Source of the DNA: Paraburkholderia sp. NMBU_R16 | Lineage (GTDB): Bacteria; Pseudomonadota; Gammaproteobacteria; Burkholderiales; Burkholderiaceae | NCBI RefSeq assembly: GCF_013282575.1 | Contig: NZ_JAAAYE010000002.1 | Location: 62,001-126,000, forward strand | Length of the DNA: 64,000 bases | Reading direction: 5' to 3' | Shown: one piece after another, positions 1 through 64,000 of the stretch | Layout: every line of letters begins with the position of its first letter | Numbering within the stretch: position 1 is the first letter of the stretch | Position numbers and translations under genes: made by a program | The notes under the pieces: model-generated | Told to the model about the DNA's origin: nothing | Database searches by the model: none | Seen by the model: only the letters and a program-made list of their open reading frames with translations

Positions 1-1276
<1,276 letters not shown>

Positions 1277-1309
1277 GTCAAAAAGTTAGCGATAAGAGGA
1301 AACCGAAAG

Positions 1310-2776
1310 ATGCGCAAATTTCTGATGTCCCTGGCGATGGCCGCCTCGCTGCTGGCGGGCGGTATCGGCGCCGCCCTTGCGGACGACGCGTCGGGCGCCG
1401 CCGCCGCTTCAGCACCCGCCGCTGCGGCGTCCGCGCCAGCTGCCGATGCGAGCGCCGCGGCTCCCGCGTCCGCAGCCCCGGCATCGGCTGCAGCCCCGGC
1501 CGCGGCCTCCGAGGCCGCACCGGCCGCGCCGACCGCGCCGTTCTCCGTCGACTCCTCGAAGATCAGTTCCGGCGATACGGCCTGGATGCTGACCTCGACG
1601 GCGCTCGTGCTGTTCATGACGATTCCGGGACTCGCGCTCTTTTACGGCGGCATGGTTCGCAAGAAGAACGTGCTCGCCACGGTCATGCAAAGCTTCGCGA
1701 TCACGTGTCTCGTGACGGTGCTGTGGACGGTGATCGGCTACACGCTCGCCTTCACGCCGGGTAACGCGTTCATCGGCGGTCTGTCGCGCACGATGCTCGC
1801 TGGGATGGCGTTCATCAAGGGCGATAAGGCGACCACGTTGACCGTGAGCCATCTCGCGCCGACGATCCCCGAATCGGTCTATTTCGTCTACCAGATGACG
1901 TTCGCGATCATCACGCCGGCGCTCATCACCGGCGCATTCGCCGACCGCATGAAGTTCTCGGCGATGCTCGTGTTCATGGCGCTGTGGTCGCTGATCGTCT
2001 ACTCCCCGATCGCCCATATGGTCTGGGAACCGTCGGGCTGGCTCTCCGCCGCGGGCATCCTCGATTTCGCGGGCGGCACGGTCGTGCACATCAACGCCGG
2101 TGTTGCCGGGCTCGTTTGCGCCATCGTGCTGGGCAAGCGCGTCGGCTACGGTCGTGAGGCGATGGCGCCGCACAACCTCGTACTCACGCTGATGGGCGCC
2201 GCCATGCTGTGGGTGGGCTGGTTCGGCTTCAACGCGGGTTCTGCCGTGGCGGCTGACGGCCGTGCCGGCTTCGCGATGCTGACGACGCAGATCGCCACTG
2301 CCTGCGCCGCGCTCGCGTGGATGTTCGTCGAATGGATCGCCAAGGGCAAGCCGTCGGCGCTCGGCATCGCATCGGGCGCCGTTGCTGGCCTCGTTGCGAT
2401 CACGCCGGCATCCGGTTTCGTCGGCGTGGGCGGTGCGCTCGCGATCGGCATCGCGGCCGGTGTCGTCTGCTTCTGGTCGGCCACTTGGCTCAAGATGAAG
2501 CTCGGCTACGACGACTCGCTCGATTGCTTCGGCGTGCACGGCGTGGGCGGCATTCTCGGCGCGCTGCTGACCGGCGTCTTCGCGGTCAAGGACATCGGCG
2601 GCATGGACGGCAGCCTGATTCTGCAGGCGAAAGGCGTGCTCACGACGGTGGTCTATAGCGGTGTCGTCAGCTTCGTGCTGCTCAAGGTCATCGACATGGT
2701 CATCGGCCTGCGTGTTGCCGAGGAGGAAGAGCGCGAAGGTCTCGACGTCGTCCTGCACGGCGAGCACGTCGAATAA
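1310..2776 (+). CDS. amtB: Ammonium transporter AmtB
   Basis: 488 residues. An N-terminal signal peptide (about residues 1-24, MRKFLMSLAMAASLLAGGIG...) is followed by an unusual Ala/Pro/Ser-rich stretch of about 50 residues. The eleven-helix Amt core then begins at DSSKISSGDTAWML. Core motifs include SPIAHMVWEPSGW and FGVHGVGGILGALLTGVFA, the latter with the second pore His. It conducts ammonium/ammonia across the inner membrane and is blocked by GlnK, its operon partner. The low-complexity stretch is much longer than in E. coli AmtB and should lie in the periplasm. A strong terminator follows at 2814. Confidence 0.95.
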   Translation: MRKFLMSLAMAASLLAGGIGAALADDASGAAAASAPAAAASAPAADASAAAPASAAPASAAAPAAASEAAPAAPTAPFSVDSSKISSGDTAWMLTSTALVLFMTIPGLALFYGGMVRKKNVLATVMQSFAITCLVTVLWTVIGYTLAFTPGNAFIGGLSRTMLAGMAFIKGDKATTLTVSHLAPTIPESVYFVYQMTFAIITPALITGAFADRMKFSAMLVFMALWSLIVYSPIAHMVWEPSGWLSAAGILDFAGGTVVHINAGVAGLVCAIVLGKRVGYGREAMAPHNLVLTLMGAAMLWVGWFGFNAGSAVAADGRAGFAMLTTQIATACAALAWMFVEWIAKGKPSALGIASGAVAGLVAITPASGFVGVGGALAIGIAAGVVCFWSATWLKMKLGYDDSLDCFGVHGVGGILGALLTGVFAVKDIGGMDGSLILQAKGVLTTVVYSGVVSFVLLKVIDMVIGLRVAEEEEREGLDVVLHGEHVE

Positions 2777-2813
2777 GGCGCCCGCCTTTCGAACGACCAA
2801 GCAACAGCGATTC

Positions 2814-2841
2814 AGCCCGCCTTTTCAGGCGGGCTTTTTTT
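2814..2841 (+). terminator. Rho-independent terminator of glnK-amtB
   Basis: The 8-bp stem AGCCCGCC/GGCGGGCT with a 6-base loop is followed by a run of T, 38 bases after the amtB stop codon. Confidence 0.9.
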
Positions 2842-2994
2842 CGTTTTTCGCGTGTAAGGAGAATGGAACGACCCTTTCGCCAATCAGGTCAATAGAAAAT
2901 ATGGTGGCCGGCAGGGCTTGCGGAGGGTAAAACTGCCCCCAAATCGGCAGGGCAATTGCTCTACAATCTTTTTTCCCCTGTCTGCGAGTGCTCC

Positions 2995-4284
2995 ATGGTT
3001 CCGCATCTAGTTACGGCGTTAAACGGTCCGCTGCTCGATCTCGAGCGGAAGATCCTCGATGCCACGCCGGCGATCGAGCGCTGGTTCCGGCTCGAATGGC
3101 AGGAGCATACGCCGCCGTTCTATTGTTCGGTTGATCTGCGCAATGCGGGTTTCAAGCTCGCGCCCGTCGATACGAACCTCTTTCCGGGCGCATTCAACAA
3201 TCTTCCGAACGAAGTGCTGCCGCTCGCCGTCCAGGCGGCAATGGCGGCCATCGAGAAGATCTGCCCCGATGCAAAGAACCTGCTCGTGATTCCCGAGCAC
3301 GAGACCCGCAACGCGTTTTACCTCGAGAACGTGGCGCGCCTCGCGACGATCATGCGTCAAGCGGGCCTCAACGTACGCTTCGGCACGCTCGACGAAAACA
3401 TCGCGGGCCCGGTGACGATTTCCCTCAAAGACGGCCAGAAAATCGTCCTCGAACCGCTCGAGCGCACGCCGCGCAGACTTGGTCTGAAGAATTTCGATCC
3501 CTGCTCGATCCTGCTCAACAACGATCTCTCGTCGGGATTGCCGCCGGTGCTCGAGAATCTGCACGAGCAGTACGTGCTGCCGCCACTGCACGCGGGCTGG
3601 GCCGTGCGCCGCAAGTCGACGCATTTTTCCTGCTATGACGACGTCGCCAAGAAGTTCGCCAAGCTCGTCGAGATCGACCCGTGGATGGTCAACCCCTATT
3701 TCGCGCATGTCGAAGACGTCGATTTCGAGGCACACACCGGCGAAGAAGCGCTGAGCGACGCGATCGACGCCGTCATCAAGAAGATCGCGCGCAAATATCG
3801 TGAGTACGGTATCGGCGAAAAGCCGTATGTCGTCATCAAGTCCGATGCGGGCACGGGCGGGCGCGGGGTGATGACCGTGCATGACGCATCCGAACTCGCC
3901 CACCTTTCGAAGGGCGAGCGCACGCGCATGGCCGCGACGAAAGGCGGTCTGCCCATGCACGATGTGATCGTGCAGGAAGGCGTGTATACGTTCGAGCGCA
4001 TCGGCGAAGAAGTGGCCGAACCGGTCGTCTACATGATCGACCGGTACGTCGTCGGCGGTTTTTACCGCGTGCACGGCTCGCGCGAGCGCGATCAGAACCT
4101 CAACGCCCCCGGCATGCATTTCGTGCCGCTCGGCTTCGAGCACACGGCGCTGCCGGATGCGCACGCGAAGCCTGGCGCGGCACCGCCGAACCGCTTCTAT
4201 ATGTACGGCGTCGTGGCACGGCTCGGCCTGCTCGCCGCGTCCGTCGAACTCGAAAAGACCGATCCCGAGGCCATCCAGGTCTGA
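2995..4284 (+). CDS. gshA: Glutamate-cysteine ligase (proteobacterial GshA, ferrooxidans/Burkholderia type)
   Basis: 429 residues from the ATG at 2995 (MVPHLVTALNGPLLDLERK). It catalyses the ATP-dependent joining of glutamate and cysteine, the first step of glutathione synthesis. It belongs to the family typical of Acidithiobacillus and betaproteobacteria, not to the E. coli-type GshA. Recognisable segments are TNLFPGAFNNLP, VIPEHETRNAFY and VIKSDAGTGGRGVMTVHD, the last a Gly-rich ATP-grasp-like loop. A longer in-frame start at 2956 exists but is not conserved in the family. gshB follows 86 bases later. A possible -10 box, TACAAT, is at 2962-2967. Confidence 0.93.
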   Translation: MVPHLVTALNGPLLDLERKILDATPAIERWFRLEWQEHTPPFYCSVDLRNAGFKLAPVDTNLFPGAFNNLPNEVLPLAVQAAMAAIEKICPDAKNLLVIPEHETRNAFYLENVARLATIMRQAGLNVRFGTLDENIAGPVTISLKDGQKIVLEPLERTPRRLGLKNFDPCSILLNNDLSSGLPPVLENLHEQYVLPPLHAGWAVRRKSTHFSCYDDVAKKFAKLVEIDPWMVNPYFAHVEDVDFEAHTGEEALSDAIDAVIKKIARKYREYGIGEKPYVVIKSDAGTGGRGVMTVHDASELAHLSKGERTRMAATKGGLPMHDVIVQEGVYTFERIGEEVAEPVVYMIDRYVVGGFYRVHGSRERDQNLNAPGMHFVPLGFEHTALPDAHAKPGAAPPNRFYMYGVVARLGLLAASVELEKTDPEAIQV

Positions 4285-4370
4285 GCTGCGCGCGCCGTCG
4301 CGCGCATCGCCCAGGCCGCGAGCGGCCCCTCTGAACAAACGACAACCCCGCAAGGGGGCGCAGGAGCTTC

Positions 4371-5330
4371 ATGGATATCCTCTTCATCGCCGATCCGCTC
4401 TCACGCTTCAAGATCTACAAGGACACGACCTACGCGATGATGGCCGAGGCCGCACGCCGCGGCCATGCGATCTTCGCGTGCGAGCCGAAGCACCTTGCGT
4501 GGACGGGGGGCAACGTCGAAGCGACGGTGCATCGCGTCACGATCGTCGGCGACACGGCCGATTTGCATCGTCACGTATGGCACGAGAACGGGCCCAACGA
4601 GCACCGCTCGATGACGTCGTTCGGCGCAGTGCTGATGCGCAAGGACCCGCCGTTCGATATGGAATATGTGACATCGACCTGGCTGCTCGAACTCGCGGAA
4701 CGCGCCGGGGCGCACGTCTTCAACAAGCCGCAGACGATTCGCGATCACTCCGAGAAGCTTGCCATCGGCGAATTCCCGCAGTTCGTCGCGCCGTCCCTCG
4801 TGACGCGCGACGCAGCGCGGTTGCGCGCCTTTCATGCCGAGTACGGCGACGTCATCTTGAAGCCGCTCGACGGCATGGGCGGCATGGGCGTATTCCGCGT
4901 CAAGAGCGACGGCATGAATCTCGGCTCGATCATCGAAATGTTGAGCCACGACGGGGCGAGGTCGGTCATGGCTCAAAAGTTCATTCCCGAGATATCGGCC
5001 GGCGACAAGCGCATCCTGCTGATCGGCGGCCAAGTCGTGCCTTTTTCGCTGGCGCGAATACCGCAGGGCAACGAGGTGCGCGGCAACCTTGCGGCGGGCG
5101 GCGTCGGCGTGGCGCAGCCGTTATCGGCGCGAGATAGGGAAATAGCCGAAACGCTGGCGCCGGTGCTCGCTTCGCGCGGACTCCTGCTCGTCGGGCTCGA
5201 CGTGATCGGGGACTGGCTCACCGAGGTCAACGTCACGAGCCCAACCTGCTTTCGCGAGATCATGGATCAGACCGGCTTCGATGTGGCCGGCATGTTCGTC
5301 GATGCGCTGGAGCGGGCCGCGGCGGCATGA
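4371..5330 (+). CDS. gshB: Glutathione synthetase
   Basis: 319 residues, start MDILFIADPLSRFKIYKDTTYAM, preceded by a good ribosome site (CAGGAG at 4361-4366). It adds glycine to gamma-glutamylcysteine. It has the prokaryotic GshB layout: an N-terminal pre-ATP-grasp domain, then the ATP-grasp domain with DVILKPLDGMGGMGVFRV (ATP-binding glycine loop), DKRILLIGG and, near the end, the substrate/metal segment LTEVNVTSPTCFREI. It completes a two-gene glutathione pathway with gshA. The ends of both genes are intact. Confidence 0.97.
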   Translation: MDILFIADPLSRFKIYKDTTYAMMAEAARRGHAIFACEPKHLAWTGGNVEATVHRVTIVGDTADLHRHVWHENGPNEHRSMTSFGAVLMRKDPPFDMEYVTSTWLLELAERAGAHVFNKPQTIRDHSEKLAIGEFPQFVAPSLVTRDAARLRAFHAEYGDVILKPLDGMGGMGVFRVKSDGMNLGSIIEMLSHDGARSVMAQKFIPEISAGDKRILLIGGQVVPFSLARIPQGNEVRGNLAAGGVGVAQPLSARDREIAETLAPVLASRGLLLVGLDVIGDWLTEVNVTSPTCFREIMDQTGFDVAGMFVDALERAAAA

Positions 5331-5355
5331 CGTTGCGTTTCGCGCGAAAATGGAC

Positions 5356-5364
5356 TGCTACAAT
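5356..5364 (+). promoter_or_regulatory. Probable extended -10 promoter of the EIIA-Man/ptsH genes
   Basis: TGCTACAAT is an extended -10 element (TGN followed by TACAAT) about 95 bases before the EIIA gene. No convincing -35 box is present at 16-18 bases, which extended -10 promoters tolerate. Confidence 0.45.
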
Positions 5365-5458
5365 TGCTGTATTGCAAAACAAGCCTGGGCGCACCTGCGT
5401 TTCCGGGTAGGCCTGCACCGGTTGTGCGCAGGTCGTCGTTTTTCGTTGCAGGGCTGAC

Positions 5459-5980
5459 ATGGCAGGCATTTTGATCATCGCACATGCGCCGTTTGCCACG
5501 GCGCTAAGAGAGTGCATCGCGCATATTTATGGCGGGATTCCGGCGCGCATCGGTGTGATCGACGTTTCGCCGGATTGCGATCCGGTACAGGTGAGCGCGT
5601 TTGCGCAATCCGAAGTCGAGCGCCTGCGCGAGGACAACGGAGTGCTCGTGCTGACCGACATGTACGGCGCGACGCCCGCCAATATTGCCAGCAGGCTTGC
5701 GAGCCTCGCCGATGTGCGTGTGCTGGCCGGTGTCAATCTGCCGATGCTCGTGCGGGCTGTCTGTTACCGCACCACGCCGCTCGACACGCTTGCCGACAAA
5801 GCATTGACCGGTGCGGCGAAGGGGGTACATGCAATCGGAGCCCAGACGTCGCCGGGCGGGGCCTGCGCGCCGTCGCCCTGTCTGCCGACGACCGGTGCGC
5901 CGCTGAGTGCCGCCGAGCCGTTGCCAGCCGCGGCCATGCAAGCAGCGCCGCGCACCGGTACGCGCGGCAGCGGCGCCTGA
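5459..5980 (+). CDS. PTS EIIA component, mannose/sorbose family
   Basis: 173 residues, starting MAGILIIAHAPFATALREC. The phosphorylatable histidine is His9 in the LIIAHAP motif, and a second family segment is DMYGATPANI. The first 130 or so residues match the EIIA-Man fold; the Ala/Pro-rich tail after about residue 140 is low complexity. No matching EIIB, EIIC or EIID gene is nearby. This and the adjacency to ptsH and ptsI suggest a regulatory phosphoacceptor rather than part of a mannose importer. Relatives in Burkholderiaceae occur in this same position. Confidence 0.88.
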   Translation: MAGILIIAHAPFATALRECIAHIYGGIPARIGVIDVSPDCDPVQVSAFAQSEVERLREDNGVLVLTDMYGATPANIASRLASLADVRVLAGVNLPMLVRAVCYRTTPLDTLADKALTGAAKGVHAIGAQTSPGGACAPSPCLPTTGAPLSAAEPLPAAAMQAAPRTGTRGSGA

Positions 5981-6041
5981 TGCGCTTTATTTCGATTTCA
6001 CCGACTCTTGCCAACGCCTACTCGGCTGCAGGGAACCGTAG

Positions 6042-6311
6042 ATGCTTCAAAACGAAACGACGATCGTCAACAAACTGGGGCTGCACGCACGTGCGTCGGC
6101 CAAACTGACTCAGCTCGCGGGCAACTTTCAGTCGGAAATCTGGATGAGCCGCAACGGACGGCGCATCAATGCAAAGAGCATCATGGGCGTGATGATGCTC
6201 GCGGCGGGTATCGGCAGCACGGTGACGATTGAAACGGAGGGGCCGGACGAAGCCGAGGCGATGCAGGCGCTATTGAGGCTGATCGCCGACAAGTTCGGTG
6301 AAGGCCAGTAA
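6042..6311 (+). CDS. ptsH: Phosphocarrier protein HPr
   Basis: 89 residues, standard HPr length. His15 in NKLGLHARASAK is the site phosphorylated by enzyme I. Ser46 in NAKSIMGVMML lies in the context recognised by HPr kinase/phosphorylase, whose gene is also in this window (54175-55143). It passes phosphate from enzyme I to EIIA proteins. It lies 61 bases after the EIIA gene and is followed by a strong terminator, so it should be co-transcribed with EIIA rather than with ptsI. Confidence 0.96.
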   Translation: MLQNETTIVNKLGLHARASAKLTQLAGNFQSEIWMSRNGRRINAKSIMGVMMLAAGIGSTVTIETEGPDEAEAMQALLRLIADKFGEGQ

Positions 6312-6337
6312 CGCGGCGCCGGCGCGTTAGCGACAAG

Positions 6338-6363
6338 CCGCGGCAGCCCGCGGTTTTTTTTTT
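6338..6363 (+). terminator. Rho-independent terminator after ptsH
   Basis: A perfect CCGCGG/CCGCGG stem with a 4-base loop (6338-6353) is followed directly by ten T residues (6354-6363). It separates ptsH from ptsI. Confidence 0.9.
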
Positions 6364-6525
6364 ACGGCCACAGTTAGCGCTTCAGCGCTTACTGGGGCCC
6401 AATGCAGAGCAACGATGCTGTCTTCAGCGCTATCCTCAGGCGCGGGCGGAACTTCGCGCGTCGCCGAGCACGCGGAAAAGTCTGTACATGCTGCAGCGCA
6501 AGCAGTCAGGCACGACAATCGAATT

Positions 6526-6531
6526 TATAAT
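6526..6531 (+). promoter_or_regulatory. Possible -10 box for ptsI
   Basis: A consensus TATAAT lies about 72 bases before the ptsI start, downstream of the ptsH terminator. I see no good -35 hexamer at the right spacing. The rest of the 291-base gap between ptsH and ptsI holds no recognisable gene. Confidence 0.4.
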
Positions 6532-6602
6532 TCCACGTTAGGGTTACACGCCCATAGCAGCGGTATGGCTCCCGCAGCATTACATAATTCGAGGAGGTGC
6601 GC

Positions 6603-8357
6603 GTGTCGTTCTCGCTGCATGGAATCCCAGTGTCACGCGGCATCGCGATCGGGCGCGCTTATCTCATTGCACCGGCGGCGCTCGACGTCGACCACTATCT
6701 AGTCGAGCCACCTCAGATCGAAGGCGAACTCGAGCGCTTCCGCGCGGCACTCAAGGCCGTGCAACGCGAGCTGGAGCGCTTGAGCGGCGATCTCGCTGCC
6801 GACGCCCCGAGCGAGGTCGGGGCCTTCATCAACGTCCATACGATGATCCTCAACGACGCGATGCTCGTTCAGGAGACGATGGACCTCGTCCGCACGCGCC
6901 GCTACAACGTCGAATGGGCGCTGACCGAGCAGCTCGAGCGCCTCGTGCGTCATTTCGACGATATCGAGGACGAGTATCTGCGCGAGCGCAAGGCGGACAT
7001 TCAGCAGGTGGTCGAGCGAATCTTGAAGGCGCTCGCGGGCGCACCGTCGGCGGTGGCGCTCGTCGATGGCGCGAACGGGGACGCGACCGACGAGATGATC
7101 GTCGTTGCGCATGACATCTCGCCTGCCGACATGCTGCAGTTCAAGACGCAAACATTCCAAGGCTTCGTCACCGATCTCGGCGGGCGCACGTCGCACACCG
7201 CGATCGTCGCGCGCAGCCTCGGTATTCCGGCGGCCGTCGGCGTACAGCACGCGAGTGCGCTGATCCGGCAGGACGATCTGATCATCGTCGACGGCGACCA
7301 TGGCATCGTCATCGTCGATCCCGCGCCGATCGTTCTCGAGGAGTATACCTACCGCCAGAGCGAAAAAGCGCTCGAGCAAAAGAAGCTTCAGCGCCTGAAG
7401 TTTTCGCCGACGCAGACGCTTTGCGGCACAAAGATTTCGCTGTGCGCGAACATCGAATTGCCCGAGGACGCGCGCACGGCCGTGGAGGCGGGCGCGGTCG
7501 GCATCGGTCTTTTCCGGACCGAGTTTCTCTTCATGAGCAAGGACCATCTGCCCGAGGAGGAGGAGCAGTTCGAGGCTTACCGCCGGGCGGTCGATCTCAT
7601 GTGCGGCCTGCCGGTGACGATCCGTACGATCGATGTCGGCTCCGACAAGCCGCTCGAAACGTTTGGAGGAGGCGAGGGCCACGAGGCGGCGCCCAACCCA
7701 GCGCTCGGACTGCGGGCGATCCGCTGGAGCCTGTCCGAGCCGCAGATGTTTCTGACGCAGTTGCGCGCGATTCTGCGCGCCTCAGCGTTCGGGAAGGTCA
7801 AGATTCTCGTGCCGATGCTCGCCCACGCCCAGGAGATCGATCAGACGCTCGATCTCATACGCGAAGCGAAGCGGCAGCTCGACGATGCGGGCCTCGCATA
7901 CGATCCGGGCGTGCAGGTCGGGGCGATGATCGAGATTCCGGCTGCCGCAATCGCCTTGCCGCTCTTCCTGAAGCGCGTCGACTTTCTTTCGATCGGCACG
8001 AACGACCTGATTCAATACACGCTCGCGATCGATCGGGCCGACAATGCCGTCGCGCATTTGTACGACCCGTTGCACCCGGCTGTGCTGCATCTGATCGCGT
8101 TCACGCTGCGCGAGGCGAAGCGCGCGGGTGTGCCGGTATCGGTGTGCGGCGAGATGGCGGGCGACCCGCAGCTGACACGGCTGTTGCTCGGCATGGGGTT
8201 GACCGAGTTTTCGATGCACCCGAGCCAGCTGCTCGTGGTCAAGCAGGAGATTTTGCGCGCCGATTTGCGGGCGCTCGAAAAACCGGTGGCGGAGGTACTG
8301 GCCGCTTTCGAGCCCGAGGAAGTGCAAGCAGCGCTCAAATGCGTCGCTCAGGTATGA
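6603..8357 (+). CDS. ptsI: PTS enzyme I (phosphoenolpyruvate-protein phosphotransferase)
   Basis: 584 residues from the GTG at 6603, which sits 5 bases after AGGAGG (6592-6597). An in-frame GTG at 6597 overlaps that site and is unlikely to be used. The protein begins MSFSLHGIPVSRGIAIGRAY. The phosphohistidine is about residue 198 in GGRTSHTAIVARS. The C-terminal PEP-binding TIM barrel contains IGLFRTEFLFM, GTNDLIQYTLAIDRAD and the active-site Cys in VSVCGEMAGDP. It starts the phosphate relay from PEP to HPr and has its own upstream region after the ptsH terminator. Confidence 0.97.
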   Translation: MSFSLHGIPVSRGIAIGRAYLIAPAALDVDHYLVEPPQIEGELERFRAALKAVQRELERLSGDLAADAPSEVGAFINVHTMILNDAMLVQETMDLVRTRRYNVEWALTEQLERLVRHFDDIEDEYLRERKADIQQVVERILKALAGAPSAVALVDGANGDATDEMIVVAHDISPADMLQFKTQTFQGFVTDLGGRTSHTAIVARSLGIPAAVGVQHASALIRQDDLIIVDGDHGIVIVDPAPIVLEEYTYRQSEKALEQKKLQRLKFSPTQTLCGTKISLCANIELPEDARTAVEAGAVGIGLFRTEFLFMSKDHLPEEEEQFEAYRRAVDLMCGLPVTIRTIDVGSDKPLETFGGGEGHEAAPNPALGLRAIRWSLSEPQMFLTQLRAILRASAFGKVKILVPMLAHAQEIDQTLDLIREAKRQLDDAGLAYDPGVQVGAMIEIPAAAIALPLFLKRVDFLSIGTNDLIQYTLAIDRADNAVAHLYDPLHPAVLHLIAFTLREAKRAGVPVSVCGEMAGDPQLTRLLLGMGLTEFSMHPSQLLVVKQEILRADLRALEKPVAEVLAAFEPEEVQAALKCVAQV

Positions 8358-8397
8358 CGCCTGCAAAGGTCGTGGAACGCGCGCGAAGCCGTATCGG

Positions 8398-9192
8398 CTA
8401 GTCCGCGTGGCGAGTACCGTCGCCCGGCGCGCTCGACAGGCGCCCGCGGTCTTTGCACACGGGGCAATCGGGCTGCCGTGCGATGTTCATCGTCGTCCAT
8501 TCCATGCGCAGCGAATCGAGCATCATGAGACGCCCAACGAGCGTTTCGCCGATACCCGCCACGACACGCAGCGCTTCCGCTGCCTGCATCGCACCGACAA
8601 TGCCGACGGTGGGTGCGAACACCCCCATCGTTGCGCATGCAACTTCTTCGAACGGCTGGTCCTCGGGAAAGATGCAGGCGTAGCACGGGGAGTGTGCATC
8701 GCGAAAATCGAACGTGCTGATCTGGCCGTCGAAGCGCAACGCGGCGCCCGACACGAGCGGTATGCCGTGCTTGACGCAGGCGCGGTTGATCGCATGGCGC
8801 GTCGCGAAGTTGTCCGTGCAATCGAGCACCACGCTTGCGCCCGGCACGTGAGCGTCGAGCCAAGCGTCGTCGATACGCTCGTCCACCGCATTCACGATGA
8901 CATCGGGGTTCAGCCGTGCGATTGCTTCGCGGCCCGACTCGACCTTTTTTCGGCCGACCGACGCGGTGACGTGCAGGATTTGCCGTTGCAGATTCGTCAG
9001 ATCGACGGTATCGGCATCGACGAGCGTCAGCCTGCCGACGCCCGCTGCCGCGAGATAAATAGCGGCCGGCGAGCCGAGGCCGCCGGCGCCGACCACGATC
9101 GCGTGCGCATCGAGAAACCGCTGCTGCGCCTCGATACCCAGTTCGTCGACGAGGATATGCCGCGAGTATCGAAGCAGTTGATCGTCGTTCAC
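8398..9192 (-). CDS. moeB: MoeB/ThiF-family adenylyltransferase (HesA/MoeB/ThiF)
   Basis: 264 residues, starting MNDDQLLRYSRHILVDELG. It has the E1-like ATP-binding loop VVGAGGLGSPAAIYLAAAGVG, the LTNLQRQILH segment, the DCTDNFATRHAIN motif and two structural zinc CxxC pairs (CYAC and CPVC). MoeB or ThiF adenylates the C-terminal glycine of a sulfur carrier (MoaD or ThiS). The length and both zinc pairs fit either. MoeB is my preference; no molybdopterin or thiamine gene is adjacent to decide. It is downstream of ctpA on the same strand (20-base gap). Confidence 0.88.
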   Translation of the reverse strand: MNDDQLLRYSRHILVDELGIEAQQRFLDAHAIVVGAGGLGSPAAIYLAAAGVGRLTLVDADTVDLTNLQRQILHVTASVGRKKVESGREAIARLNPDVIVNAVDERIDDAWLDAHVPGASVVLDCTDNFATRHAINRACVKHGIPLVSGAALRFDGQISTFDFRDAHSPCYACIFPEDQPFEEVACATMGVFAPTVGIVGAMQAAEALRVVAGIGETLVGRLMMLDSLRMEWTTMNIARQPDCPVCKDRGRLSSAPGDGTRHAD

Positions 9193-9212
9193 GGCACGCG
9201 CAGCAACGGGGA

Positions 9213-10751
9213 CTACTTGGCCGGAGCCGAGGCCGGTGCGGGCGCGCCGGGTTTGACCGCGACCGGTGCGGAGGCCGACGTGGGGACCTTGCGCTGAGCG
9301 AGGTTGCGCTCGGCGATCGACTTCGACTCCTGCACGGGCTTGCCCTGCAGCTTGTTCAGCGCCTGCTGCAGCATGAAATCGTCAGCCGAGCCGAACTCGA
9401 CGGGCTTGCGCTCGCGATCCTTGGCGCGCTGCTCGGGCGTCTTCTTGTCGTTTTCCTGCTCGAGCTGCTGCAACTGTTGCAGCCGGTCGTTTTCGCGCTG
9501 CTCGTGTTCCTTCTTCTCGTTCGGATCCTGCGTATTGGCAAGGTGGTTCGTGTAGTCGACTTCGCGTGTGACGAAGGCGTCGTCAGGATCGCCGTCCGCA
9601 TATTGATCGACCGGGATGTCTGGGCGAATGCCTTTGTTCTGGATCGAGCGGCCGCTCGGGGTGTAGTAGTACGCCGTCGTGAGACGCAGCGCGGTATCCG
9701 AGGTCAGCGGACGCACGGTCTGCACGGAGCCTTTGCCGAACGTCGTCTTGCCCACGATCATGGCGCGATGCGCATCTTGCAGCGCGCCGGCCACGATCTC
9801 CGACGCGGATGCCGAATAGGCGTTCGTCAACACGATCATCGGCACCGTCTTGAAGATGCCGGGCAGATTCCTGAGCGGATCGGAGTCGAACGACGGCAGC
9901 CGGTAGTTCGCGTAGGTATCGTGATAGACCTGCTTCGAATCGGCAATCTGTCCGTTCGTCGAAACGACGACCGAATCGGGCGGCATGAACGCCCCGGCCA
10001 CGCCCACCGCGCTTTGCAGCAGGCCGCCGCCGTTATTGCGCAGATCGAGGATCAGGCCTTTCAGATTCGGCTGCTCGCGCGCGATGTCGCCGAGCTTGGT
10101 CGCGAGATCGGGCACCGTGCGTTCCTGGAAGCTCGTGATGCGCACGTAGGCATAGCCCGGGGCGACGACCTTCGCCTTCACGCTCTGTACGCGGATGATC
10201 GCGCGCGTGACGGTGACGGGGAAGGTGCGGTCCTCGCTCTTGCGAAACAGCGTCAGCGTGACCTTCGTGCCCGGTTCGCCGCGCATTTGCTTGACGGCCT
10301 GGTCGAGCGTCATGCCGCGCACGGGTTTGTCGTTGATGCGGGTGATCAGATCGCCGGGACGGATGCCGGCGCGAAACGCGGGCGTATCCTCGATCGGCGA
10401 GATCACCTTGATGAGCCCGTCTTCCTGCGAAATCTCGATACCGAGGCCGGCGAAGCGCCCCTTCGTCTGCTCCTGCAGTTCCTGGTAATCGGTCTTGTCG
10501 AGATACGAGGAGTGAGGATCGAGGCTCGAGACCATGCCCTTGATGGCTTCGGTCAGGAGTTTCTTGTCATCGACCGGCACGACATAGTCATGCTTGATCT
10601 GGCCGAACACTTCCGCGAAAAGGCGCAACTGCTCGAGCGGCAGCGGTGTAGAGGTGGCCTGCTGCGCCGCGGCAGAAAATTGCAGGGTTGCGAACACGCC
10701 GGCGGCGAGGCCCGCTGCGATCAGGCCGATATTCTTGAGTTTCGTGCGCAT
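9213..10751 (-). CDS. ctpA: Carboxyl-terminal processing protease (S41 family, CtpA-type)
   Basis: 512 residues with a membrane anchor or signal at about residues 8-28 (IGLIAAGLAAGVFATLQF). A PDZ domain follows (FAGLGIEISQEDG... to DKPVRGMTLDQAVKQMRGEPG), then the S41 protease core. The catalytic Ser lies in TNAYSASASEIV and the Lys in IVGKTTFGKGSVQ. The tail after about residue 430 is charged and Gln/Glu-rich with an Ala/Pro-rich end. It cleaves periplasmic proteins from the C terminus. moeB follows; gpmA lies upstream on the same strand after a 187-base gap that probably holds the ctpA promoter. Confidence 0.93.
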   Translation of the reverse strand: MRTKLKNIGLIAAGLAAGVFATLQFSAAAQQATSTPLPLEQLRLFAEVFGQIKHDYVVPVDDKKLLTEAIKGMVSSLDPHSSYLDKTDYQELQEQTKGRFAGLGIEISQEDGLIKVISPIEDTPAFRAGIRPGDLITRINDKPVRGMTLDQAVKQMRGEPGTKVTLTLFRKSEDRTFPVTVTRAIIRVQSVKAKVVAPGYAYVRITSFQERTVPDLATKLGDIAREQPNLKGLILDLRNNGGGLLQSAVGVAGAFMPPDSVVVSTNGQIADSKQVYHDTYANYRLPSFDSDPLRNLPGIFKTVPMIVLTNAYSASASEIVAGALQDAHRAMIVGKTTFGKGSVQTVRPLTSDTALRLTTAYYYTPSGRSIQNKGIRPDIPVDQYADGDPDDAFVTREVDYTNHLANTQDPNEKKEHEQRENDRLQQLQQLEQENDKKTPEQRAKDRERKPVEFGSADDFMLQQALNKLQGKPVQESKSIAERNLAQRKVPTSASAPVAVKPGAPAPASAPAK

Positions 10752-10938
10752 AGAGTCGGTTGCGTTCGGAAAACGGGTGTAAGCGCCGGTGGCGAAGGAC
10801 GGTCAAGTATAACTGCTGGATCAGCCCGGTGCGGCGGTACTCATGTCTCGGTGTTCGACAGCCGGGGGCAACAAACGCTCCCGGCCCTGCCTGTGCCGTG
10901 CCGCGTTTACCGTGCCGCCCCCGGGTAATCGATGGTGC

Positions 10939-11685
10939 TCAGCCTGCCTTGCCTTGTTTGGCAACGGCGGCTTGCGCCTTGGCGATGGCGTCGGCGTCGC
11001 CGAGATAGTAATGGCGTATCGGCTTGAGGTCATCGTCGAGCTCGTACACGAGCGGCACCCCGTTCGGGATGTTCAGGCCGACGATGTCGGAGTCCGAAAT
11101 ACCGTCGAGATACTTGATGAGCGCGCGCAGCGAGTTGCCGTGCGCCGCGATCAGCACCCTTTTGCCCGCCTTGATGGCTGGGGCGATCGATTCGTTCCAG
11201 ACCGGCAGCACGCGCGCGACGGTGTCTTTCAGGCACTCCGTGAGCGGCAGCGCTTCGCGCGGCACCTTGGCATAGCGCGGATCGTCGTACGAGGCGCGCG
11301 GGTCGGTCGGCTCGAGCGCGGGCGGCGGCGTGTCGTAGCTGCGACGCCAGATCAGCACCTGATCGTCTCCGTACTGAGCGGCCGTTTCCGCCTTGTTCAG
11401 GCCGGCCAGCGCGCCGTAGTGACGCTCGTTCAGGCGCCACGAGTGGACGACGGGCAGGTACATGAGATCCATCTGATCCTGCACGTGCCAGAGCGTACGG
11501 ATCGCACGCTTGAGCACCGAGGTGTAGGCGATGTCGAACCGGTAGCCGGCTTCCCGGAGCAGCCGGCCCGCCTCGTTGGCTTCGCGAATGCCTTGTTCGG
11601 TCAGGTCGACGTCGACCCAGCCGGTGAATCGGTTTTCCTTGTTCCACGTCGATTCGCCGTGGCGGATGAGGACGAGCTTGTGCAT
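10939..11685 (-). CDS. gpmA: 2,3-bisphosphoglycerate-dependent phosphoglycerate mutase
   Basis: 248 residues, full length for dPGM. The catalytic histidine is His9 in [18 protein letters not shown]; the second active-site His is in [16 protein letters not shown]. It interconverts 3- and 2-phosphoglycerate in glycolysis and gluconeogenesis, using 2,3-bisphosphoglycerate as phospho-donor. It is divergent from the rhodanese gene; the 141-base gap must hold both promoters, and a TATAAT on the plus strand is at 11775-11780. Confidence 0.96.
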
Positions 11686-11826
11686 GAGCGTAAGAGGTCG
11701 GTAGTGAGGAAGCGCCCGATGCGAGGCCGGTGCACCGTCCGAGGAGCACCCGCCATCGCGTCAAGCGGATATTTTATAATGGTCGGATTGCCCGTTTCCT
11801 TTTCTTCCCTTTTTGGCGGATATTTC

Positions 11827-12237
11827 GTGACGTTTCTAACCGATTACACGAACCTCGTGCTCATCGCGGCGCTTGTCGTCTCGGGCGGCCTGCTGCTTTG
11901 GCCGGCGCTTTCGGGTCGTGGCCGCGGCGGCTTGTCCGCGGCCGAGGCGACGCAGCTGATCAATCGGCGCAACGCCGTGATCGTCGATCTGCGTCCAGCC
12001 GCCGACTACGCGGGCGGCCATCTGCCGTCCGCCCGCCATCTCGAGTTCGCGGACCTTCAAGCAAAAATTGGCCAGATCGCCAAGAATAAGGGCAATCCGG
12101 TGTTGCTCGTCTGCCAGAACGGTTTGCAGTCGAACAAGGCCTTGCGCGTCGTGCGCGAGGCCGGCTACGCCGAAGTCCATGTGTTGCAAGGCGGTTTGAA
12201 CGCCTGGCAGCAGGCCGGCATGCCGGTCGTCAAGTAA
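11827..12237 (+). CDS. Membrane-anchored rhodanese-like protein
   Basis: 136 residues from a GTG at 11827, preceded by GGCGGA six bases upstream. An in-frame ATG at 11779 overlaps the TATAAT promoter box and is rejected. One N-terminal membrane helix (about residues 9-27) precedes a single rhodanese domain with the active-site Cys96 in LLVCQNGLQSNKALR. Rhodanese domains carry persulfide sulfur or act as sulfur-relay or redox modules. The next gene, 13 bases on, is a glutaredoxin, so the two form a likely thiol-chemistry pair. This pairing precedes secB and gpsA in many Burkholderiaceae. Confidence 0.88.
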   Translation: MTFLTDYTNLVLIAALVVSGGLLLWPALSGRGRGGLSAAEATQLINRRNAVIVDLRPAADYAGGHLPSARHLEFADLQAKIGQIAKNKGNPVLLVCQNGLQSNKALRVVREAGYAEVHVLQGGLNAWQQAGMPVVK

Positions 12238-12250
12238 AGGAGTGGCAAGC

Positions 12251-12511
12251 GTGAATTCGGTCGTGATGTACAGCACCCAGGTCTGTCCCTATTGCCAGAT
12301 GGCCGAGCGGCTCTTGAAATCGCGCGGCGTCGAGCACATCGAAAAAATCCTCGTCGACCGCGATCCCGCGCGCCGTGAGGAGATGATGGAGCGCACGGGA
12401 CGGCGCACGGTACCGCAGGTGTTCATCGGCGATAAGCATATCGGCGGTTACGACGATCTTGCCGCGCTCGATCGCGCGGGCGGCCTCGTGCCGCTGCTCG
12501 AACCCGCGTGA
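12251..12511 (+). CDS. grxC: Glutaredoxin 3
   Basis: 86 residues from a GTG at 12251, eight bases after AAAGGAG. A GTG at 12242 is in frame but sits inside that ribosome site. The active site is Cys12-Pro-Tyr-Cys15. The glutathione-binding TVPQVFIGDKHIGGYDDL segment (cis-Pro TVP, GG-D) is intact. It reduces disulfides and glutathione mixed disulfides using glutathione, which the gshA-gshB genes at 2995-5330 would supply. Confidence 0.95.
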   Translation: MNSVVMYSTQVCPYCQMAERLLKSRGVEHIEKILVDRDPARREEMMERTGRRTVPQVFIGDKHIGGYDDLAALDRAGGLVPLLEPA

Positions 12512-12653
12512 ACGCCGCCACCGCGTGACGGGCGCCAGCCGCTCACCGCGCCACGGGCGCGCTGAGCGGTCGCCGTGCGCGCTCGCGCGCATACTCAAGG
12601 GTGTGCCTCGGGCTTGTGCTCGACGTCGCGCTCAGCGCCTCATACATTCCCTG

Positions 12654-12678
12654 CTTGGCCGGCGCGCTGCCGGCCAAG
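12654..12678 (+). repeat. Perfect hairpin in the secB leader
   Basis: CTTGGCCGGC (12654-12663), a 5-base loop and GCCGGCCAAG (12669-12678) form a perfect 10-bp stem ending 24 bases before the secB ATG. No T-run follows, so it is not a standard terminator of grxC. It could be an mRNA 5' structure or a protein site. Confidence 0.6.
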
Positions 12679-12702
12679 ATGAATTCATCCATCGGAGCCA
12701 CC

Positions 12703-13170
12703 ATGTCGGACCAGAACAACCAGCCGTTCTTCAACATCCAGCGCGTCTATCTCAAGGATCTGTCGCTCGAGCAGCCGAATTCGCCGGCCATTTTCCTCGA
12801 GCAGGACATGCCGTCGGTGGAGGTCGAGGTCGATGTGAAGGCCGACCGTCTTGCCGAGAGCATCTTCGAGGTCGCGGTGACGGGCACGGTCACGGCGAAA
12901 GTGGCCGAGAAGGTCGCTTTCCTGATCGAAGCCAAGCAGGCCGGCATCTTCGACATCCGCAACATTCCGGCCGATCAGGTCGATCCGCTCGTCGGCATTG
13001 CGTGCCCGACGATCATCTTCCCGTATCTGCGCTCCAATATCGCCGATGCGATCACGCGTGCGGGATTTCCCCCGATCCACCTCGCCGAGATCAACTTCCA
13101 GGCGCTCTACGAGCAGCGTCTCGCGCAGATGGGTGCGCAAAACGAAGCATCGAACGGCGCCACGCACTGA
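12703..13170 (+). CDS. secB: Protein-export chaperone SecB
   Basis: 155 residues from the ATG at 12703 ([21 protein letters not shown]), preceded by CGGAG. The typical SecB core is present: [18 protein letters not shown], the [10 protein letters not shown]-like segment [16 protein letters not shown], and the conserved end [19 protein letters not shown]. SecB is a cytosolic tetramer that keeps precursors unfolded and hands them to SecA. gpsA follows 21 bases downstream, as in many proteobacteria. Confidence 0.97.
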
Positions 13171-13191
13171 GCGGCGAGGGCAGTGCCCGCC

Positions 13192-14211
13192 ATGAAAGTC
13201 GCCGTTCTCGGCGCGGGCGCATGGGGTACGGCGCTCGCCGCGCATCTGGCCGCACGCCACGATACCCTCTTATGGGCGCGCGAGCCCGCGCTCGTGGCCG
13301 AGCTCGCCGCGCGCCGCGAAAATGCGCACTATCTGCAAGGCGTAGCCTTGCCGACTCAGCTGCGCTACGAAGCCGGGCTCGCAACGGCGCTCGAGCATTG
13401 CGGCGCGGAGGATGCGCTGTGCGTCATCGCCACGCCGGTGGCTGGGCTGCGCGCGCTTAGCCGAGCATTGCGCGAGCTTGGCCGCGTTCCCGCGCACTTC
13501 GTCTGGGTCTGCAAAGGGTTCGAAGCCGATACGCAGATGCTGCCGCATCAAGTTGTCGCCTCCGAACTCCCAGGTCACGTCAGCCATGGCGTGCTCTCGG
13601 GGCCGAGCTTCGCGCGCGAAGTCGCGCTGGGATTGCCTGTTGCGTTGACCGTCGCCAGTACCAGTGCGGCTTGCCGCGATCTCACCGTGTCCGCGTTCCA
13701 TCACGGCGCCATGCGCATCTATACGGGCGACGATTTGATCGGTGTGGAAGTCGGTGGCGCGGTGAAGAACGTGCTGGCGATCGCCACCGGCATCTCGGAC
13801 GGTCTCGCGCTCGGCTTGAACGCGCGCGCCGCGCTCATCACGCGTGGGCTCGCCGAAATGTCGCGCCTCGGCGTCGCGCTGGGCGGCAGGCCGGATACGT
13901 TCACGGGGCTCACGGGGCTCGGCGATCTGATTCTCACCGCCACGGGCGATCTTTCACGCAATCGCACGGTCGGGTTGCAACTGGCGGGCGGCCGCTCGCT
14001 CGACGATATTCTCGGCGCACTCGGCCACGTGGCCGAAGGCGTTCGCTGCGCTCAGGCGGTCCTCGGCATCGCGCGCGAGAAAGGCGTCGATATGCCGATC
14101 ACCGAAGCGGTCTGCAGCGTGCTGTTCGATGGCGTCGCGCCGCGTGCAGCCGTCAGCGCCCTGTTGCGCCGCGACGCCCGTGCGGAATCGCACCGGATCG
14201 ATCGTGCGTAG
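13192..14211 (+). CDS. gpsA: Glycerol-3-phosphate dehydrogenase (NAD(P)+)
   Basis: 339 residues, starting [20 protein letters not shown], with the GxGxxG Rossmann motif at residues 7-12. The [18 protein letters not shown] segment contains the catalytic Lys, and the [18 protein letters not shown] segment is conserved. It reduces dihydroxyacetone phosphate to sn-glycerol-3-phosphate for phospholipid synthesis. A GTG at 13183 is closer to the GAGG ribosome site and would add three residues; the ATG at 13192 gives the usual family N terminus. It is probably one transcript with grxC and secB. Confidence 0.96.
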
Positions 14212-14226
14212 CGCGGCGCTCGCGCG

Positions 14227-14697
14227 TCACTGACCTCCTTCGAAGCCAGCCTGGCGCCAGGCCTCGAATACCACGATCGCCACCGTATTCGAAAGATTGA
14301 GACTGCGGTTGTTCGGACGCATCGGAAGCCGGACGCGTCGTTCGGCGCCGAAACGATCGAGCAGGGCAGGCGCGAGGCCGCGCGTTTCGGCGCCGAATAC
14401 GAACCAGTCGCCGGGATGAAAGCGGTGTCCATGAAACGGGGTGGCGCCGCGCGTCGTAAATGCGAACATTCGCTCGGGATCGGGCGAGGCGGTGGCGATG
14501 AAGCTCTCCCAGTCACGGTGAACCTGCATCCGTGCGTATTCGTGATAGTCGAGGCCGGCGCGGCGCAGCTTTGCATCGTCGAGCGGAAAACCCAACGGTT
14601 CGATCAAATGCAGCTGTGCGCCCGTGTTGGCGCACAGGCGGATGATATTGCCGGTGTTCGGCGGAATTTCGGGTTCGACGAGAACGACGTTGAACAT
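14227..14697 (-). CDS. trmL: tRNA (cytidine(34)-2'-O)-methyltransferase TrmL
   Basis: 156 residues, typical of the small SPOUT family. It starts MFNVVLVEPEIPPNTGNIIRL. The SAM-binding trefoil-knot motifs are visible as FVFGAETRGLAP and RLPMRPNNRSLNLSNTVAIV. It methylates the 2'-O of the wobble base of tRNA-Leu species. It lies 27 bases downstream of comF on the same strand. Confidence 0.94.
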   Translation of the reverse strand: MFNVVLVEPEIPPNTGNIIRLCANTGAQLHLIEPLGFPLDDAKLRRAGLDYHEYARMQVHRDWESFIATASPDPERMFAFTTRGATPFHGHRFHPGDWFVFGAETRGLAPALLDRFGAERRVRLPMRPNNRSLNLSNTVAIVVFEAWRQAGFEGGQ

Positions 14698-14724
14698 GGT
14701 ATCGGTTGGAGCGTTGGCTCGTAA

Positions 14725-15549
14725 TCAGTCTTTCGCGGTGCGCAGGGCGACGAAATTCGTCACCTCGCGCGCGCCCGCGGTCTTCAGTGTGCGCGCCGCG
14801 GCTTCGAGCGTCGCGCCCGATGTCATCACGTCGTCGACGAGCGCGACGTGCATGCCGCGTACCTCGCGCATCGCGCGGAAGGCGGCGCCCACATTGCGTT
14901 TGCGCGCGTCGAGATCGAGCCGGGACTGCGCGGCCGTGTGGGTCGTGCGCCGCAGCAGCGCCGCATCGGCGGGCACGTTCAGCGCGCGTGCGAGCGGCTT
15001 GGCGATCTCCCAGGCCTGATTGAAACCGCGCTCGACGAGCCGCTCGTGCGCGAGCGGCACCGGCGCGACGAGGTCCGGCCACGCGTCGGGCGCCAGGCGA
15101 TCGACGGCCAGTGCGGCGAGGCCCCGCGCGAATTCCTTCGCTACGAGAAGCCGTCCGCGAAACTTGAGGCCGAGCGCGAGGCGGTCCAGCGGCGGCCGGT
15201 AATCCGCGAGCGCGAGCGTTCTCTCGAAGGGCGGCCGGCGCGTCACGCATGGACTGCAGACGTAGCGGCTCGAGCCATGCGCGCGTGTGCCGCCCAGCGT
15301 GAGCGGCGTGGCGCACAGCAGGCACCGCAGGCGTGGTTCGTTCCAGTATTGCGCGTCGCATCCGCGACACATTGGCTGTTGCGACATATTGACGCATAAC
15401 GCGCCGCACAACACGCACGATTGCGGGAGCGCGCAATGCGCGACACGCAGCGCGACGCGCGCCGCGAACGCAAGCGGCGCGCGCTCGCGGCTCGTGCGTG
15501 CCGCTTGCGCGTAACCGGTGCTCGGCATCGCGCTGCCGGGCTTGCACAT
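14725..15549 (-). CDS. comF: ComF-family phosphoribosyltransferase-like protein
   Basis: 274 residues from the ATG at 15549, behind AGGGGA. A much longer in-frame reading extends upstream but overlaps the divergent methyltransferase. Near the N terminus are zinc-type Cys pairs (CVLC, CRGC, CLLC, CSPC). The C-terminal PRTase fold carries the PRPP loop ALVDDVMTSGATLEAAAR. ComF and its relatives (GntX) take part in DNA uptake or processing of extracellular DNA; the exact chemistry is unknown. Together with comM at the left edge it suggests competence functions, though the two genes are 15 kb apart. Confidence 0.9.
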   Translation of the reverse strand: MCKPGSAMPSTGYAQAARTSRERAPLAFAARVALRVAHCALPQSCVLCGALCVNMSQQPMCRGCDAQYWNEPRLRCLLCATPLTLGGTRAHGSSRYVCSPCVTRRPPFERTLALADYRPPLDRLALGLKFRGRLLVAKEFARGLAALAVDRLAPDAWPDLVAPVPLAHERLVERGFNQAWEIAKPLARALNVPADAALLRRTTHTAAQSRLDLDARKRNVGAAFRAMREVRGMHVALVDDVMTSGATLEAAARTLKTAGAREVTNFVALRTAKD

Positions 15550-15618
15550 GGGCTTTCCCCTCGCTGGACTCGACCGAGCGAGCGAGTATACTTCGGGCTC
15601 TTCGCCAGATCGACCGTC

Positions 15619-16596
15619 ATGTCCCCCACTCCCGCTAAATCTGGCCGTCCGGCCTATGATCCGAGGCTTGCACGGCGAATATTCGATCGCCGCGCAGCGG
15701 CGTTCGGGGACGTTGCATTCCTGCCGCGCGAGATCGCGCAGCGCATGCGCGAGCGGCTCGAGTACATCCGAACGAAGCCGGCGAACGTGCTCGACGCCGG
15801 TTGCGGCACGGGCGACGATCTGCCGGTCTTGCGCGAGCGCTTTCCCGATGCGCCGGTGTTCGGCGTCGATCTGTCCCACGCGATGCTCGCGCGCGCCGTG
15901 CCGCACGCGCTCAGCGATACGAGCTGGCGCCGCCTCTTGCCCGCGCCCCTCGCGCGCGCGCTCGGCAACGCGGGGCCACGCATCGCTCAGGCCGATTTCT
16001 CGGCGTTGCCGTTCGCGGGCGGTGTTTTCGACGTCCTGTGGTCGAACCTCGCACTGCACTGGCATCCCCGTCCCGATCTCGTGCTTCCCGAATGGCAGCG
16101 CGTGCTCAAAGTCGGCGGGCTGCTGATGTTCAGCACGCTCGGGCCTGACACACTGCGCGAGTTGCGCAGTGCCTTCGTCGAAGTGGAGGCCGCGCATGGC
16201 GTGGCAAGCCGGGCTCACGTACTCGATTTCGTCGACATGCACGATCTCGGCGACATGCTCGTCGAGAGCGGCTTCGAAATTCCCGTGATGGATCAGGAGA
16301 CGCTGACCATTACCTATCGGTCGCCCGAGACACTCCTGGCCGACGTGCGCCGTTGGGGCGCCTATCCGTTTGCGCGTGATTGCGGCCAAGCGGGCAGTGC
16401 GCTGGGCGCGCCGGCATCGAAACGGCTTCATCGCGCGCTTGCCGCGGCGCTCGACGCGCGCCGCGGCAAGGACGGCACGATCGCGCTGACATTCGAAGTG
16501 ATATACGGCCACGCCTGGAAGGCGGTGCCGCGTACGACCGCCGAAGGGCACGGTATCGTGCGGATAGAGGACATCGGTCGAAGGCGTCCGGGCTGA
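15619..16596 (+). CDS. BioC-like SAM-dependent methyltransferase
   Basis: 325 residues, starting MSPTPAKSGRPAYDPRLARRIFDRRA. Class I methyltransferase motifs: motif I VLDAGCGTGDDLP, the acidic loop FGVDLSHAMLARA and the post-II segment FDVLWSNLALHWHPRPD. The sequence resembles BioC (malonyl-ACP O-methyltransferase), including the LKVGGLLMFSTLGPDTLRELRSAF region, and such genes are often labelled bioC here. No other biotin gene is adjacent, so the substrate is inferred from resemblance only. It is divergent from comF. Confidence 0.82.
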   Translation: MSPTPAKSGRPAYDPRLARRIFDRRAAAFGDVAFLPREIAQRMRERLEYIRTKPANVLDAGCGTGDDLPVLRERFPDAPVFGVDLSHAMLARAVPHALSDTSWRRLLPAPLARALGNAGPRIAQADFSALPFAGGVFDVLWSNLALHWHPRPDLVLPEWQRVLKVGGLLMFSTLGPDTLRELRSAFVEVEAAHGVASRAHVLDFVDMHDLGDMLVESGFEIPVMDQETLTITYRSPETLLADVRRWGAYPFARDCGQAGSALGAPASKRLHRALAAALDARRGKDGTIALTFEVIYGHAWKAVPRTTAEGHGIVRIEDIGRRRPG

Positions 16597-16676
16597 GTCG
16601 CGGCACCCTCGCGAAGCGCATGTGAAAAGCGCGCAAAGGCTTGCCAGGACTGGGTTGCGGGGCGATAGGCGTTTGC

Positions 16677-16705
16677 TTGTGGATGCCATTGATCGCGCCT
16701 ATAAT
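16677..16705 (+). promoter_or_regulatory. Sigma-70 promoter of the cytochrome oxidase cluster
   Basis: TTGTGG (16677-16682), a 17-base spacer and TATAAT (16700-16705). It lies 87 bases before the DUF2244 gene, the first gene of the oxidase cluster. Confidence 0.65.
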
Positions 16706-16792
16706 GCGTCAGTTTGTCGCCGCGAAGACCCACGATACAAGGCGGCGAGCCCCGGGCGCTCGGTATGCGAGCGGCATGCGCGGGAGGTGGCG

Positions 16793-17269
16793 ATGGCGGT
16801 GCAAGCCCTGCTGACGGATGCGGAGCCGGTCATCGAAGACTGGCTCATGAAGCGAAACTGTTCGGTGTCGCCGAAGCAGTTCGTGTGGTTCTATGTGTCG
16901 CTGACGTTGTGCTCGTCGGCGATTGCGCTGTTGCTGGTCGTGTGCGGTGCATGGCTGGTCCTGCCGTTCACGGGTATCGAGTTGCTGGCGGTGGGCATCG
17001 CGTTCGTGATTTACGCGCGTCATGCGGTCGATTACGAGCGCATCCGGCTTTTCCCGAACCGGCTCGTGATCGAGCAGGTAAGTGCCGAGCGGTTGACGCA
17101 GTTCGAATTCAATCCGCGCTGGGTGCGGGTCGAGCAAGGTGCGTCGCTGCGCGATCCGATCAAGCTCGTATCGCGCGGACAAGCTGTCGTGATCGGGCTG
17201 CATCTCGCGCATCATCGGCGCGCGCAGTTCGCGAACGAGCTGCGCCTGACGCTCAAGCGGTGCGGTTGA
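16793..17269 (+). CDS. DUF2244 membrane protein of the oxidase cluster
   Basis: 158 residues from the ATG at 16793, just after GGGAGGTGG. The family is DUF2244. A hydrophobic hairpin of two membrane helices (about residues 35-75, SLTLCSSAIALLLVVCGAWLV and ITELL-like segment GIELLAVGIAFVIYARHAVDY) is followed by a soluble part with FNPRWVRVEQ. Its function is unknown. It consistently precedes cytochrome c oxidase genes in betaproteobacteria and ends 28 bases before coxB, suggesting an assembly or accessory role. Confidence 0.82.
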   Translation: MAVQALLTDAEPVIEDWLMKRNCSVSPKQFVWFYVSLTLCSSAIALLLVVCGAWLVLPFTGIELLAVGIAFVIYARHAVDYERIRLFPNRLVIEQVSAERLTQFEFNPRWVRVEQGASLRDPIKLVSRGQAVVIGLHLAHHRRAQFANELRLTLKRCG

Positions 17270-17297
17270 AAGAGGTGGCGAAGGGGCGAGGATTTGA

Positions 17298-18641
17298 ATG
17301 GAAATTTTAGCTAAGGAAGCTATGAAAACAATCAAGCGAGCCCTCTGGGGCGTGCTGGCCGCAAGTGGGCTCCTTTTCGCCTCGGGCGCATGGGCGGTCG
17401 GCGACAGCCCGGGCGGTCCAGCCGTCGGCGAGATCAACTTTCAACCGCCCGCCACGAAACTCGCCGAGGAGCTTTACCACCTCCACATGTGGATGTTGGT
17501 GCTTTGTACGGTGATCTTTCTCGGCGTATTCGGCGTGATGTTCTATTCGATCTTCATGCATCGCAAGTCGAAAGGACACAAAGCCGCCAATTTCCACGAA
17601 AGCACCACCGTCGAGATCATCTGGACGATCGTGCCGTTCATCATCGTCGTGCTGATGGCGCTGCCCGCCACACGCACGGTCGTGGCGATGAAGGACACGA
17701 GCAATGCCGACGTCACCGTGAAGGTCACCGGCTACCAGTGGAAGTGGGGCTACGACTACGTCAAGGGTCCTGGCGAAGGCATCAGCTACTTCTCGACGCT
17801 CACGACGCCGCGCAGCGAGGTCAACGGCCAGGCGCCGATCACCGACACCTATTTGCAGGAAGTGGACAATCCGCTCGTCGTGCCCGTCGGCAAGAAGATC
17901 CGGGTGATCACGACCGCCGACGATGTCGTGCACTCGTGGTACGTGCCGGCATTCGGCGTCAAGCAGGATGCCATCCCCGGCTTCGTGCGCGACACCTGGT
18001 TCAAGGCCGAAAAGACCGGAACCTTCCGCGGTTTCTGTACGGAGCTTTGCGGCAAGGAGCACGCCTACATGCCCGTCGTCGTCGTCGTGAAGTCGGATGA
18101 CGATTACGCGAAGTGGGTCGACGAGCAGAAAAAGAAGATGGCCGCCAGCAACGACGACCCGAACAAGACCTATACGCTCGCCGAGCTCAAGGCTCGCGGC
18201 GAAAAAGTCTATACGGCGAACTGCGCGGTCTGCCATCAGCCGACCGGCAAGGGCGCCGGTGTGTTTCCGGCGCTCGACGGCAGCAAGATCGTGAACGGCC
18301 CGATCGCGCAGCATGTGAGCATCGTGCTGAACGGCAAGAACGCCATGCCGAACTGGGGCAAGACGCTCAACGACGTGGAGATCGCTTCGGTCATCACGTT
18401 CGAACGTAACGCCTGGGGCAATCATACGGGCGACATCCTGCAGCCGCGCCAGGTTGCCGATGCGCGCAACGGCAAGCTGCCCGAAGGCGGTGGCGCCCAG
18501 ACGGCCGCGCCCGCAAGCGGCGCGCCGGCCGCAAGCGCGCCGCAGGCAAGTGTCGCCCCTTCGCAGGACAAGCCGGAAGCGGCGGCAGGCAATGCGCGCG
18601 CTCGCGTCGCGGCGCGTGCCGCTGCTGCCCCGGCGGCTTGA
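17298..18641 (+). CDS. coxB: Cytochrome c oxidase subunit II with fused cytochrome c domain (caa3 type)
   Basis: 447 residues. A signal peptide (VLAASGLLFASGAWA) and two membrane helices precede the CuA domain, whose ligands are visible in HSWYVPAFGVKQDAIPG and CTELCGKEHAYM (Cys, Cys, His, Met). A cytochrome c domain follows, with CAVCH heme attachment and Met in NAMPNWG, then an Ala/Pro-rich tail. It takes electrons from cytochrome c or a donor to CuA. Two starts are possible: 17298 (GAGG six bases upstream, used here) and 17322 (MKTIKRALW, AAGGA four bases upstream), which fits the signal peptide better. Confidence 0.95.
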   Translation: MEILAKEAMKTIKRALWGVLAASGLLFASGAWAVGDSPGGPAVGEINFQPPATKLAEELYHLHMWMLVLCTVIFLGVFGVMFYSIFMHRKSKGHKAANFHESTTVEIIWTIVPFIIVVLMALPATRTVVAMKDTSNADVTVKVTGYQWKWGYDYVKGPGEGISYFSTLTTPRSEVNGQAPITDTYLQEVDNPLVVPVGKKIRVITTADDVVHSWYVPAFGVKQDAIPGFVRDTWFKAEKTGTFRGFCTELCGKEHAYMPVVVVVKSDDDYAKWVDEQKKKMAASNDDPNKTYTLAELKARGEKVYTANCAVCHQPTGKGAGVFPALDGSKIVNGPIAQHVSIVLNGKNAMPNWGKTLNDVEIASVITFERNAWGNHTGDILQPRQVADARNGKLPEGGGAQTAAPASGAPAASAPQASVAPSQDKPEAAAGNARARVAARAAAAPAA

Positions 18642-18693
18642 CGTGTCGCTGTGTTCGTCACAGTCGGTGCACTATTCGCTCTAGGAGATTCAC

Positions 18694-20304
18694 ATGTCTA
18701 GCATCGGACACGATGTAGCCGGTCACGGCCACGCGCATGACGACCATGCGCATGCGACGCCGCATGGCTGGCGCCGGTGGCTGTTCGCCACCAATCACAA
18801 GGACATCGGGACGATGTACCTGGTGTTCTCGTTCACCATGTTCCTGTCGGGTGGGGTGGCGGCGTTGATGATTCGCGCCGAGCTGTTCGAGCCGGGCTTG
18901 CAGATCATGCGTCCCGAGTTCTTCAATCAGCTCACCACGATGCACGGCCTCATCATGGTGTTCGGCGCGATCATGCCGGCGTTCGTGGGTTTCGCGAACT
19001 GGATGATTCCGCTGCAAATCGGCGCAGCCGACATGGCGTTCGCGCGGATGAACAACTTCAGCTTCTGGCTGTTGCCCGCCGCGGCGGCGTTGCTCGTCGG
19101 CTCGTTCTTCGCGCCGGGCGGTGCGACGGCGGCCGGCTGGACGCTCTATGCGCCGCTTTCGACGCAGATGGGCCCCGGTATGGATTTCGCGATTTTCGCG
19201 GTCCACATCATGGGTGCGTCGTCGATCATGGGCAGCATCAACATCATCGTGACGATCCTCAACATGCGCGCACCTGGCATGACGCTGATGAAGATGCCGA
19301 TGTTCGTCTGGACGTGGCTCATCACGGCCTATCTGCTGATCGCCGTCATGCCGGTGCTGGCCGGTGCGATCACGATGTTGCTGTTCGATCGTCATTTCGG
19401 CACCTCGTTCTTCAACGCGGCCGGCGGCGGCGACCCGGTGATGTATCAGCACATCTTCTGGTTCTTCGGCCACCCCGAGGTCTACATCATGATTCTGCCG
19501 GCGTTCGGCATCATCTCCCAGGTGATCCCGGCGTTCTCGCGCAAGCCGCTGTTCGGCTATAGCTCGATGGTCTATGCGACGGCTTCGATCGCGATCCTCT
19601 CGTTCATGGTCTGGGCGCACCACATGTTCGTGACGGGCATGCCGGTCACGGGTCAGCTGTTCTTCATGTACGCGACGATGCTGATCGCCGTGCCGACGGG
19701 CGTAAAGGTGTTCAACTGGCTGGCCACCATGTGGCGTGGCTCGTTGACGTTCGAAACGCCCATGTTGTTCGCGATCGGCTTTCTCTTCGTGTTCACGATG
19801 GGCGGCTTCACCGGTCTCATGCTGGCGATGGCTCCGCTCGACATCCAGTACCACGGCACCTATTTCGTCGTCGCGCACTTTCACTACGTGCTCGTTGCGG
19901 GCTCGTTGTTCGCGCTGTTCTCAGGGTGGTACTACTGGGCGCCGAAGTGGACAGGCTGGATGTACAACGAGACGCGCGGCAAGATCCACTTCTGGGCGTC
20001 GATGATTTTCTTCAACCTGACGTTCTTCCCGATGCACTTCGTGGGTCTCGCGGGCATGCCGCGCCGATATGCTGATTACCCGGCGCAGTTCACGGATTGG
20101 AACCAGGTTGCGACGATCGGCGCATTCGGCTTCGGTCTCGCGCAAGTCTATTTCCTGTTCGCTGTCGTACTGCCGGCCTATCGCGGCGGTGGCGAACTCG
20201 AGAAAGCATCCGACAAGCCGTGGGACGGCGCGATGGGCCTCGAGTGGACGGTGCCGAGCCCGGCTCCGTTCCATACGTTCGAGAATCCCCCGACGGTAGA
20301 GTGA
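18694..20304 (+). CDS. ctaD: Cytochrome c oxidase subunit I
   Basis: 536 residues with twelve predicted membrane helices. The N terminus is His/Asp-rich (HAHDDHAHATPHGW). Heme a, heme a3 and CuB ligands are visible: His in TTMHGLIMVF, the His/Tyr pair in FFGHPEVYIMIL, the two His of WAHHMFVTG, and the two His in VVAHFHYVL. It is the catalytic oxygen-reducing subunit. It is 52 bases downstream of coxB. The CuB site is complete, so copper must be inserted by some chaperone, yet the usual gene (ctaG/cox11) is missing just downstream. Confidence 0.97.
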   Translation: MSSIGHDVAGHGHAHDDHAHATPHGWRRWLFATNHKDIGTMYLVFSFTMFLSGGVAALMIRAELFEPGLQIMRPEFFNQLTTMHGLIMVFGAIMPAFVGFANWMIPLQIGAADMAFARMNNFSFWLLPAAAALLVGSFFAPGGATAAGWTLYAPLSTQMGPGMDFAIFAVHIMGASSIMGSINIIVTILNMRAPGMTLMKMPMFVWTWLITAYLLIAVMPVLAGAITMLLFDRHFGTSFFNAAGGGDPVMYQHIFWFFGHPEVYIMILPAFGIISQVIPAFSRKPLFGYSSMVYATASIAILSFMVWAHHMFVTGMPVTGQLFFMYATMLIAVPTGVKVFNWLATMWRGSLTFETPMLFAIGFLFVFTMGGFTGLMLAMAPLDIQYHGTYFVVAHFHYVLVAGSLFALFSGWYYWAPKWTGWMYNETRGKIHFWASMIFFNLTFFPMHFVGLAGMPRRYADYPAQFTDWNQVATIGAFGFGLAQVYFLFAVVLPAYRGGGELEKASDKPWDGAMGLEWTVPSPAPFHTFENPPTVE

Positions 20305-20382
20305 ACGGCCGGCCCCCGGTGGGCCGCATAGCATGCGCGCCGGGCGGTATGGGCCGCCCGGCATGAACGAGCAGTACGAAGG

Positions 20383-20517
20383 ATGACTCTGGATCCACAA
20401 AAAAGACGATCGCCGGCGCAGATGCGCGCCGGCAACCTGCGGCTGGCCTTGATCCTGATCGGTGTCGTCGCCGTCTTCTTTTTGGGTGCCGTCGTCAAGC
20501 AGTGGCTGGTCCGTTGA
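20383..20517 (+). CDS. Cytochrome oxidase small assembly protein
   Basis: 44 residues (MTLDPQKRRSPAQMRAGNLR..., ending VVKQWLVR) with one membrane helix (LALILIGVVAVFFLGAVV). Small proteins of this kind sit between coxA and the assembly genes in Burkholderiaceae and carry this name in annotations; direct functional evidence is lacking. The TGA stop overlaps an ATG of the next frame (TGATG at 20515-20519), so translation is probably coupled to the DUF2970 gene. Confidence 0.75.
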   Translation: MTLDPQKRRSPAQMRAGNLRLALILIGVVAVFFLGAVVKQWLVR

Positions 20518-20528
20518 TGGAGGCGGCC

Positions 20529-20732
20529 ATGGAACAGAAGGGCAAGAGCAGTTTCGCTCGGACGATGAAAGCGGTGATGTGGTCATTTTTCGGCGTACGC
20601 AGGAGCCGCGACCACGCGGCCGATGCGACGCAGTTGAACCCGCTGCATGTGATCGCGGCGGCGGTGATCGCGGCGGCCGTATTCATCGGTGTATTGATCG
20701 CAATCGTGCATATGGTGGTCAGTAAGGGCTGA
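20529..20732 (+). CDS. DUF2970 single-pass membrane protein
   Basis: 67 residues from the ATG at 20529, five bases after GGAGG. An ATG at 20517 overlaps the preceding stop and would add four residues. It belongs to DUF2970: a basic amphipathic N terminus (SFARTMKAVMWSFFGVRRSRD) and one C-terminal membrane helix (VIAAAVIAAAVFIGVLIAIVHM). The function is unknown; it is always found with oxidase genes. In related genomes cox11 lies between it and the preceding small gene, and that gene is absent here. Confidence 0.78.
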   Translation: MEQKGKSSFARTMKAVMWSFFGVRRSRDHAADATQLNPLHVIAAAVIAAAVFIGVLIAIVHMVVSKG

Positions 20733-20786
20733 AGCGCTCACTGGCACAACAAATTGGACTGACTGGACTGAAGTGGAGAATCAACA

Positions 20787-21644
20787 ATGAGCGGTCAAAA
20801 CGATAGCCCGTATTACTTCGTGCCGAATCCGTCCCGGCACCCGGTCACTGCGTCCGTCGGCGTCTTGATCATGCTCGGATCGCTCGGGCTCTGGCTCAAC
20901 GAAAGCCCGTGGGCGCCCTATACGATGTTCGCCGGGCTGCTTTGGTTGCTGTTCGTGTTGTGGCACTGGTTTGGCGACGCCATTTCCGAATCGGAAGGCG
21001 GGATGTACGGCAAGCGTGTCGATACGTCGTACCGCTGGAGCATGAGCTGGTTCATCTTCTCCGAAGTCATGTTCTTCGGCGCGTTCTTCGGTGCGCTCTT
21101 CTACGCGCGCGAAATCGCGATGCATCAGCTCGGCAGCCTCGACTACAAGCTGATCTGGCCGGATTTCAGCGCCGTATGGCCGAACGAGGGTCCGGCAGCA
21201 CTCGCCGGCCACTTCAAGTCGATGACGCCGTGGCCGGTGCCGACGATCAACACGGCCTTGCTGCTGAGCTCGGGCGCGACGCTGACGGTGTCGCACCACG
21301 CGCTGCGCGACAACCATCGGACGAAGGCGATCGCGTGGCTCGCCGCGACGGTCCTGCTCGGCATCACGTTCCTCTTCATGCAGGGCTTCGAGTACTTCCA
21401 TGCGTACAACGAGTTGAACCTGACGCTGGCCTCGGGCGTGTACGGCTCGACCTTCTTCCTGCTGACGGGCTTTCACGGCTTCCACGTGTTTCTTGGCGGA
21501 ACGATGCTCTCAGTCGTGCTGGTGCGGTTGATCCGCGGTCACTTCACGGCCGATCACCACTTCGCGTTCGAAGGCGCCGCGTGGTACTGGCACTTCGTCG
21601 ACGTCGTCTGGCTGGGGCTTTACGTCGTCGTCTACTGGCTTTGA
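20787..21644 (+). CDS. ctaE: Cytochrome c oxidase subunit III
   Basis: 285 residues with seven predicted membrane helices. It starts MSGQNDSPYYFVPNPSRHP. Family segments include MSWFIFSEVMFFGAFFGALFYAR, FLFMQGFEYFHAYNELNLTL, FLLTGFHGFHVFLGG and the end AAWYWHFVDVVWLGLYVVVYWL. Subunit III stabilises the catalytic core. The ribosome site is TGGAGA. It is followed by a probable terminator (21728-21763). Confidence 0.97.
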   Translation: MSGQNDSPYYFVPNPSRHPVTASVGVLIMLGSLGLWLNESPWAPYTMFAGLLWLLFVLWHWFGDAISESEGGMYGKRVDTSYRWSMSWFIFSEVMFFGAFFGALFYAREIAMHQLGSLDYKLIWPDFSAVWPNEGPAALAGHFKSMTPWPVPTINTALLLSSGATLTVSHHALRDNHRTKAIAWLAATVLLGITFLFMQGFEYFHAYNELNLTLASGVYGSTFFLLTGFHGFHVFLGGTMLSVVLVRLIRGHFTADHHFAFEGAAWYWHFVDVVWLGLYVVVYWL

Positions 21645-21727
21645 TCCTGGCTGGCGGGCACGTGCCTCGCGCGAGGTGCCTGCTCCGCCGCAGCCCGCGC
21701 TTCGAATATCGGACTGCCCAGGCTTTG

Positions 21728-21763
21728 ACGCCGCCTTCGAGACGATCGGGGCGGCGTTTGTCT
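21728..21763 (+). terminator. Probable terminator after coxC/ctaE
   Basis: ACGCCGCC (21728-21735) pairs with GGCGGCGT (21750-21757), followed by a T-rich tail (TTGTCTTT). It lies between ctaE and the convergent DUF2909 gene. Confidence 0.6.
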
Positions 21764-21804
21764 TTATAGTCCTCGATGGACCCCGGCGTGCAACGAACCG
21801 GCGA

Positions 21805-22014
21805 TCAATGTCCGAGCGGAATTCGGTTGTACTGAATCCAGCCGAGCCAGTGCGCGATCAGGATGAACAGGAAAAGCGAGATCGACAGGCCCACGCGCGT
21901 GGCAAGCGACCAGACCATGCGCTTCGTGCGCCCCCGGTCATGCATCATGAAGTAGAGCGCCGATGCCATGCTGGCGATGATGAGGACGAAAGCGATAGCG
22001 ATGATGATGTGCAT
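21805..22014 (-). CDS. DUF2909 twin-helix membrane protein
   Basis: 69 residues with two membrane helices (IIIAIAFVLIIASMASALYFMM and VGLSISLFLFILIAHWLGWI) separated by a short basic loop (HDRGRTKRMVWSLATR). It belongs to DUF2909, found within cytochrome oxidase clusters in betaproteobacteria. It is the only minus-strand gene in the cluster, between ctaE and the SURF1 gene. The function is unknown; an assembly role is inferred from context only. Confidence 0.8.
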   Translation of the reverse strand: MHIIIAIAFVLIIASMASALYFMMHDRGRTKRMVWSLATRVGLSISLFLFILIAHWLGWIQYNRIPLGH

Positions 22015-22110
22015 GGAATCAACGAATATTCGGCATTACGAAGCAGTAGCCGCAATTATCTCACCCGTTCGCCGCGCATGGGCGTGCGATGACCGTATAG
22101 CGGACGCCGC

Positions 22111-22815
22111 ATGAAATTCCGCCTGATTCCCACGCTGTTGATCCTCTTCGTGATGGCGGTGACGATCCGGCTCGGTTTTTGGCAGCTCGATCGCGCCCAT
22201 CGGAAGGAAGCGATCGAGTCCCGAATCTCGCGTTACGAAAGCGCGCCGCCGCAGATCGTGACAAAGGCACCGATCGCGGCTCAGGCGATCGAATATCACC
22301 GCGTGCGCGCCTACGGACGCTTTGTGCCGCAGCGCGTGGTCTATCTCGACAATCGACCGTACCGCGATCAGCCGGGCTTTTATGTGGTGATGCCGCTTCA
22401 ACTGGCCGACGGCGGCTATATTCTCGTCAACCGCGGCTGGTTGCCGCGCAACGCCGATGTGCGCACGGCAATCGCTCCATACTCGACGCCCGCTGGCGAC
22501 CTCTGGATCGAAGGCATCGCCCGCGGCAACGCTTCTCGTGCATTCGAGCTTGGCGAGGGCGGCTCGGCGGCGCATCAGCCGATCCGGCAAAATCTCGACA
22601 CGGCCGCCTATGCGGCGGAGACCGGATTGCCGCTTCAACCGTTCGTGATTCAGCAGACGAACGATACCGGCGATCGGCTCGTGCGCGATTGGCCGGCCCC
22701 GACCACCGGCGTCGAGCGCAACTACGGTTATATGCTGCAGTGGTGGGGCATGGCCGCCGCGGCATTGGCGTTCGGTCTATATGCGGCGCGACGTGCCGCG
22801 AAGAAAGCGACTTGA
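22111..22815 (+). CDS. SURF1-family oxidase assembly protein
   Basis: 234 residues. One membrane helix at each end (about residues 4-20, LIPTLLILFVMAVTIRLGFW, and near 205-225) flanks a large periplasmic domain. Family motifs: GFWQLDRAHRKEA, the VYLDNRPYRDQPGFYVV segment, LVNRGWLPRNAD and the C-terminal RNYGYMLQWWGMAAAALAFGLY. SURF1 helps insert heme a into subunit I. The next gene follows 12 bases later. Confidence 0.92.
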   Translation: MKFRLIPTLLILFVMAVTIRLGFWQLDRAHRKEAIESRISRYESAPPQIVTKAPIAAQAIEYHRVRAYGRFVPQRVVYLDNRPYRDQPGFYVVMPLQLADGGYILVNRGWLPRNADVRTAIAPYSTPAGDLWIEGIARGNASRAFELGEGGSAAHQPIRQNLDTAAYAAETGLPLQPFVIQQTNDTGDRLVRDWPAPTTGVERNYGYMLQWWGMAAAALAFGLYAARRAAKKAT

Positions 22816-22827
22816 AGAGGTTTTCGT

Positions 22828-23460
22828 TTGTCTATGCCGTCCACTCGTTCCCCGAATTCACCTGAGCGCGCCACACGAGGTTCCTGGCGGCGCGGCCGCT
22901 GGGTGTTGCTGCTGCTTGCGCTCGTGAGCGCCGCTCCGGTCATTGCGTCGTATCTCGCTTATTACGTATTCAAGCCAAGCCTCGGTACGACCAACTACGG
23001 CACGCTCGTCGAGCCTCAACGTCCGATCCCCGAAGGGCTCGTCGTGACGGATGAATCGGGCAAGCCGATGAAGCTCGCTTCGCTGCGCGGCGTATGGCTG
23101 ATGATCGCTGCCGATACGAGTGCGTGCGACAAGGCGTGTGCAACGAAGCTCTATTTCATGCGCCAGATTCGTGCGACGCAGGCCGGCGAACGGGAGCGCA
23201 TCGTCACCATATGGCTGCGTACCGATCAGTCGCCGGTGCCCGATGCCATCAAGACGGCTTATGCCGACACGCGCATGCTCGTCGCCGACCCGGCTGCCGT
23301 CGCCGCTTGGTTGCCTGCCGAAACGGGCACGCACGATACCGACCACATCTATCTCGTGGACCCGAACGGCAACCTCATGATGCGTTTTCCGAAGAACCCG
23401 AACCCGAGCAAGATCAAGGGCGATGTGACGAAGCTGCTCAAATGGTCGAGCATCGGATGA
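22828..23460 (+). CDS. SCO-like thioredoxin-fold membrane protein of the oxidase cluster
   Basis: 210 residues from a TTG at 22828, seven bases after GAAGAGG; an ATG at 22834 would remove two residues. One N-terminal membrane helix (about residues 25-47) precedes a thioredoxin-like domain. It contains Cys100-Asp-Lys-Ala-Cys104 and, near the end, His173 in TDHIYLVDPNGNLMMRF. This is the same CxxxC...His arrangement as the copper chaperone SCO at 25534-26145, where the equivalents are CPDVC and DHTAASYVFDP. Annotations usually call it only a transmembrane protein. I infer a copper- or redox-assembly role from these residues and from the neighbours. Confidence 0.75.
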   Translation: MSMPSTRSPNSPERATRGSWRRGRWVLLLLALVSAAPVIASYLAYYVFKPSLGTTNYGTLVEPQRPIPEGLVVTDESGKPMKLASLRGVWLMIAADTSACDKACATKLYFMRQIRATQAGERERIVTIWLRTDQSPVPDAIKTAYADTRMLVADPAAVAAWLPAETGTHDTDHIYLVDPNGNLMMRFPKNPNPSKIKGDVTKLLKWSSIG

Positions 23461-23502
23461 CGCGGGGGCTGCCTTGGCGGGCGCAGTGATTAGGGATCCG
23501 AA

Positions 23503-24612
23503 ATGTTTTTAGTTCAACTTGCGCTGATCGGTCTGTGCATCGCGCTGCTGCCGCTCAGCTATGTCTGGGTCAAAGCCAGCGACGACAAATTTCGCAAGCT
23601 CGTCTGGGTGACGACATTCCTTACGCTCGACCTCGTCATGTTCGGCGGCTTCACGCGGCTGACCGATTCGGGGCTCGGTTGCCCAGATTGGCCGGGCTGC
23701 TACGGCACGGCGTCGCCGTTCATCGCGCATGCGCAAATTGCCGCGGCCCACGCGGCGCTGCCGACAGGACCGGTCAGCATGACCAAGGCCTGGATCGAAA
23801 TGATCCACCGCTATTTCGCGATGGCTATCGGTGTGCTGATCGTCGCGCAGACGCTGATCGCCTGGGTCGCACGTATCAAGCGCCGCCCGCTCGGCGTGTC
23901 GCCGTGGTGGCCGACCGCGCTCTTTGCGCTGATCGGCGTGCAGGGCATCTTCGGTGCCTGGACGGTCACGATGAAGCTTCAGCCCATCATCGTCACGACG
24001 CACCTGCTGCTCGGCCTCGCATTGCTGGGCTCGCTGGGATGGCTCGCCGCGCGCGTCACGCCGATGCCGGCGTACGAGCCGGGCGCCGCACGCTATCGCA
24101 CCGCGGCACTCGTCGGGCTGACGCTGCTCGTCGTGCAGATCGCCTTGGGCGGCTGGGTCAGTACCAACTATGCTGTGCTGGCGTGCACCGATTTCCCGAC
24201 CTGCAACGGGCAATGGATTCCGTCGATGGACTTCGCGCACGGTTTTCATCTCTGGCGCGCGCTCGGCATGACGAGCGACGGAGACGCCATCACGCAAGAC
24301 GCACTCGTGGCGATTCACTGGACGCATCGCACGTTCGCGTTCGTGGTGATTGCCTATCTGGTCTGGCTGGCGCTCCAATTGCGGCGGTATGCCTCGCTCG
24401 CGCGTCCCGCGATGGGCGTGCTGGTCGTCATCGCGGTGCAATTCGCCACCGGCCTGTCGAATATCGTGCTAGCGTGGCCGCTGCCGATCGCGGTCGCGCA
24501 TAACGGCGGCGCTGCCGTCCTGCTGCTTTTGCTCGTTGTGCTAAACTTTCGAACCGCTTCCAGCCGTCCCGGCCGCGCGGCGCTTGCAGCGCGCGGCACC
24601 GCAACCGCGTGA
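23503..24612 (+). CDS. ctaA: Heme A synthase
   Basis: 369 residues with about eight membrane helices and internal twofold symmetry, typical of the COX15/CtaA family. The ligand-type His and loop motifs are visible in [45 protein letters not shown] and [14 protein letters not shown]. It oxidises the C8 methyl of heme O to the formyl of heme A. Its stop overlaps a GTG of the ctaB frame, which supports translational coupling of the two heme A genes. Confidence 0.95.
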
Positions 24613-24617
24613 CTCTC

Positions 24618-25523
24618 ATGGACAGCACAACGCTCCCTCATACTCTCGGCTCCCGGTTTTCGCAGTACTTCGCGCTGACGAAGCCGCGGGTCACGCAGCT
24701 CGCGGTTTTCTGCGCGGTGATCGGCATGTTTCTGTCGACGCCGGGCATGGTGCCGTGGACTGTTTTGATCGGCGGCACCGTCGGTATCTGGCTGCTCGCG
24801 GGCGCCGCGTTCGCGATCAACTGCCTCGTCGAGCAGAAGATCGATTCGATGATGCGGCGCACGGCATGGCGGCCTTCCGCGCGCGGCGAGATCACCACGA
24901 CGCAGATCCTGCTGTTTTCGGCTGTGCTCGGCGGCCTGGGCATGTGGACGCTCTATACCTTCACGAATGCGCTGACGATGTGGCTCACGCTGGCCACCTT
25001 CGTCGGCTATGCCGTGGTCTACACGCTGCTGCTCAAACCGGCCACGCCGCAAAACATCGTGATCGGCGGCGCATCGGGTGCGATGCCCCCCGCGCTCGGC
25101 TGGGCCGCGGTGACGGGCGCGGTCCCCGGGGATGCCTGGATTCTCGTTTTGATCATTTTCGTCTGGACGCCGCCGCATTTCTGGTCGCTTGCGTTGTATC
25201 GCCGCCAGGACTACGAAAACGCCGGCCTCCCGATGCTACCGAACACGCACGGGGAGCAGTTCACGCGTCTGCATATTCTGCTTTACACGATCGTGCTCTT
25301 CGTCGTGACGCTGATGCCGTTCATTTCGGGCATGAGCGGAGCGGTGTACCTGAGTGCGGCCGTCCTGCTCGGCGCCATCTTTCTCGCCTATGCGTGGAAG
25401 ATCTATCGCGAGTACTCCGACGCGCTCGCGCGCAAGACGTTTCGCTATTCGATCATCTACTTGTCGCTGCTCTTTGCCGCGCTGCTCGTCGATCACTATG
25501 CGCGCGCACTGCTCGGTGCGTGA
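24618..25523 (+). CDS. ctaB: Protoheme IX farnesyltransferase (heme O synthase)
   Basis: 301 residues from the ATG at 24618 ([25 protein letters not shown]). A GTG at 24609, overlapping the ctaA stop, is also in frame. It is a UbiA-type prenyltransferase with nine membrane helices. The first prenyl-diphosphate-binding region is at [22 protein letters not shown] (with D/N-rich residues) and the second at [14 protein letters not shown]. It makes heme O from protoheme and farnesyl diphosphate, the substrate for CtaA. Confidence 0.96.
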
Positions 25524-25533
25524 CATCGAGGCC

Positions 25534-26145
25534 ATGTTCGTCCATTTCCTCGCGCGTCGCACGCGCATCGTGCTCGCTGCATGCGCGGCCGGTATCGTGC
25601 TCGCGCTGACCGGTTGCGGCAACAAGGCGCCGGCGTTCGACAATCTCGATATCACGGGTAACTCGCAATTCGGCTCGGCGTTCGCGTTACCCGACACGAA
25701 CGGCAAGACGCGCACGCTCGGCGATTTCAAAGGCAAGGCTGTCGTTCTCTTTCTCGGCTACACGCACTGCCCCGACGTTTGCCCGACCACGATGGCCGAA
25801 CTCTCGCAGGCGATGCAGCAACTCGGCTCCGACGCGGCGCGCGTGCAAGTGCTCTTCGTGACCCTCGACCCGGCGCGCGACACGCCGGAAGTGCTGTCGC
25901 AATACGTGCATGCTTTCAACCCGTCGTTCATCGGTTTGCGGCCGAGCGACGCGCAACTGGCCCGGTTCGCCAAGGACTTCCGCATCTACTACGCGAAAGT
26001 GCCCGGCAAGACGCCCGATAGCTACACCATGGACCATACCGCCGCCAGCTACGTATTCGATCCCTCGGGCAAACTGCGACTCTTTGCACGCGATGGCCAA
26101 GGCGCTGAGCCTTGGGTGCACGATCTGAAGTTGCTGCTCGACTGA
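25534..26145 (+). CDS. SCO1/SenC-family copper chaperone lipoprotein
   Basis: 203 residues from the ATG at 25534 after CGAGG. The lipobox is LALTGC with lipid Cys28. The thioredoxin fold carries Cys79-Pro-Asp-Val-Cys83 and His168 in MDHTAASYVFDP, the three copper ligands of SCO proteins. It delivers copper to, or reduces, the CuA site of subunit II. It starts 10 bases after ctaB and is the last gene of the oxidase cluster; metQ follows after a 212-base gap. Confidence 0.94.
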   Translation: MFVHFLARRTRIVLAACAAGIVLALTGCGNKAPAFDNLDITGNSQFGSAFALPDTNGKTRTLGDFKGKAVVLFLGYTHCPDVCPTTMAELSQAMQQLGSDAARVQVLFVTLDPARDTPEVLSQYVHAFNPSFIGLRPSDAQLARFAKDFRIYYAKVPGKTPDSYTMDHTAASYVFDPSGKLRLFARDGQGAEPWVHDLKLLLD

Positions 26146-26256
26146 TTTCCAGTTGAGCTTTTCGTCGGCCGATGCCGTGATAAACACGGGTCGTGTTGCG
26201 TCGCGACAGTCGGTGCGCTAGCCGGAGAACGCCGCTCTGGGCCGCGCCCTCGCGCC

Positions 26257-26270
26257 GCATATCGATATGC
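26257..26270. repeat. Perfect 14-bp palindrome upstream of metQ
   Basis: GCATATCGATATGC reads the same on both strands. It sits 87 bases before the metQ ATG in the 212-base gap after the SCO gene. It looks like an operator for a dimeric regulator. I do not recognise the protein; it is not a MetJ box. Confidence 0.5.
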
Positions 26271-26357
26271 CATCATCGTATTTTGCGGTGCAGCACGCGT
26301 GTGAGACGATGGACCTCGCTGTATCGAACGTTCATCCATCAAGAAAGCGAGTTCCCC

Positions 26358-27185
26358 ATGCAGTCCAAAACGCTTCCCCAAACGCTACTGAAATTCCTCC
26401 TCGCCGCGACGACGGGTGCGGCGCTGGTCATGAGCACCGGCGCGTGCGCGCAAGACAAGCCGATCAAGGTGGGTGTGATCGCAGGCCCCGATTCGCAGAC
26501 CTGGCAGGTTGTCAAGAAGGTGGCGAAACAGAAAGAAGGGCTCGATATCAAACTCGTCGAATTCAACGATTACGTGCAGCCGAACGCGGCGCTCGACGCG
26601 GGCGATCTCGACGCCAACGCGTTTCAGCATCAACCTTATCTCGACAGCCAGATCAGGCAACGGGGCTACAAGATCGTCAACGTCGGGCTGACCTATATCT
26701 CCCCGCTCGGCATCTATTCGAAGAAGCTCAAATCGCTGAAGGACCTGCCGCAGGGTGCGAAGGTATCGCTGCCCAACGACCCGTCGAACGAGAACCGCGC
26801 GCTGCTGCTGCTACAAGCGCAAGGTGTCGTCAAGCTGAAGGCGGGAGCCGGCGCGAACGGCACCAACGCGACGCCGCTCGATATCGAATCGAACCCGAAG
26901 AAGATCAAGCTCGTGGAATTGGACGCCGCGCAGTTGCCGCGCTCGCTCGACGATGTCGATGCGGCCGCGATCAACACCAACTATGCCCTCTCGGCAGGGC
27001 TCCAACCGGTGAAGGATGCGATCGCCCGGGAGGATGTGCATAGTCCGTACGCGAACCTCATCGCGGTGCGCACGCAGGACAAAAGCAAGCCTTGGGTGAA
27101 AAAGCTCGTGGCGGCGTACCAATCGCCGGAAGTCCGCCAGTTCATCAACAGCGAATTCAAGGGTGCGGTCGTGCCGTCGTTCTAA
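26358..27185 (+). CDS. metQ: MetQ/NlpA-family substrate-binding lipoprotein
   Basis: 275 residues, starting MQSKTLPQTLLKFLLAATT, with a signal peptide ending near Cys30 (STGAC, a weak lipobox). The NlpA fold is clear: KVGVIAGPDSQTWQ, DYVQPNAALDAGDLDANAFQH and AAINTNYALSAGL. Such proteins bind methionine or related ligands for the MetNI importer. No metN or metI gene is adjacent, so this is an orphan binding protein here and its ligand is uncertain. It is followed by a terminator and the nag operon. Confidence 0.9.
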   Translation: MQSKTLPQTLLKFLLAATTGAALVMSTGACAQDKPIKVGVIAGPDSQTWQVVKKVAKQKEGLDIKLVEFNDYVQPNAALDAGDLDANAFQHQPYLDSQIRQRGYKIVNVGLTYISPLGIYSKKLKSLKDLPQGAKVSLPNDPSNENRALLLLQAQGVVKLKAGAGANGTNATPLDIESNPKKIKLVELDAAQLPRSLDDVDAAAINTNYALSAGLQPVKDAIAREDVHSPYANLIAVRTQDKSKPWVKKLVAAYQSPEVRQFINSEFKGAVVPSF

Positions 27186-27213
27186 GCCCCAGACGTCGAT
27201 CCGACGCGCTGAG

Positions 27214-27243
27214 AAAGCCAGCCCTCCCGGGCTGGCTTTGTTT
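27214..27243 (+). terminator. Rho-independent terminator after metQ
   Basis: AAAGCCAGCCC (27214-27224) pairs with GGGCTGGCTTT (27229-27239) around a 4-base loop, with a short T-rich tail, 29 bases after the metQ stop. Confidence 0.85.
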
Positions 27244-27413
27244 CGTTGTGCGGCGGCAATCGGTGACCATCGCGGCCCCCTTGCAACGTCCACTGGGCTC
27301 CGGGTTCGGGTAAATCCCGATGCCCGGTCATGGCGACCATCGGCCCCGTCGTGAGCCTGAAATCCTTTCCAGACAAGGCTTTCGAGCATTTATCGGTGCT
27401 CCGTACGCGTGAA

Positions 27414-27441
27414 TTGACTGGTATTATTGTGGTTATATAAT
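27414..27441 (+). promoter_or_regulatory. Strong sigma-70 promoter of the nag operon
   Basis: TTGACT (27414-27419), a 16-base spacer and a perfect TATAAT (27436-27441). The spacer is AT-rich and includes an ACTGGT motif resembling one half of GntR-type (DasR/NagR) GlcNAc operators. I could not find the matching second half. The expected transcription start near 27448 leaves a leader of about 124 bases before nagA. Confidence 0.85.
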
Positions 27442-27571
27442 GGGCTCCAATTCGCAGCCCAGCCACGCACGTCCCAGCGCAGCTTGCTGCCCTCGAACCG
27501 CCGATGTTCGCGCTGGCCTGGATCGTGCGCCCCCATCCGCTGTTCCCCGCAATATCGAAATCGAATATCCC

Positions 27572-28675
27572 ATGCTCAATGGAAACATTCTGACGCCCGA
27601 CGGTTGGATTCACGGTGCGCTCCAATTCGAAAACGGCCGCATCACCGTGCTCGACGGTGCGCGCGTCGATCCGTCGACGAACGACAGCTGCTATATCCTG
27701 CCCGGCTTCATCGATCTGCACGTTCACGGCGGCGGCGGCGCCGACGTCATGGAGGGCGGCCGCGCCATCGAGACGATCGCGCGCACGCATGCCCGTCATG
27801 GCACGACCAGCCTGCTGGCCACGACGATGACGGCTCCACGAGCGGAGTTGATGGCCGTGGTGGCCGAACTCGGCGATGTCACGCGCTGCCGCACGCCCGG
27901 CGGTTCGCGCGTGCTCGGCGTGCATCTCGAAGGGCCGTACATCAACCCGGGCAAGCTCGGGGCACAGCCCGATGCGGCCGTGTCGGCCGCGCTCGACGAA
28001 GTGCTCAAATATCTGTCGATCGCACCGATTCGCGTAGTCACGCTGGCGCCCGAGATCGCGGGTCACATGGAGATCATCTCGGAGATGGCTGCACGCGGCG
28101 TACGTGTGCAACTGGGCCACTCGCTCGCGACTTACGACGACGCTGTCGCGGCGCTTAAGCACGGCGCTTGCGGGTTCACTCATCTGTTCAACGCCATGTC
28201 GCCGATGCATCACCGCAACCCGGGGCTCGTCGGCGCGGCATTCGCGCATGCCGAGTTCGCCGAGATCATCCCCGATTTACTGCACGTCCATCCCGGCGCG
28301 ATCCGGGCGGCGCTGCGCGCGATTCCGCGCCTTTATGTCGTGACCGACAGCACGTCGGCCACGGGCATGCCGGACGGCGAGTACCGGCTCGGCAGCCAGC
28401 AGGTGACGAAATGCCTCGGCGGCGTACGGTTGTCGGATGGCACGCTGGCGGGCAGCACCCTCACGATGGACGATGCGCTGCGCAACCTCGTTTCGCTCGG
28501 CTTGCCGCTGGCGGATGTCTCCGACCGCATGTCGCGCCATGCCGCCGATTATCTGGGCCTCGAAGATCGCGGGCGGCTCGTGCGCGGCGCATGGGCGGAC
28601 GTCGTCGTATTCGAGCGCGATCTCACGCTCGCAGCGACCTATGTCGAAGGAGAGCAGATTGTCGAATATGCTTGA
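27572..28675 (+). CDS. nagA: N-acetylglucosamine-6-phosphate deacetylase
   Basis: 367 residues from the ATG at 27572 (MLNGNILTPDGWIHGALQFENG). Earlier in-frame starts fall on the promoter. The amidohydrolase fold shows the HVHGGGGADVMEGG metal/loop region, HLEGPYINPGK, the VQLGHSLATYDD and HLFNAMSPMHHRNPG histidines, and the catalytic Asp in VVTDSTSATGMPDG. It deacetylates GlcNAc-6-phosphate after PTS uptake. No clear Shine-Dalgarno sequence precedes the ATG; a 29-codon frame at 27504-27593 overlaps it and could couple translation. It overlaps the next gene. Confidence 0.95.
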   Translation: MLNGNILTPDGWIHGALQFENGRITVLDGARVDPSTNDSCYILPGFIDLHVHGGGGADVMEGGRAIETIARTHARHGTTSLLATTMTAPRAELMAVVAELGDVTRCRTPGGSRVLGVHLEGPYINPGKLGAQPDAAVSAALDEVLKYLSIAPIRVVTLAPEIAGHMEIISEMAARGVRVQLGHSLATYDDAVAALKHGACGFTHLFNAMSPMHHRNPGLVGAAFAHAEFAEIIPDLLHVHPGAIRAALRAIPRLYVVTDSTSATGMPDGEYRLGSQQVTKCLGGVRLSDGTLAGSTLTMDDALRNLVSLGLPLADVSDRMSRHAADYLGLEDRGRLVRGAWADVVVFERDLTLAATYVEGEQIVEYA

Positions 28676-29684
28676 CGAGGCGCTCGCCGCCCGCCATGCG
28701 GTTGCAGCGCAGTGCGCCGACACCGACCGCGTCGAGGCGCTGGCCGCGTCGCTGGCCGAAAAGTCGCGCCATGTCGCGCTGACGGTCGCGCGCGGCAGCT
28801 CGGACCATGCGGCCAGCTATTTCGCGAGCTTGGCCATGAGCCGCATCGGCGTGCCTGTCGCATCGCTGCCGATGTCGATCGCAACGCTGCAGGCCGCGCC
28901 GCTTCGTGTGGCCGGCGAGTTCGCCATCGCATTCTCGCAATCGGGCAAAAGCCCCGATCTCGTCGAAACGATGACGACACTGCGGCGCGCGGGCGCGCTC
29001 ACCGTCTCATGTGTCAACGCGCCCGATTCGCCGCTTGCGAGTGCATGCGAATGGCAATTGCCGCTTCGCGCGGGACCTGAGCGTTCGGTCGCAGCGACGA
29101 AGAGCTATATCGCCATGCTGTCGCTTTCGGCGCAGCTCGTCGCCTTCTGGCAACGCCCGGAGCGCGATGAGCCGTTGATCGAGGCGCTGCGCGCGTTGCC
29201 CGACGCGCTCGACGAAAGCGCGCATCTCGACTGGTCGCGCGCAATCGAAGCATTGGTCGGTGCCGAGCGCATGTTCGTGATCGGCCGCGGCCTCGGACTC
29301 GCGATCGCGCAGGAGGCGGCGCTCAAGCTGAAGGAGACGTCCGGGATTCAGGCCGAGGCCTTTTCGAGCGCTGAGGTGCGTCACGGCCCGATGGAACTCA
29401 TCGACGAGAACTATCCGCTGCTGATATTCGCGCCGCGCGGACCCGAACAAGCCGGGCTCGTGCGCCTTGCCGCAGATATGCGTGCGCGCGGCGCGCGCGT
29501 ATTGCTGGCAGCGCCGGGCGATGTGGCCGAGGCCACGCTGCCGCTCGCGACGACGCGGCATCTGGCGCTCGATCCCATCGCCGCGATTCAGACCTTTTAT
29601 GTCATGGCTGCGGGACTCGCCGTCGCGCGCGGGCGCGACGCCGATCAGCCCCGTTATCTCAACAAGATCACCGAAACCCACTAG
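28659..29684 (+). CDS. SIS-domain glucosamine-6-phosphate deaminase-like protein (GlmS C-terminal-like, NagB-II type)
   Basis: 341 residues from a TTG at 28659, six bases after GGAG; an ATG at 28668 (338 residues) is the alternative. Either start overlaps nagA. Two SIS domains are present, as in the isomerase half of GlmS: ARGSSDHAASYF and AFSQSGKSPDLVETM in the first; GRGLGLAIAQEAALKLKETSGIQAEAFSSAEVRHGPMELI in pieces in the second. There is no glutaminase domain. No classical nagB is present in the operon, so this protein probably converts glucosamine-6-phosphate to fructose-6-phosphate and ammonia. Confidence 0.85.
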   Translation: MSNMLDEALAARHAVAAQCADTDRVEALAASLAEKSRHVALTVARGSSDHAASYFASLAMSRIGVPVASLPMSIATLQAAPLRVAGEFAIAFSQSGKSPDLVETMTTLRRAGALTVSCVNAPDSPLASACEWQLPLRAGPERSVAATKSYIAMLSLSAQLVAFWQRPERDEPLIEALRALPDALDESAHLDWSRAIEALVGAERMFVIGRGLGLAIAQEAALKLKETSGIQAEAFSSAEVRHGPMELIDENYPLLIFAPRGPEQAGLVRLAADMRARGARVLLAAPGDVAEATLPLATTRHLALDPIAAIQTFYVMAAGLAVARGRDADQPRYLNKITETH

Positions 29685-29696
29685 CGAGAAATCCGC

Positions 29697-32306
29697 ATGG
29701 AACTTGCGCAAGAGTCCCGATTGAAGAGCGAGACCCAGGACTCGATCGTCCTGCTCGCGCCTATGACCGGCCTGGTCGTGCCGCTTGCCGACGTGCCCGA
29801 CCCTGTCTTTGCGGAAGGCATGCTTGGCGACGGCATCGGTATCGATCCGCTCGAGGGGAAGCTCGTCGCGCCCTGTGAAGGTGTGGTGACGCATCTCGCC
29901 CGCACGGGCCATGCGTTGACCCTGCAAACGACGCAGGGTGCGGAAATCCTGCTCCATATCGGCATCGATACCGTCGATTTGAATGGACAGGGGTTTGCTG
30001 CGAAAGTCGCGCAAGGCGCGCGCGTGAAAGCCGGCGACATCCTGATCGAATTCGATCAGGACTTCGTTGCGACGAAGGCGCCCAGTCTCGTATCGATCGT
30101 CGCCGTGGCGAACGCCGATGTCTTCGAGATCGTCGAGCGGCCCGGCGAAACCCGCCGCGGCATGATTCGGATTGGCGAGCCGCTACTCGTGCTGCGCTCG
30201 AAGACTGCCGTGTCGGGCGCCTCGAAGGCCCACGCGCAAGCGCAGCCTCTACATGCGGCCGACGTACCGCAAGCATCGCGTGAGATCACGCTCGCGGTCG
30301 CGGGCGGGCTCCATGCGCGTCCTGCGGCGCGTGCGCGCGAGGCCGCGCGCGGCCTCGATGCCCGAATCGAAGTCTGCCATGGCAGGCGGTGCGCGAGCAT
30401 CGAGAGCGTCGTCGGACTCATGGGGTTGGGCGCCGGCGAGGGCGCGGCCGTCGAAGTGCGCGCCGTCGGCGCCGATGCGGCGGCGGCCGTGGATGCGGTC
30501 GTGCGCGAGCTGCTGCGCGAAGTGCACGGCGAGCTCGAGGAAACGCCCGCACGCGTTGCCTCCCCCGCACCGCGCCCCGCTGCGGTCATGGCAGGCGTGC
30601 CGGCCGACCCGAACACGCTCGCCGGCGTGTGCGCGGCGCCAGGCATTGCGGTCGGCACGCTCACGCGCTGGGACGATACGCAATTCGATCTGCCCGAGGC
30701 CGGAAGCGGGACCCCCGCGGCCGAAAGCCGCCTGCTCGATCGCGCGTTGGCGACCGTCGACGCGCAATTGAACTCGACGGTGCGCGACGCCTCGCAACGC
30801 GGCGCCGTCGGCGAAGCGGGCATCTTCGCCGTGCATCGCGTGCTGCTCGAGGACCCGACGCTGATCGATACCGCGCGCGATCTCATCAGCCTCGGTAAAA
30901 GCGCGGGCTTCGCGTGGCGCGAGGCCATTCGCGCACAGATCGGCGTGCTCGCGAACGTGGAAGACATGCTGCTCGCCGAACGCGCCGCCGATTTGCGCGA
31001 TATCGAGAAGCGGGTGCTGCGTGAGCTCGGCTACGGGCAGCAGAACGCACGCGCGTTGCCCGACGATGCCGTGCTCGCTGCCACCGAGTTCACGCCGTCG
31101 GACCTGTCGTCGCTCGACAGAAAGCGCGTGGCGGCGCTCGTCATGGCCGGCGGCGGTGCGACCTCGCATGCGGCCATCATCGCTCGGCAGCTTGGCATTC
31201 CGGCGCTCGTCGCTGTCGGCGACGCGCTGCATGCGATTCCCGACGGCACGCAAGTCGTCGTCGACGCTAGCGCGGGGCGCATCGAGTACGCACCGACGGC
31301 GCTCGACGTCGAGCGCGCGCGTCTCGAGCGGCAGCGTCTGGCCGGCGTGCGCGAGGCCAACCGCCGGGTATCGCAGGAAGCCGCGTCGACGGCCGACGGT
31401 CGGGCGATCGAGGTCGCCGCCAACATCGCGACGCTCGACGATGCGCGCACCGCGATCGAAAACGGAGCCGATGCCGTTGGCCTATTGCGAACCGAGCTGC
31501 TTTTCATCCATCGCGAGACGGCGCCGAGCGCTCGCGAGCATTGCGCAAGCTATCAGGCGATCGTCGATGCCTTGCAAGGGCGCTGCGCCATCATCCGCAC
31601 GCTCGACGTCGGCGCCGACAAGGAAGTGCCTTATCTGACGCTGCCGCCCGAAGCGAATCCGGCGCTCGGGCTGCGCGGCGTACGCCTCGCGCAAGTGCGG
31701 CCCGATCTGCTGGACGATCAATTACGCGGCTTGATCGAAGTCGAGCCTCATGGCTCGGTGCGGATTCTGTTGCCGATGGTGACCGACGCCAACGAGCTGA
31801 TGCGCCTGCGTGCCCATATCGACGAGCTCGGCCGTGCCGCGGGACGTACCGATCCGATCGAAGTGGGCGTGATGATCGAGGTGCCGTCTGCGGCGTTGCT
31901 CGCCGACCAGCTCGCACGCCATGCCGATTTCCTTTCGATCGGCACGAACGACCTCACGCAATACACGCTGGCGATGGATCGCTGCCAGCCCGATCTCGCT
32001 GCGCAGGCGGACGGCCTGCATCCGGCCGTGCTGCGTCTCATCGAGGCGACGACGCGCGGTGCCGCGAAGTACGGCAAGTGGGTCGGCGTCTGCGGGGCGC
32101 TCGCGGGCGATCCGCTTGCCGTGCCGCTGCTCGTCGGCCTCGGCGTGACAGAGCTTTCGGTTGATCCGGTTGCCGTACCGGGCATCAAGGCGCGTGTGCG
32201 CCGACTCGATTATCAACTGTGCCGCCAACGCGCGCTGGATGCGTTGGAGCTCGACTCGGCACAGGCGGTAAGAGCAGCAAGCCGCGAAATCTGGCCGCTC
32301 GACTAG
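29697..32306 (+). CDS. nagF: Fused PTS EIIA-HPr-enzyme I protein for GlcNAc
   Basis: 869 residues in three parts. The IIA-Glc-type domain (about 1-165) has phospho-His87 in EILLHIGIDTV. The HPr domain (about 193-280) has His206 in AGGLHARPAARA and a Ser in the HPr-kinase-like position (IESVVGLMGLG). The enzyme I domain (about 308-869) has His491 in GGGATSHAAIIARQ, plus GTNDLTQYTLAMDRC and VGVCGALAGDP. It can carry phosphate from PEP to the permease at 32382 without the general PTS. It sits 12 bases after the SIS gene and 75 bases before nagE. Confidence 0.95.
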   Translation: MELAQESRLKSETQDSIVLLAPMTGLVVPLADVPDPVFAEGMLGDGIGIDPLEGKLVAPCEGVVTHLARTGHALTLQTTQGAEILLHIGIDTVDLNGQGFAAKVAQGARVKAGDILIEFDQDFVATKAPSLVSIVAVANADVFEIVERPGETRRGMIRIGEPLLVLRSKTAVSGASKAHAQAQPLHAADVPQASREITLAVAGGLHARPAARAREAARGLDARIEVCHGRRCASIESVVGLMGLGAGEGAAVEVRAVGADAAAAVDAVVRELLREVHGELEETPARVASPAPRPAAVMAGVPADPNTLAGVCAAPGIAVGTLTRWDDTQFDLPEAGSGTPAAESRLLDRALATVDAQLNSTVRDASQRGAVGEAGIFAVHRVLLEDPTLIDTARDLISLGKSAGFAWREAIRAQIGVLANVEDMLLAERAADLRDIEKRVLRELGYGQQNARALPDDAVLAATEFTPSDLSSLDRKRVAALVMAGGGATSHAAIIARQLGIPALVAVGDALHAIPDGTQVVVDASAGRIEYAPTALDVERARLERQRLAGVREANRRVSQEAASTADGRAIEVAANIATLDDARTAIENGADAVGLLRTELLFIHRETAPSAREHCASYQAIVDALQGRCAIIRTLDVGADKEVPYLTLPPEANPALGLRGVRLAQVRPDLLDDQLRGLIEVEPHGSVRILLPMVTDANELMRLRAHIDELGRAAGRTDPIEVGVMIEVPSAALLADQLARHADFLSIGTNDLTQYTLAMDRCQPDLAAQADGLHPAVLRLIEATTRGAAKYGKWVGVCGALAGDPLAVPLLVGLGVTELSVDPVAVPGIKARVRRLDYQLCRQRALDALELDSAQAVRAASREIWPLD

Positions 32307-32381
32307 GCGCGCCGCGCTTTTTCGAGCAGCCGGCATCGCACCCAAACAAGCATCGACGACGAGAAGACATTGGAGGCACTC

Positions 32382-34121
32382 ATGGACGGAAATCCATTTT
32401 TGAAGGTCCAGCGGCTAGGGCGAGCGCTGATGCTGCCGATTGCGGTGCTGCCGGTCGCGGGCATTTTGCTGCGCCTCGGCCAGGCCGACGTGCTGAACAT
32501 CAAGATGATTGCCGACGCGGGCGGCACGATCTTCGACAATCTGCCGTTGCTGTTCGCGATCGGCGTGGCGGTGGGCTTCGCGAAGGACAACAATGGCGTT
32601 GCCGCATTGGCGGGTGCGATCGGCTATCTGATCGAAATCGCCGTGATGAAGGACATCAACGACAAGCTCAACATGGGCGTGCTGTCGGGAATCATCGCGG
32701 GGATCGTGGCGGGGATGCTCTATAACCGCTACAAGGACATCAAGCTGCCCGATTATCTGGCGTTCTTCGGCGGCAAGCGCTTCGTGCCGATCGTGACCGG
32801 GCTGGCCTGTGTGGTGTTGGGCATCGTCTTCGGGTACGTCTGGCAACCCGTGCAGGCGGCCATCGACGCGACGGGCCACTGGCTCACGACGGCCGGTGCG
32901 ATCGGCGTATTCGTCTATGGCACGCTGAACCGATTGCTGCTCGTGACGGGCCTGCATCACATCATCAATTCGCTCGCCTGGTTCGTATTCGGCACGTTCA
33001 CGCCTCCGGGCGGCGGCGCGGCGGTGACGGGCGATCTCCATCGCTTCTTTGCGGGCGATCCCACCGCGGGCGGCTTCATGACGGGCTTTTTCCCGATCAT
33101 GATGTTCGGCCTGCCGGCGGCGTGCCTCGCGATGCTGCACGAAGCGCCGAAGGAGCGCCGCGCGATGGTGGGCGGCCTGCTGTTTTCGATGGCGCTGACA
33201 TCATTTCTGACAGGCGTGACGGAACCCGTCGAGTTCAGCTTCATGTTCCTCGCACCGGTGCTCTATGTGATCCACGCGTTGCTCACAGGCCTTTCGCTCG
33301 CGATCTGTCAGGCGCTCGGCATCCACCTGGGCTTCACGTTCTCCGCCGGCGCGATCGACTACGTCCTGAACTACGGGTTGTCGACGAAAGGCTGGCTTGC
33401 GATTCCGATCGGACTCGTCTACGCGGCGGTCTACTACGGGCTCTTCCGGTTCTTCATCCGCAAGTTCAACATGGCCACACCGGGGCGCGAACCCGCGACG
33501 ACCGACGCCCAGGTCGAACCGTTCGCGGCTGGCGGTTATGTCGCGCCGACGGCGGGCGCGGCAGCGCCGCGTGCCGTGCGCTACATCGCTGCGCTCGGCG
33601 GTGCTTCGAACCTGACGCTCGTCGACGCCTGCACGACGCGCCTGCGCCTTTCGGTGGTCGACGCCGAGAAAATTTCGGAGCCGCAGCTGAAGGCCATCGG
33701 CGCACGCGGCGTGCTCAAGCGCGATGCGCGCAACGTGCAGGTCGTCATCGGGCCGGAAGCCGACATGATCGCCGACGAGATCCGTGCGGCCATGGCGGGT
33801 CCCGCAGGGAAATCCGCGCCGGCCGCTGCGGGGGCCGAGCAGGGACCGAGGGGACCGCTCGATCCCGATCCGATGCGCTGGCTCGCAGTGTTCGGCGGTG
33901 CGACGAACGTCGCGGCACTCGATGCCGTTGCGGCCACGCGGTTGCGCGTAGTCGTACGCGATCCGGGCGCTGTCGATCGCCAGCGACTTGGGGAGCTCGA
34001 CGTTGCCTGGGTATCGGCCGATACGTTCCACATCGTCTGCGGTGCTGCCGCGCAGCGCTACGCCAAGCAACTGGCCACGCGCCTGCCGCCTGCCGCGGGC
34101 GCGTCGCCGCAGCCCGTCTGA
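32382..34121 (+). CDS. nagE: PTS N-acetylglucosamine permease, EIIC with two EIIB domains
   Basis: 579 residues from the ATG at 32382, five bases after GGAGG (the TTG at 32370 is rejected). The EIIC part (about 1-370) has the glucose-family membrane core (LMLPIAVLPVAGILLRLGQ, FGLPAACLAMLHEA, TGVTEPVEFSFMFLAPVLY). Two EIIB domains follow. The first has phospho-Cys417 in VDACTTRLRLSV. The second (about 495-565) has Ala517 in the matching place (LDAVAATRLRVVV), so it cannot take phosphate. The partner IIA is in the fused protein upstream. It imports and phosphorylates GlcNAc. Confidence 0.94.
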   Translation: MDGNPFLKVQRLGRALMLPIAVLPVAGILLRLGQADVLNIKMIADAGGTIFDNLPLLFAIGVAVGFAKDNNGVAALAGAIGYLIEIAVMKDINDKLNMGVLSGIIAGIVAGMLYNRYKDIKLPDYLAFFGGKRFVPIVTGLACVVLGIVFGYVWQPVQAAIDATGHWLTTAGAIGVFVYGTLNRLLLVTGLHHIINSLAWFVFGTFTPPGGGAAVTGDLHRFFAGDPTAGGFMTGFFPIMMFGLPAACLAMLHEAPKERRAMVGGLLFSMALTSFLTGVTEPVEFSFMFLAPVLYVIHALLTGLSLAICQALGIHLGFTFSAGAIDYVLNYGLSTKGWLAIPIGLVYAAVYYGLFRFFIRKFNMATPGREPATTDAQVEPFAAGGYVAPTAGAAAPRAVRYIAALGGASNLTLVDACTTRLRLSVVDAEKISEPQLKAIGARGVLKRDARNVQVVIGPEADMIADEIRAAMAGPAGKSAPAAAGAEQGPRGPLDPDPMRWLAVFGGATNVAALDAVAATRLRVVVRDPGAVDRQRLGELDVAWVSADTFHIVCGAAAQRYAKQLATRLPPAAGASPQPV

Positions 34122-34157
34122 CGCCCGTGCGCGCCCGAACTCGCTTCGGGCAATGAA

Positions 34158-34195
34158 AAAGAGCGGCCAGGGTAACCTGATGCCGCTCTTTCTTT
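34158..34195. terminator. Bidirectional terminator between nagE and rpoH
   Basis: AAAGAGCGGC (34158-34167) pairs with GCCGCTCTTT (34182-34191). The loop contains a nested CAGG/CCTG pair. A T-rich run follows on the plus strand and five A residues precede the stem (T-run on the minus strand), so it can stop both convergent genes. Confidence 0.85.
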
Positions 34196-34226
34196 TAGCC
34201 CGCCGAAAGGGCGGGGTCGACGAGAA

Positions 34227-35162
34227 TCAAGCGTACGCGGCCAGCGCGTTGCGCATCTTTTTCATCGCACTCGCTTCGATCTGACGAATCCGCTCGGCCG
34301 ACACGCCGAACTCTGCGGCGAGTTCATGCAGCGTCGAGCCGCCCGATCCGTCATCATCGACGTTGAGCCAGCGCGCTTCGATGATGCGGCGGCTGCGTGC
34401 GTCGAGCGAATCGAGCGCTTCGGCGATGCCGTCCGTTTGCAGCTTGTCGCGTTGGCGGGCGGCCAGCACGGCGGTGGGCTCGCTGTGCGCGTCCGCCAGA
34501 TAGGCGATCGGCGCGTACGATTCCTCGCCGTCTTCGACGTGCCCTTCGAGCGCGATGTCCCCGCCGGAGAGCCGCGTTTCCATTTCGGTGACTTCTTCGC
34601 GTTTGACGTTGAGCTCTTTCGCGAGGCCTTCGATCTCGTCGGGCGAGAACGCTTGCAGCCCTTGCTTATGGCTGCGCAGATTGAAGAACAGCTTGCGTTG
34701 CGCCTTCGTCGTCGCGACCTTCACCATGCGCCAGTTGCGCAGAATGTATTCGTGGATCTCCGCTTTGATCCAGTGGATCGCGTACGACACCAGGCGCACG
34801 TTTTGCTCGGGATCGAACCGTTTGACCGCCTTCATCAGCCCGATGTTGCCTTCCTGGATGAGATCCGCATGGGGCAGACCGTAGCCGAGATAATTGCGTG
34901 CGATCGACACGACGAGACGCAGGTGCGACAGCACAAGCTGACGCGCGGCATCGAGGTTGTTGTGCAGGCGAAATTCGGTGGCGAACCGGCGCTCTTGCTC
35001 CGCCGTCAGCATCGGAATGCGGTTGACAGCCTGGATGTAGGCGTCGATGTTGCCCAGCTGGCCGGGCAGCATCGACGTTGGCGCGAGCGTCAGAGCACCT
35101 GCCGAAGCGGCCATGGCGGACGCCGGGGCGAGAGGGCTCGGAAGGGTCATTGCGTTGCTCAC
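34227..35162 (-). CDS. rpoH: RNA polymerase sigma-32 factor (heat shock)
   Basis: 311 residues from a GTG at 35162, eight bases after AAGGAG; an ATG at 35150 is also in frame. The N terminus has a short Ala/Pro/Ser-rich extension before the sigma region starting at NIDAYIQAVNRIPMLTAEQE. Region 2 includes HLRLVVSIARNYLGYGLPHADLIQEGNIGLMKAV (in pieces), then the RpoH box area RKLFFNLRSHKQGLQAFS, and region 4 ends in ELAAEFGVSAERIRQIEASAMKKMR. It directs heat-shock transcription. A perfect CIRCE operator lies upstream, so HrcA should control it. Confidence 0.97.
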   Translation of the reverse strand: MSNAMTLPSPLAPASAMAASAGALTLAPTSMLPGQLGNIDAYIQAVNRIPMLTAEQERRFATEFRLHNNLDAARQLVLSHLRLVVSIARNYLGYGLPHADLIQEGNIGLMKAVKRFDPEQNVRLVSYAIHWIKAEIHEYILRNWRMVKVATTKAQRKLFFNLRSHKQGLQAFSPDEIEGLAKELNVKREEVTEMETRLSGGDIALEGHVEDGEESYAPIAYLADAHSEPTAVLAARQRDKLQTDGIAEALDSLDARSRRIIEARWLNVDDDGSGGSTLHELAAEFGVSAERIRQIEASAMKKMRNALAAYA

Positions 35163-35217
35163 GTAGGAAACTCCTTGAAATCGGACTACCGCTCAGTCAC
35201 AAGTACGACTCCGGGGG

Positions 35218-35247
35218 ATATTAGCACTCCCGGAAGCCGAGTGCTAA
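35218..35247 (-). promoter_or_regulatory. rpoH promoter overlapped by CIRCE
   Basis: On the minus strand TTAGCA (35247-35242) and TAATAT (35223-35218), 18 bases apart, are fair -35 and -10 matches. They fall inside and at the edge of the CIRCE element, so HrcA binding would block RNA polymerase. Other rpoH promoters may exist further upstream. Confidence 0.55.
35221..35247. promoter_or_regulatory. CIRCE operator (HrcA binding site) of rpoH
   Basis: TTAGCACTC (35221-35229), a 9-base spacer and GAGTGCTAA (35239-35247): an exact match to the CIRCE consensus. It ends 59 bases before the rpoH start. In betaproteobacteria HrcA is known to repress rpoH through such a site, linking the two heat-shock systems. 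Confidence 0.95.
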
Positions 35248-35284
35248 GTCTTGGAGTCTCAAATCGCGCCGGAAGTTCCATGAT

Positions 35285-35320
35285 GCTATCGATTCAGTAG
35301 AGTCGATAGCTGATTCTACT
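35285..35320. repeat. Overlapping inverted repeats between rpoH and the PagL gene
   Basis: GCTATCGA (35285-35292) and TCGATAGC (35303-35310) form a perfect 8-bp inverted repeat. A second pair, AGTAGA (35296-35301) and TCTACT (35315-35320), overlaps it, so the two hairpins exclude each other. Confidence 0.6.
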
Positions 35321-35527
35321 CCATTGGTCGTGGATGGGCCGCGGATCGGGGAAAGCGGGCAGTGCAATTGGGGCGGAATCGAACGGGCGGACGCGCTGTT
35401 TGCGAGATTGTGTATTGCGCGAGACGATACGACGCGCCGAAAAACCATACCGTAAGATAGACGCGCTTCGGGCCGCATGGCGCGTGGTAGTGGCCCGATC
35501 ATCAAAGAGCCCCTTCGGAGTATGCGA

Positions 35528-36106
35528 ATGAAAAAGAAGAACCGGATCCGGCAACGTCCCTCGAGCGTTTTCGTCATAGCGGCACTGGCGGCGGCCACCA
35601 CGCTTGCCGCGGCACCGGGCCTCGCGCGGGCCGATACTTTCGGCGTGCAGCTCGGAGGAGGATTTGGCGAGCACGATGTCAACAAGCTCGACCTGGGCCT
35701 CGTCTGGGACCCGGGCATCAATTGGTGGGAGATGGGCGGCTGGCATTTTTCTCTCGTCGGCGAAGCCCATGTGGACTATTGGCACCCGGGCAATGGAACG
35801 TCGCGTCATGACGTCTACGCGTTCGGTGTGCAGCCCATGATCCGCTTCATCAAAAGCGCCGGCGCCGTTCGCCCATTCATCGAAGCGGGCGCGGGTGTGC
35901 GCGGGCTCTCACGTGTGACGATCAAGGATGGATATTCGATGGGGACGGCCTTTCAGTTCACCGAGATCGTTGGCGTCGGCGCGCAATTCGGCGGCCACCA
36001 GCAGTACCAGGCCGGCTTTCGATTTCAACATGTGTCGAATGCCGGTATCAAAGAGCCGAATCCTGGTATAAATTTCAGCCAGCTATATCTGCAATACAAC
36101 TTCTGA
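35528..36106 (+). CDS. pagL: PagL-like lipid A 3-O-deacylase (outer membrane)
   Basis: 192 residues from the ATG at 35528, seven bases after CGGAG; an ATG at 35522 is too close to that site. A signal peptide ending about Ala36 precedes an eight-strand beta-barrel that ends in an aromatic residue (LYLQYNF). The PagL signature is QHVSNAGIKEPNPGINF, with catalytic His168 and Ser170. At the place where Pseudomonas PagL has a catalytic Glu (fourteen residues after the His) this protein has Asn182. PagL removes the 3-O acyl chain of lipid A. Activity is therefore likely but not certain. Confidence 0.85.
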   Translation: MKKKNRIRQRPSSVFVIAALAAATTLAAAPGLARADTFGVQLGGGFGEHDVNKLDLGLVWDPGINWWEMGGWHFSLVGEAHVDYWHPGNGTSRHDVYAFGVQPMIRFIKSAGAVRPFIEAGAGVRGLSRVTIKDGYSMGTAFQFTEIVGVGAQFGGHQQYQAGFRFQHVSNAGIKEPNPGINFSQLYLQYNF

Positions 36107-36149
36107 CGCGAATGTCCCGTGCGGCATTCGGGTGCATGGGAGCTGAGCG

Positions 36150-36533
36150 ATGGCGGCAAAGATGATCGAAGCGATTCGCGTGCTCGAGCGCGACCGGTTT
36201 CGTGCGATGGTCGACGGCGACGTGCCGATGCTCAACGAGCTGCTGTCCGAGAACGTGAGCTTCGTTCATACCAACGGCAAGCGCGAGACGAAGCAGCAAT
36301 TCATCGACGCCATCTCCGCGGGTCGACGGCGCTACCGGCAAATCGAAGTGCAATCGCAAGACGTGCTGCCCGTCGGCAGCGAGACCTGTGTGGTGACGGG
36401 GCGCGCACTGATCGAAATGGAAGCGAACAACGGCGCCTTGCTCTATCCGATCGCCTATACGGCCATTCAGGCGCAAGAAGGTGGCCAATGGCGTCTCGTG
36501 GCGTGGCACGCGACGCGCTGCGCGCTCGAATGA
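36150..36533 (+). CDS. NTF2-like (SnoaL/DUF4440-type) protein
   Basis: 127 residues, starting MAAKMIEAIRVLERDRFRAMVDGD. The pattern of N-terminal helices, LNELLSENVSFVHTNGKRETKQQFIDAI, and a terminal sheet ending WRLVAWHATRC is typical of small cone-shaped NTF2-like domains. These include enzymes and ligand-binding proteins, and nothing in the sequence tells which. It follows the PagL gene by 43 bases and is convergent with leuA. The substrate is unknown. Confidence 0.75.
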   Translation: MAAKMIEAIRVLERDRFRAMVDGDVPMLNELLSENVSFVHTNGKRETKQQFIDAISAGRRRYRQIEVQSQDVLPVGSETCVVTGRALIEMEANNGALLYPIAYTAIQAQEGGQWRLVAWHATRCALE

Positions 36534-36576
36534 CGCGCCGGCGCGTGCGTGCCCTCTTACCGGCAGCGTATTCGCC

Positions 36577-38454
<1,878 letters not shown>

Positions 38455-38471
<17 letters not shown>

Positions 38472-38529
38472 ATAGAGGCCGCGCTAGTCGGCCGGAGGTA
38501 ATTCGGAGGGTGTTCGAAATGGAACGCAT
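38455..38529 (-). CDS. Putative leucine-rich leader peptide of leuA
   Basis: 24 residues, MRSISNTLRITSGRLARPLS then LRLA and a TAA stop. Five are leucine, and four of these in the last ten codons use CTA (38487-38485, 38475-38473, 38469-38467, 38463-38461), a codon that is very rare in the GC-rich genes around it. It lies 222 bases before leuA on the same strand. There is no Shine-Dalgarno sequence; the promoter places the transcript start at or next to the ATG. A GTG three codons upstream is in frame. I read it as a sensor of charged tRNA-Leu. Confidence 0.65.
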
Positions 38530-38536
38530 GAAGCGC

Positions 38537-38566
38537 ACTGTATGTCAGCGACGGCGACGCTGTCAA
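38537..38566 (-). promoter_or_regulatory. Promoter of the leuA leader
   Basis: TTGACA (38566-38561), an 18-base spacer and TACAGT (38542-38537). The -35 lies in the loop of a perfect 8-bp inverted repeat, ACGGCGAC/GTCGCCGT (38551-38558 and 38569-38576), which may end ybiB or act as an operator. The expected start is near 38530-38529. Confidence 0.6.
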
Positions 38567-38580
38567 CCGTCGCCGTTCGG

Positions 38581-39549
38581 CTAAACCTGCCGCACCACCC
38601 GCACGATCGTCTCCACCTGGCGCGCGAGCGTGGGCGGCACGGGCTGCCGGCCGTCCAGCACGGCCTGGGTCCAGGCTGCCGTCGTATCCGCATCGCGCGA
38701 TTCCGGCAGAGCGGCCGGTTGCGCTTCGGACGAACTGCGCTCGGCCGCGACGAGCGTTTCGGCCACGCCGTCATGCAGCCAGTCGATCTGGACCTGACGG
38801 CGCGTGTCGGCCACAGCCTCGCCCTCGGTGCCGCGTGCGAGCAACGCGCCGCCAACGGCTGCTGCGGGATGCGCGACGAAAAGTTCGGCAAGGCTCTCGC
38901 GATACTCCGGATGCGTATAGTTGACGAGCCGCAGGCCCGGGGACGCAAACGGCTGCAGGATTTTCACGAGCGTATGCGTCGAATTGCGCACGCCCATGAT
39001 CCGGCGCAGTGCCAAAAGGCGCGCGAGCTTCGGCGCCAACACCTCGATCGGCGCGAAGGCGAGCGCGCGGTTGGCCAACTGCGCCTCGATCTCCGGATGC
39101 GAGTTGGCCGCTGCGATGCCCAGCCTCTCGAAAATCTCCGCGCTCGTCACCCGCCCGGCATCCGTGCTCACGCCGTGCACGAGTGTCGGCACGCCCTCGC
39201 GCGCGAGCAGCAGCGCGAGCAGCGGCACCAGGTTGGGCTGCTTGCGCGCGCCGTTGTAGCTCGGAATGGACACGGGCCGGCTTTCGCCTCCCGGCACGCG
39301 CAGTAATGCGAACGACGCTTGCGCGGCCTCGAGCATGGCCGCGAGTTCCGCAGCCGTCTCACCTTTGAGCCGGTAGGCGAGCAAAACCGCGCCTAGCTCG
39401 ATATCCGAGACGCGGCCATCGAGCATCGCGCCATACAACGCGTGCGTGTCTTCCGGCGAGAGAGCGCGGGCTCCGTTCGGACCGCGTCCGATTTCCTTGA
39501 TGAAACGGGCGCAGGCAAAGGTGCCGGGCGAGGCGGCGGATTCGGTCAT
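38581..39549 (-). CDS. ybiB: YbiB-type DNA-binding protein (anthranilate phosphoribosyltransferase-like fold)
   Basis: 322 residues from the ATG at 39549 (MTESAASPGTFACARFIKEIGRG). The fold resembles TrpD: the helical N-terminal domain (LSPEDTHALYGAMLDGRVSDIELGA in pieces) is followed by a glycine-containing region, VSIPSYNGARKQPNLVPLLALLLA, and then VPTLVHGVSTDAGR. The TrpD catalytic signature is lost. E. coli YbiB, the named relative, binds nucleic acid without TrpD activity. Despite the neighbouring leuA a role in tryptophan or leucine synthesis is not implied. It is divergent from the FAH gene. Confidence 0.82.
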   Translation of the reverse strand: MTESAASPGTFACARFIKEIGRGPNGARALSPEDTHALYGAMLDGRVSDIELGAVLLAYRLKGETAAELAAMLEAAQASFALLRVPGGESRPVSIPSYNGARKQPNLVPLLALLLAREGVPTLVHGVSTDAGRVTSAEIFERLGIAAANSHPEIEAQLANRALAFAPIEVLAPKLARLLALRRIMGVRNSTHTLVKILQPFASPGLRLVNYTHPEYRESLAELFVAHPAAAVGGALLARGTEGEAVADTRRQVQIDWLHDGVAETLVAAERSSSEAQPAALPESRDADTTAAWTQAVLDGRQPVPPTLARQVETIVRVVRQV

Positions 39550-39690
39550 GTCAGAAAGCGGGTGCAACGAGAACCCGTCGAAATTAAGTAGGCTGTGCAA
39601 CCTCATTGAGTACAGCATTCGCCGCGATCTTGCAAGCCGTAGCACCTGCACGCGCGTTAAACTCGTTTCTTTCATTGCAGGGAGAGGGGA

Positions 39691-40407
39691 ATGGATTACG
39701 TGTTTGCTCCGGCGCCCACCGTCTCGGTGCCGGTCGCGGAAACGACCGGCACTTCGGGTACTGGCCGGCGCTTCCCCGTGCGCCGCGTCTATTGCGTCGG
39801 ACGCAATTACGAGGCGCACGCGCGCGAAATGGGCCATGATCCGGACCGCGAGCCGCCGTTCTTTTTCTCGAAGCCGGCCGACGCAGTCCTGAACGTGGCG
39901 CCGGGCGCAACGGCCGAATTTCCGTATCCGTCGTGCTCGGCCAATGTCCATTACGAAATGGAACTCGTCGTTGCGATCGGCAAGGCCGGGCGGGACATTC
40001 CCGTCGAGCGCGCGCTCGAGCACGTCTACGGTTACGCGCTCGGGCTCGACATGACGCGGCGCGATCTCCAGGCCGAAGCGAAAAAGCTGGGACGGCCCTG
40101 GGAAACCGCAAAAGGCTTCGATCATTCGGCGCCGACCGGCCCGATCCACCCAGTCGCGCGAGTTGGCCACATCGATCGGGGCGCCATCTGGCTCAAAGTG
40201 AACGGCATCGAGAAACAGCGCTCCGATGTATCGCAACTGATCTGGTCGACGCCGGAAACGATCGCTTATCTGTCGACGTTGTTCGAGTTGCACCCGGGCG
40301 ACCTGATCTTTACAGGCACCCCCGAAGGTGTGGGCGCGATCGTCAAGGGCGATTCGATGACGGGTGGCATCGATGGTCTCGGAGAATTCAGCGTACGCGT
40401 TGTGTGA
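39691..40407 (+). CDS. Fumarylacetoacetate hydrolase-family protein (likely fumarylpyruvate hydrolase)
   Basis: 238 residues, starting MDYVFAPAPTVSVPVAETTG; GAGAGGGG precedes it. FAH-fold landmarks: VYCVGRNYEAHAREMG, FFFSKPADAV, the metal ligands in YEMELVVAIG (two Glu) and YALGLDMTRRDLQ (Asp), and LIFTGTPEGVGAI. It cleaves a carbon-carbon bond in fumaryl-pyruvate or fumaryl-acetoacetate type diketo acids. The next gene is a maleylacetoacetate/maleylpyruvate isomerase, so the pair would finish an aromatic ring-cleavage route (gentisate or homogentisate). The dioxygenase is not nearby. Confidence 0.88.
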   Translation: MDYVFAPAPTVSVPVAETTGTSGTGRRFPVRRVYCVGRNYEAHAREMGHDPDREPPFFFSKPADAVLNVAPGATAEFPYPSCSANVHYEMELVVAIGKAGRDIPVERALEHVYGYALGLDMTRRDLQAEAKKLGRPWETAKGFDHSAPTGPIHPVARVGHIDRGAIWLKVNGIEKQRSDVSQLIWSTPETIAYLSTLFELHPGDLIFTGTPEGVGAIVKGDSMTGGIDGLGEFSVRVV

Positions 40408-40431
40408 GCGTGCGCATCGTCGGAGTCGACC

Positions 40432-41079
40432 ATGAAGCTTTACAGCTACTTCCGGAGTTCGGCCGCATACCGTGTGCGCATTGCGCTCAATTTGAAGAAT
40501 CTGCCGTACGAGTACATGCCCGTGCATCTGCTGCGCGCGGGCGGCGAGCAGCTCACGGCCGATTACCGCAAAATCAGTCCGGACGCCATCGTGCCGACGC
40601 TTGTGGACGGGGACGACGTGGTATTGCAGCAGTCGCTCGCGATCATCGAATACCTCGAGGAAACGCATCCGAGTCCACCGCTTTTGCCCGCGGCGGCCGT
40701 GGATCGAGCGTATGTGCGGGCCATTGCTTTGCAGATCGCCTGCGAGATCCATCCGCTCGATAATCTGCGCGTGCTGCGCTATCTCGTGCGCGAAATGGGT
40801 GTTTCCGAGGAGGCCAAGAACGGCTGGTACCGGCATTGGATCGAAAACGGTTTCGCGTCGCTGGAGGCACGGCTATCGGCGGATCCGCGTACAGGCACGT
40901 TCGTATTCGGCGATACGCCGACGCTCGCCGATATTTGCCTCGTACCGCAAATATTCAACGCGCTGCGGTTCAAGATCGATCTCGCGCCCTATCCGACATT
41001 GCATCGTCTCTACGAGCACGCAAGCGGGCTCGATGCGTTCGCGCGTGCCGCGCCCGGCGCGCAGCCGGACGCGGAGTGA
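40432..41079 (+). CDS. maiA: Maleylacetoacetate (maleylpyruvate) isomerase, zeta-class GST
   Basis: 215 residues, starting MKLYSYFRSSAAYRVRIAL. The zeta-GST signature SSAAYRVRIALNLK contains the catalytic Ser, and the glutathione site VLQQSLAIIEYLEET is intact. It isomerises maleyl- to fumaryl-acetoacetate or -pyruvate using glutathione. It follows the FAH gene by 24 bases and supplies that enzyme's substrate. Confidence 0.94.
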   Translation: MKLYSYFRSSAAYRVRIALNLKNLPYEYMPVHLLRAGGEQLTADYRKISPDAIVPTLVDGDDVVLQQSLAIIEYLEETHPSPPLLPAAAVDRAYVRAIALQIACEIHPLDNLRVLRYLVREMGVSEEAKNGWYRHWIENGFASLEARLSADPRTGTFVFGDTPTLADICLVPQIFNALRFKIDLAPYPTLHRLYEHASGLDAFARAAPGAQPDAE

Positions 41080-41109
41080 GGCCGCAGCCCCGGCCACAGG
41101 CGGCAACAT

Positions 41110-42369
41110 TCAGCCGAGCAGGGCGTCGGCGAACTCTTCGGCGCTGAAGGGCTGCAAGTCATCGACTTTCTCGCCCACGCCGATGAAGTAGACCGGCACC
41201 GGTCGTTGGCGCGCGATCGCGACCAAAATGCCGCCTTTTGCCGTTCCATCGAGTTTCGTGACGATGAGGCCGGTCAGTGAAAGCGCATCGTCGAAGGCCT
41301 TCACTTGCGCGAGCGCGTTCTGCCCCGTGTTGGCATCGATCACGAGCAACACTTCTTGCGGCGCGCCCTCCATCGCCTTGCCGATCACGCGTTTGACCTT
41401 GCGCAACTCCTCCATCAAATGAAGCTGCGTGGGCAGACGACCTGCCGTATCGGCCATGACGACATCGATCTTGCGGGCGCGCGCAGCGCTTACCGCATCG
41501 AATATCACGGCCGCCGGGTCGCCGCTTTCCTGCGATACGACGGTCACGTTGTTGCGCTCGCCCCAGATCGTGAGCTGCTCGCGGGCGGCTGCGCGGAAGG
41601 TGTCGCCGGCCGCGAGCAACACCGACTGCTCGAACCGTTGCAAATGCTTCGCCAGCTTCCCGATGCTCGTCGTTTTTCCGGCGCCGTTGACGCCGGCGAT
41701 CATCATGACCATCGGCTGCGCACGTCCCAGCACCAACGACTTTTCGAGCGGACTCAGTAGCTCGACGAGCAGCGAACGCAGGGCCGACTTCACTTGCTGC
41801 GGATCGGTGAGGCGTTCGGCACGGACCTTCTCGCGTAGGGCTCCGAGCAGGTATTCCGTCGCTTCGACCCCGGCATCCGACATCAGTAGCGCGGTTTCGA
41901 GCTCCTCGTAGAGCGCATCGTCGATCTTCGTCCCGACGAAAATACCAGTCAGCCCTGCGCTCGTCTTCGACAGGCCGGCCTTCAGCCGTGAAAGCCATGA
42001 TTGCTTTGCGGCAGGCTCGGGGGCGGGGGGAGGGACGATCTCGACGACCTCGTTTGCGGACTCGTCCAATGGCTCCGCCCGCTCGAGGAACGGTTGCGCC
42101 CCGGCGCCGGACATCGGTTGCAGCGGCGGCTGAGCCGGCTGCGGCTGCGGCTCCGGTTGCGAACCGCGCGCGGTTGGTGTGTCGGCTCGCGGCAGAGCTT
42201 GCGGCTCGGCTTGCGGAGCGCGCACTGGGTCGTCGGTGGGTGTACGAGCAGTTGCCGGGGCCGGCGTGGGCGCCGGCTCGGCGGCCGGTTGTTCGGCGGC
42301 GGGCGCTGGTGGCGCCTCGACGGTTTCGGGCGCTTTCGAGCCCTTGAATCGCTTGAGAAAACTGAACAT
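41110..42369 (-). CDS. ftsY: Signal recognition particle receptor FtsY
   Basis: 419 residues from the ATG at 42369 (MFSFLKRFKGSKAPETVEAPP). An acidic Ala/Pro/Glu-rich N-terminal A domain (about 1-115) precedes the NG domain. GTPase motifs: G1 [19 protein letters not shown]3 DTAGRLPTQ and G4 TKLDGTAKGG, with the FtsY/SRP-specific end PVYFIGVGEKVDDLQPF. It docks ribosome-SRP complexes at the membrane. A longer in-frame reading toward 42630 overlaps the rsmD region and is rejected. It is divergent from rsmD. Confidence 0.96.
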   Translation of the reverse strand: MFSFLKRFKGSKAPETVEAPPAPAAEQPAAEPAPTPAPATARTPTDDPVRAPQAEPQALPRADTPTARGSQPEPQPQPAQPPLQPMSGAGAQPFLERAEPLDESANEVVEIVPPPAPEPAAKQSWLSRLKAGLSKTSAGLTGIFVGTKIDDALYEELETALLMSDAGVEATEYLLGALREKVRAERLTDPQQVKSALRSLLVELLSPLEKSLVLGRAQPMVMMIAGVNGAGKTTSIGKLAKHLQRFEQSVLLAAGDTFRAAAREQLTIWGERNNVTVVSQESGDPAAVIFDAVSAARARKIDVVMADTAGRLPTQLHLMEELRKVKRVIGKAMEGAPQEVLLVIDANTGQNALAQVKAFDDALSLTGLIVTKLDGTAKGGILVAIARQRPVPVYFIGVGEKVDDLQPFSAEEFADALLG

Positions 42370-42616
42370 GGCCTGGACGGTGGATTGGGCTTGGTGCGCC
42401 GCGACGCTTGCGGTGGCGCGTGTCGCCGGCGGGACAGATGACGCGGCCCGCGCTGCGCGATAAGAGATCGCTATTTTATCAGGCGCCGTCGAGGCGGCTT
42501 GCATCGCCCGCGCCGAACGGCGCGTCACGGTAGATGCTGTGGTAACGTGGGCGCCGTTGCGTACTGAGCGGCGCTGTCGTCGTGTGCGCTTGCCTGTTTC
42601 ACTCGAGTTCCGTTCG

Positions 42617-43231
42617 ATGCCTCGCTCCACTTCTCATTCGCGCACGCCGCAGCAAGCAGCCGCCCGCGGCAAAGGCCATACCGTCCGTATCATCGGCGGC
42701 GACTGGAAGCGCACGCCGTTGCCCGTGCTCGATCTCGAAGGTCTGCGCCCGACGCCCGACCGCGTCCGGGAAACGCTCTTCAATTGGCTGGGCCAGCGGC
42801 TCGACGGTCAACGTTGTCTGGACCTTTTCGCGGGCAGCGGTGCGCTGGGGTTCGAAGCCGCATCGCGAGGGGCCGAGCGGGTCGTCATGGTCGAGCGCAA
42901 CGCGCGCGCCGCGAGGCAGCTACGCGAGAACCAGGCGCGTTTGGCCGCGCGCGCGATCGAGATTGCCGAGGCCGATGGCCTGAAGCTGGCTGCAAGCCTC
43001 GCTCCGCAATCGTTCGACGTGGTTTTTCTCGATCCGCCCTTCGGTGAGGGGATGCTTTCGCGTGCGTTGGAACTCGCCCTACCGCTCGTCGCGGACGACG
43101 GCTGGCTGTATGTCGAGTCGGGCGAGCCGCTCGACGAAGCCGATCCATTGCTCGCGGGGTGGCACATTGTCCGCCGCGGCAAAGCCGGCGCGGTCCACTA
43201 TCATTTGCTGCAGCGCGAAAATGATGAATAA
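42617..43231 (+). CDS. rsmD: 16S rRNA (guanine(966)-N2)-methyltransferase RsmD
   Basis: 204 residues from the ATG at 42617. The N terminus is basic (MPRSTSHSRTPQQAAARGKG). Family motifs: VRIIGGDWKRTPL, RPTPDRVRETLFNWL, SAM motif I CLDLFAGSGALGFEAASRGA and the catalytic VVFLDPPFGEG. It methylates G966 of 16S rRNA. It pairs with coaD 102 bases downstream, a common arrangement. Confidence 0.96.
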   Translation: MPRSTSHSRTPQQAAARGKGHTVRIIGGDWKRTPLPVLDLEGLRPTPDRVRETLFNWLGQRLDGQRCLDLFAGSGALGFEAASRGAERVVMVERNARAARQLRENQARLAARAIEIAEADGLKLAASLAPQSFDVVFLDPPFGEGMLSRALELALPLVADDGWLYVESGEPLDEADPLLAGWHIVRRGKAGAVHYHLLQRENDE

Positions 43232-43333
43232 TGCCCGTTTCGAACGCGATACCGGGCGGGCAGTAAGCCGCTCCCGGTCCGCAGCGGCCCGCGGATGGCG
43301 GGGCGCCCCGCCGGATAACGAGAGGAGATGTCC

Positions 43334-43837
43334 ATGGTAGTCGCCGTGTACCCGGGTACGTTCGACCCGCTCACCCGAGGTCATGAGGACCTCGTGCGCC
43401 GCGCGGCGAGCATATTCGACACGCTCGTGGTCGGTGTTGCGGACAGCCGCAACAAGAAGCCGTTTTTCGCACTGCAAGAGCGGCTGGACATCGCTCAAGA
43501 GGTGCTCGGGCATTATTCCAACGTGCAAATAATGAGCTTCAGCGGGCTGCTCAAGGACTTCGTACGGGCAAACAACGCACGCGTGATCGTGCGAGGGCTG
43601 CGCGCGGTCTCCGATTTCGAATACGAGTTCCAGATGGCCGGCATGAACCGCTATTTGCTGCCTGACGTGGAAACGATGTTCATGACGCCGTCGGATCAGT
43701 ATCAGTTCATTTCGGGCACGATCGTGCGCGAGATTGCACAGCTGGGCGGCGACGTGAGCAAGTTCGTGTTTCCCTCGGTCGAAAAGTGGCTGAAGGACAA
43801 AGTCGCCCAGATGGGGCCGCATTCTGGGGTGCCGTGA
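43334..43837 (+). CDS. coaD: Phosphopantetheine adenylyltransferase
   Basis: 167 residues from the ATG at 43334, six bases after AGAGGAG; an ATG at 43328 abuts that site and is rejected. Motifs: [19 protein letters not shown] with the T/HxGH nucleotidyl-transfer site, [30 protein letters not shown] and the C-terminal [15 protein letters not shown]. It makes dephospho-CoA from 4'-phosphopantetheine and ATP. Confidence 0.97.
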
Positions 43838-43887
43838 CGCTCGCGGCCCTGCGCCGTCATCGCCGTCCATCGGGCCTGGAACGGTGA

Positions 43888-44256
<369 letters not shown>

Positions 44257-44321
44257 TTCGCGGTTCGTGTCGTCCCGCCTACACACGCAGCAGCCGAGCG
44301 GACCTGCTCACACGCACCGTA

Positions 44322-44924
44322 TCACGCTGTACGATGCAACTGCATCATCGCCCGCTCCAATTCCCCTTTCACCACGTGCGGCATGACGGCTAGCGCCCGT
44401 TCGACTGCCGTATCGATGACTTCCTGCTCGTCCTTGCGGGGGGGCTTCAACACATAGTTCGCGACATCGGGTTTTGCGCCCGCGCGCGAAGCCTCGGGAA
44501 TGAGGTCGCGCGGATGTCCGATGCCGATGCGCAGGCGCCAATACTGCTGCGACGAGAGATGCGCGGAAATGTCCTTGAGGCCGTTATGGCCGCCGCTGCC
44601 ACCACCGAGCTTGAGCTTGACGGCGCCGGGCGGCAGATCGAGTTCGTCGTGAGCGACGAGGATCTGGTCGGGCAGTATCTTGAAGAAATGCGCGAGCGCA
44701 ACGACCGACTGACCCGAGCGGTTCATGTAGGTTTGCGGCTCGAGCAGATGGACTTCTTCGCCGAAGAGTCGCGCTTTGGCATAAAAGCCGTGAAAGCGCC
44801 GCTCGTCGCGCAGCGTCGCGCCGGCGTCACGCGCGAGTTGATCGACGAGCCAGAAGCCCGCATTGTGGCGTGTCGCGGTGTATTCGGCACCCGGGTTACC
44901 GAGCCCGACGATCAGCTTGATCAT
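44322..44924 (-). CDS. pth: Peptidyl-tRNA hydrolase
   Basis: 200 residues, starting [24 protein letters not shown]. The catalytic His is in [14 protein letters not shown]. Other conserved segments: [51 protein letters not shown] (in pieces) and RIGIGHP. It recycles peptidyl-tRNAs released from stalled ribosomes. It lies downstream of rplY on the same strand; the rplY terminator sits between them. Confidence 0.97.
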
Positions 44925-44982
44925 GGTTCGTCTCAGCCATCAGCCCACAGCCCACAGCTATAGCCACCGGCCGAAAGATGAT

Positions 44983-45012
44983 AAAAAAACCCGCCGGGCA
45001 TGCCGCGGCGGG
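44983..45012 (-). terminator. Rho-independent terminator after rplY
   Basis: On the minus strand the stem CCCGCCG/CGGCGGG (45012-45006 with 44996-44990) is followed by seven T residues (44989-44983). Confidence 0.9.
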
Positions 45013-45066
45013 TCACGTCGTCCGTCCTATTGAAACGGATCGAGAGGATATCGATCGACGAAATCC

Positions 45067-45684
45067 TTAGGCGGCCGGCGTCTCGCCTTCGCCTTCGGCA
45101 GCGGCTTCGCTCGACACGGCACCGGCCGGCACCGCAGCAGCGGCGATCACCGGATTGTCGGCTTCGATGTGAGCCGTCAGCGACACGCCCTTGGGCAATA
45201 CGATGTCCTTCGCGTGCAGCGACTGGCCCGCTTCGATCTTCGCGAGATCGAGTTCGACGAACTCAGGCAGATCGCCAGGCAGGCACTCGATTTCCACTTC
45301 GGTCACGACGTGCGAGATCACCGCACCGCCGAGCTTCACGGCAGGGTTCGTTTCCTGGTTCATGAAGTGCACGGGCACCTTCGTATGCAGCTTCTTGTTC
45401 GCATCGACGCGCTGGAAGTCCACATGGAGCACGATCTGGCGGAACGGATGGTATTGCACATCGCGCAGCAGCACGGCTTGCGACTTGCCGGCCACTTCGA
45501 GATCGAGGATCGACGAGTGGAACGCTTCCTTCTTCAGGGCGTGCCAGAGGGCGTTGTGATCGAGTTCGATCAGTTGCGGCTCGCTGTTGGCGCCATACAC
45601 GATTCCCGGCGTCTTGCCGGAATTGCGCAGGCGGCGGCTCGCACCCGTACCTTGCTTGTTGCGCTCGAAAGCGACGACTTTCAT
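45067..45684 (-). CDS. rplY: Ribosomal protein L25 (long CTC-like form)
   Basis: 205 residues from the ATG at 45684 ([21 protein letters not shown]), six bases after TGGAGA. It is the two-domain general-stress form. The 5S-rRNA-binding L25 domain (about 1-95) includes [10 protein letters not shown] and [22 protein letters not shown] (in pieces). The TL5-like C-terminal beta domain runs to about 185, and the tail is Ala/Glu-rich. It binds 5S rRNA in the large subunit. It is downstream of prs, as in many proteobacteria. Confidence 0.96.
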
Positions 45685-45794
45685 GTTCAATCTCCATAAC
45701 TGCCCGCGACCAGGCAGTGAAACGGGGCATCGGCGCATTTGGCGCATCGGCCCCATGGTAACGCGGCACATCCGATAGGAAGGTGCCTCTCAAG

Positions 45795-45821
45795 CCAAAG
45801 GCGCTGCACGAAGCAGCGCCT
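45795..45821 (-). terminator. Probable terminator after prs
   Basis: AGGCGCTGC (minus strand 45821-45813) pairs with GCAGCGCCT (45807-45799) around a 5-base loop, with only a short T-run (TTTGG) after it. It lies between prs and rplY and may be leaky. Confidence 0.5.
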
Positions 45822-45845
45822 CCAGTCATGTCTTGTTCGTGATGC

Positions 45846-46802
45846 TCAGCTTTCGGCGAACAGCGACATCACCGAATCGCCGCGGCGGATGCGCGAGAAC
45901 GTCTCCGCCAGCAGCCCCGCGCACGAGAGCGAGCGGATTTTCTCGCAACCGCGAGATTCGTCGCTGAGCGGAATCGTGTCCGTCACGACGAGCTCGTCGA
46001 GCGCGGAATTCGTCAGCCGTTCGGCCGCGCCGCCGGAGAGCACCGGGTGCGTTGCGTAAGCGACGACCTGCTTCGCGCCGCGCTCCTTGAGCACCTGTGC
46101 GGCCTTGCACAGCGTACCGGCCGTATCGACCATGTCGTCCATGATCACGCAGGTCCGGCCCTCGACTTCGCCGATGATGTTCATCACTTCGGCGACGTTC
46201 GCTTTCGGACGGCGCTTGTCGATGATGGCCAGATCGCAATTGAGCTGTTTCGCGAGCGCACGCGCACGTACCACACCGCCGACGTCGGGCGATACCACGA
46301 GCAGGTTCTCGTAGTTCTGCTTGCGCAGATCGCCGAGCAGCACCGGCGTCGCGTAGATGTTATCGACGGGAATGTCGAAGAAGCCTTGAATCTGGTCGGC
46401 GTGCAGATCCATCGTGATGATCCGCTCGACACCGGCGATTTCCAGCATGTTCGCCACGACCTTCGCCGAAATCGCCACGCGCGCAGAGCGCGGGCGGCGA
46501 TCCTGCCGGGCATAGCCGAAGTAGGGGATGGCGGCGGTGATGCGACCGGCCGAGGCGCGCTTGAGCGCATCGACCATGATCATCAGCTCCATCAGATTGT
46601 CGTTCGTCGGCGCGCAGGTGGACTGGAGCACGAACGTATCCTTGCCGCGCACGTTTTCCTGGATCTCGACCTGGATCTCGCCGTCCGAGAAACGGCTGAC
46701 CATGGCTTTGCCGAGGGGTATGCCGAGAATTCTGACGACTTCTTGCGCAAGCGCCGGATTCGCGTTGCCAGTAAAAACCATCAGGCCGTCATGGCTGCTC
46801 AT
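45846..46802 (-). CDS. prs: Ribose-phosphate pyrophosphokinase
   Basis: 318 residues from the second of two adjacent ATG codons (46802), six bases after AGG; the first (46805) is closer to that site. It starts [19 protein letters not shown]. The ATP site is in [22 protein letters not shown] (pieces), the metal-binding [18 protein letters not shown] is intact, and the PRPP loop is [18 protein letters not shown]. It makes PRPP for nucleotide, His and Trp synthesis. It is directly downstream of tRNA-Gln and ispE. Confidence 0.97.
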
Positions 46803-46841
46803 CATGCACCTGCTGCTGGAGGCGGGGACTGCGGGAATGTT

Positions 46842-46918
46842 TGGCAGGGGAGGAAGGACTCGAACCCTCGCATGCCGGAATCAAAATCCGGTGCCTTGAC
46901 CAACTTGGCGACTCCCCT
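46842..46918 (-). tRNA. tRNA-Gln (anticodon UUG), CCA encoded
   Basis: A 77-base cloverleaf on the minus strand: acceptor stem AGGGGAG/CTCCCCT, D-arm GCC/GGC, anticodon stem CCGGA/TCCGG with loop TTTTGAT (anticodon TTG, reads CAA/CAG), T-arm GAGGG/CCTTC with TTCGAGT, discriminator G and an encoded CCA. It sits between ispE and prs and is probably co-transcribed with them. Confidence 0.95.
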
Positions 46919-46971
46919 ACACTGACTCTGAGCTTCGCCGGATTGCGACTGACCTCCGGCGAGGCGAAAAC

Positions 46972-47853
46972 TCATGACGCGAAAGCGAGGAGTGGATGCG
47001 TATCCAGACTCCGTACCACGGCGCTCGTCCAACCTGCTGGCAGTTTGGCTTGTGCCGCTTCCGCTTCGGCGATGCTGGTGAAGGCGGCAAAAACGCTTGA
47101 ACCCGATCCAGTCATCCGCGCGGGTGCGACGCGATCGAACCACTCCAGCACCTGCGCGACTTCCGCGTATTTTCCCACGACAACGGGCTGCATGTCATTC
47201 CGGCCGAAGCTGTCAGGCCATCTTGCATCGCAACTTTGCTGTGCGAGAAAGTCCGTAATTGTGACGGGTTCGGAATCCCGTGTCAACGACTTGTCGGAAA
47301 AAATCGCTGCCGTCGGCACGTGGACTTTAGGCGTCACGACGAGAAAGTAGCGCGATGGCAGGGCGACGGGCCGCAGGGCCTCGCCGACGCCTTCGGCGAA
47401 CGCATTGCGGCCGAAGACGAAAAACGGAACGTCGGCGCCGAGCGTAAGCCCGAGCGAGCAGAGCGTTTCGCGCGACAAGCCGAGCTTCCAGAGCCGATTC
47501 AGCGCGAGCAGCGTCGTTGCGGCATCGGAGCTGCCGCCGCCCAGCCCGGCACCCATCGGCAGCCGTTTCTCGATTTCGATATCGATCCCGAGGCGGCTCC
47601 CCGTTTGCGCTTTGAGCAGTTTCGCCGCGCGGACCACGAGATCGCTTTCCTCAGGCACTCCGGCAATGGCGCTCCGGCGGCGTATCTCGCCGTCGGAGCG
47701 CAGCGTGAAATGCAGCGTATCGCCCCAATCGAGCAGCTGAAACACCGATTGGAGCGCGTGATAGCCGTCCGGCCGACGGCCGGTGATATGCAGGAACAGA
47801 TTGAGCTTGGCGGGGGCCTGGCAGTCCCGCAGCGATTCGGTCGTTTCGATCAT
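46972..47853 (-). CDS. ispE: 4-diphosphocytidyl-2-C-methyl-D-erythritol kinase
   Basis: 293 residues, starting [29 protein letters not shown]-kinase motifs: [20 protein letters not shown], the ATP loop [22 protein letters not shown] (in pieces) and the C-terminal [14 protein letters not shown]. It phosphorylates CDP-ME in the MEP isoprenoid pathway. It lies 31 bases after lolB; the order lolB-ispE-tRNA-Gln-prs is conserved in betaproteobacteria. Confidence 0.97.
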
Positions 47854-47884
47854 GCTTCGCGTGTAGGGTTCGCGCGGGGTGGTG

Positions 47885-48505
47885 TCATCGGTCCAGGACC
47901 AGCTTGATGTCCAGTGGCGGTTCGCGGCGCGTCAGATCGACGCGCTTGACGCCAGTTTCGGGTGCATCGGCGTAGCTTACGTACTGGATGGTCCAACCGT
48001 CCTGATCGATCTCCTTGAGGCGCGACTGGACCTGCGGATCGGACACCGTCTTCGCGTGCGAAGTCGGCGCCGGCGACGGTTGCAACCAATAGCGCAGGCC
48101 TTCGACGGGCAGCGAAAAGCCGAGCGCGTTGCGCATCAGCGTCCCGACATCGTCAGCCGTCATCGGTTGGCGATTCGGCAACTCGAGCGTCGCGGCGGAA
48201 GGCGACGACGTCACGATCGCGAGCGTCTGGCCGAACGGGTTCAGCAGTTGCAGCGTGACCGTGTCGCCTTGCTCCTGCCAGTCGAAGTTGCCGTATGCAT
48301 TGCGGGGCCGGCCGTTGACATCGGTGTAGCTGACCGAGAAGCGGCCCCGGTAGGCGCGGTTCGTCTGTGTCGAGAGCGATGTCGCCGCGTTCGACGTGGA
48401 GGGCCCGCGCGTCGGCGCGACGGAGCAACCGGAAATCGCCGCGACCGCAAGTGCCGCCGCGACGAACGAACGAAGAGGAGAACGAAGGGGGAAACAAAAA
48501 GCCAT
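47885..48505 (-). CDS. lolB: Outer-membrane lipoprotein LolB
   Basis: 206 residues with a signal peptide and lipobox AAISGC (lipid Cys27). The mature part shows the LolB pattern: [35 protein letters not shown] (pieces) and the end [14 protein letters not shown]. It receives lipoproteins from LolA and inserts them in the outer membrane. Its ATG overlaps the stop of the TPR gene by one base (TGATG), so the two are translationally coupled. Confidence 0.93.
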
Positions 48506-50349
48506 CAGAGATCGTTGGTGTTGACCTGGAAGCGTTTGAGTGTCTTCACGAGCGTATCGTTGTCAGGCTCGAGCTTGCGGGCGTCGCGCCAGGCGGCCTT
48601 CGCTTTGGCCTGGTCTCCGCTCTTCCAGAGCACTTCGCCGAGGTGTGCGCCGATTTCGGCGTTCGGCTGCAGATCGTATGCCTTGCGCAAAAGCCGCGCC
48701 GCGTCGTTCGTGTCGCCACGGCGGTACTTGACCCAACCGAGGCTGTCCATGATGAATGCGTCGTTCGGCGCGAGCGAGGAAGCTTTCTCGATCAGCTTTT
48801 CGGCTTCGTCGAGATGTTGATTGCGGTCCGCAAGCGAATAGCCGAGTGCGTTATAAGCTTGGGGATTATCGGGCTGGTCCTTGATGAGCTGCCGCAGCTT
48901 CGACTCCATGAGCTCGAAATGCCCGTTTTTCTCCGCGGCCATGGCCAGGTCGTAGAGGATTTCGGGATCGTCGGGGAACGCGTCGTTAGCGGCCGTGAGG
49001 CGCGCTTCGGCCTCGCCGTAACGCTTCGCATCGAACAGGATTGCGGCGTCGGTGCGCGCGATGAGCGCCTGCGCGCGAGGATCGGGGCTTTGCAGATCGG
49101 CGAGCATCTTGCGCGCATCGTCGATCTTGCCTTGCTTCGCAAGCAACTGCGCGCGCGTGACACGGGCCGAAACATAGCGCGGGCTGTCCGGCGTAACCTT
49201 ATCGAGCCACTTGGCGGCTTGCGCCTCGTTCTTCTGCTCGATGGCCAACTGCGCGAGGAAGATGTAAGCCTGCCCGGCGTCGGCACCCGGGGTCTTCTCC
49301 GTGAGATCGGCGTACTGCTTCAGGTATTTCTGAGCCGCGTCGTACTGCTTTTGCTGGATCTTGATGAGACCCAACGCCATGAGCGGCGTCGGATCGTGCG
49401 GATCGAGGCTATGCATCGCTTCGAACTGCTTTTGGGCATCTTCGACGCGTTCGCTCGACAGATAGAGCTGCGCCAGCGCGAGCCGCGCATCGTGCGATTT
49501 CGGGTTTTGCTTCACGACCGACTCGAACGAGGCGATCGCTTCGTTGCGCGCGTCCGGGCCCATTTGCGCAAGCGCGAGCGCCGCAGGCAGGTAATCGGGC
49601 TTCAGTTTGAGTGCCTGCACGAACGAAGTCCGTGCACCCGGCTGGTCGTCGGCCAGCAATTGCTGGCGGCCGATCGCCGTCAATGCCTCGGGCCGATCGA
49701 GGTCGTGCTTCAACAGGTTCTGCAGCACATGCAATCCGCCCACGCGGTTGGGCCCGCGCGAAAGCAGGACCTGGAGCGCGAGGATCGAGCTGCCGCGCTC
49801 GGCGGCGGGAACCTTGGCCAACTCGGCCGCGAGCATCGGTTCGGCGTCGTCGGGCTTGCCCGACAGCACGAGCAGCGACGCGTCGAGTTGCGCGGCGCGC
49901 TCGGAGTTGGGCGCGTATTGCCGCCACAGCTGCGCGGCGGCGAGCGCATCGGTCGGGCTTTGTGCGGCAATGGCGATTTCGGCGGCGCGCTGCGCCATGC
50001 GCGGATCGTGGGTGTCCCGAGCGAGCGCCAGATACGTCTGGTAAGCCGGCGCCGGTTCATTGCGCTGCAATGCGATTTCAGCCGCGAGTACCTGGAAAAC
50101 GATCTGGCTCGTGAGCGGCACGTCCGGCAAGCCTTTTGTCTCCTCGGGCAGCGAGGAAGAGAAAAGGTCGGTGCTCGATGAGGCCGTGGCCGAATCGTCG
50201 GACGGCGCCGGATCTTGTGCGAACGCGGGATACGCGGCGAGCGCGAATGCGGTGACAAGGCCCGCGGCGATCCGGCCGACAGGGGCGCCGCGTCGGGCTG
50301 AGCGCACGCTGTCCGGGCGCGTCGAAGGCAGCTTCAGGGACAAAATCAT
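48505..50349 (-). CDS. Periplasmic/outer-membrane tetratricopeptide repeat protein
   Basis: 614 residues. A signal-like hydrophobic stretch (about 26-45, IAAGLVTAFALAAYPAFAQ) is followed by many TPR units spanning most of the length. Examples are ARTSFVQALKLKPDYLPAAL, EAIASFESVVKQNPKSHDARLAL and QPDNPQAYNALGYSLADRNQ. TPRs form protein-binding scaffolds; the partner is unknown. Its coupling to lolB is conserved in the family and suggests an envelope-assembly role. No enzymatic domain is visible. It is divergent from mutM. Confidence 0.85.
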   Translation of the reverse strand: MILSLKLPSTRPDSVRSARRGAPVGRIAAGLVTAFALAAYPAFAQDPAPSDDSATASSSTDLFSSSLPEETKGLPDVPLTSQIVFQVLAAEIALQRNEPAPAYQTYLALARDTHDPRMAQRAAEIAIAAQSPTDALAAAQLWRQYAPNSERAAQLDASLLVLSGKPDDAEPMLAAELAKVPAAERGSSILALQVLLSRGPNRVGGLHVLQNLLKHDLDRPEALTAIGRQQLLADDQPGARTSFVQALKLKPDYLPAALALAQMGPDARNEAIASFESVVKQNPKSHDARLALAQLYLSSERVEDAQKQFEAMHSLDPHDPTPLMALGLIKIQQKQYDAAQKYLKQYADLTEKTPGADAGQAYIFLAQLAIEQKNEAQAAKWLDKVTPDSPRYVSARVTRAQLLAKQGKIDDARKMLADLQSPDPRAQALIARTDAAILFDAKRYGEAEARLTAANDAFPDDPEILYDLAMAAEKNGHFELMESKLRQLIKDQPDNPQAYNALGYSLADRNQHLDEAEKLIEKASSLAPNDAFIMDSLGWVKYRRGDTNDAARLLRKAYDLQPNAEIGAHLGEVLWKSGDQAKAKAAWRDARKLEPDNDTLVKTLKRFQVNTNDL

Positions 50350-50375
50350 GGAGATCCGTTCGAGGGTTTCAGTCG

Positions 50376-50397
50376 ATTGTAACGCGCTCGCTACAAT
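50376..50397. promoter_or_regulatory. Back-to-back -10 boxes between the TPR gene and mutM
   Basis: ATTGTA (50376-50381; TACAAT on the minus strand) and TACAAT (50392-50397, plus strand) are ten bases apart and mirror each other. Each is placed to serve one of the divergent genes. No strong -35 hexamers are visible. Confidence 0.4.
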
Positions 50398-50456
50398 ACA
50401 CGCAGATTCGACCGCGCAAGTAGCGCCCTATCTCCAGTGATTCACAGCCAATTGAC

Positions 50457-51284
50457 ATGCCAGAGCTGCCAGAAGTCGAAGTGACCCGCCGCGGTATCGA
50501 GCCCTACGTGCGCGGGCGCCGCGTGGAGCGCGTCGACGTGCGCACGCCGGCTTTGCGCTGGCCCATTCCGGCGCAACTCGCGGCCACGCTGGCCCGGCAG
50601 CAGATCAGGGCAGTGGGGCGACGCGGCAAGTACCTGCTGTTCGAGATCGACGCCGGCTGGTTCATCGTCCATCTCGGCATGACCGGCACGCTGCGCGTCT
50701 TGCCGCACGCCGGCATTCCGGCGCCAGCCAGGCACGACCATATCGACTGGATCTTCGATGAATTCGTGCTGCGCTACCGCGATCCGCGCCGCTTCGGGGC
50801 CGTCCTTTGGCATCCGCGCACCGCTGGCAGCATCGATACTCATCCGCTGTTGGCCGGCCTCGGGGTCGAACCGTTCTCGCCCGAGTTCACGGGTGCGCTG
50901 ATTCACCAGCGCACGCGCGGGCGCAAGGTGTCGATCAAGCAGGCGCTCCTGGCGGGAGACATCGTCGTAGGCGTCGGCAACATTTACGCTTCCGAGAGCC
51001 TGTTTCGAGCCGGTATCCGGCCGACGACCGCGGCCGGTCGCCTGTCGAACACGCGCTGCGAGCGGCTCGCGCAAGCCGTGTGCGCCACGCTTGCCGCGGC
51101 GATCGAGCGCGGCGGCAGCACGCTGCGCGATTTCGTCGGCAGCGACGGCGAAAGCGGCTACTTCCAGCTCGATTGCCATGTCTACGACCGGGCCGGCTTG
51201 CCGTGCCGCGTTTGCGGCACCCCTATCCGGCATCTCGTGCAGGGGCAGCGCTCGACGTATTTCTGTGCGCATTGCCAGCGCTGA
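50457..51284 (+). CDS. mutM: Formamidopyrimidine-DNA glycosylase
   Basis: 275 residues. It begins [13 protein letters not shown], in which Pro1 of the mature protein and Glu2 are the catalytic residues. The ERG helix-two-turn-helix region is [24 protein letters not shown] (pieces). The C-terminal zinc finger is CRVC...CAHC, complete. It excises 8-oxoguanine and opened purines. It is followed 17 bases later by mutY, its partner in 8-oxoG defence. Confidence 0.97.
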
Positions 51285-51301
51285 CTTCAACTTTTTCTCT
51301 C

Positions 51302-52435
51302 ATGTCCGACCTTGCTCTGATCGCGCCCGATTGCACGGCGCCTGCCCCAGTCGAGATGCGTGCCGTCTTTGCCGAGCGTCTCATCGCCTGGCAGCGCCGG
51401 CACGGCCGTCATGACCTGCCGTGGCAAAACACGCGCGACCCTTATCGGATCTGGCTCTCCGAGATCATGTTGCAACAGACGCAAGTCGCAACGGTGATTC
51501 CCTACTACGCCCGGTTCCTCTCGCGCTTTCCCGATGTCGCCGCGCTGGCCGCGGCGAGCGTCGACGACGTCATGGCGCTTTGGGCGGGCCTCGGTTACTA
51601 CACCCGTGCGCGCAATTTGCACCGCTGCGCACAAGTCGTCGTCGCGCAGCATGGCGGCGAATTTCCGGCATCGCCGGACGCGCTCGCCACGCTGCCCGGC
51701 ATTGGCCGATCGACTGCGGCTGCGATCGCGTCGTTCGCATTCGGCGCGCGTGCGACGATCCTCGATGGCAACGTCAAGCGTGTGCTCGCCCGCATCTTCG
51801 GCATCGACGGATTTCCTGGCGACAAACGCGTGGAGATAGCCATGTGGGCGCTGGCCGACACGCTGATGCCGGGCGCGGACGCCAGCAGCGCCCAAGTAAG
51901 TGCCTACACCCAAGGTCTGATGGATCTTGGCGCGACGCTGTGCGTACGCGGCAAACCCGATTGTGCGCGCTGTCCATTTGCCGCCGAATGCGTGGCCAAC
52001 TTGACGGGGCGGCAGCGCGAGCTACCCGTCGCGCGCCCGAAAAAGACGATTCCCACTCGCCGTACCTGGATGTTGATATTGCGCGACGGGCCCGCCGTGC
52101 TGCTCGAACGGCGTCCGCCCACGGGCATCTGGGGCGGACTATGGAGCTTGCCCGAAGCGGCCGATGAAGCCGCGCTCGCCGCGCGGGCGGGCGAACTCGG
52201 CGCGACGAATGCGCTGGCTCGCCTCGCGCCGCTCACGCATACGTTTACCCACTTCAGGCTCGATATCGAACCGCGCCTGGCGGTCTACGATGTGCGCGCG
52301 GCGCAAGGTGCGAGCGAGCTACGCGACGAACAGAGCGAATGGGTGCCGCTGGACGAACTCGACGCCTATGGCGTGCCTGCGCCGGTGCGCAAGCTGCTCG
52401 AGGGGCTCAAGGGCCTGACGGGCTCGTTGCTATGA
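51302..52435 (+). CDS. mutY: Adenine DNA glycosylase
   Basis: 377 residues. HhH-GPD glycosylase domain: WQNTRDPYRIWLSEIMLQQTQVATV (pieces; catalytic Glu in SEIMLQQTQ), LPGIGRSTAAAIASFAFG hairpin, catalytic Asp in ILDGNVKRVLAR. The 4Fe-4S loop CVRGKPDCARCPFAAEC is complete. A NUDIX-like C-terminal domain (about 245-370) recognises 8-oxoG. It removes A mispaired with 8-oxoG. It forms an operon with mutM. Confidence 0.96.
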   Translation: MSDLALIAPDCTAPAPVEMRAVFAERLIAWQRRHGRHDLPWQNTRDPYRIWLSEIMLQQTQVATVIPYYARFLSRFPDVAALAAASVDDVMALWAGLGYYTRARNLHRCAQVVVAQHGGEFPASPDALATLPGIGRSTAAAIASFAFGARATILDGNVKRVLARIFGIDGFPGDKRVEIAMWALADTLMPGADASSAQVSAYTQGLMDLGATLCVRGKPDCARCPFAAECVANLTGRQRELPVARPKKTIPTRRTWMLILRDGPAVLLERRPPTGIWGGLWSLPEAADEAALAARAGELGATNALARLAPLTHTFTHFRLDIEPRLAVYDVRAAQGASELRDEQSEWVPLDELDAYGVPAPVRKLLEGLKGLTGSLL

Positions 52436-52502
52436 CGCGGGGGCCCCAGCGCCATGGCGAGCTATTCACGTAAAACACGCGCTTCGAACATCGACCGTCC
52501 GG

Positions 52503-53138
52503 CTAGAGCAACTGATGCTGCTGCATATAGTGGTGGACGCAATCGATGCGAGCGTTGACGTCGACGAGCTCCATGAGTCTCTGGCGCGCCCGCAACGGGA
52601 TTTGCAACACTTCCGAGAGCCGATTCGAGACCCACGTGGGATCGTCGAAGCGCAGCGGCTCGCCGAACGGCTGACACTCCGGGTCGCGCTCGCGAAGCGT
52701 TTCGATGATGCGTTCGAGCACTTCCGCGCAGGCACCGAACTTCGCCAGGGCGTCGGCGCCTTCGAGCGGAATGTCCGGGGCGAGCGGCTCGGCCATGCCG
52801 ACGAGCAGACCGCTCGCTTCCACCCGGTGCGAGAGCAGCCGGAAGCGCCCGGTGCCGCGGGCGCGAACGTGCAGCATGCCGAACTCGTCGACATCGCAAT
52901 GCTCGATGCGCGCGAGACAACCGATTGCTTCGGGCACGGCGGGCTCGTCGCCGTGCGCCACTTCGCTTCCGCTTTTCAGCAGGCACACGCCGAAGGGGGC
53001 ATCCTCGCGCAAGCACGTTCGTGCCATGTCGAGATAGCGCGCCTCGAAAATCTTAAGCGGCAAGGTCCCGTCGGGGAACAGCACCGTGTGCAGGGGAAAG
53101 AGCGGTAGATCGGCGTAGACGGCAGGATTGGAGGACAT
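52503..53138 (-). CDS. LON-substrate-binding-domain protein (stand-alone)
   Basis: 211 residues, starting MSSNPAVYADLPLFPLHTVLFPDG. It carries the N-terminal LON domain (PLFPLHTVLFPDGTLPLKIFEARYLDM in pieces; FGVCLLKSGSEV; IGCLARIEHCD; LHVRARGTGRFRLLS) and no AAA+ or protease domain. Such proteins are widespread but little studied. It is downstream of rapZ with a 42-base gap and may be the last gene of the ptsN-hprK-rapZ transcript. Confidence 0.88.
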   Translation of the reverse strand: MSSNPAVYADLPLFPLHTVLFPDGTLPLKIFEARYLDMARTCLREDAPFGVCLLKSGSEVAHGDEPAVPEAIGCLARIEHCDVDEFGMLHVRARGTGRFRLLSHRVEASGLLVGMAEPLAPDIPLEGADALAKFGACAEVLERIIETLRERDPECQPFGEPLRFDDPTWVSNRLSEVLQIPLRARQRLMELVDVNARIDCVHHYMQQHQLL

Positions 53139-53180
53139 GGCGCAACGCTTCGAAAGAGCCGCTGCCTTGAGCGCGGCGGG

Positions 53181-54080
53181 TTAAGCCACTAGTCTCGACG
53201 ATTCGCCGATTTGAACCGGCGCGTCCCGGTGCCGCACGATGACGGTCGCTTCGCGGGCAAGACGCGCGGCGAGCGTCTCCGCGATGAACACGGAGCGGTG
53301 CTGCCCGCCCGTGCATCCGATCGCGACGGTCAAGTAGCTGCGGTTGTCTTCGCGGAACCGCGGCAGCCACTTCATCACGAAGGTATGAATATCGTCGATC
53401 ATCTCGTGAACGATCGGCAGTGCATCCAGGTAATCGATGACCGCTTTATCGCGTCCGGTCAGTGGACGCAGACGATCATCGTAGTACGGGTTCGGCAAAG
53501 CGCGCACATCGAATACGAAGTCGGCGTCGAGCGGCAAGCCGCGCTTGAACCCGAACGATTCGAACATCAGCATCAAGCCTTCGCGCTGATCTTCGATGAA
53601 GCGGGTCACCCACGCCCTCAACACGTTCGCGCGCAAGCTGCTGGTATCGATCTGATGCCCGAACTCCGCGAGCGGCGCCACCAGGTGCCGCTCCCGCTCG
53701 ATCGCTTCTTCGAGCGAGGCGAGCAATCCGACATCGGCATCGTGCGCCGGCGTGCCCGAAAGCGGATGACGGCGCCGAGTTTCGGAAAAGCGCTGGATGA
53801 GCGACTGGGTGCTCGCATTGAGGAACAGCACGCGCACATCGTGTTCGCTGGCCAGATCGCGGATGATGCCGGGCATCTCGTCGAGCGAGGCGCTCGAACG
53901 GGCATCGATGGCGACCGCGAGCCGCTCCTGCCCATCGTCCTCGGTTGCCAGGTATTGCACGAGCGACGGCAAAAAGCGCGGCGGCAGGTTGTCGACGCAG
54001 TAATACCCCGCGTCCGCGAGCGCGTTCAGTGCGACAGATTTGCCGGAGCCGGAAATGCCGGTGATCAGGACTATACGCAT
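53181..54080 (-). CDS. rapZ: RNase adapter protein RapZ
   Basis: 299 residues. It starts [21 protein letters not shown], with the Walker A GISGSGKS at residues 8-15; a Walker B-like VAIDARS follows. The C-terminal half has [24 protein letters not shown] (pieces) and the signature [16 protein letters not shown]. In E. coli RapZ binds GlmZ/GlmY RNAs and RNase E to control glucosamine-6-phosphate synthesis; in other groups (YvcJ) it is a nucleotide-binding protein. The nag operon in this window uses the same metabolite. It lies with hprK and ptsN. Confidence 0.95.
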
Positions 54081-54174
54081 GGGAGAAGAGTCGTTCGTCT
54101 CATCATATCACCAGCATCGGGCCTCGTTCGATCGGACAATGGGCGGGGGCGGCATGCGCCTGTCCGGCCATCGA

Positions 54175-55143
54175 TCACATGAGCTTGCCGGGCAACTGGC
54201 TGTCGGGATCCTGCATTGCGAGGCGTTGGCGGTCCATGAAATCGCGCAGCGTGTCGATACCGCGCAACTGCAGGATCGTATTGCGCACCGCGGCCTCGAC
54301 GAGCACGGCGAGGTTGCGCCCGGCGGCCACCTGGATCGTGACTTTGCTGATCGGCAGGCCCAGCACGTCGACCGTCTGGCTTTCGAGCGGCAGCCGTTGG
54401 AATTCGCCGTCCGGGCGGCGTACGAGCTGGACGATCAGTTTCAGCTTCATCTTCCGGCGCACCGCCGTTTCGCCGAAGATCGTCTTGATGTCGAGCAAGC
54501 CGAGGCCGCGCACTTCGAGCAGGTTTTGCAACAGCGGCGGGCAGCGGCCTTCGACGAAATCGGGGCCGAGTCGGACGAAGTCGACGGCGTCATCGGCCAC
54601 GAGTCCGTGGCCGCGGCTGATGAGTTCGAGACCGAGTTCGCTTTTGCCGAGACCGGAGTCGCCGGTCAGCAATACGCCCATGCCGAGGATGTCGAGAAAT
54701 ACGCCATGCAGTGTCGCGCGCGGAGCAAGAATGCGCGACATGTAAAGGCGCAGATTGTCGATGACGGCGGCGGCCGACACCGGCGTCATGAAAAGCGGCG
54801 TAGACGAGCGCGTACAGCGCAGCACGAGCTCGGGCGGCGCGGCGACTCCGCCCGCAACGACGAGAAACGGCGGCTCGAGCGCGATCAGCTCCGCCATATG
54901 GCGCGAGCGGTCCTCGTCCGTTTGCCGCTGATAGTAGTTGACCTCGGCATCGCCCAGCACCTGGATCCGGTTCGGATGGATGAGATTCAGGTGGCCGACG
55001 AGATCCGCGCTCGAGGTTGCATTGGCGACGGTCTCCGCCGAAAAGCCGCGTTCCCAGCCTTCATGCCCCGTCAGCCAGCTCAATTTGAGCGAGGCTGCGT
55101 TGTCGTCGAAGATGCTCTGGGCGTTGATGCTGGAAGTATCCAT
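54175..55143 (-). CDS. hprK: HPr kinase/phosphorylase
   Basis: 322 residues. The N-terminal DRTGG-like domain is followed by the kinase domain with Walker A at about 161-168 (GDSGLGKS) and the HprK signature region [18 protein letters not shown]. It phosphorylates and dephosphorylates the regulatory Ser of HPr. The HPr at 6042-6311 has Ser46 in the right context. In proteobacteria HprK tends to sit by ptsN and rapZ, as here, and links the PTS to regulation. It lies 122 bases after ptsN. Confidence 0.95.
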
Positions 55144-55265
55144 GAATCCCTGACTCCGTCCAAATAGACTGCTACAGCCCGCCGGCCGTCGACGCGCGCC
55201 GCCGATCGACGGGCTGCGCGTCCGTGCCGTGTGCGAATGCCCTCCCGGGCGAGTTCACGATAGTT

Positions 55266-55721
55266 TCAAGGGTGCCACTGGGTGAGCAGCCGATGCAACT
55301 CCTCGCGGCTTGCTTCCGTATGCAGTCGTTCGCGCGTTTCGCGATCGGAGAGCAACTGGGCGATCTCGGACAGGATTTCGAGGTGCTGCTGCGTGGCCTG
55401 CTCGGGGACGAGCAGGAAGATCAGGAGCGAAACGGGCTGGCCGTCCGGGGCTTCGAATGGAATCGGCTGCTCCAGGCGCACGAAGGCGGCGAGCGGCTGC
55501 TTGAGGCCTTTGATCCGGCCGTGCGGAATGGCGACACCTTCGCCGAGACCTGTCGAGCCGAGGCGTTCGCGCGCGAACAGGTTGTCCGTCACTGCGCTGC
55601 GTGCGATTCCGTTCTGGTTTTCGAAAATCAGCCCCGCTTGCTCGAATACGCGCTTCTTGCTCGTGACGGATAGTTCGATGACGACGTTTTCGAGGGGAAG
55701 GAATTTGGCTAAACGATTCAT
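55266..55721 (-). CDS. ptsN: PTS EIIA-Ntr regulatory protein
   Basis: 151 residues, starting MNRLAKFLPLENVVIELSV. The phospho-His is His67 in GEGVAIPHGRIKGL. The EIIA-Fru/Ntr fold is complete (PFEAPDGQPVSLLIFLLVPEQATQQHLEILSEIA in pieces). EIIA-Ntr regulates potassium transport and sigma-54-linked processes by its phosphorylation state. rpoN lies upstream past hpf and the hpf terminator. A consensus -10 is at 55855-55860. Confidence 0.95.
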   Translation of the reverse strand: MNRLAKFLPLENVVIELSVTSKKRVFEQAGLIFENQNGIARSAVTDNLFARERLGSTGLGEGVAIPHGRIKGLKQPLAAFVRLEQPIPFEAPDGQPVSLLIFLLVPEQATQQHLEILSEIAQLLSDRETRERLHTEASREELHRLLTQWHP

Positions 55722-55854
55722 GTTGGCAGGCTAACGCGTCGCCTGGGCGCTCCTCGCGGCAACTGACGGGTTGTCGGTTTCGACCGGGCCGGTCGGATTC
55801 GTGGCCCGTGCCTCGAACGGCGACTTGGCCGGCTGCCCCGCAAATGACCGGCAC

Positions 55855-55860
55855 ATTATA
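55855..55860 (-). promoter_or_regulatory. Probable -10 box of ptsN-hprK-rapZ
   Basis: ATTATA on the plus strand is a perfect TATAAT on the minus strand, 134 bases before the ptsN start and downstream of the hpf terminator. The -35 region is poor. Confidence 0.5.
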
Positions 55861-55944
55861 AATCAGCCGGATAGGGTGTTGCACTGCGCAAACGTGCGGA
55901 CGAACGCGCAATTCGAGCGGTTCGGGCGGTGCGGCGCACGCATG

Positions 55945-55968
55945 AAAAAACCGCCCGTTTCAGGGCGG
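55945..55968 (-). terminator. Rho-independent terminator after hpf
   Basis: On the minus strand CCGCCC (55968-55963) pairs with GGGCGG (55956-55951) around a 6-base loop and is followed by six T residues (55950-55945). It separates the lpt-rpoN-hpf transcript from ptsN. Confidence 0.85.
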
Positions 55969-56013
55969 CTTCGCGGGGTGAGCGGCGCGCGTCCTGCGTG
56001 TCGCCCGCTCGAC

Positions 56014-56370
56014 TCAGGGCTGTGGCTGCTCGCCTAGCGGCGCCTCCTGGTGCTTGATGGCGTCGTGTTGATGTTCCTGGATGCGCTCTTTGTGGCGCAT
56101 GACCTGCCGATCGAGCCGGTCGATCATGAGATCGATAGCGGCGTACAGATCGCCGTTGGCGCTTTCGATGAAGATGTCTTTGCCCTTTAGATGGAGATTG
56201 ATTTCCACTTTTTGCCGCTTGTCCTTTTCCTTCTGATTGTCGACCGAGAGGACCACGTTGCCATCAATCACCTGATCGAAGTGTCGTAGCACCTTGTCCA
56301 GCTTGGTAACCACATATTCGCGCAGTGCTGGCGTTACTTCGAGATGGCGTCCACTGATCTTCAGATTCAT
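56014..56370 (-). CDS. hpf: Ribosome hibernation promoting factor
   Basis: 118 residues from the ATG at 56370 ([20 protein letters not shown]), behind GGAGAGC. The S30AE/YfiA fold is present: [31 protein letters not shown] (pieces) and [21 protein letters not shown]. It lacks the long C-terminal domain of long HPF, so it is the short form with a His/Gln-rich tail. It inactivates ribosomes as dimers in stationary phase. The rpoN-hpf pair is conserved. Confidence 0.95.
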
Positions 56371-56541
56371 AGGGCTCTCCAAACAAATGGCCTTCTCACG
56401 CACATGGGCGCGACGTAACCGGTCGGAAAGCGGCCCGCTCGAACATCACCCCGCGTGACTGACGAGCGGCGGGTCGTCTCGGCCGGCCCTCGCGCCAATG
56501 GCATCGCGGCCGGAAAATGCCTTCCGCGTAAACGCGAAAAG

Positions 56542-58047
56542 CTACAGAGACTTGCGCAGGTTGACTGCCGGGATCTTCAGCGCTTCGCGGTATTTGGCGA
56601 CGGTTCTACGCGCTACCACGAAGCCCTGTTCGGCCAGCAGTTCGGCTATGCGGCTGTCTGAAAGAGGCGTTTTCGAGTCTTCTGCTCCTATCAGTTGCTT
56701 GATGAGCGCGCGAATGGCCGTGGATGAGGCGGCCCCCCCTGTGTCGGTCGAGACGTGCGACCCGAAAAAGTACTTGAATTCCAGCGTCCCGAATGGGGTG
56801 AGCATGTACTTGCCGGTAGTGACGCGCGAGACCGTCGATTCGTGTAAGCCCAGCGTATCAGCTATTTCCCGCAAAACCAAGGGGCGCATGGCGATTTCGC
56901 CGTGCACGAAAAAGCTCTTCTGACGCTCGACGATGGCCTGCGCGACGCGCAGGATCGTTTCGAAGCGTTGCTGGATGTTCTTGATCAACCAACGGGCTTC
57001 CTGCAGTTGCTGGCGCAACGAGCCGCTGCCCGGGTCGCCGCGATTGTTGCGCAGGATGTTCGCGTAGAGGTGGTTGATCCGCAGCCGGGGAACCACCTCC
57101 GGGTTCAGCTCGGCCTGCCATCCCTGGCCGGTCTTTCTCACGATGATATCCGGCACCACATAATCGGCTTCGGCTTTGCCGTAGGCCGCGCCTGGAAAGG
57201 GCTCGAGCGAGCGGATCAGCGCGTGCGCTTCACGCAGCGCGTCATCGGTCGTCTTAAGCTGTTTCTTCAAACGCGTGAAATCGCGCGCGGCCAGCAACTC
57301 GAGATGCTGCCCCACGATCTCCAGGGCGAGCTTGCGTGTCGGTGTATCGGGCAGCCGCAGCAACTGCAGCCGCAGGCACTCGGAGGCGGAGCGCGCACCG
57401 ACGCCGGCGGGATCGAAGCTGTGCAACAGCGCGAGCGCGGCATTCAGCTCGTCGAGATCGACTTCCAGCTCTTCCGGCAGATCGGCGATTACTTCGTCGA
57501 GCGACGCGGTGAGGTAGCCATCGTCATCGAGCGACTCGATCAGGAAAGTGATCAGTGCCCGGTCGCGCAGGCCTGCCTGCGTGACACGCAGCTGCGCCAT
57601 CAGGTGGTCGCGCAGGGTTGTCGTCGGCTCGTGGATCTGCAGCGGCGGCAGGTCGTCGTCGTCCGAGGGAGTCGACGAGCGGCCGTAGTCGTCCAGGTTC
57701 CACTGCGACGCATCGCCGCTGTCCGACGAGGATAGGCCGTTGTACTCGTCCGTGGGACCCGAGTCGCTCGTTCCCGCGTGCTCCGACGCGCCGTCGGAGG
57801 CGTTGCCGCTCATCGGCTCCGGCGCGCTGGGTCCGGGCGTCTGGGCGATCACGGAGCCGTCACCGGCCACGCGCAACGGACTCGCGATCCATTCCTCCTC
57901 GCTTTCGAGCAAGGGGTTTTGCGCGACCGCCATCGCCACTTCCTGCTGAAGTTCGAGCGTGGACAGCTGCAGCAGCCGAATGGACTGTTGCAGTTGAGGG
58001 GTCAGCGCAAGATGCTGCGACAGGCGAAGTTGAAGGCTGGCTTTCAT
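56542..58047 (-). CDS. rpoN: RNA polymerase sigma-54 factor
   Basis: 501 residues from the ATG at 58047 ([29 protein letters not shown]). Region I is Gln/Leu-rich, region II is acidic and variable (about 65-140), and the core-binding and DNA-binding regions follow. The RpoN box [10 protein letters not shown] is near the C terminus. It directs transcription from -24/-12 promoters such as the one before glnK at 809-824. A 179-base gap separates it from lptB. Confidence 0.97.
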
Positions 58048-58226
58048 GGCAAGTTGGGTTTCATTGTAGAGACTTTGCCACAAGCGCGAAACCTCGCCGC
58101 GCGCGGTTTTTCCCGATCGAGGTCGGGCCGCGCGCCCCGGGGCGCGGGAGGGGGTAAAAATTGCAGACGGACGGAAAAGGCCGGGCCGATCGGGCCGACA
58201 GGGTGCCGCGCCCCGGCCCGAGCACG

Positions 58227-59033
58227 TTACATGCGGAAATGCTCGCCGAGATAGACGCGCCGCACGCTCTCGTTTTCGATGATTTCGCGCGGCGCGCCGG
58301 CGGCCAGCACGCTGCCATCGCTGATGATGTAGGCGTGATCGCAGATACCGAGCGTTTCACGCACGTTGTGATCGGTGATCAGTACGCCGATGTTGCGCTG
58401 CTTGAGGAATTTGACGATTTTCTGGATTTCGAGCACCGCGATCGGGTCCACACCGGCAAATGGCTCGTCGAGCAGGATGAAGCTCGGATTCGTCGCGAGC
58501 GCGCGCGCGATCTCGACGCGCCGGCGTTCGCCGCCGGAAAGCGAGAGCGCCGGGTTTTCGCGCAGATGGCCGATCTGCAGCTCGTCGAGCAGCGCCTCGG
58601 TGCGGGCCTCGATGGCTTGTTTCCCGAGCCGCTTGCCGTTCTCGTCATGCAGCAGTTCGAGCACGGCGCGGATATTCTGTTCCACGGTCAGCTTGCGAAA
58701 CACCGACGCTTCCTGCGGCAGATAGGACAGACCGAGCGCCGCGCGCTTGTGGATCGGCATGAAGCTGATCGGGTTGCCGTCGAGCATGATGTCCCCCGCG
58801 TCGAGCGGCACGAGACCGACGATCATGTAAAACGATGTGGTCTTGCCCGCGCCGTTGGGGCCGAGCAGCCCCACCACCTCGCCGCTTTTCACGTCGAGCG
58901 AGACGTCTTTCACGACGGTGCGCGAACCGTAGCGTTTCCTCAGGTTGCGCACGACGAGCGAGCTCGTTTTTGCGGGTGCGGTGGCGTGAGCGGCGGCATT
59001 CGCCCCGGCCTCGGTAGTGGAAAGCGTATTCAC
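58227..59033 (-). CDS. lptB: LPS export ABC transporter ATP-binding protein LptB
   Basis: 268 residues, with an N-terminal extension of about 25 residues ([22 protein letters not shown]) before the ABC core. Walker A is [18 protein letters not shown], the signature [15 protein letters not shown], Walker [14 protein letters not shown] and the switch His in [12 protein letters not shown]. It powers LPS extraction from the inner membrane with LptFGC. Its ATG overlaps the lptA stop (ATGA). Confidence 0.96.
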
Positions 59034-59692
59034 TGCTGCGGTGTCCCTTGAATTCCCGTGGCCGGCGCGAGCGTGGCGGGGCTGCCGTTGAGCGGCCCCG
59101 GCGCGCCGTTGCGCGGCGAGAGCATCGCGCGCACGCGTCCGGTCGGATTGCCCGGTCCCGCGACGTCCTTGCCCGCGCGCGCGGTATAGAACTCTTTCTG
59201 GCCGTCATAGGTGATGACGCTGCCATGCACCTGATCCATCACCGTCGAAAGGCCCTGCAAGCGTCTCACCGTCGCATTCGTCGTCAGTGTCGTCAAGTCC
59301 TGTTTGCCGTCGTAGTCGATGCGTTCAGCGGTGCCGTCGACGTATTCGTCGACGCCATCGCGCTTTTGGCGGAAATAAGCGAGCCCGTGGCCCGTCATCG
59401 TGCCCGTCGCATATTGGTAACCCTGAGGGTCCTGCTTCACTTCGACGCGGTCGGCCTTGATGACGATCGTGCCCTTCGTGGCAACCACGTGACCCGTGAA
59501 GATGTTGACCTGCTTGAGGTCATCGTAGGTCATGTTGTCCGCTTCGATATTGAGCGGCTTGTCGCGATCGGCGCGCTCGGCATGCGCGAGCGGCGCGCCG
59601 CCGAGGCCGACGCCGCAGGCGGCGGCCAGCAGCACGGCCTTGAGACAGGCGCACGCGCGGCGGTACTCGGAAAAAAAGAACGATGGGTTCAT
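59030..59692 (-). CDS. lptA: LPS transport periplasmic protein LptA
   Basis: 220 residues with a signal peptide ([24 protein letters not shown]). The OstA-type beta-jellyroll shows [35 protein letters not shown] (pieces) and [20 protein letters not shown]. It bridges LPS from LptC to LptD. A Pro/Gly-rich tail follows about residue 185. The gene overlaps lptB by 4 bases. Confidence 0.95.
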
Positions 59693-59721
59693 GCGGTCAC
59701 GCTACGTTTGGGATCAACCGG

Positions 59722-60321
59722 TCATTTCGGCGCGCTGCCGGACTGTTCAGACGGGGCGATGGCGCCGCGTACATTGCCGAAGAGCTGCATGAACCGGGTG
59801 ACGTTGTTGTACTTCATCGCGCTGGCCGTCATGACGGACTGGCCGCGCCGCAGTTTAACCGGCTTTTCCGTCTCGATCACATCGTCGTTCACGAGCACGC
59901 GAAAGTGCGACGAATCCGCCTGCATTTCCGGGTCGCCCATGCCGGCCGCGCGCAGAATCCGCGCGTTGTCGTAAAGATCGACGACCGAGGCATCGGCGTT
60001 CACGGTGCCGCGCTCGCCCGTCGCCGTCACGACGGGCTTGCCGGGCTGGAAGGCGCGGATCGCGGGGTGCGTGAGGTCGCTTTTTTCGTCGTCCTCGTAG
60101 TGCACCATGCGGATGGCGGTGAGCCGGTACTGCGTCAAGCCCGAGTTATCGAGCTCGGATACCGAGAAGTTATCGGCGAAATAGTCGGGCGAATGGGTCT
60201 TCGGAGCCGCGGTCCCGGCCGCGGCGGGCGGCCGCGTTGCCTGCAGCAGCCAGTAAGTGCCGCCGGCCAGTGCCGCCATCGCGACGAGCGAAACCATCGA
60301 CGTGAAGCGCGAAGCATTCAT
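59722..60321 (-). CDS. lptC: LPS export protein LptC
   Basis: 199 residues from the ATG at 60321 (MNASRFTSMVSLVAMAALAGG), with one N-terminal membrane helix. The LptC domain (DYFADNFSVSELDNSGLTQYRLTAIRMVHYEDD in pieces) is followed by GERGTVNADASVVDLYDNARIL and a short tail. It passes LPS from LptFG to LptA. It overlaps kdsC by 4 bases and leads lptA by 29. Confidence 0.93.
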   Translation of the reverse strand: MNASRFTSMVSLVAMAALAGGTYWLLQATRPPAAAGTAAPKTHSPDYFADNFSVSELDNSGLTQYRLTAIRMVHYEDDEKSDLTHPAIRAFQPGKPVVTATGERGTVNADASVVDLYDNARILRAAGMGDPEMQADSSHFRVLVNDDVIETEKPVKLRRGQSVMTASAMKYNNVTRFMQLFGNVRGAIAPSEQSGSAPK

Positions 60322-60866
60322 GCGCTGCGCACTCCGCATGCCGCTGCGAGCAGCGCGTCGTAGCGATGCTGTGCGTGCAGGATCGTCTCGCAGAGTTCGC
60401 GGACGGCACCGTAGCCGCCGCGCGCCTTCGAGACCCAGTGTGCGCGCGCGATCACCTCGGGATGCGCGTTGGCCGGAGCGGCCGCGAAGCCGCATTGGAG
60501 CATGGACGCGAGGTCGGGCCAATCGTCGCCCATATAGCCGCAAGCGTCCGCCGAAACCCTCGTTGCGCGCAGCAGTTCCGCAAGCACCGTGGCCTTTTCG
60601 TCGGCCCCTTGGTAAAGATGCGAAATGCGCAGCTCTTCAGCGCGCCGTGCCACGATTTCCGAGCGCCGTCCCGTGATGATGGCCGTTTCGACGCCGGCTT
60701 CGCGCAGCAGCTTCAGTCCATGGCCGTCCATCGAATTGAAGGACTTCATGAAGTCGCCTTCGGCCGTGAAGTGCAATGCGCCGTCGGTCAGTACGCCGTC
60801 CACGTCGAACACCATCAGCTTCACGCGGCTCGCGCGTTCGGTAGCGCTCAGCGGTGTTGCGGTCAT
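60318..60866 (-). CDS. kdsC: 3-deoxy-D-manno-octulosonate-8-phosphate phosphatase
   Basis: 182 residues, HAD fold without a cap. The catalytic pair is in MVFDVDGVLTDGALHF, with a second motif in AIITGRRSEIVARRAEEL and a metal motif in CGYMGDDWPDLA. It dephosphorylates KDO-8-phosphate. It overlaps lptC (ATGA) and abuts kdsD (shared base at 60866), so kdsD-kdsC-lptC-lptA-lptB form a tightly coupled envelope operon. Confidence 0.96.
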   Translation of the reverse strand: MTATPLSATERASRVKLMVFDVDGVLTDGALHFTAEGDFMKSFNSMDGHGLKLLREAGVETAIITGRRSEIVARRAEELRISHLYQGADEKATVLAELLRATRVSADACGYMGDDWPDLASMLQCGFAAAPANAHPEVIARAHWVSKARGGYGAVRELCETILHAQHRYDALLAAACGVRSA

Positions 60867-61849
60867 CAGATCACCTTCTTCGAAAAGAGGTCGTGCATGT
60901 TGAGCGCGCCGATCAGCTTGCCGGCGTCGTCGATCACGAGCATCTGATTGATGCGGTGGCGCTCCATCAGTTCCACGGCTTCCACGGCCAGGCGGTCCGC
61001 ACCGATCGCGCGCGGCGAGCGGGTCATGACATCGGCGATCGGCAGCTCGCGGAAGTCGCCCGTGCGCTCGAGCACACGACGCAAATCGCCGTCGGTGAAG
61101 ATGCCCGCGACGCGGTCGTCCTCGTCGACGATCGCCGTCATACCCATGCGCTTGGCCGTGAGCTGGAACAGGGCGTCGCGCACGGTCGCGGCCGTCGCAA
61201 CCTTCGGCACCTGATCGCCGGTACGCATGACATCGCGCACGTAGGTGAGCAGCCGCCGGCCCAGGGCACCGCCCGGGTGCGAGCGCGCGAAATCGTCGGC
61301 GCCGAAGCCGCGGGCATCGAGGACGGCCACCGCGAGCGCGTCGCCGAGCGCGAGCGCGGCCGTCGTGCTCGCCGTCGGCGCGAGATTGAGCGGACAGGCT
61401 TCCTTTTCGACGCCCGCGTTCAGGTGGACATCCGCGAGGCGGGCGAGGCTCGATTCGGGACGGCCCGTCATGGCGATGAGCTTGGCGCCGATGCGCTTCA
61501 CGAGCGGCAAAATGGCAACGAGCTCCTCCGATTCCCCCGAGTTCGACAGCGCGATGAAGACGTCGTCGGCCGCGATCATGCCGAGGTCTCCGTGGCTCGC
61601 TTCGGCCGGATGCACGAAAAACGCCGGCGTGCCCGTACTCGCGAGCGTGGCCGCGAGTTTGCGCGCCACATGCCCCGATTTGCCGATACCCGAGACCACG
61701 ACACGGCCGCGGCAGCTCAGAAGCAGATCGATCGCGGTGACGAAGCTCTCGTCGATGCGATCGCGCAAGGCGCGTACGGCGTCAGCCTCGATCTCGAGCA
61801 CCTCCCGGGCGAGCGCCAATGCCCGGTTGCCATTGATTTTCGCTATCAT
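60866..61849 (-). CDS. kdsD: D-arabinose-5-phosphate isomerase KdsD
   Basis: 327 residues from the ATG at 61849 (MIAKINGNRALALAREVLEIE). A SIS domain (VVVSGIGKSGHVARKLAATLAS, HGDLGMIAADDVFIALSNSGESEEL in pieces) is followed by two CBS domains (MRTGDQVPKVA..., MTRSPRAIGADRLAVEAVELME). It makes arabinose-5-phosphate for KDO. The annotated start has no Shine-Dalgarno; an extended -10 lies six bases upstream, so the transcript may be leaderless. Confidence 0.95.
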   Translation of the reverse strand: MIAKINGNRALALAREVLEIEADAVRALRDRIDESFVTAIDLLLSCRGRVVVSGIGKSGHVARKLAATLASTGTPAFFVHPAEASHGDLGMIAADDVFIALSNSGESEELVAILPLVKRIGAKLIAMTGRPESSLARLADVHLNAGVEKEACPLNLAPTASTTAALALGDALAVAVLDARGFGADDFARSHPGGALGRRLLTYVRDVMRTGDQVPKVATAATVRDALFQLTAKRMGMTAIVDEDDRVAGIFTDGDLRRVLERTGDFRELPIADVMTRSPRAIGADRLAVEAVELMERHRINQMLVIDDAGKLIGALNMHDLFSKKVI

Positions 61850-61855
61850 TCGCGG

Positions 61856-61864
61856 AGTATAACA
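61856..61864 (-). promoter_or_regulatory. Extended -10 promoter of kdsD
   Basis: On the minus strand TGT followed by TATACT (61864-61856). The gap to the kdsD ATG is six bases, which puts the transcript start at the ATG. No -35 is needed for an extended -10, and none is seen. Confidence 0.55.
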
Positions 61865-61987
61865 AAGGCGTTCGCCGCGCCCGGCCAGCCTGCGCGAACC
61901 TCGGCAAGCGGGCGGGAAGTCCTGAGGCGCAGGCACGCCTTTCTCAACGCGCGGCGCTCATCCGCAGACAAAGAGGACGCATCGCAC

Positions 61988-63991
61988 GTGATATCCCCGC
62001 TCGAGATGACGCTGTTGCTGCTCCTGGCATCCGTGGCAGGGGTCGTGCTGTTTCGCTATCTCAATATGCCTCCGATGCTCGGCTACCTGGCCGTCGGCAT
62101 CATCGTCGGGCCGCACGCGCTCGGCATCGCACCGAATACGGAACGGGCTCAGAATCTGGCCGAATTCGGCATCGTCTTCTTGATGTTCTCGATCGGGCTC
62201 GAATTCTCGCTGACGAAGCTGCGTGCGATGAAGACGCTCGTTTTCGGGCTGGGGCTGCTGCAGGTGATCGGCACGGTCGCGCTTGCACTGCTGGGCGGGC
62301 TCGCGCTCGAGCGCTGGATGCACGTTCCGTGGCAAGGGTGTATCGCGCTCGGCGGCGCGCTCGCGATGTCGTCGACGGCCATCGTCAGCAAGATGCTCGC
62401 CGAGCGGCTCGAGATCGAGACCGAGCATGGACGCAACATCTTCGGCGTATTGCTCTTTCAGGATCTCGCCGTGGTGCCGCTGCTCATCATCATCGCGGCG
62501 CTCGGCGGCGATTCCCGCAACCTTGCTGCGACGCTCGGCGTGGCCGCGCTGAAGATCGTGGTCGCGCTCGCGGTCCTGCTGATGGTCGGGCAGCGGTTCA
62601 TGACGCGCTGGTTCGATCTGGTGGCGCGCCGGCGCTCGCAGGAACTCTTCGTTCTGAACCTGTTGCTCGTGACGCTCGGTGCCGCGTTCATCACCGACAA
62701 GTTCGGGCTCTCGCTTGCGCTCGGGGCGTTCATTGCCGGCATGCTGATCGCGGAGACGCCCTATCGGCATCAGGTGGAAGAAGACATCAAGCCGTTTCGC
62801 GATGTGCTGCTCGGACTGTTCTTCGTGACGACGGGTATGCTGCTCAATCCGCGCGTGCTCGTTTCGCATCCGTTGCTGGTGCTGGCGTTGCTCGTCGGAC
62901 CGGTGCTGCTGAAAGCTGTCATGGTGACAGGGCTCACGCGGCTTTTCGGCGCGACACCGGGCGTAGCGATGCGTACCGGGCTCGGCCTCGCGCAGGCCGG
63001 CGAATTCGGCTTTGTGCTGCTGAACCTGATCGAGGACAAGCACCTCGTCGATCCGGTGCTGCTGCAGGTGATTCTCGCTTCGATGCTGCTGTCGATGCTG
63101 GCGGCGCCGCTCATCATCCAGAACGCCGACCGTATCGTCCTGCGGCTTTCGTCGACGGAATGGATGCAGCAGTCGCTGCAGATGACCCGTATCGCGACGC
63201 AAAGCCTGCGGCAGCAAGGCCATGTCATCATCTGCGGATACGGCCGCTCGGGGCAGAACCTCGCGCGCATGCTCGAGCATGAAGGGCTGTCGTATGTCGC
63301 GCTCGATCTCGATCCCGATCGTGTGAACGCCGCCGCAGCGGCCGGCGAGTCCGTCGTGTTCGGCGATGCCGCGCGCCGCGAATCGCTCGTTGCGGCCGGT
63401 ATTCACCGCGCGGCGACCGTTGCGATCACCTACGCCAATACGTCGTCCGCGCTGCGCGTACTGCACAACGTGCACGAGCTCGAACCGGCGCTGCCGATCA
63501 TCGTGCGCACCGTCGACGACGCCGACCTCGAACGGCTGCTCGCCGCCGGCGCGACGGAGGTCATCCCCGAGATCGTCGAGGGCAGCCTCATGCTGGCTTC
63601 GCACACGCTCGTGCTGATGGGCGTGCCGATGCGGCGCGTCGTGCGGCGCGTCGAGGAAATGCGCGATGCGCGCTACAGCCTGTTGCGCGGCTATTTCCGC
63701 GGCGCCGACGATCTGGGCGATGACGACGGCCATGAGCAGGTGCGGCTACAATCGGTGCCCGTCGACGGCAACGCCGAGGCTGTCGGCCGCACGCTCGAGG
63801 AACTTGGCTTGAGCGAGCTCGGCGTCGAGGTGACGGCCATTCGGCGGCATGGCATTCGCGGTGTCGAGCCGGGTCCCGAAACCAAGCTGCGCGAGGCCGA
63901 TATCGTCGTGCTGCGAGGGGTGCCCGAGGCGCTCGCGCTGGCCGAGGCGCGGCTCTCGAAGAACCGCCGCGCCGGGGCGGCGACCGTCTGA
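61988..63991 (+). CDS. KefB/CPA2-family monovalent cation:proton antiporter with RCK domain
   Basis: 667 residues from a GTG at 61988 (MISPLEMTLLLLLASVAGV); an ATG at 62006 is in frame but would cut the first helix. The membrane part (about 1-390) has LGYLAVGIIVGPHALG, FGIVFLMFSIGLEFSLTKL and ALGGALAMSSTAIVSKML (CPA2 core). A RCK N-terminal domain (GHVIICGYGRSGQNLA, a Rossmann GxGxxG) and a TrkA_C-type end (about 580-665) follow. It is divergent from kdsD. Potassium or sodium as substrate is not resolved. Confidence 0.92.
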   Translation: MISPLEMTLLLLLASVAGVVLFRYLNMPPMLGYLAVGIIVGPHALGIAPNTERAQNLAEFGIVFLMFSIGLEFSLTKLRAMKTLVFGLGLLQVIGTVALALLGGLALERWMHVPWQGCIALGGALAMSSTAIVSKMLAERLEIETEHGRNIFGVLLFQDLAVVPLLIIIAALGGDSRNLAATLGVAALKIVVALAVLLMVGQRFMTRWFDLVARRRSQELFVLNLLLVTLGAAFITDKFGLSLALGAFIAGMLIAETPYRHQVEEDIKPFRDVLLGLFFVTTGMLLNPRVLVSHPLLVLALLVGPVLLKAVMVTGLTRLFGATPGVAMRTGLGLAQAGEFGFVLLNLIEDKHLVDPVLLQVILASMLLSMLAAPLIIQNADRIVLRLSSTEWMQQSLQMTRIATQSLRQQGHVIICGYGRSGQNLARMLEHEGLSYVALDLDPDRVNAAAAAGESVVFGDAARRESLVAAGIHRAATVAITYANTSSALRVLHNVHELEPALPIIVRTVDDADLERLLAAGATEVIPEIVEGSLMLASHTLVLMGVPMRRVVRRVEEMRDARYSLLRGYFRGADDLGDDDGHEQVRLQSVPVDGNAEAVGRTLEELGLSELGVEVTAIRRHGIRGVEPGPETKLREADIVVLRGVPEALALAEARLSKNRRAGAATV

Positions 63992-64000
63992 CGCGCGGCG

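Follow-up and report, generated by a model that had tools for sequence, protein, structure and literature searches.

A CTA-rich, probably leaderless upstream frame before leuA in Paraburkholderia sp. NMBU_R16 and its relatives as a putative leucine leader peptide

The region upstream of leuA was analysed in a 64,000-nucleotide stretch of the Paraburkholderia sp. NMBU_R16 genome, hereafter the window. The features are collected in Table 1. The leuA start codon at 38232 lies 222 nt downstream of a short leader ORF, which is bounded on the minus strand by an ATG at 38529-38527 and a TAA at 38457-38455 and has ybiB (38581-39549) as its upstream neighbour. The source genome also encodes a second, distant LeuA (G000:C13) with 28% identity. 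Five of the 24 residues of the leader are leucine, encoded by CTC at codon 8 and by CTA at codons 15, 19, 21 and 23; a preliminary description of this DNA had claimed a 24-codon frame with four CTA among its last ten codons, and this was confirmed. Scanning of positions 38150-38700 revealed one sigma-70-like promoter (TTGACA-18-TACAGT), with 0.0 expected in shuffled sequences. Because the -10 hexamer ends so close to the ATG, the leader ORF is probably leaderless, that is, the promoter spacing predicts a start codon at or near the 5' end of the transcript. The gap between the -10 hexamer and the ATG, judged by eye, is about 6-9 nt in relatives, and no Shine-Dalgarno sequence was seen by eye before the leader ATG in the 72 relatives' loci described below. 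A GTG at 38538 could start the frame three codons further upstream, but it shares bases with the end of the -10 hexamer, and the start kept among relatives is the ATG. Leaderless transcripts have been documented in Burkholderia cenocepacia (PMC4603805); the available main text of that report holds no word starting with leu.

Table 1. Features of the leuA upstream region, in positions of the window
Feature	Position	Strand	Basis
-35 hexamer TTGACA	38561..38566	-	promoter scan; invariant in 34 aligned loci
-10 hexamer TACAGT, 18 nt after -35	38537..38542	-	promoter scan; ends 7 nt before ATG
Leader ORF, 24 codons + TAA, MRSISNTLRITSGRLARPLSLRLA	38455..38529	-	read from sequence and relatives
Helix A, inside ORF, 38493-38489 with 38483-38477	38477..38493	-	two-sided changes in 4/6 counted pairs
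CTA codon 15, loop of helix A	38485..38487	-	CTA in 32/36 distinct 24-codon versions
CTA codon 19, outside helices	38473..38475	-	CTA in 36/36 distinct 24-codon versions
CTA codon 21, 5' arm of helix B	38467..38469	-	CTA in 36/36 distinct 24-codon versions
CTA codon 23, first base in helix B	38461..38463	-	CTA in 35/36 distinct 24-codon versions
Helix B, 38471-38463 (codons 20-23) with CGTAGCG 38450-38442	38442..38471	-	two-sided changes in 2/9 pairs
Helix C, 38441-38438 with 38426-38423	38423..38441	-	two-sided changes in 3/4 pairs
Rut-like tract of 58 nt, rich in C (24) and poor in G (9)	38365..38422	-	base composition; putative function
Hairpin D, no U tract after	38329..38355	-	alignment fold, mostly-gap columns removed
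CCAGCCGCC block	38272..38290	-	by eye; putative
AGAGG, Shine-Dalgarno of leuA	38239..38243	-	by eye
leuA, 2-isopropylmalate synthase, TIGR00970 / PRK03739 type	36577..38232	-	family match

The usage of CTA was determined over 464 kb, made up of the window and twenty further 20-kb pieces of its genome, using 253 long ORFs picked by rule rather than by annotation. CTA accounted for 240 of 10830 leucine codons (2.2%) and for 0.22% of all codons, which bears out the earlier remark that this codon is avoided in the genes around the leader and rules out genome codon usage as the source of the CTA run. When each ATG on both strands of the 464 kb was scored, the leader ORF was alone among 5658 ATG ORFs of 10-60 codons in carrying at least three CTA in its last ten codons. 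At least four CTA occurred in 2 of 926782 ten-codon windows in six frames, and these two overlap and lie inside the leader ORF. The clustering of CTA in the leader ORF is far beyond chance.

The conservation of the leader was analysed in related genomes. A 161-nt query matched 11 of 11 genomes of the window's genus, the source genome included, and the other ten matches start at query base 26-34, approximately at the -35 hexamer. Among 398 family genomes, the strong listed matches belonged to genera g1, g10, g12, g14 and g21, while the tally of 367 of 398 at E <= 10 is no count of homologues. From the strong DNA-similarity matches, 72 loci in 67 genomes were taken, Trinickia-, Burkholderia-, Caballeronia- and Paraburkholderia-like, which include five second copies of the same place (L012, L013, L015, L022 and L024), and at each locus the ORF with most CTA was chosen. 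The frame, the CTA run and the stop codon, on whose conservation the leader-peptide proposal had been made to depend, were kept in 72/72 loci, with 23-25 codons and 3-5 CTA; this conservation applies among homologues found by DNA similarity. These loci hold 52 distinct leader ORF sequences, 36 of them of 24 codons, and the length variants differ by whole codons. Single changes in codons 2-14 were synonymous in 10 and nonsynonymous in 20 cases (0.32 synonymous expected by chance), as against 10 synonymous and 5 nonsynonymous in codons 15-24 (expectation 0.40 synonymous). This contrast indicates that the start of the peptide is free and its leucine-bearing end is held, and since codons 2-14 are without amino-acid constraint, the case for translation rests on the keeping of the frame and on the 3' half.

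At E <= 1.1e-18, a covariance model built from 34 of the 72 loci detected 40 of the 120 family genomes searched, all in g1, g10, g12, g14 and g21; some of these 40 had themselves supplied sequences for the model. A further 7 family genomes were reached only at E 0.003-0.1. The same search over 14 named genomes gave strong matches in 7 (Paraburkholderia oxyphila, P. guartelaensis, P. solitsugae, Burkholderia sp. E7m39, B. seminalis, Caballeronia sp. INDeC2 and Trinickia sp. Y13), weak matches in 2 (0.0097 and 0.040) and none in 5. At the order level, under stricter filters with which weak matches are lost, 3 of 200 genomes reached E 0.01, one of them weakly (0.0067). The exact window-type leader seems, from these searches, to be confined to Burkholderia-type genera. 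In genus g10, locus L102 (G271) carries a leuA with in-frame stops beside an altered leader and is apparently a decaying copy.

Three helices, A to C, were identified in an alignment of 34 sequences. Tested on that same alignment, which favours them, they were paired in 96.4% of cells with two-sided changes in 9 of 19 pairs; 0 of 500 shuffles reached the observed values, and slid controls dropped to 21-52% paired. The innermost pair of helix A is absent in the window. Helix B spans the stop codon, is paired in 97.1% of cells and has one mismatch in the window, and helix C can be extended inwards by two more pairs seen by eye, beyond those counted. The helices overlie the leader ORF, whose N-terminal codons lack amino-acid constraint, as would be expected if the conserved element were an RNA, such as a 5' small RNA or a protein-binding structure, with the frame and the CTA codons as by-products of pairing. 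In Sinorhizobium, the leaderless trpL also gives rise to an attenuator small RNA that has separate functions (PMC10117765). For Streptomyces coelicolor, the available text of PMC1262725 describes mutations in the leuA leader that had some effect, inconsistent with classical attenuation, and mutations of the leucine codons before leuA that reportedly had no influence on regulation, so that a leucine-rich ORF in this position does not necessarily work through its codons. Against a purely structural origin, CTA 15 and 19 lie outside the stems yet remain CTA, which rules out RNA pairing alone as their cause; the two length variants of the ORF differ by whole codons; and other leuA leaders, unlike in sequence, also bear CTA-rich frames. 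The conserved-RNA explanation is considered very improbable. Because codon 19, which no predicted stem includes, remains CTA in all 36 distinct 24-codon versions and other leuA leaders prefer CTA, decoding, beyond RNA pairing alone, seems to be under selection.

The RNA between the helices and leuA was analysed for its composition and folding. Only 0.16% of equal-length stretches in the 64 kb are as rich in C over G as the C-rich tract of Table 1. In the relatives the tract was located by its pattern and spans 17-87 nt, with medians of 41% C and 14% G. It could be placed in 70 of the 72 loci, and in 63 of these 70 it fell in the top 1% of equal-length windows for C over G; the five duplicate loci are counted in this tally and in the terminator tally below. 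Its mean unpaired fraction was 0.48-0.73 in 38 free folds. A long, C-rich, G-poor and weakly structured RNA before the gene, as looked for in Rho-dependent leaders, is accordingly present. The tract starts 32 nt past the stop codon, outside the direct reach of a stalled ribosome, and the most C-rich 60-nt windows often sit on the leader ORF itself. Masking a stalled ribosome altered the tract only a little, its unpaired fraction dropping by more than 0.05 in 13 of 38 loci and rising in 0.

No terminator-like site with a U tract was found in positions 38150-38700, and equilibrium folding, both of genus groups and of single sequences from 12 loci, gave no mutually exclusive conserved hairpins or switching partner; the classical intrinsic attenuator was rejected on these grounds. 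The single-sequence folds made along with the alignment fold that shows hairpin D, from which mostly-gap columns had been removed, are folds of trimmed sequences. Helices B and C are compatible and can coexist, and masking the ribosome at the stall or at the stop opened helix B in both cases, by construction of the mask. A weaker form of intrinsic termination was also considered. The same leucine sensor would then be read out by a GC-rich hairpin lying 50-70 nt ahead of leuA, whose tail is weak and poor in U, with pausing as an aid. A hairpin ahead of leuA was predicted in 3 of the 4 genus groups whose alignments were folded, GTTTTCGC and GTCTTCGC being examples of the tails; in 6 of the 34 loci with the second leader described below, four or five T come within a few bases after GCCAC; and a loose test placed a terminator-like site upstream in 33 of the 80 named leuA loci, the best 80 of at least 570 relatives. 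The window itself has no such site, the loose test was positive in only 11 of 72 leader loci and at scattered, inconsistent places, and no conserved alternative pairing ties the hairpin to the leader ORF, which together make intrinsic termination unlikely.

The same sensor could instead act on translation, with the stall refolding the RNA to open the leuA ribosome site or altering mRNA stability. PMC1262725 suggests a role for the leuA Shine-Dalgarno sequence in the actinobacterial LEU element, and a possible long helix between the stretch after hairpin D and the stretch before leuA had all 7 of its pairs in many loci from three genera. This helix, striking as it was in three genera, was weak in one genus group and was dropped, since the cross-genus control was nearly as good (at least six pairs in 36 of 58 own combinations against 47% across genera). 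With a ribosome masked at two CUA positions and at the stop, accessibility of the leuA Shine-Dalgarno shifted by means of only 0.012, 0.004 and 0.002 over 38 loci, rising in 5 loci and falling in 1 or 2 with the ribosome at a CUA; the corresponding means around the start codon were -0.011, -0.019 and 0.003, with 5 loci up and 10 down at the mid CUA. A Shine-Dalgarno switch was dropped, as these masked folds gave no consistent effect. In these same equilibrium folds of the 38 loci, masking of the leucine codons, which would release a pairing with the leuA Shine-Dalgarno of the LEU type, left accessibility unchanged on average. Control at the level of translation is thus judged improbable. The tiny Shine-Dalgarno effect and the lack of exclusive hairpins favour termination without a U tract, for which Rho is the best candidate, with modest confidence. 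That the leader acts on transcription is slightly favoured, whereas naming Rho as the terminator is a guess and rather doubtful.

Taken overall, the best explanation of the locus is that the leader peptide controls leuA through ribosome stalling on CUA, which is regarded as likely. Transcription would begin at or a few bases from the ATG, and the ribosome, as the promoter spacing suggests, would start on the 5' AUG without a Shine-Dalgarno sequence. With ample leucine, tRNA-Leu(UAG) would read the CUA codons, the ribosome would reach the stop codon and leave, and RNA polymerase would be halted before leuA. When leucyl-tRNA(UAG) is scarce, the ribosome would wait at CUA 15, 19, 21 or 23 and keep helix B open, the 5' arm of which is formed by codons 20-23, so that leuA would be transcribed. 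Of 48 tRNA matches in the source genome, nine long tRNA genes were examined, and one of these nine encodes tRNA-Leu(UAG). The earlier proposal that leuA is controlled by charged tRNA-Leu reading CUA gains support from the conservation of the frame and its CTA codons and from the rarity of CTA; the leucine response itself, like translation, stalling and the point where expression is cut, we infer. Leucine control of leuA by CUA stalling is, on the sequence evidence, held with good confidence.

Among known systems, the leuL attenuator of E. coli and Salmonella is similar in having a short leucine-rich ORF before leuA with CUA as control codon. The leucine codons of the Salmonella leu attenuator are adjacent. 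In the window the CUA codons are spaced, the ORF looks leaderless, leuA belongs to another subfamily of 2-isopropylmalate synthases, and no U-tract terminator or exclusive antiterminator was found. The Salmonella leu attenuator contains three CUA codons, and their substitution by CUG lowered its sensitivity (PMC1183508); E. coli leuL has 28 amino acids with 4 leucines (PMC6123439). The tract following the window's ORF also invites comparison with tna of E. coli, in which a leader peptide exerts Rho-dependent control. As there, the RNA after the leader ORF is rich in C and poor in G, with no intrinsic terminator found, but in the window the C-rich tract begins past the hairpins and not at the stop codon. 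The tna case is also named in the available text of PMC1262725. The actinobacterial LEU element treated in the same paper resembles the window in having a leader ORF with leucine codons before leuA and in missing the parts of an attenuator; it differs in its run of leucine codons, the CUA codons of the window being spaced. In Sinorhizobium, trpL/rnTrpL is likewise a leaderless small ORF used as an amino-acid leader, although it concerns tryptophan in an alphaproteobacterium and its attenuator RNA is known to be released (PMC10117765); no sequence relation is claimed. A product-codon-rich upstream ORF with conserved frame and control codons, which characterises amino-acid leader peptides in the broad sense, is what was found here, and the leader is a known kind of leader peptide in a new build.

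No Pfam or NCBIfam family matched the leader peptide and no Rfam family matched the leader region, and none reached the gathering score in 13 relatives, in accordance with the remark in the preliminary description that no such named element was known for this group. Annotation built on those libraries would therefore miss the leader. The sole gathering-score match of Rfam in the window was a tRNA gene at 46845-46918 on the minus strand; Bcj14 at 38990-39117 (E 0.69), inside ybiB, was far below the cut-off, and an NCBIfam line at E 0.17 for another leader was discarded as noise. The open literature searched yielded no report of a Burkholderia leuA leader, the survey of proteobacterial attenuators by Vitreschak et al. 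2004, in which an earlier prediction may stand, being outside that coverage. If the proposal holds, charging of tRNA-Leu(UAG) would govern leucine synthesis in Burkholderia-type bacteria via a leaderless leader peptide, in what seems to be a second case, of different build, in which CUA serves as the control codon for leucine. Theory describes CUA as the most suitable control codon in E. coli (PMC1183508), and the window leader would let this be tested outside enterics. It would also offer a system for asking how leaderless initiation couples to termination without a U tract, and may connect proteobacterial leuA leaders with the unsolved actinobacterial LEU element.

The presence of comparable leaders was analysed in the named leuA loci, which are the best 80 of at least 570 confirmed relatives. 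A leaderless leucine-rich ORF, defined by a promoter 4-10 nt before the ATG and three leucines in the last 15 residues, was found upstream in 35 of these best 80, as compared with 0/80 antisense sequences, 0/80 locus 3' ends (downstream) and 0/820 tiles of the window's genome. The 35 positive loci come from beta- and gammaproteobacteria and one unclassified proteobacterium. Within the same best 80 of at least 570, 78 upstream regions contained an ATG ORF, and 44 of these 78 had one with five or more leucines in its last 15 residues; the controls gave 1 of 70 (antisense) and 0 of 62 (downstream). CTA made up 120 of 343 leucine codons in those 44 ORFs, as compared with 40 of 3188 leucine codons when the leuA bodies of the full set of 80 were counted; this statistic was drawn only from the ranking by leucine alone, because the other rankings favoured CTA. 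The preference for CTA was strong in Burkholderiales and weak or absent elsewhere in these best 80, and three Pseudomonas-type leader peptides had 0 CTA. The Pseudomonas-type loci L196, L201 and L206 share a leaderless leucine-rich ORF of the form LIL.RQHA.L.LVS.RLRG. Several LeuA2 genes of the same family lack the window-type leader and are preceded by different leaders rich in CTA, such as MQATASLSLRVVRLLPQRLSLRLLPALA, MSAYKTSHLHASLLALSSGLGLLSRI and MYRAQTTLSLLLARSTGLGLLLRASN, while among the loci listed some family leuA loci, such as L098, L105 and L106, showed no leader. Burkholderia seminalis (L166) and Paraburkholderia solitsugae (L171) each have the window-type leader together with a LeuA2 of 59% identity, which lies behind a different, CTA-bearing leader (L207 and L211, respectively).

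A second leader motif was revealed in 34 of 107 upstream regions, for example L147:1338-1404 and L084:492-558, where it follows a leucine-rich frame ending mostly in LPIGCRA; it is absent from the window's own upstream region (L077). Its stem, GGYUGCCGRRC:GYYCGGCAGCC, was tested on 32 of the 34 regions, L174 (no end found) and L082 (repeat) being left out, and was 96.8% paired with two-sided changes in 5 of 11 pairs, values reached by 0-1 of 500 shuffles. In 29 of 32 regions, pairing is possible between the loop GUGGC and a GCCAC further downstream, a word that occurs in 7.7% of shuffled tails; this test is partly circular, as the segment ends were chosen near GCCAC. The second leader of the relatives probably carries a pseudoknot. 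In this, unlike the window, it would resemble the LEU element, for which a pseudoknot is reported in PMC1262725. No Rfam match at gathering score was obtained for the second-leader loci L078, L082, L084 and L085. Strict patterns placed both leaders in 9 of the 80 loci (best 80 of at least 570). Paraburkholderia- and Caballeronia-like loci often retain a second frame, MHVAW... or MHAAS..., and in L037, L038, L050, L061 and other g10 and g21 loci this has a Shine-Dalgarno GAGGG and a stop that often falls just inside leuA, in another frame. This position of the stop suggests that the second frame may be translationally coupled to leuA. The CCAGCCGCC block in the window is possibly a relic of the second, pseudoknot-bearing leader. 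These results would be consistent with the existence, across beta- and gammaproteobacteria, of an extensive and so far unrecognised group of leuA leaders, consisting of leaderless leucine sensors, CUA-biased in Burkholderiales and without an intrinsic terminator, some of them stacked with a LEU-like second leader as two serial checkpoints of which the window's lineage keeps the first only; this broader picture is tentative and somewhat less than even in our estimation.

Leucine-rich frames were also observed before further leuA genes. L103 and L104, from 2-Mb genomes, have a leucine-rich leader MNFS..LTGLL.. before the other type of leuA, and in L103 a hairpin followed by a T run can be seen by eye, as in a classical attenuator. 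The cyanobacterial leuA loci L172 and L198 have upstream ORFs ending in LLLGLGLLLRLGRN or LLLGLLLRLGRN, resembling GLGLLLRLARI in Methylobacillus.
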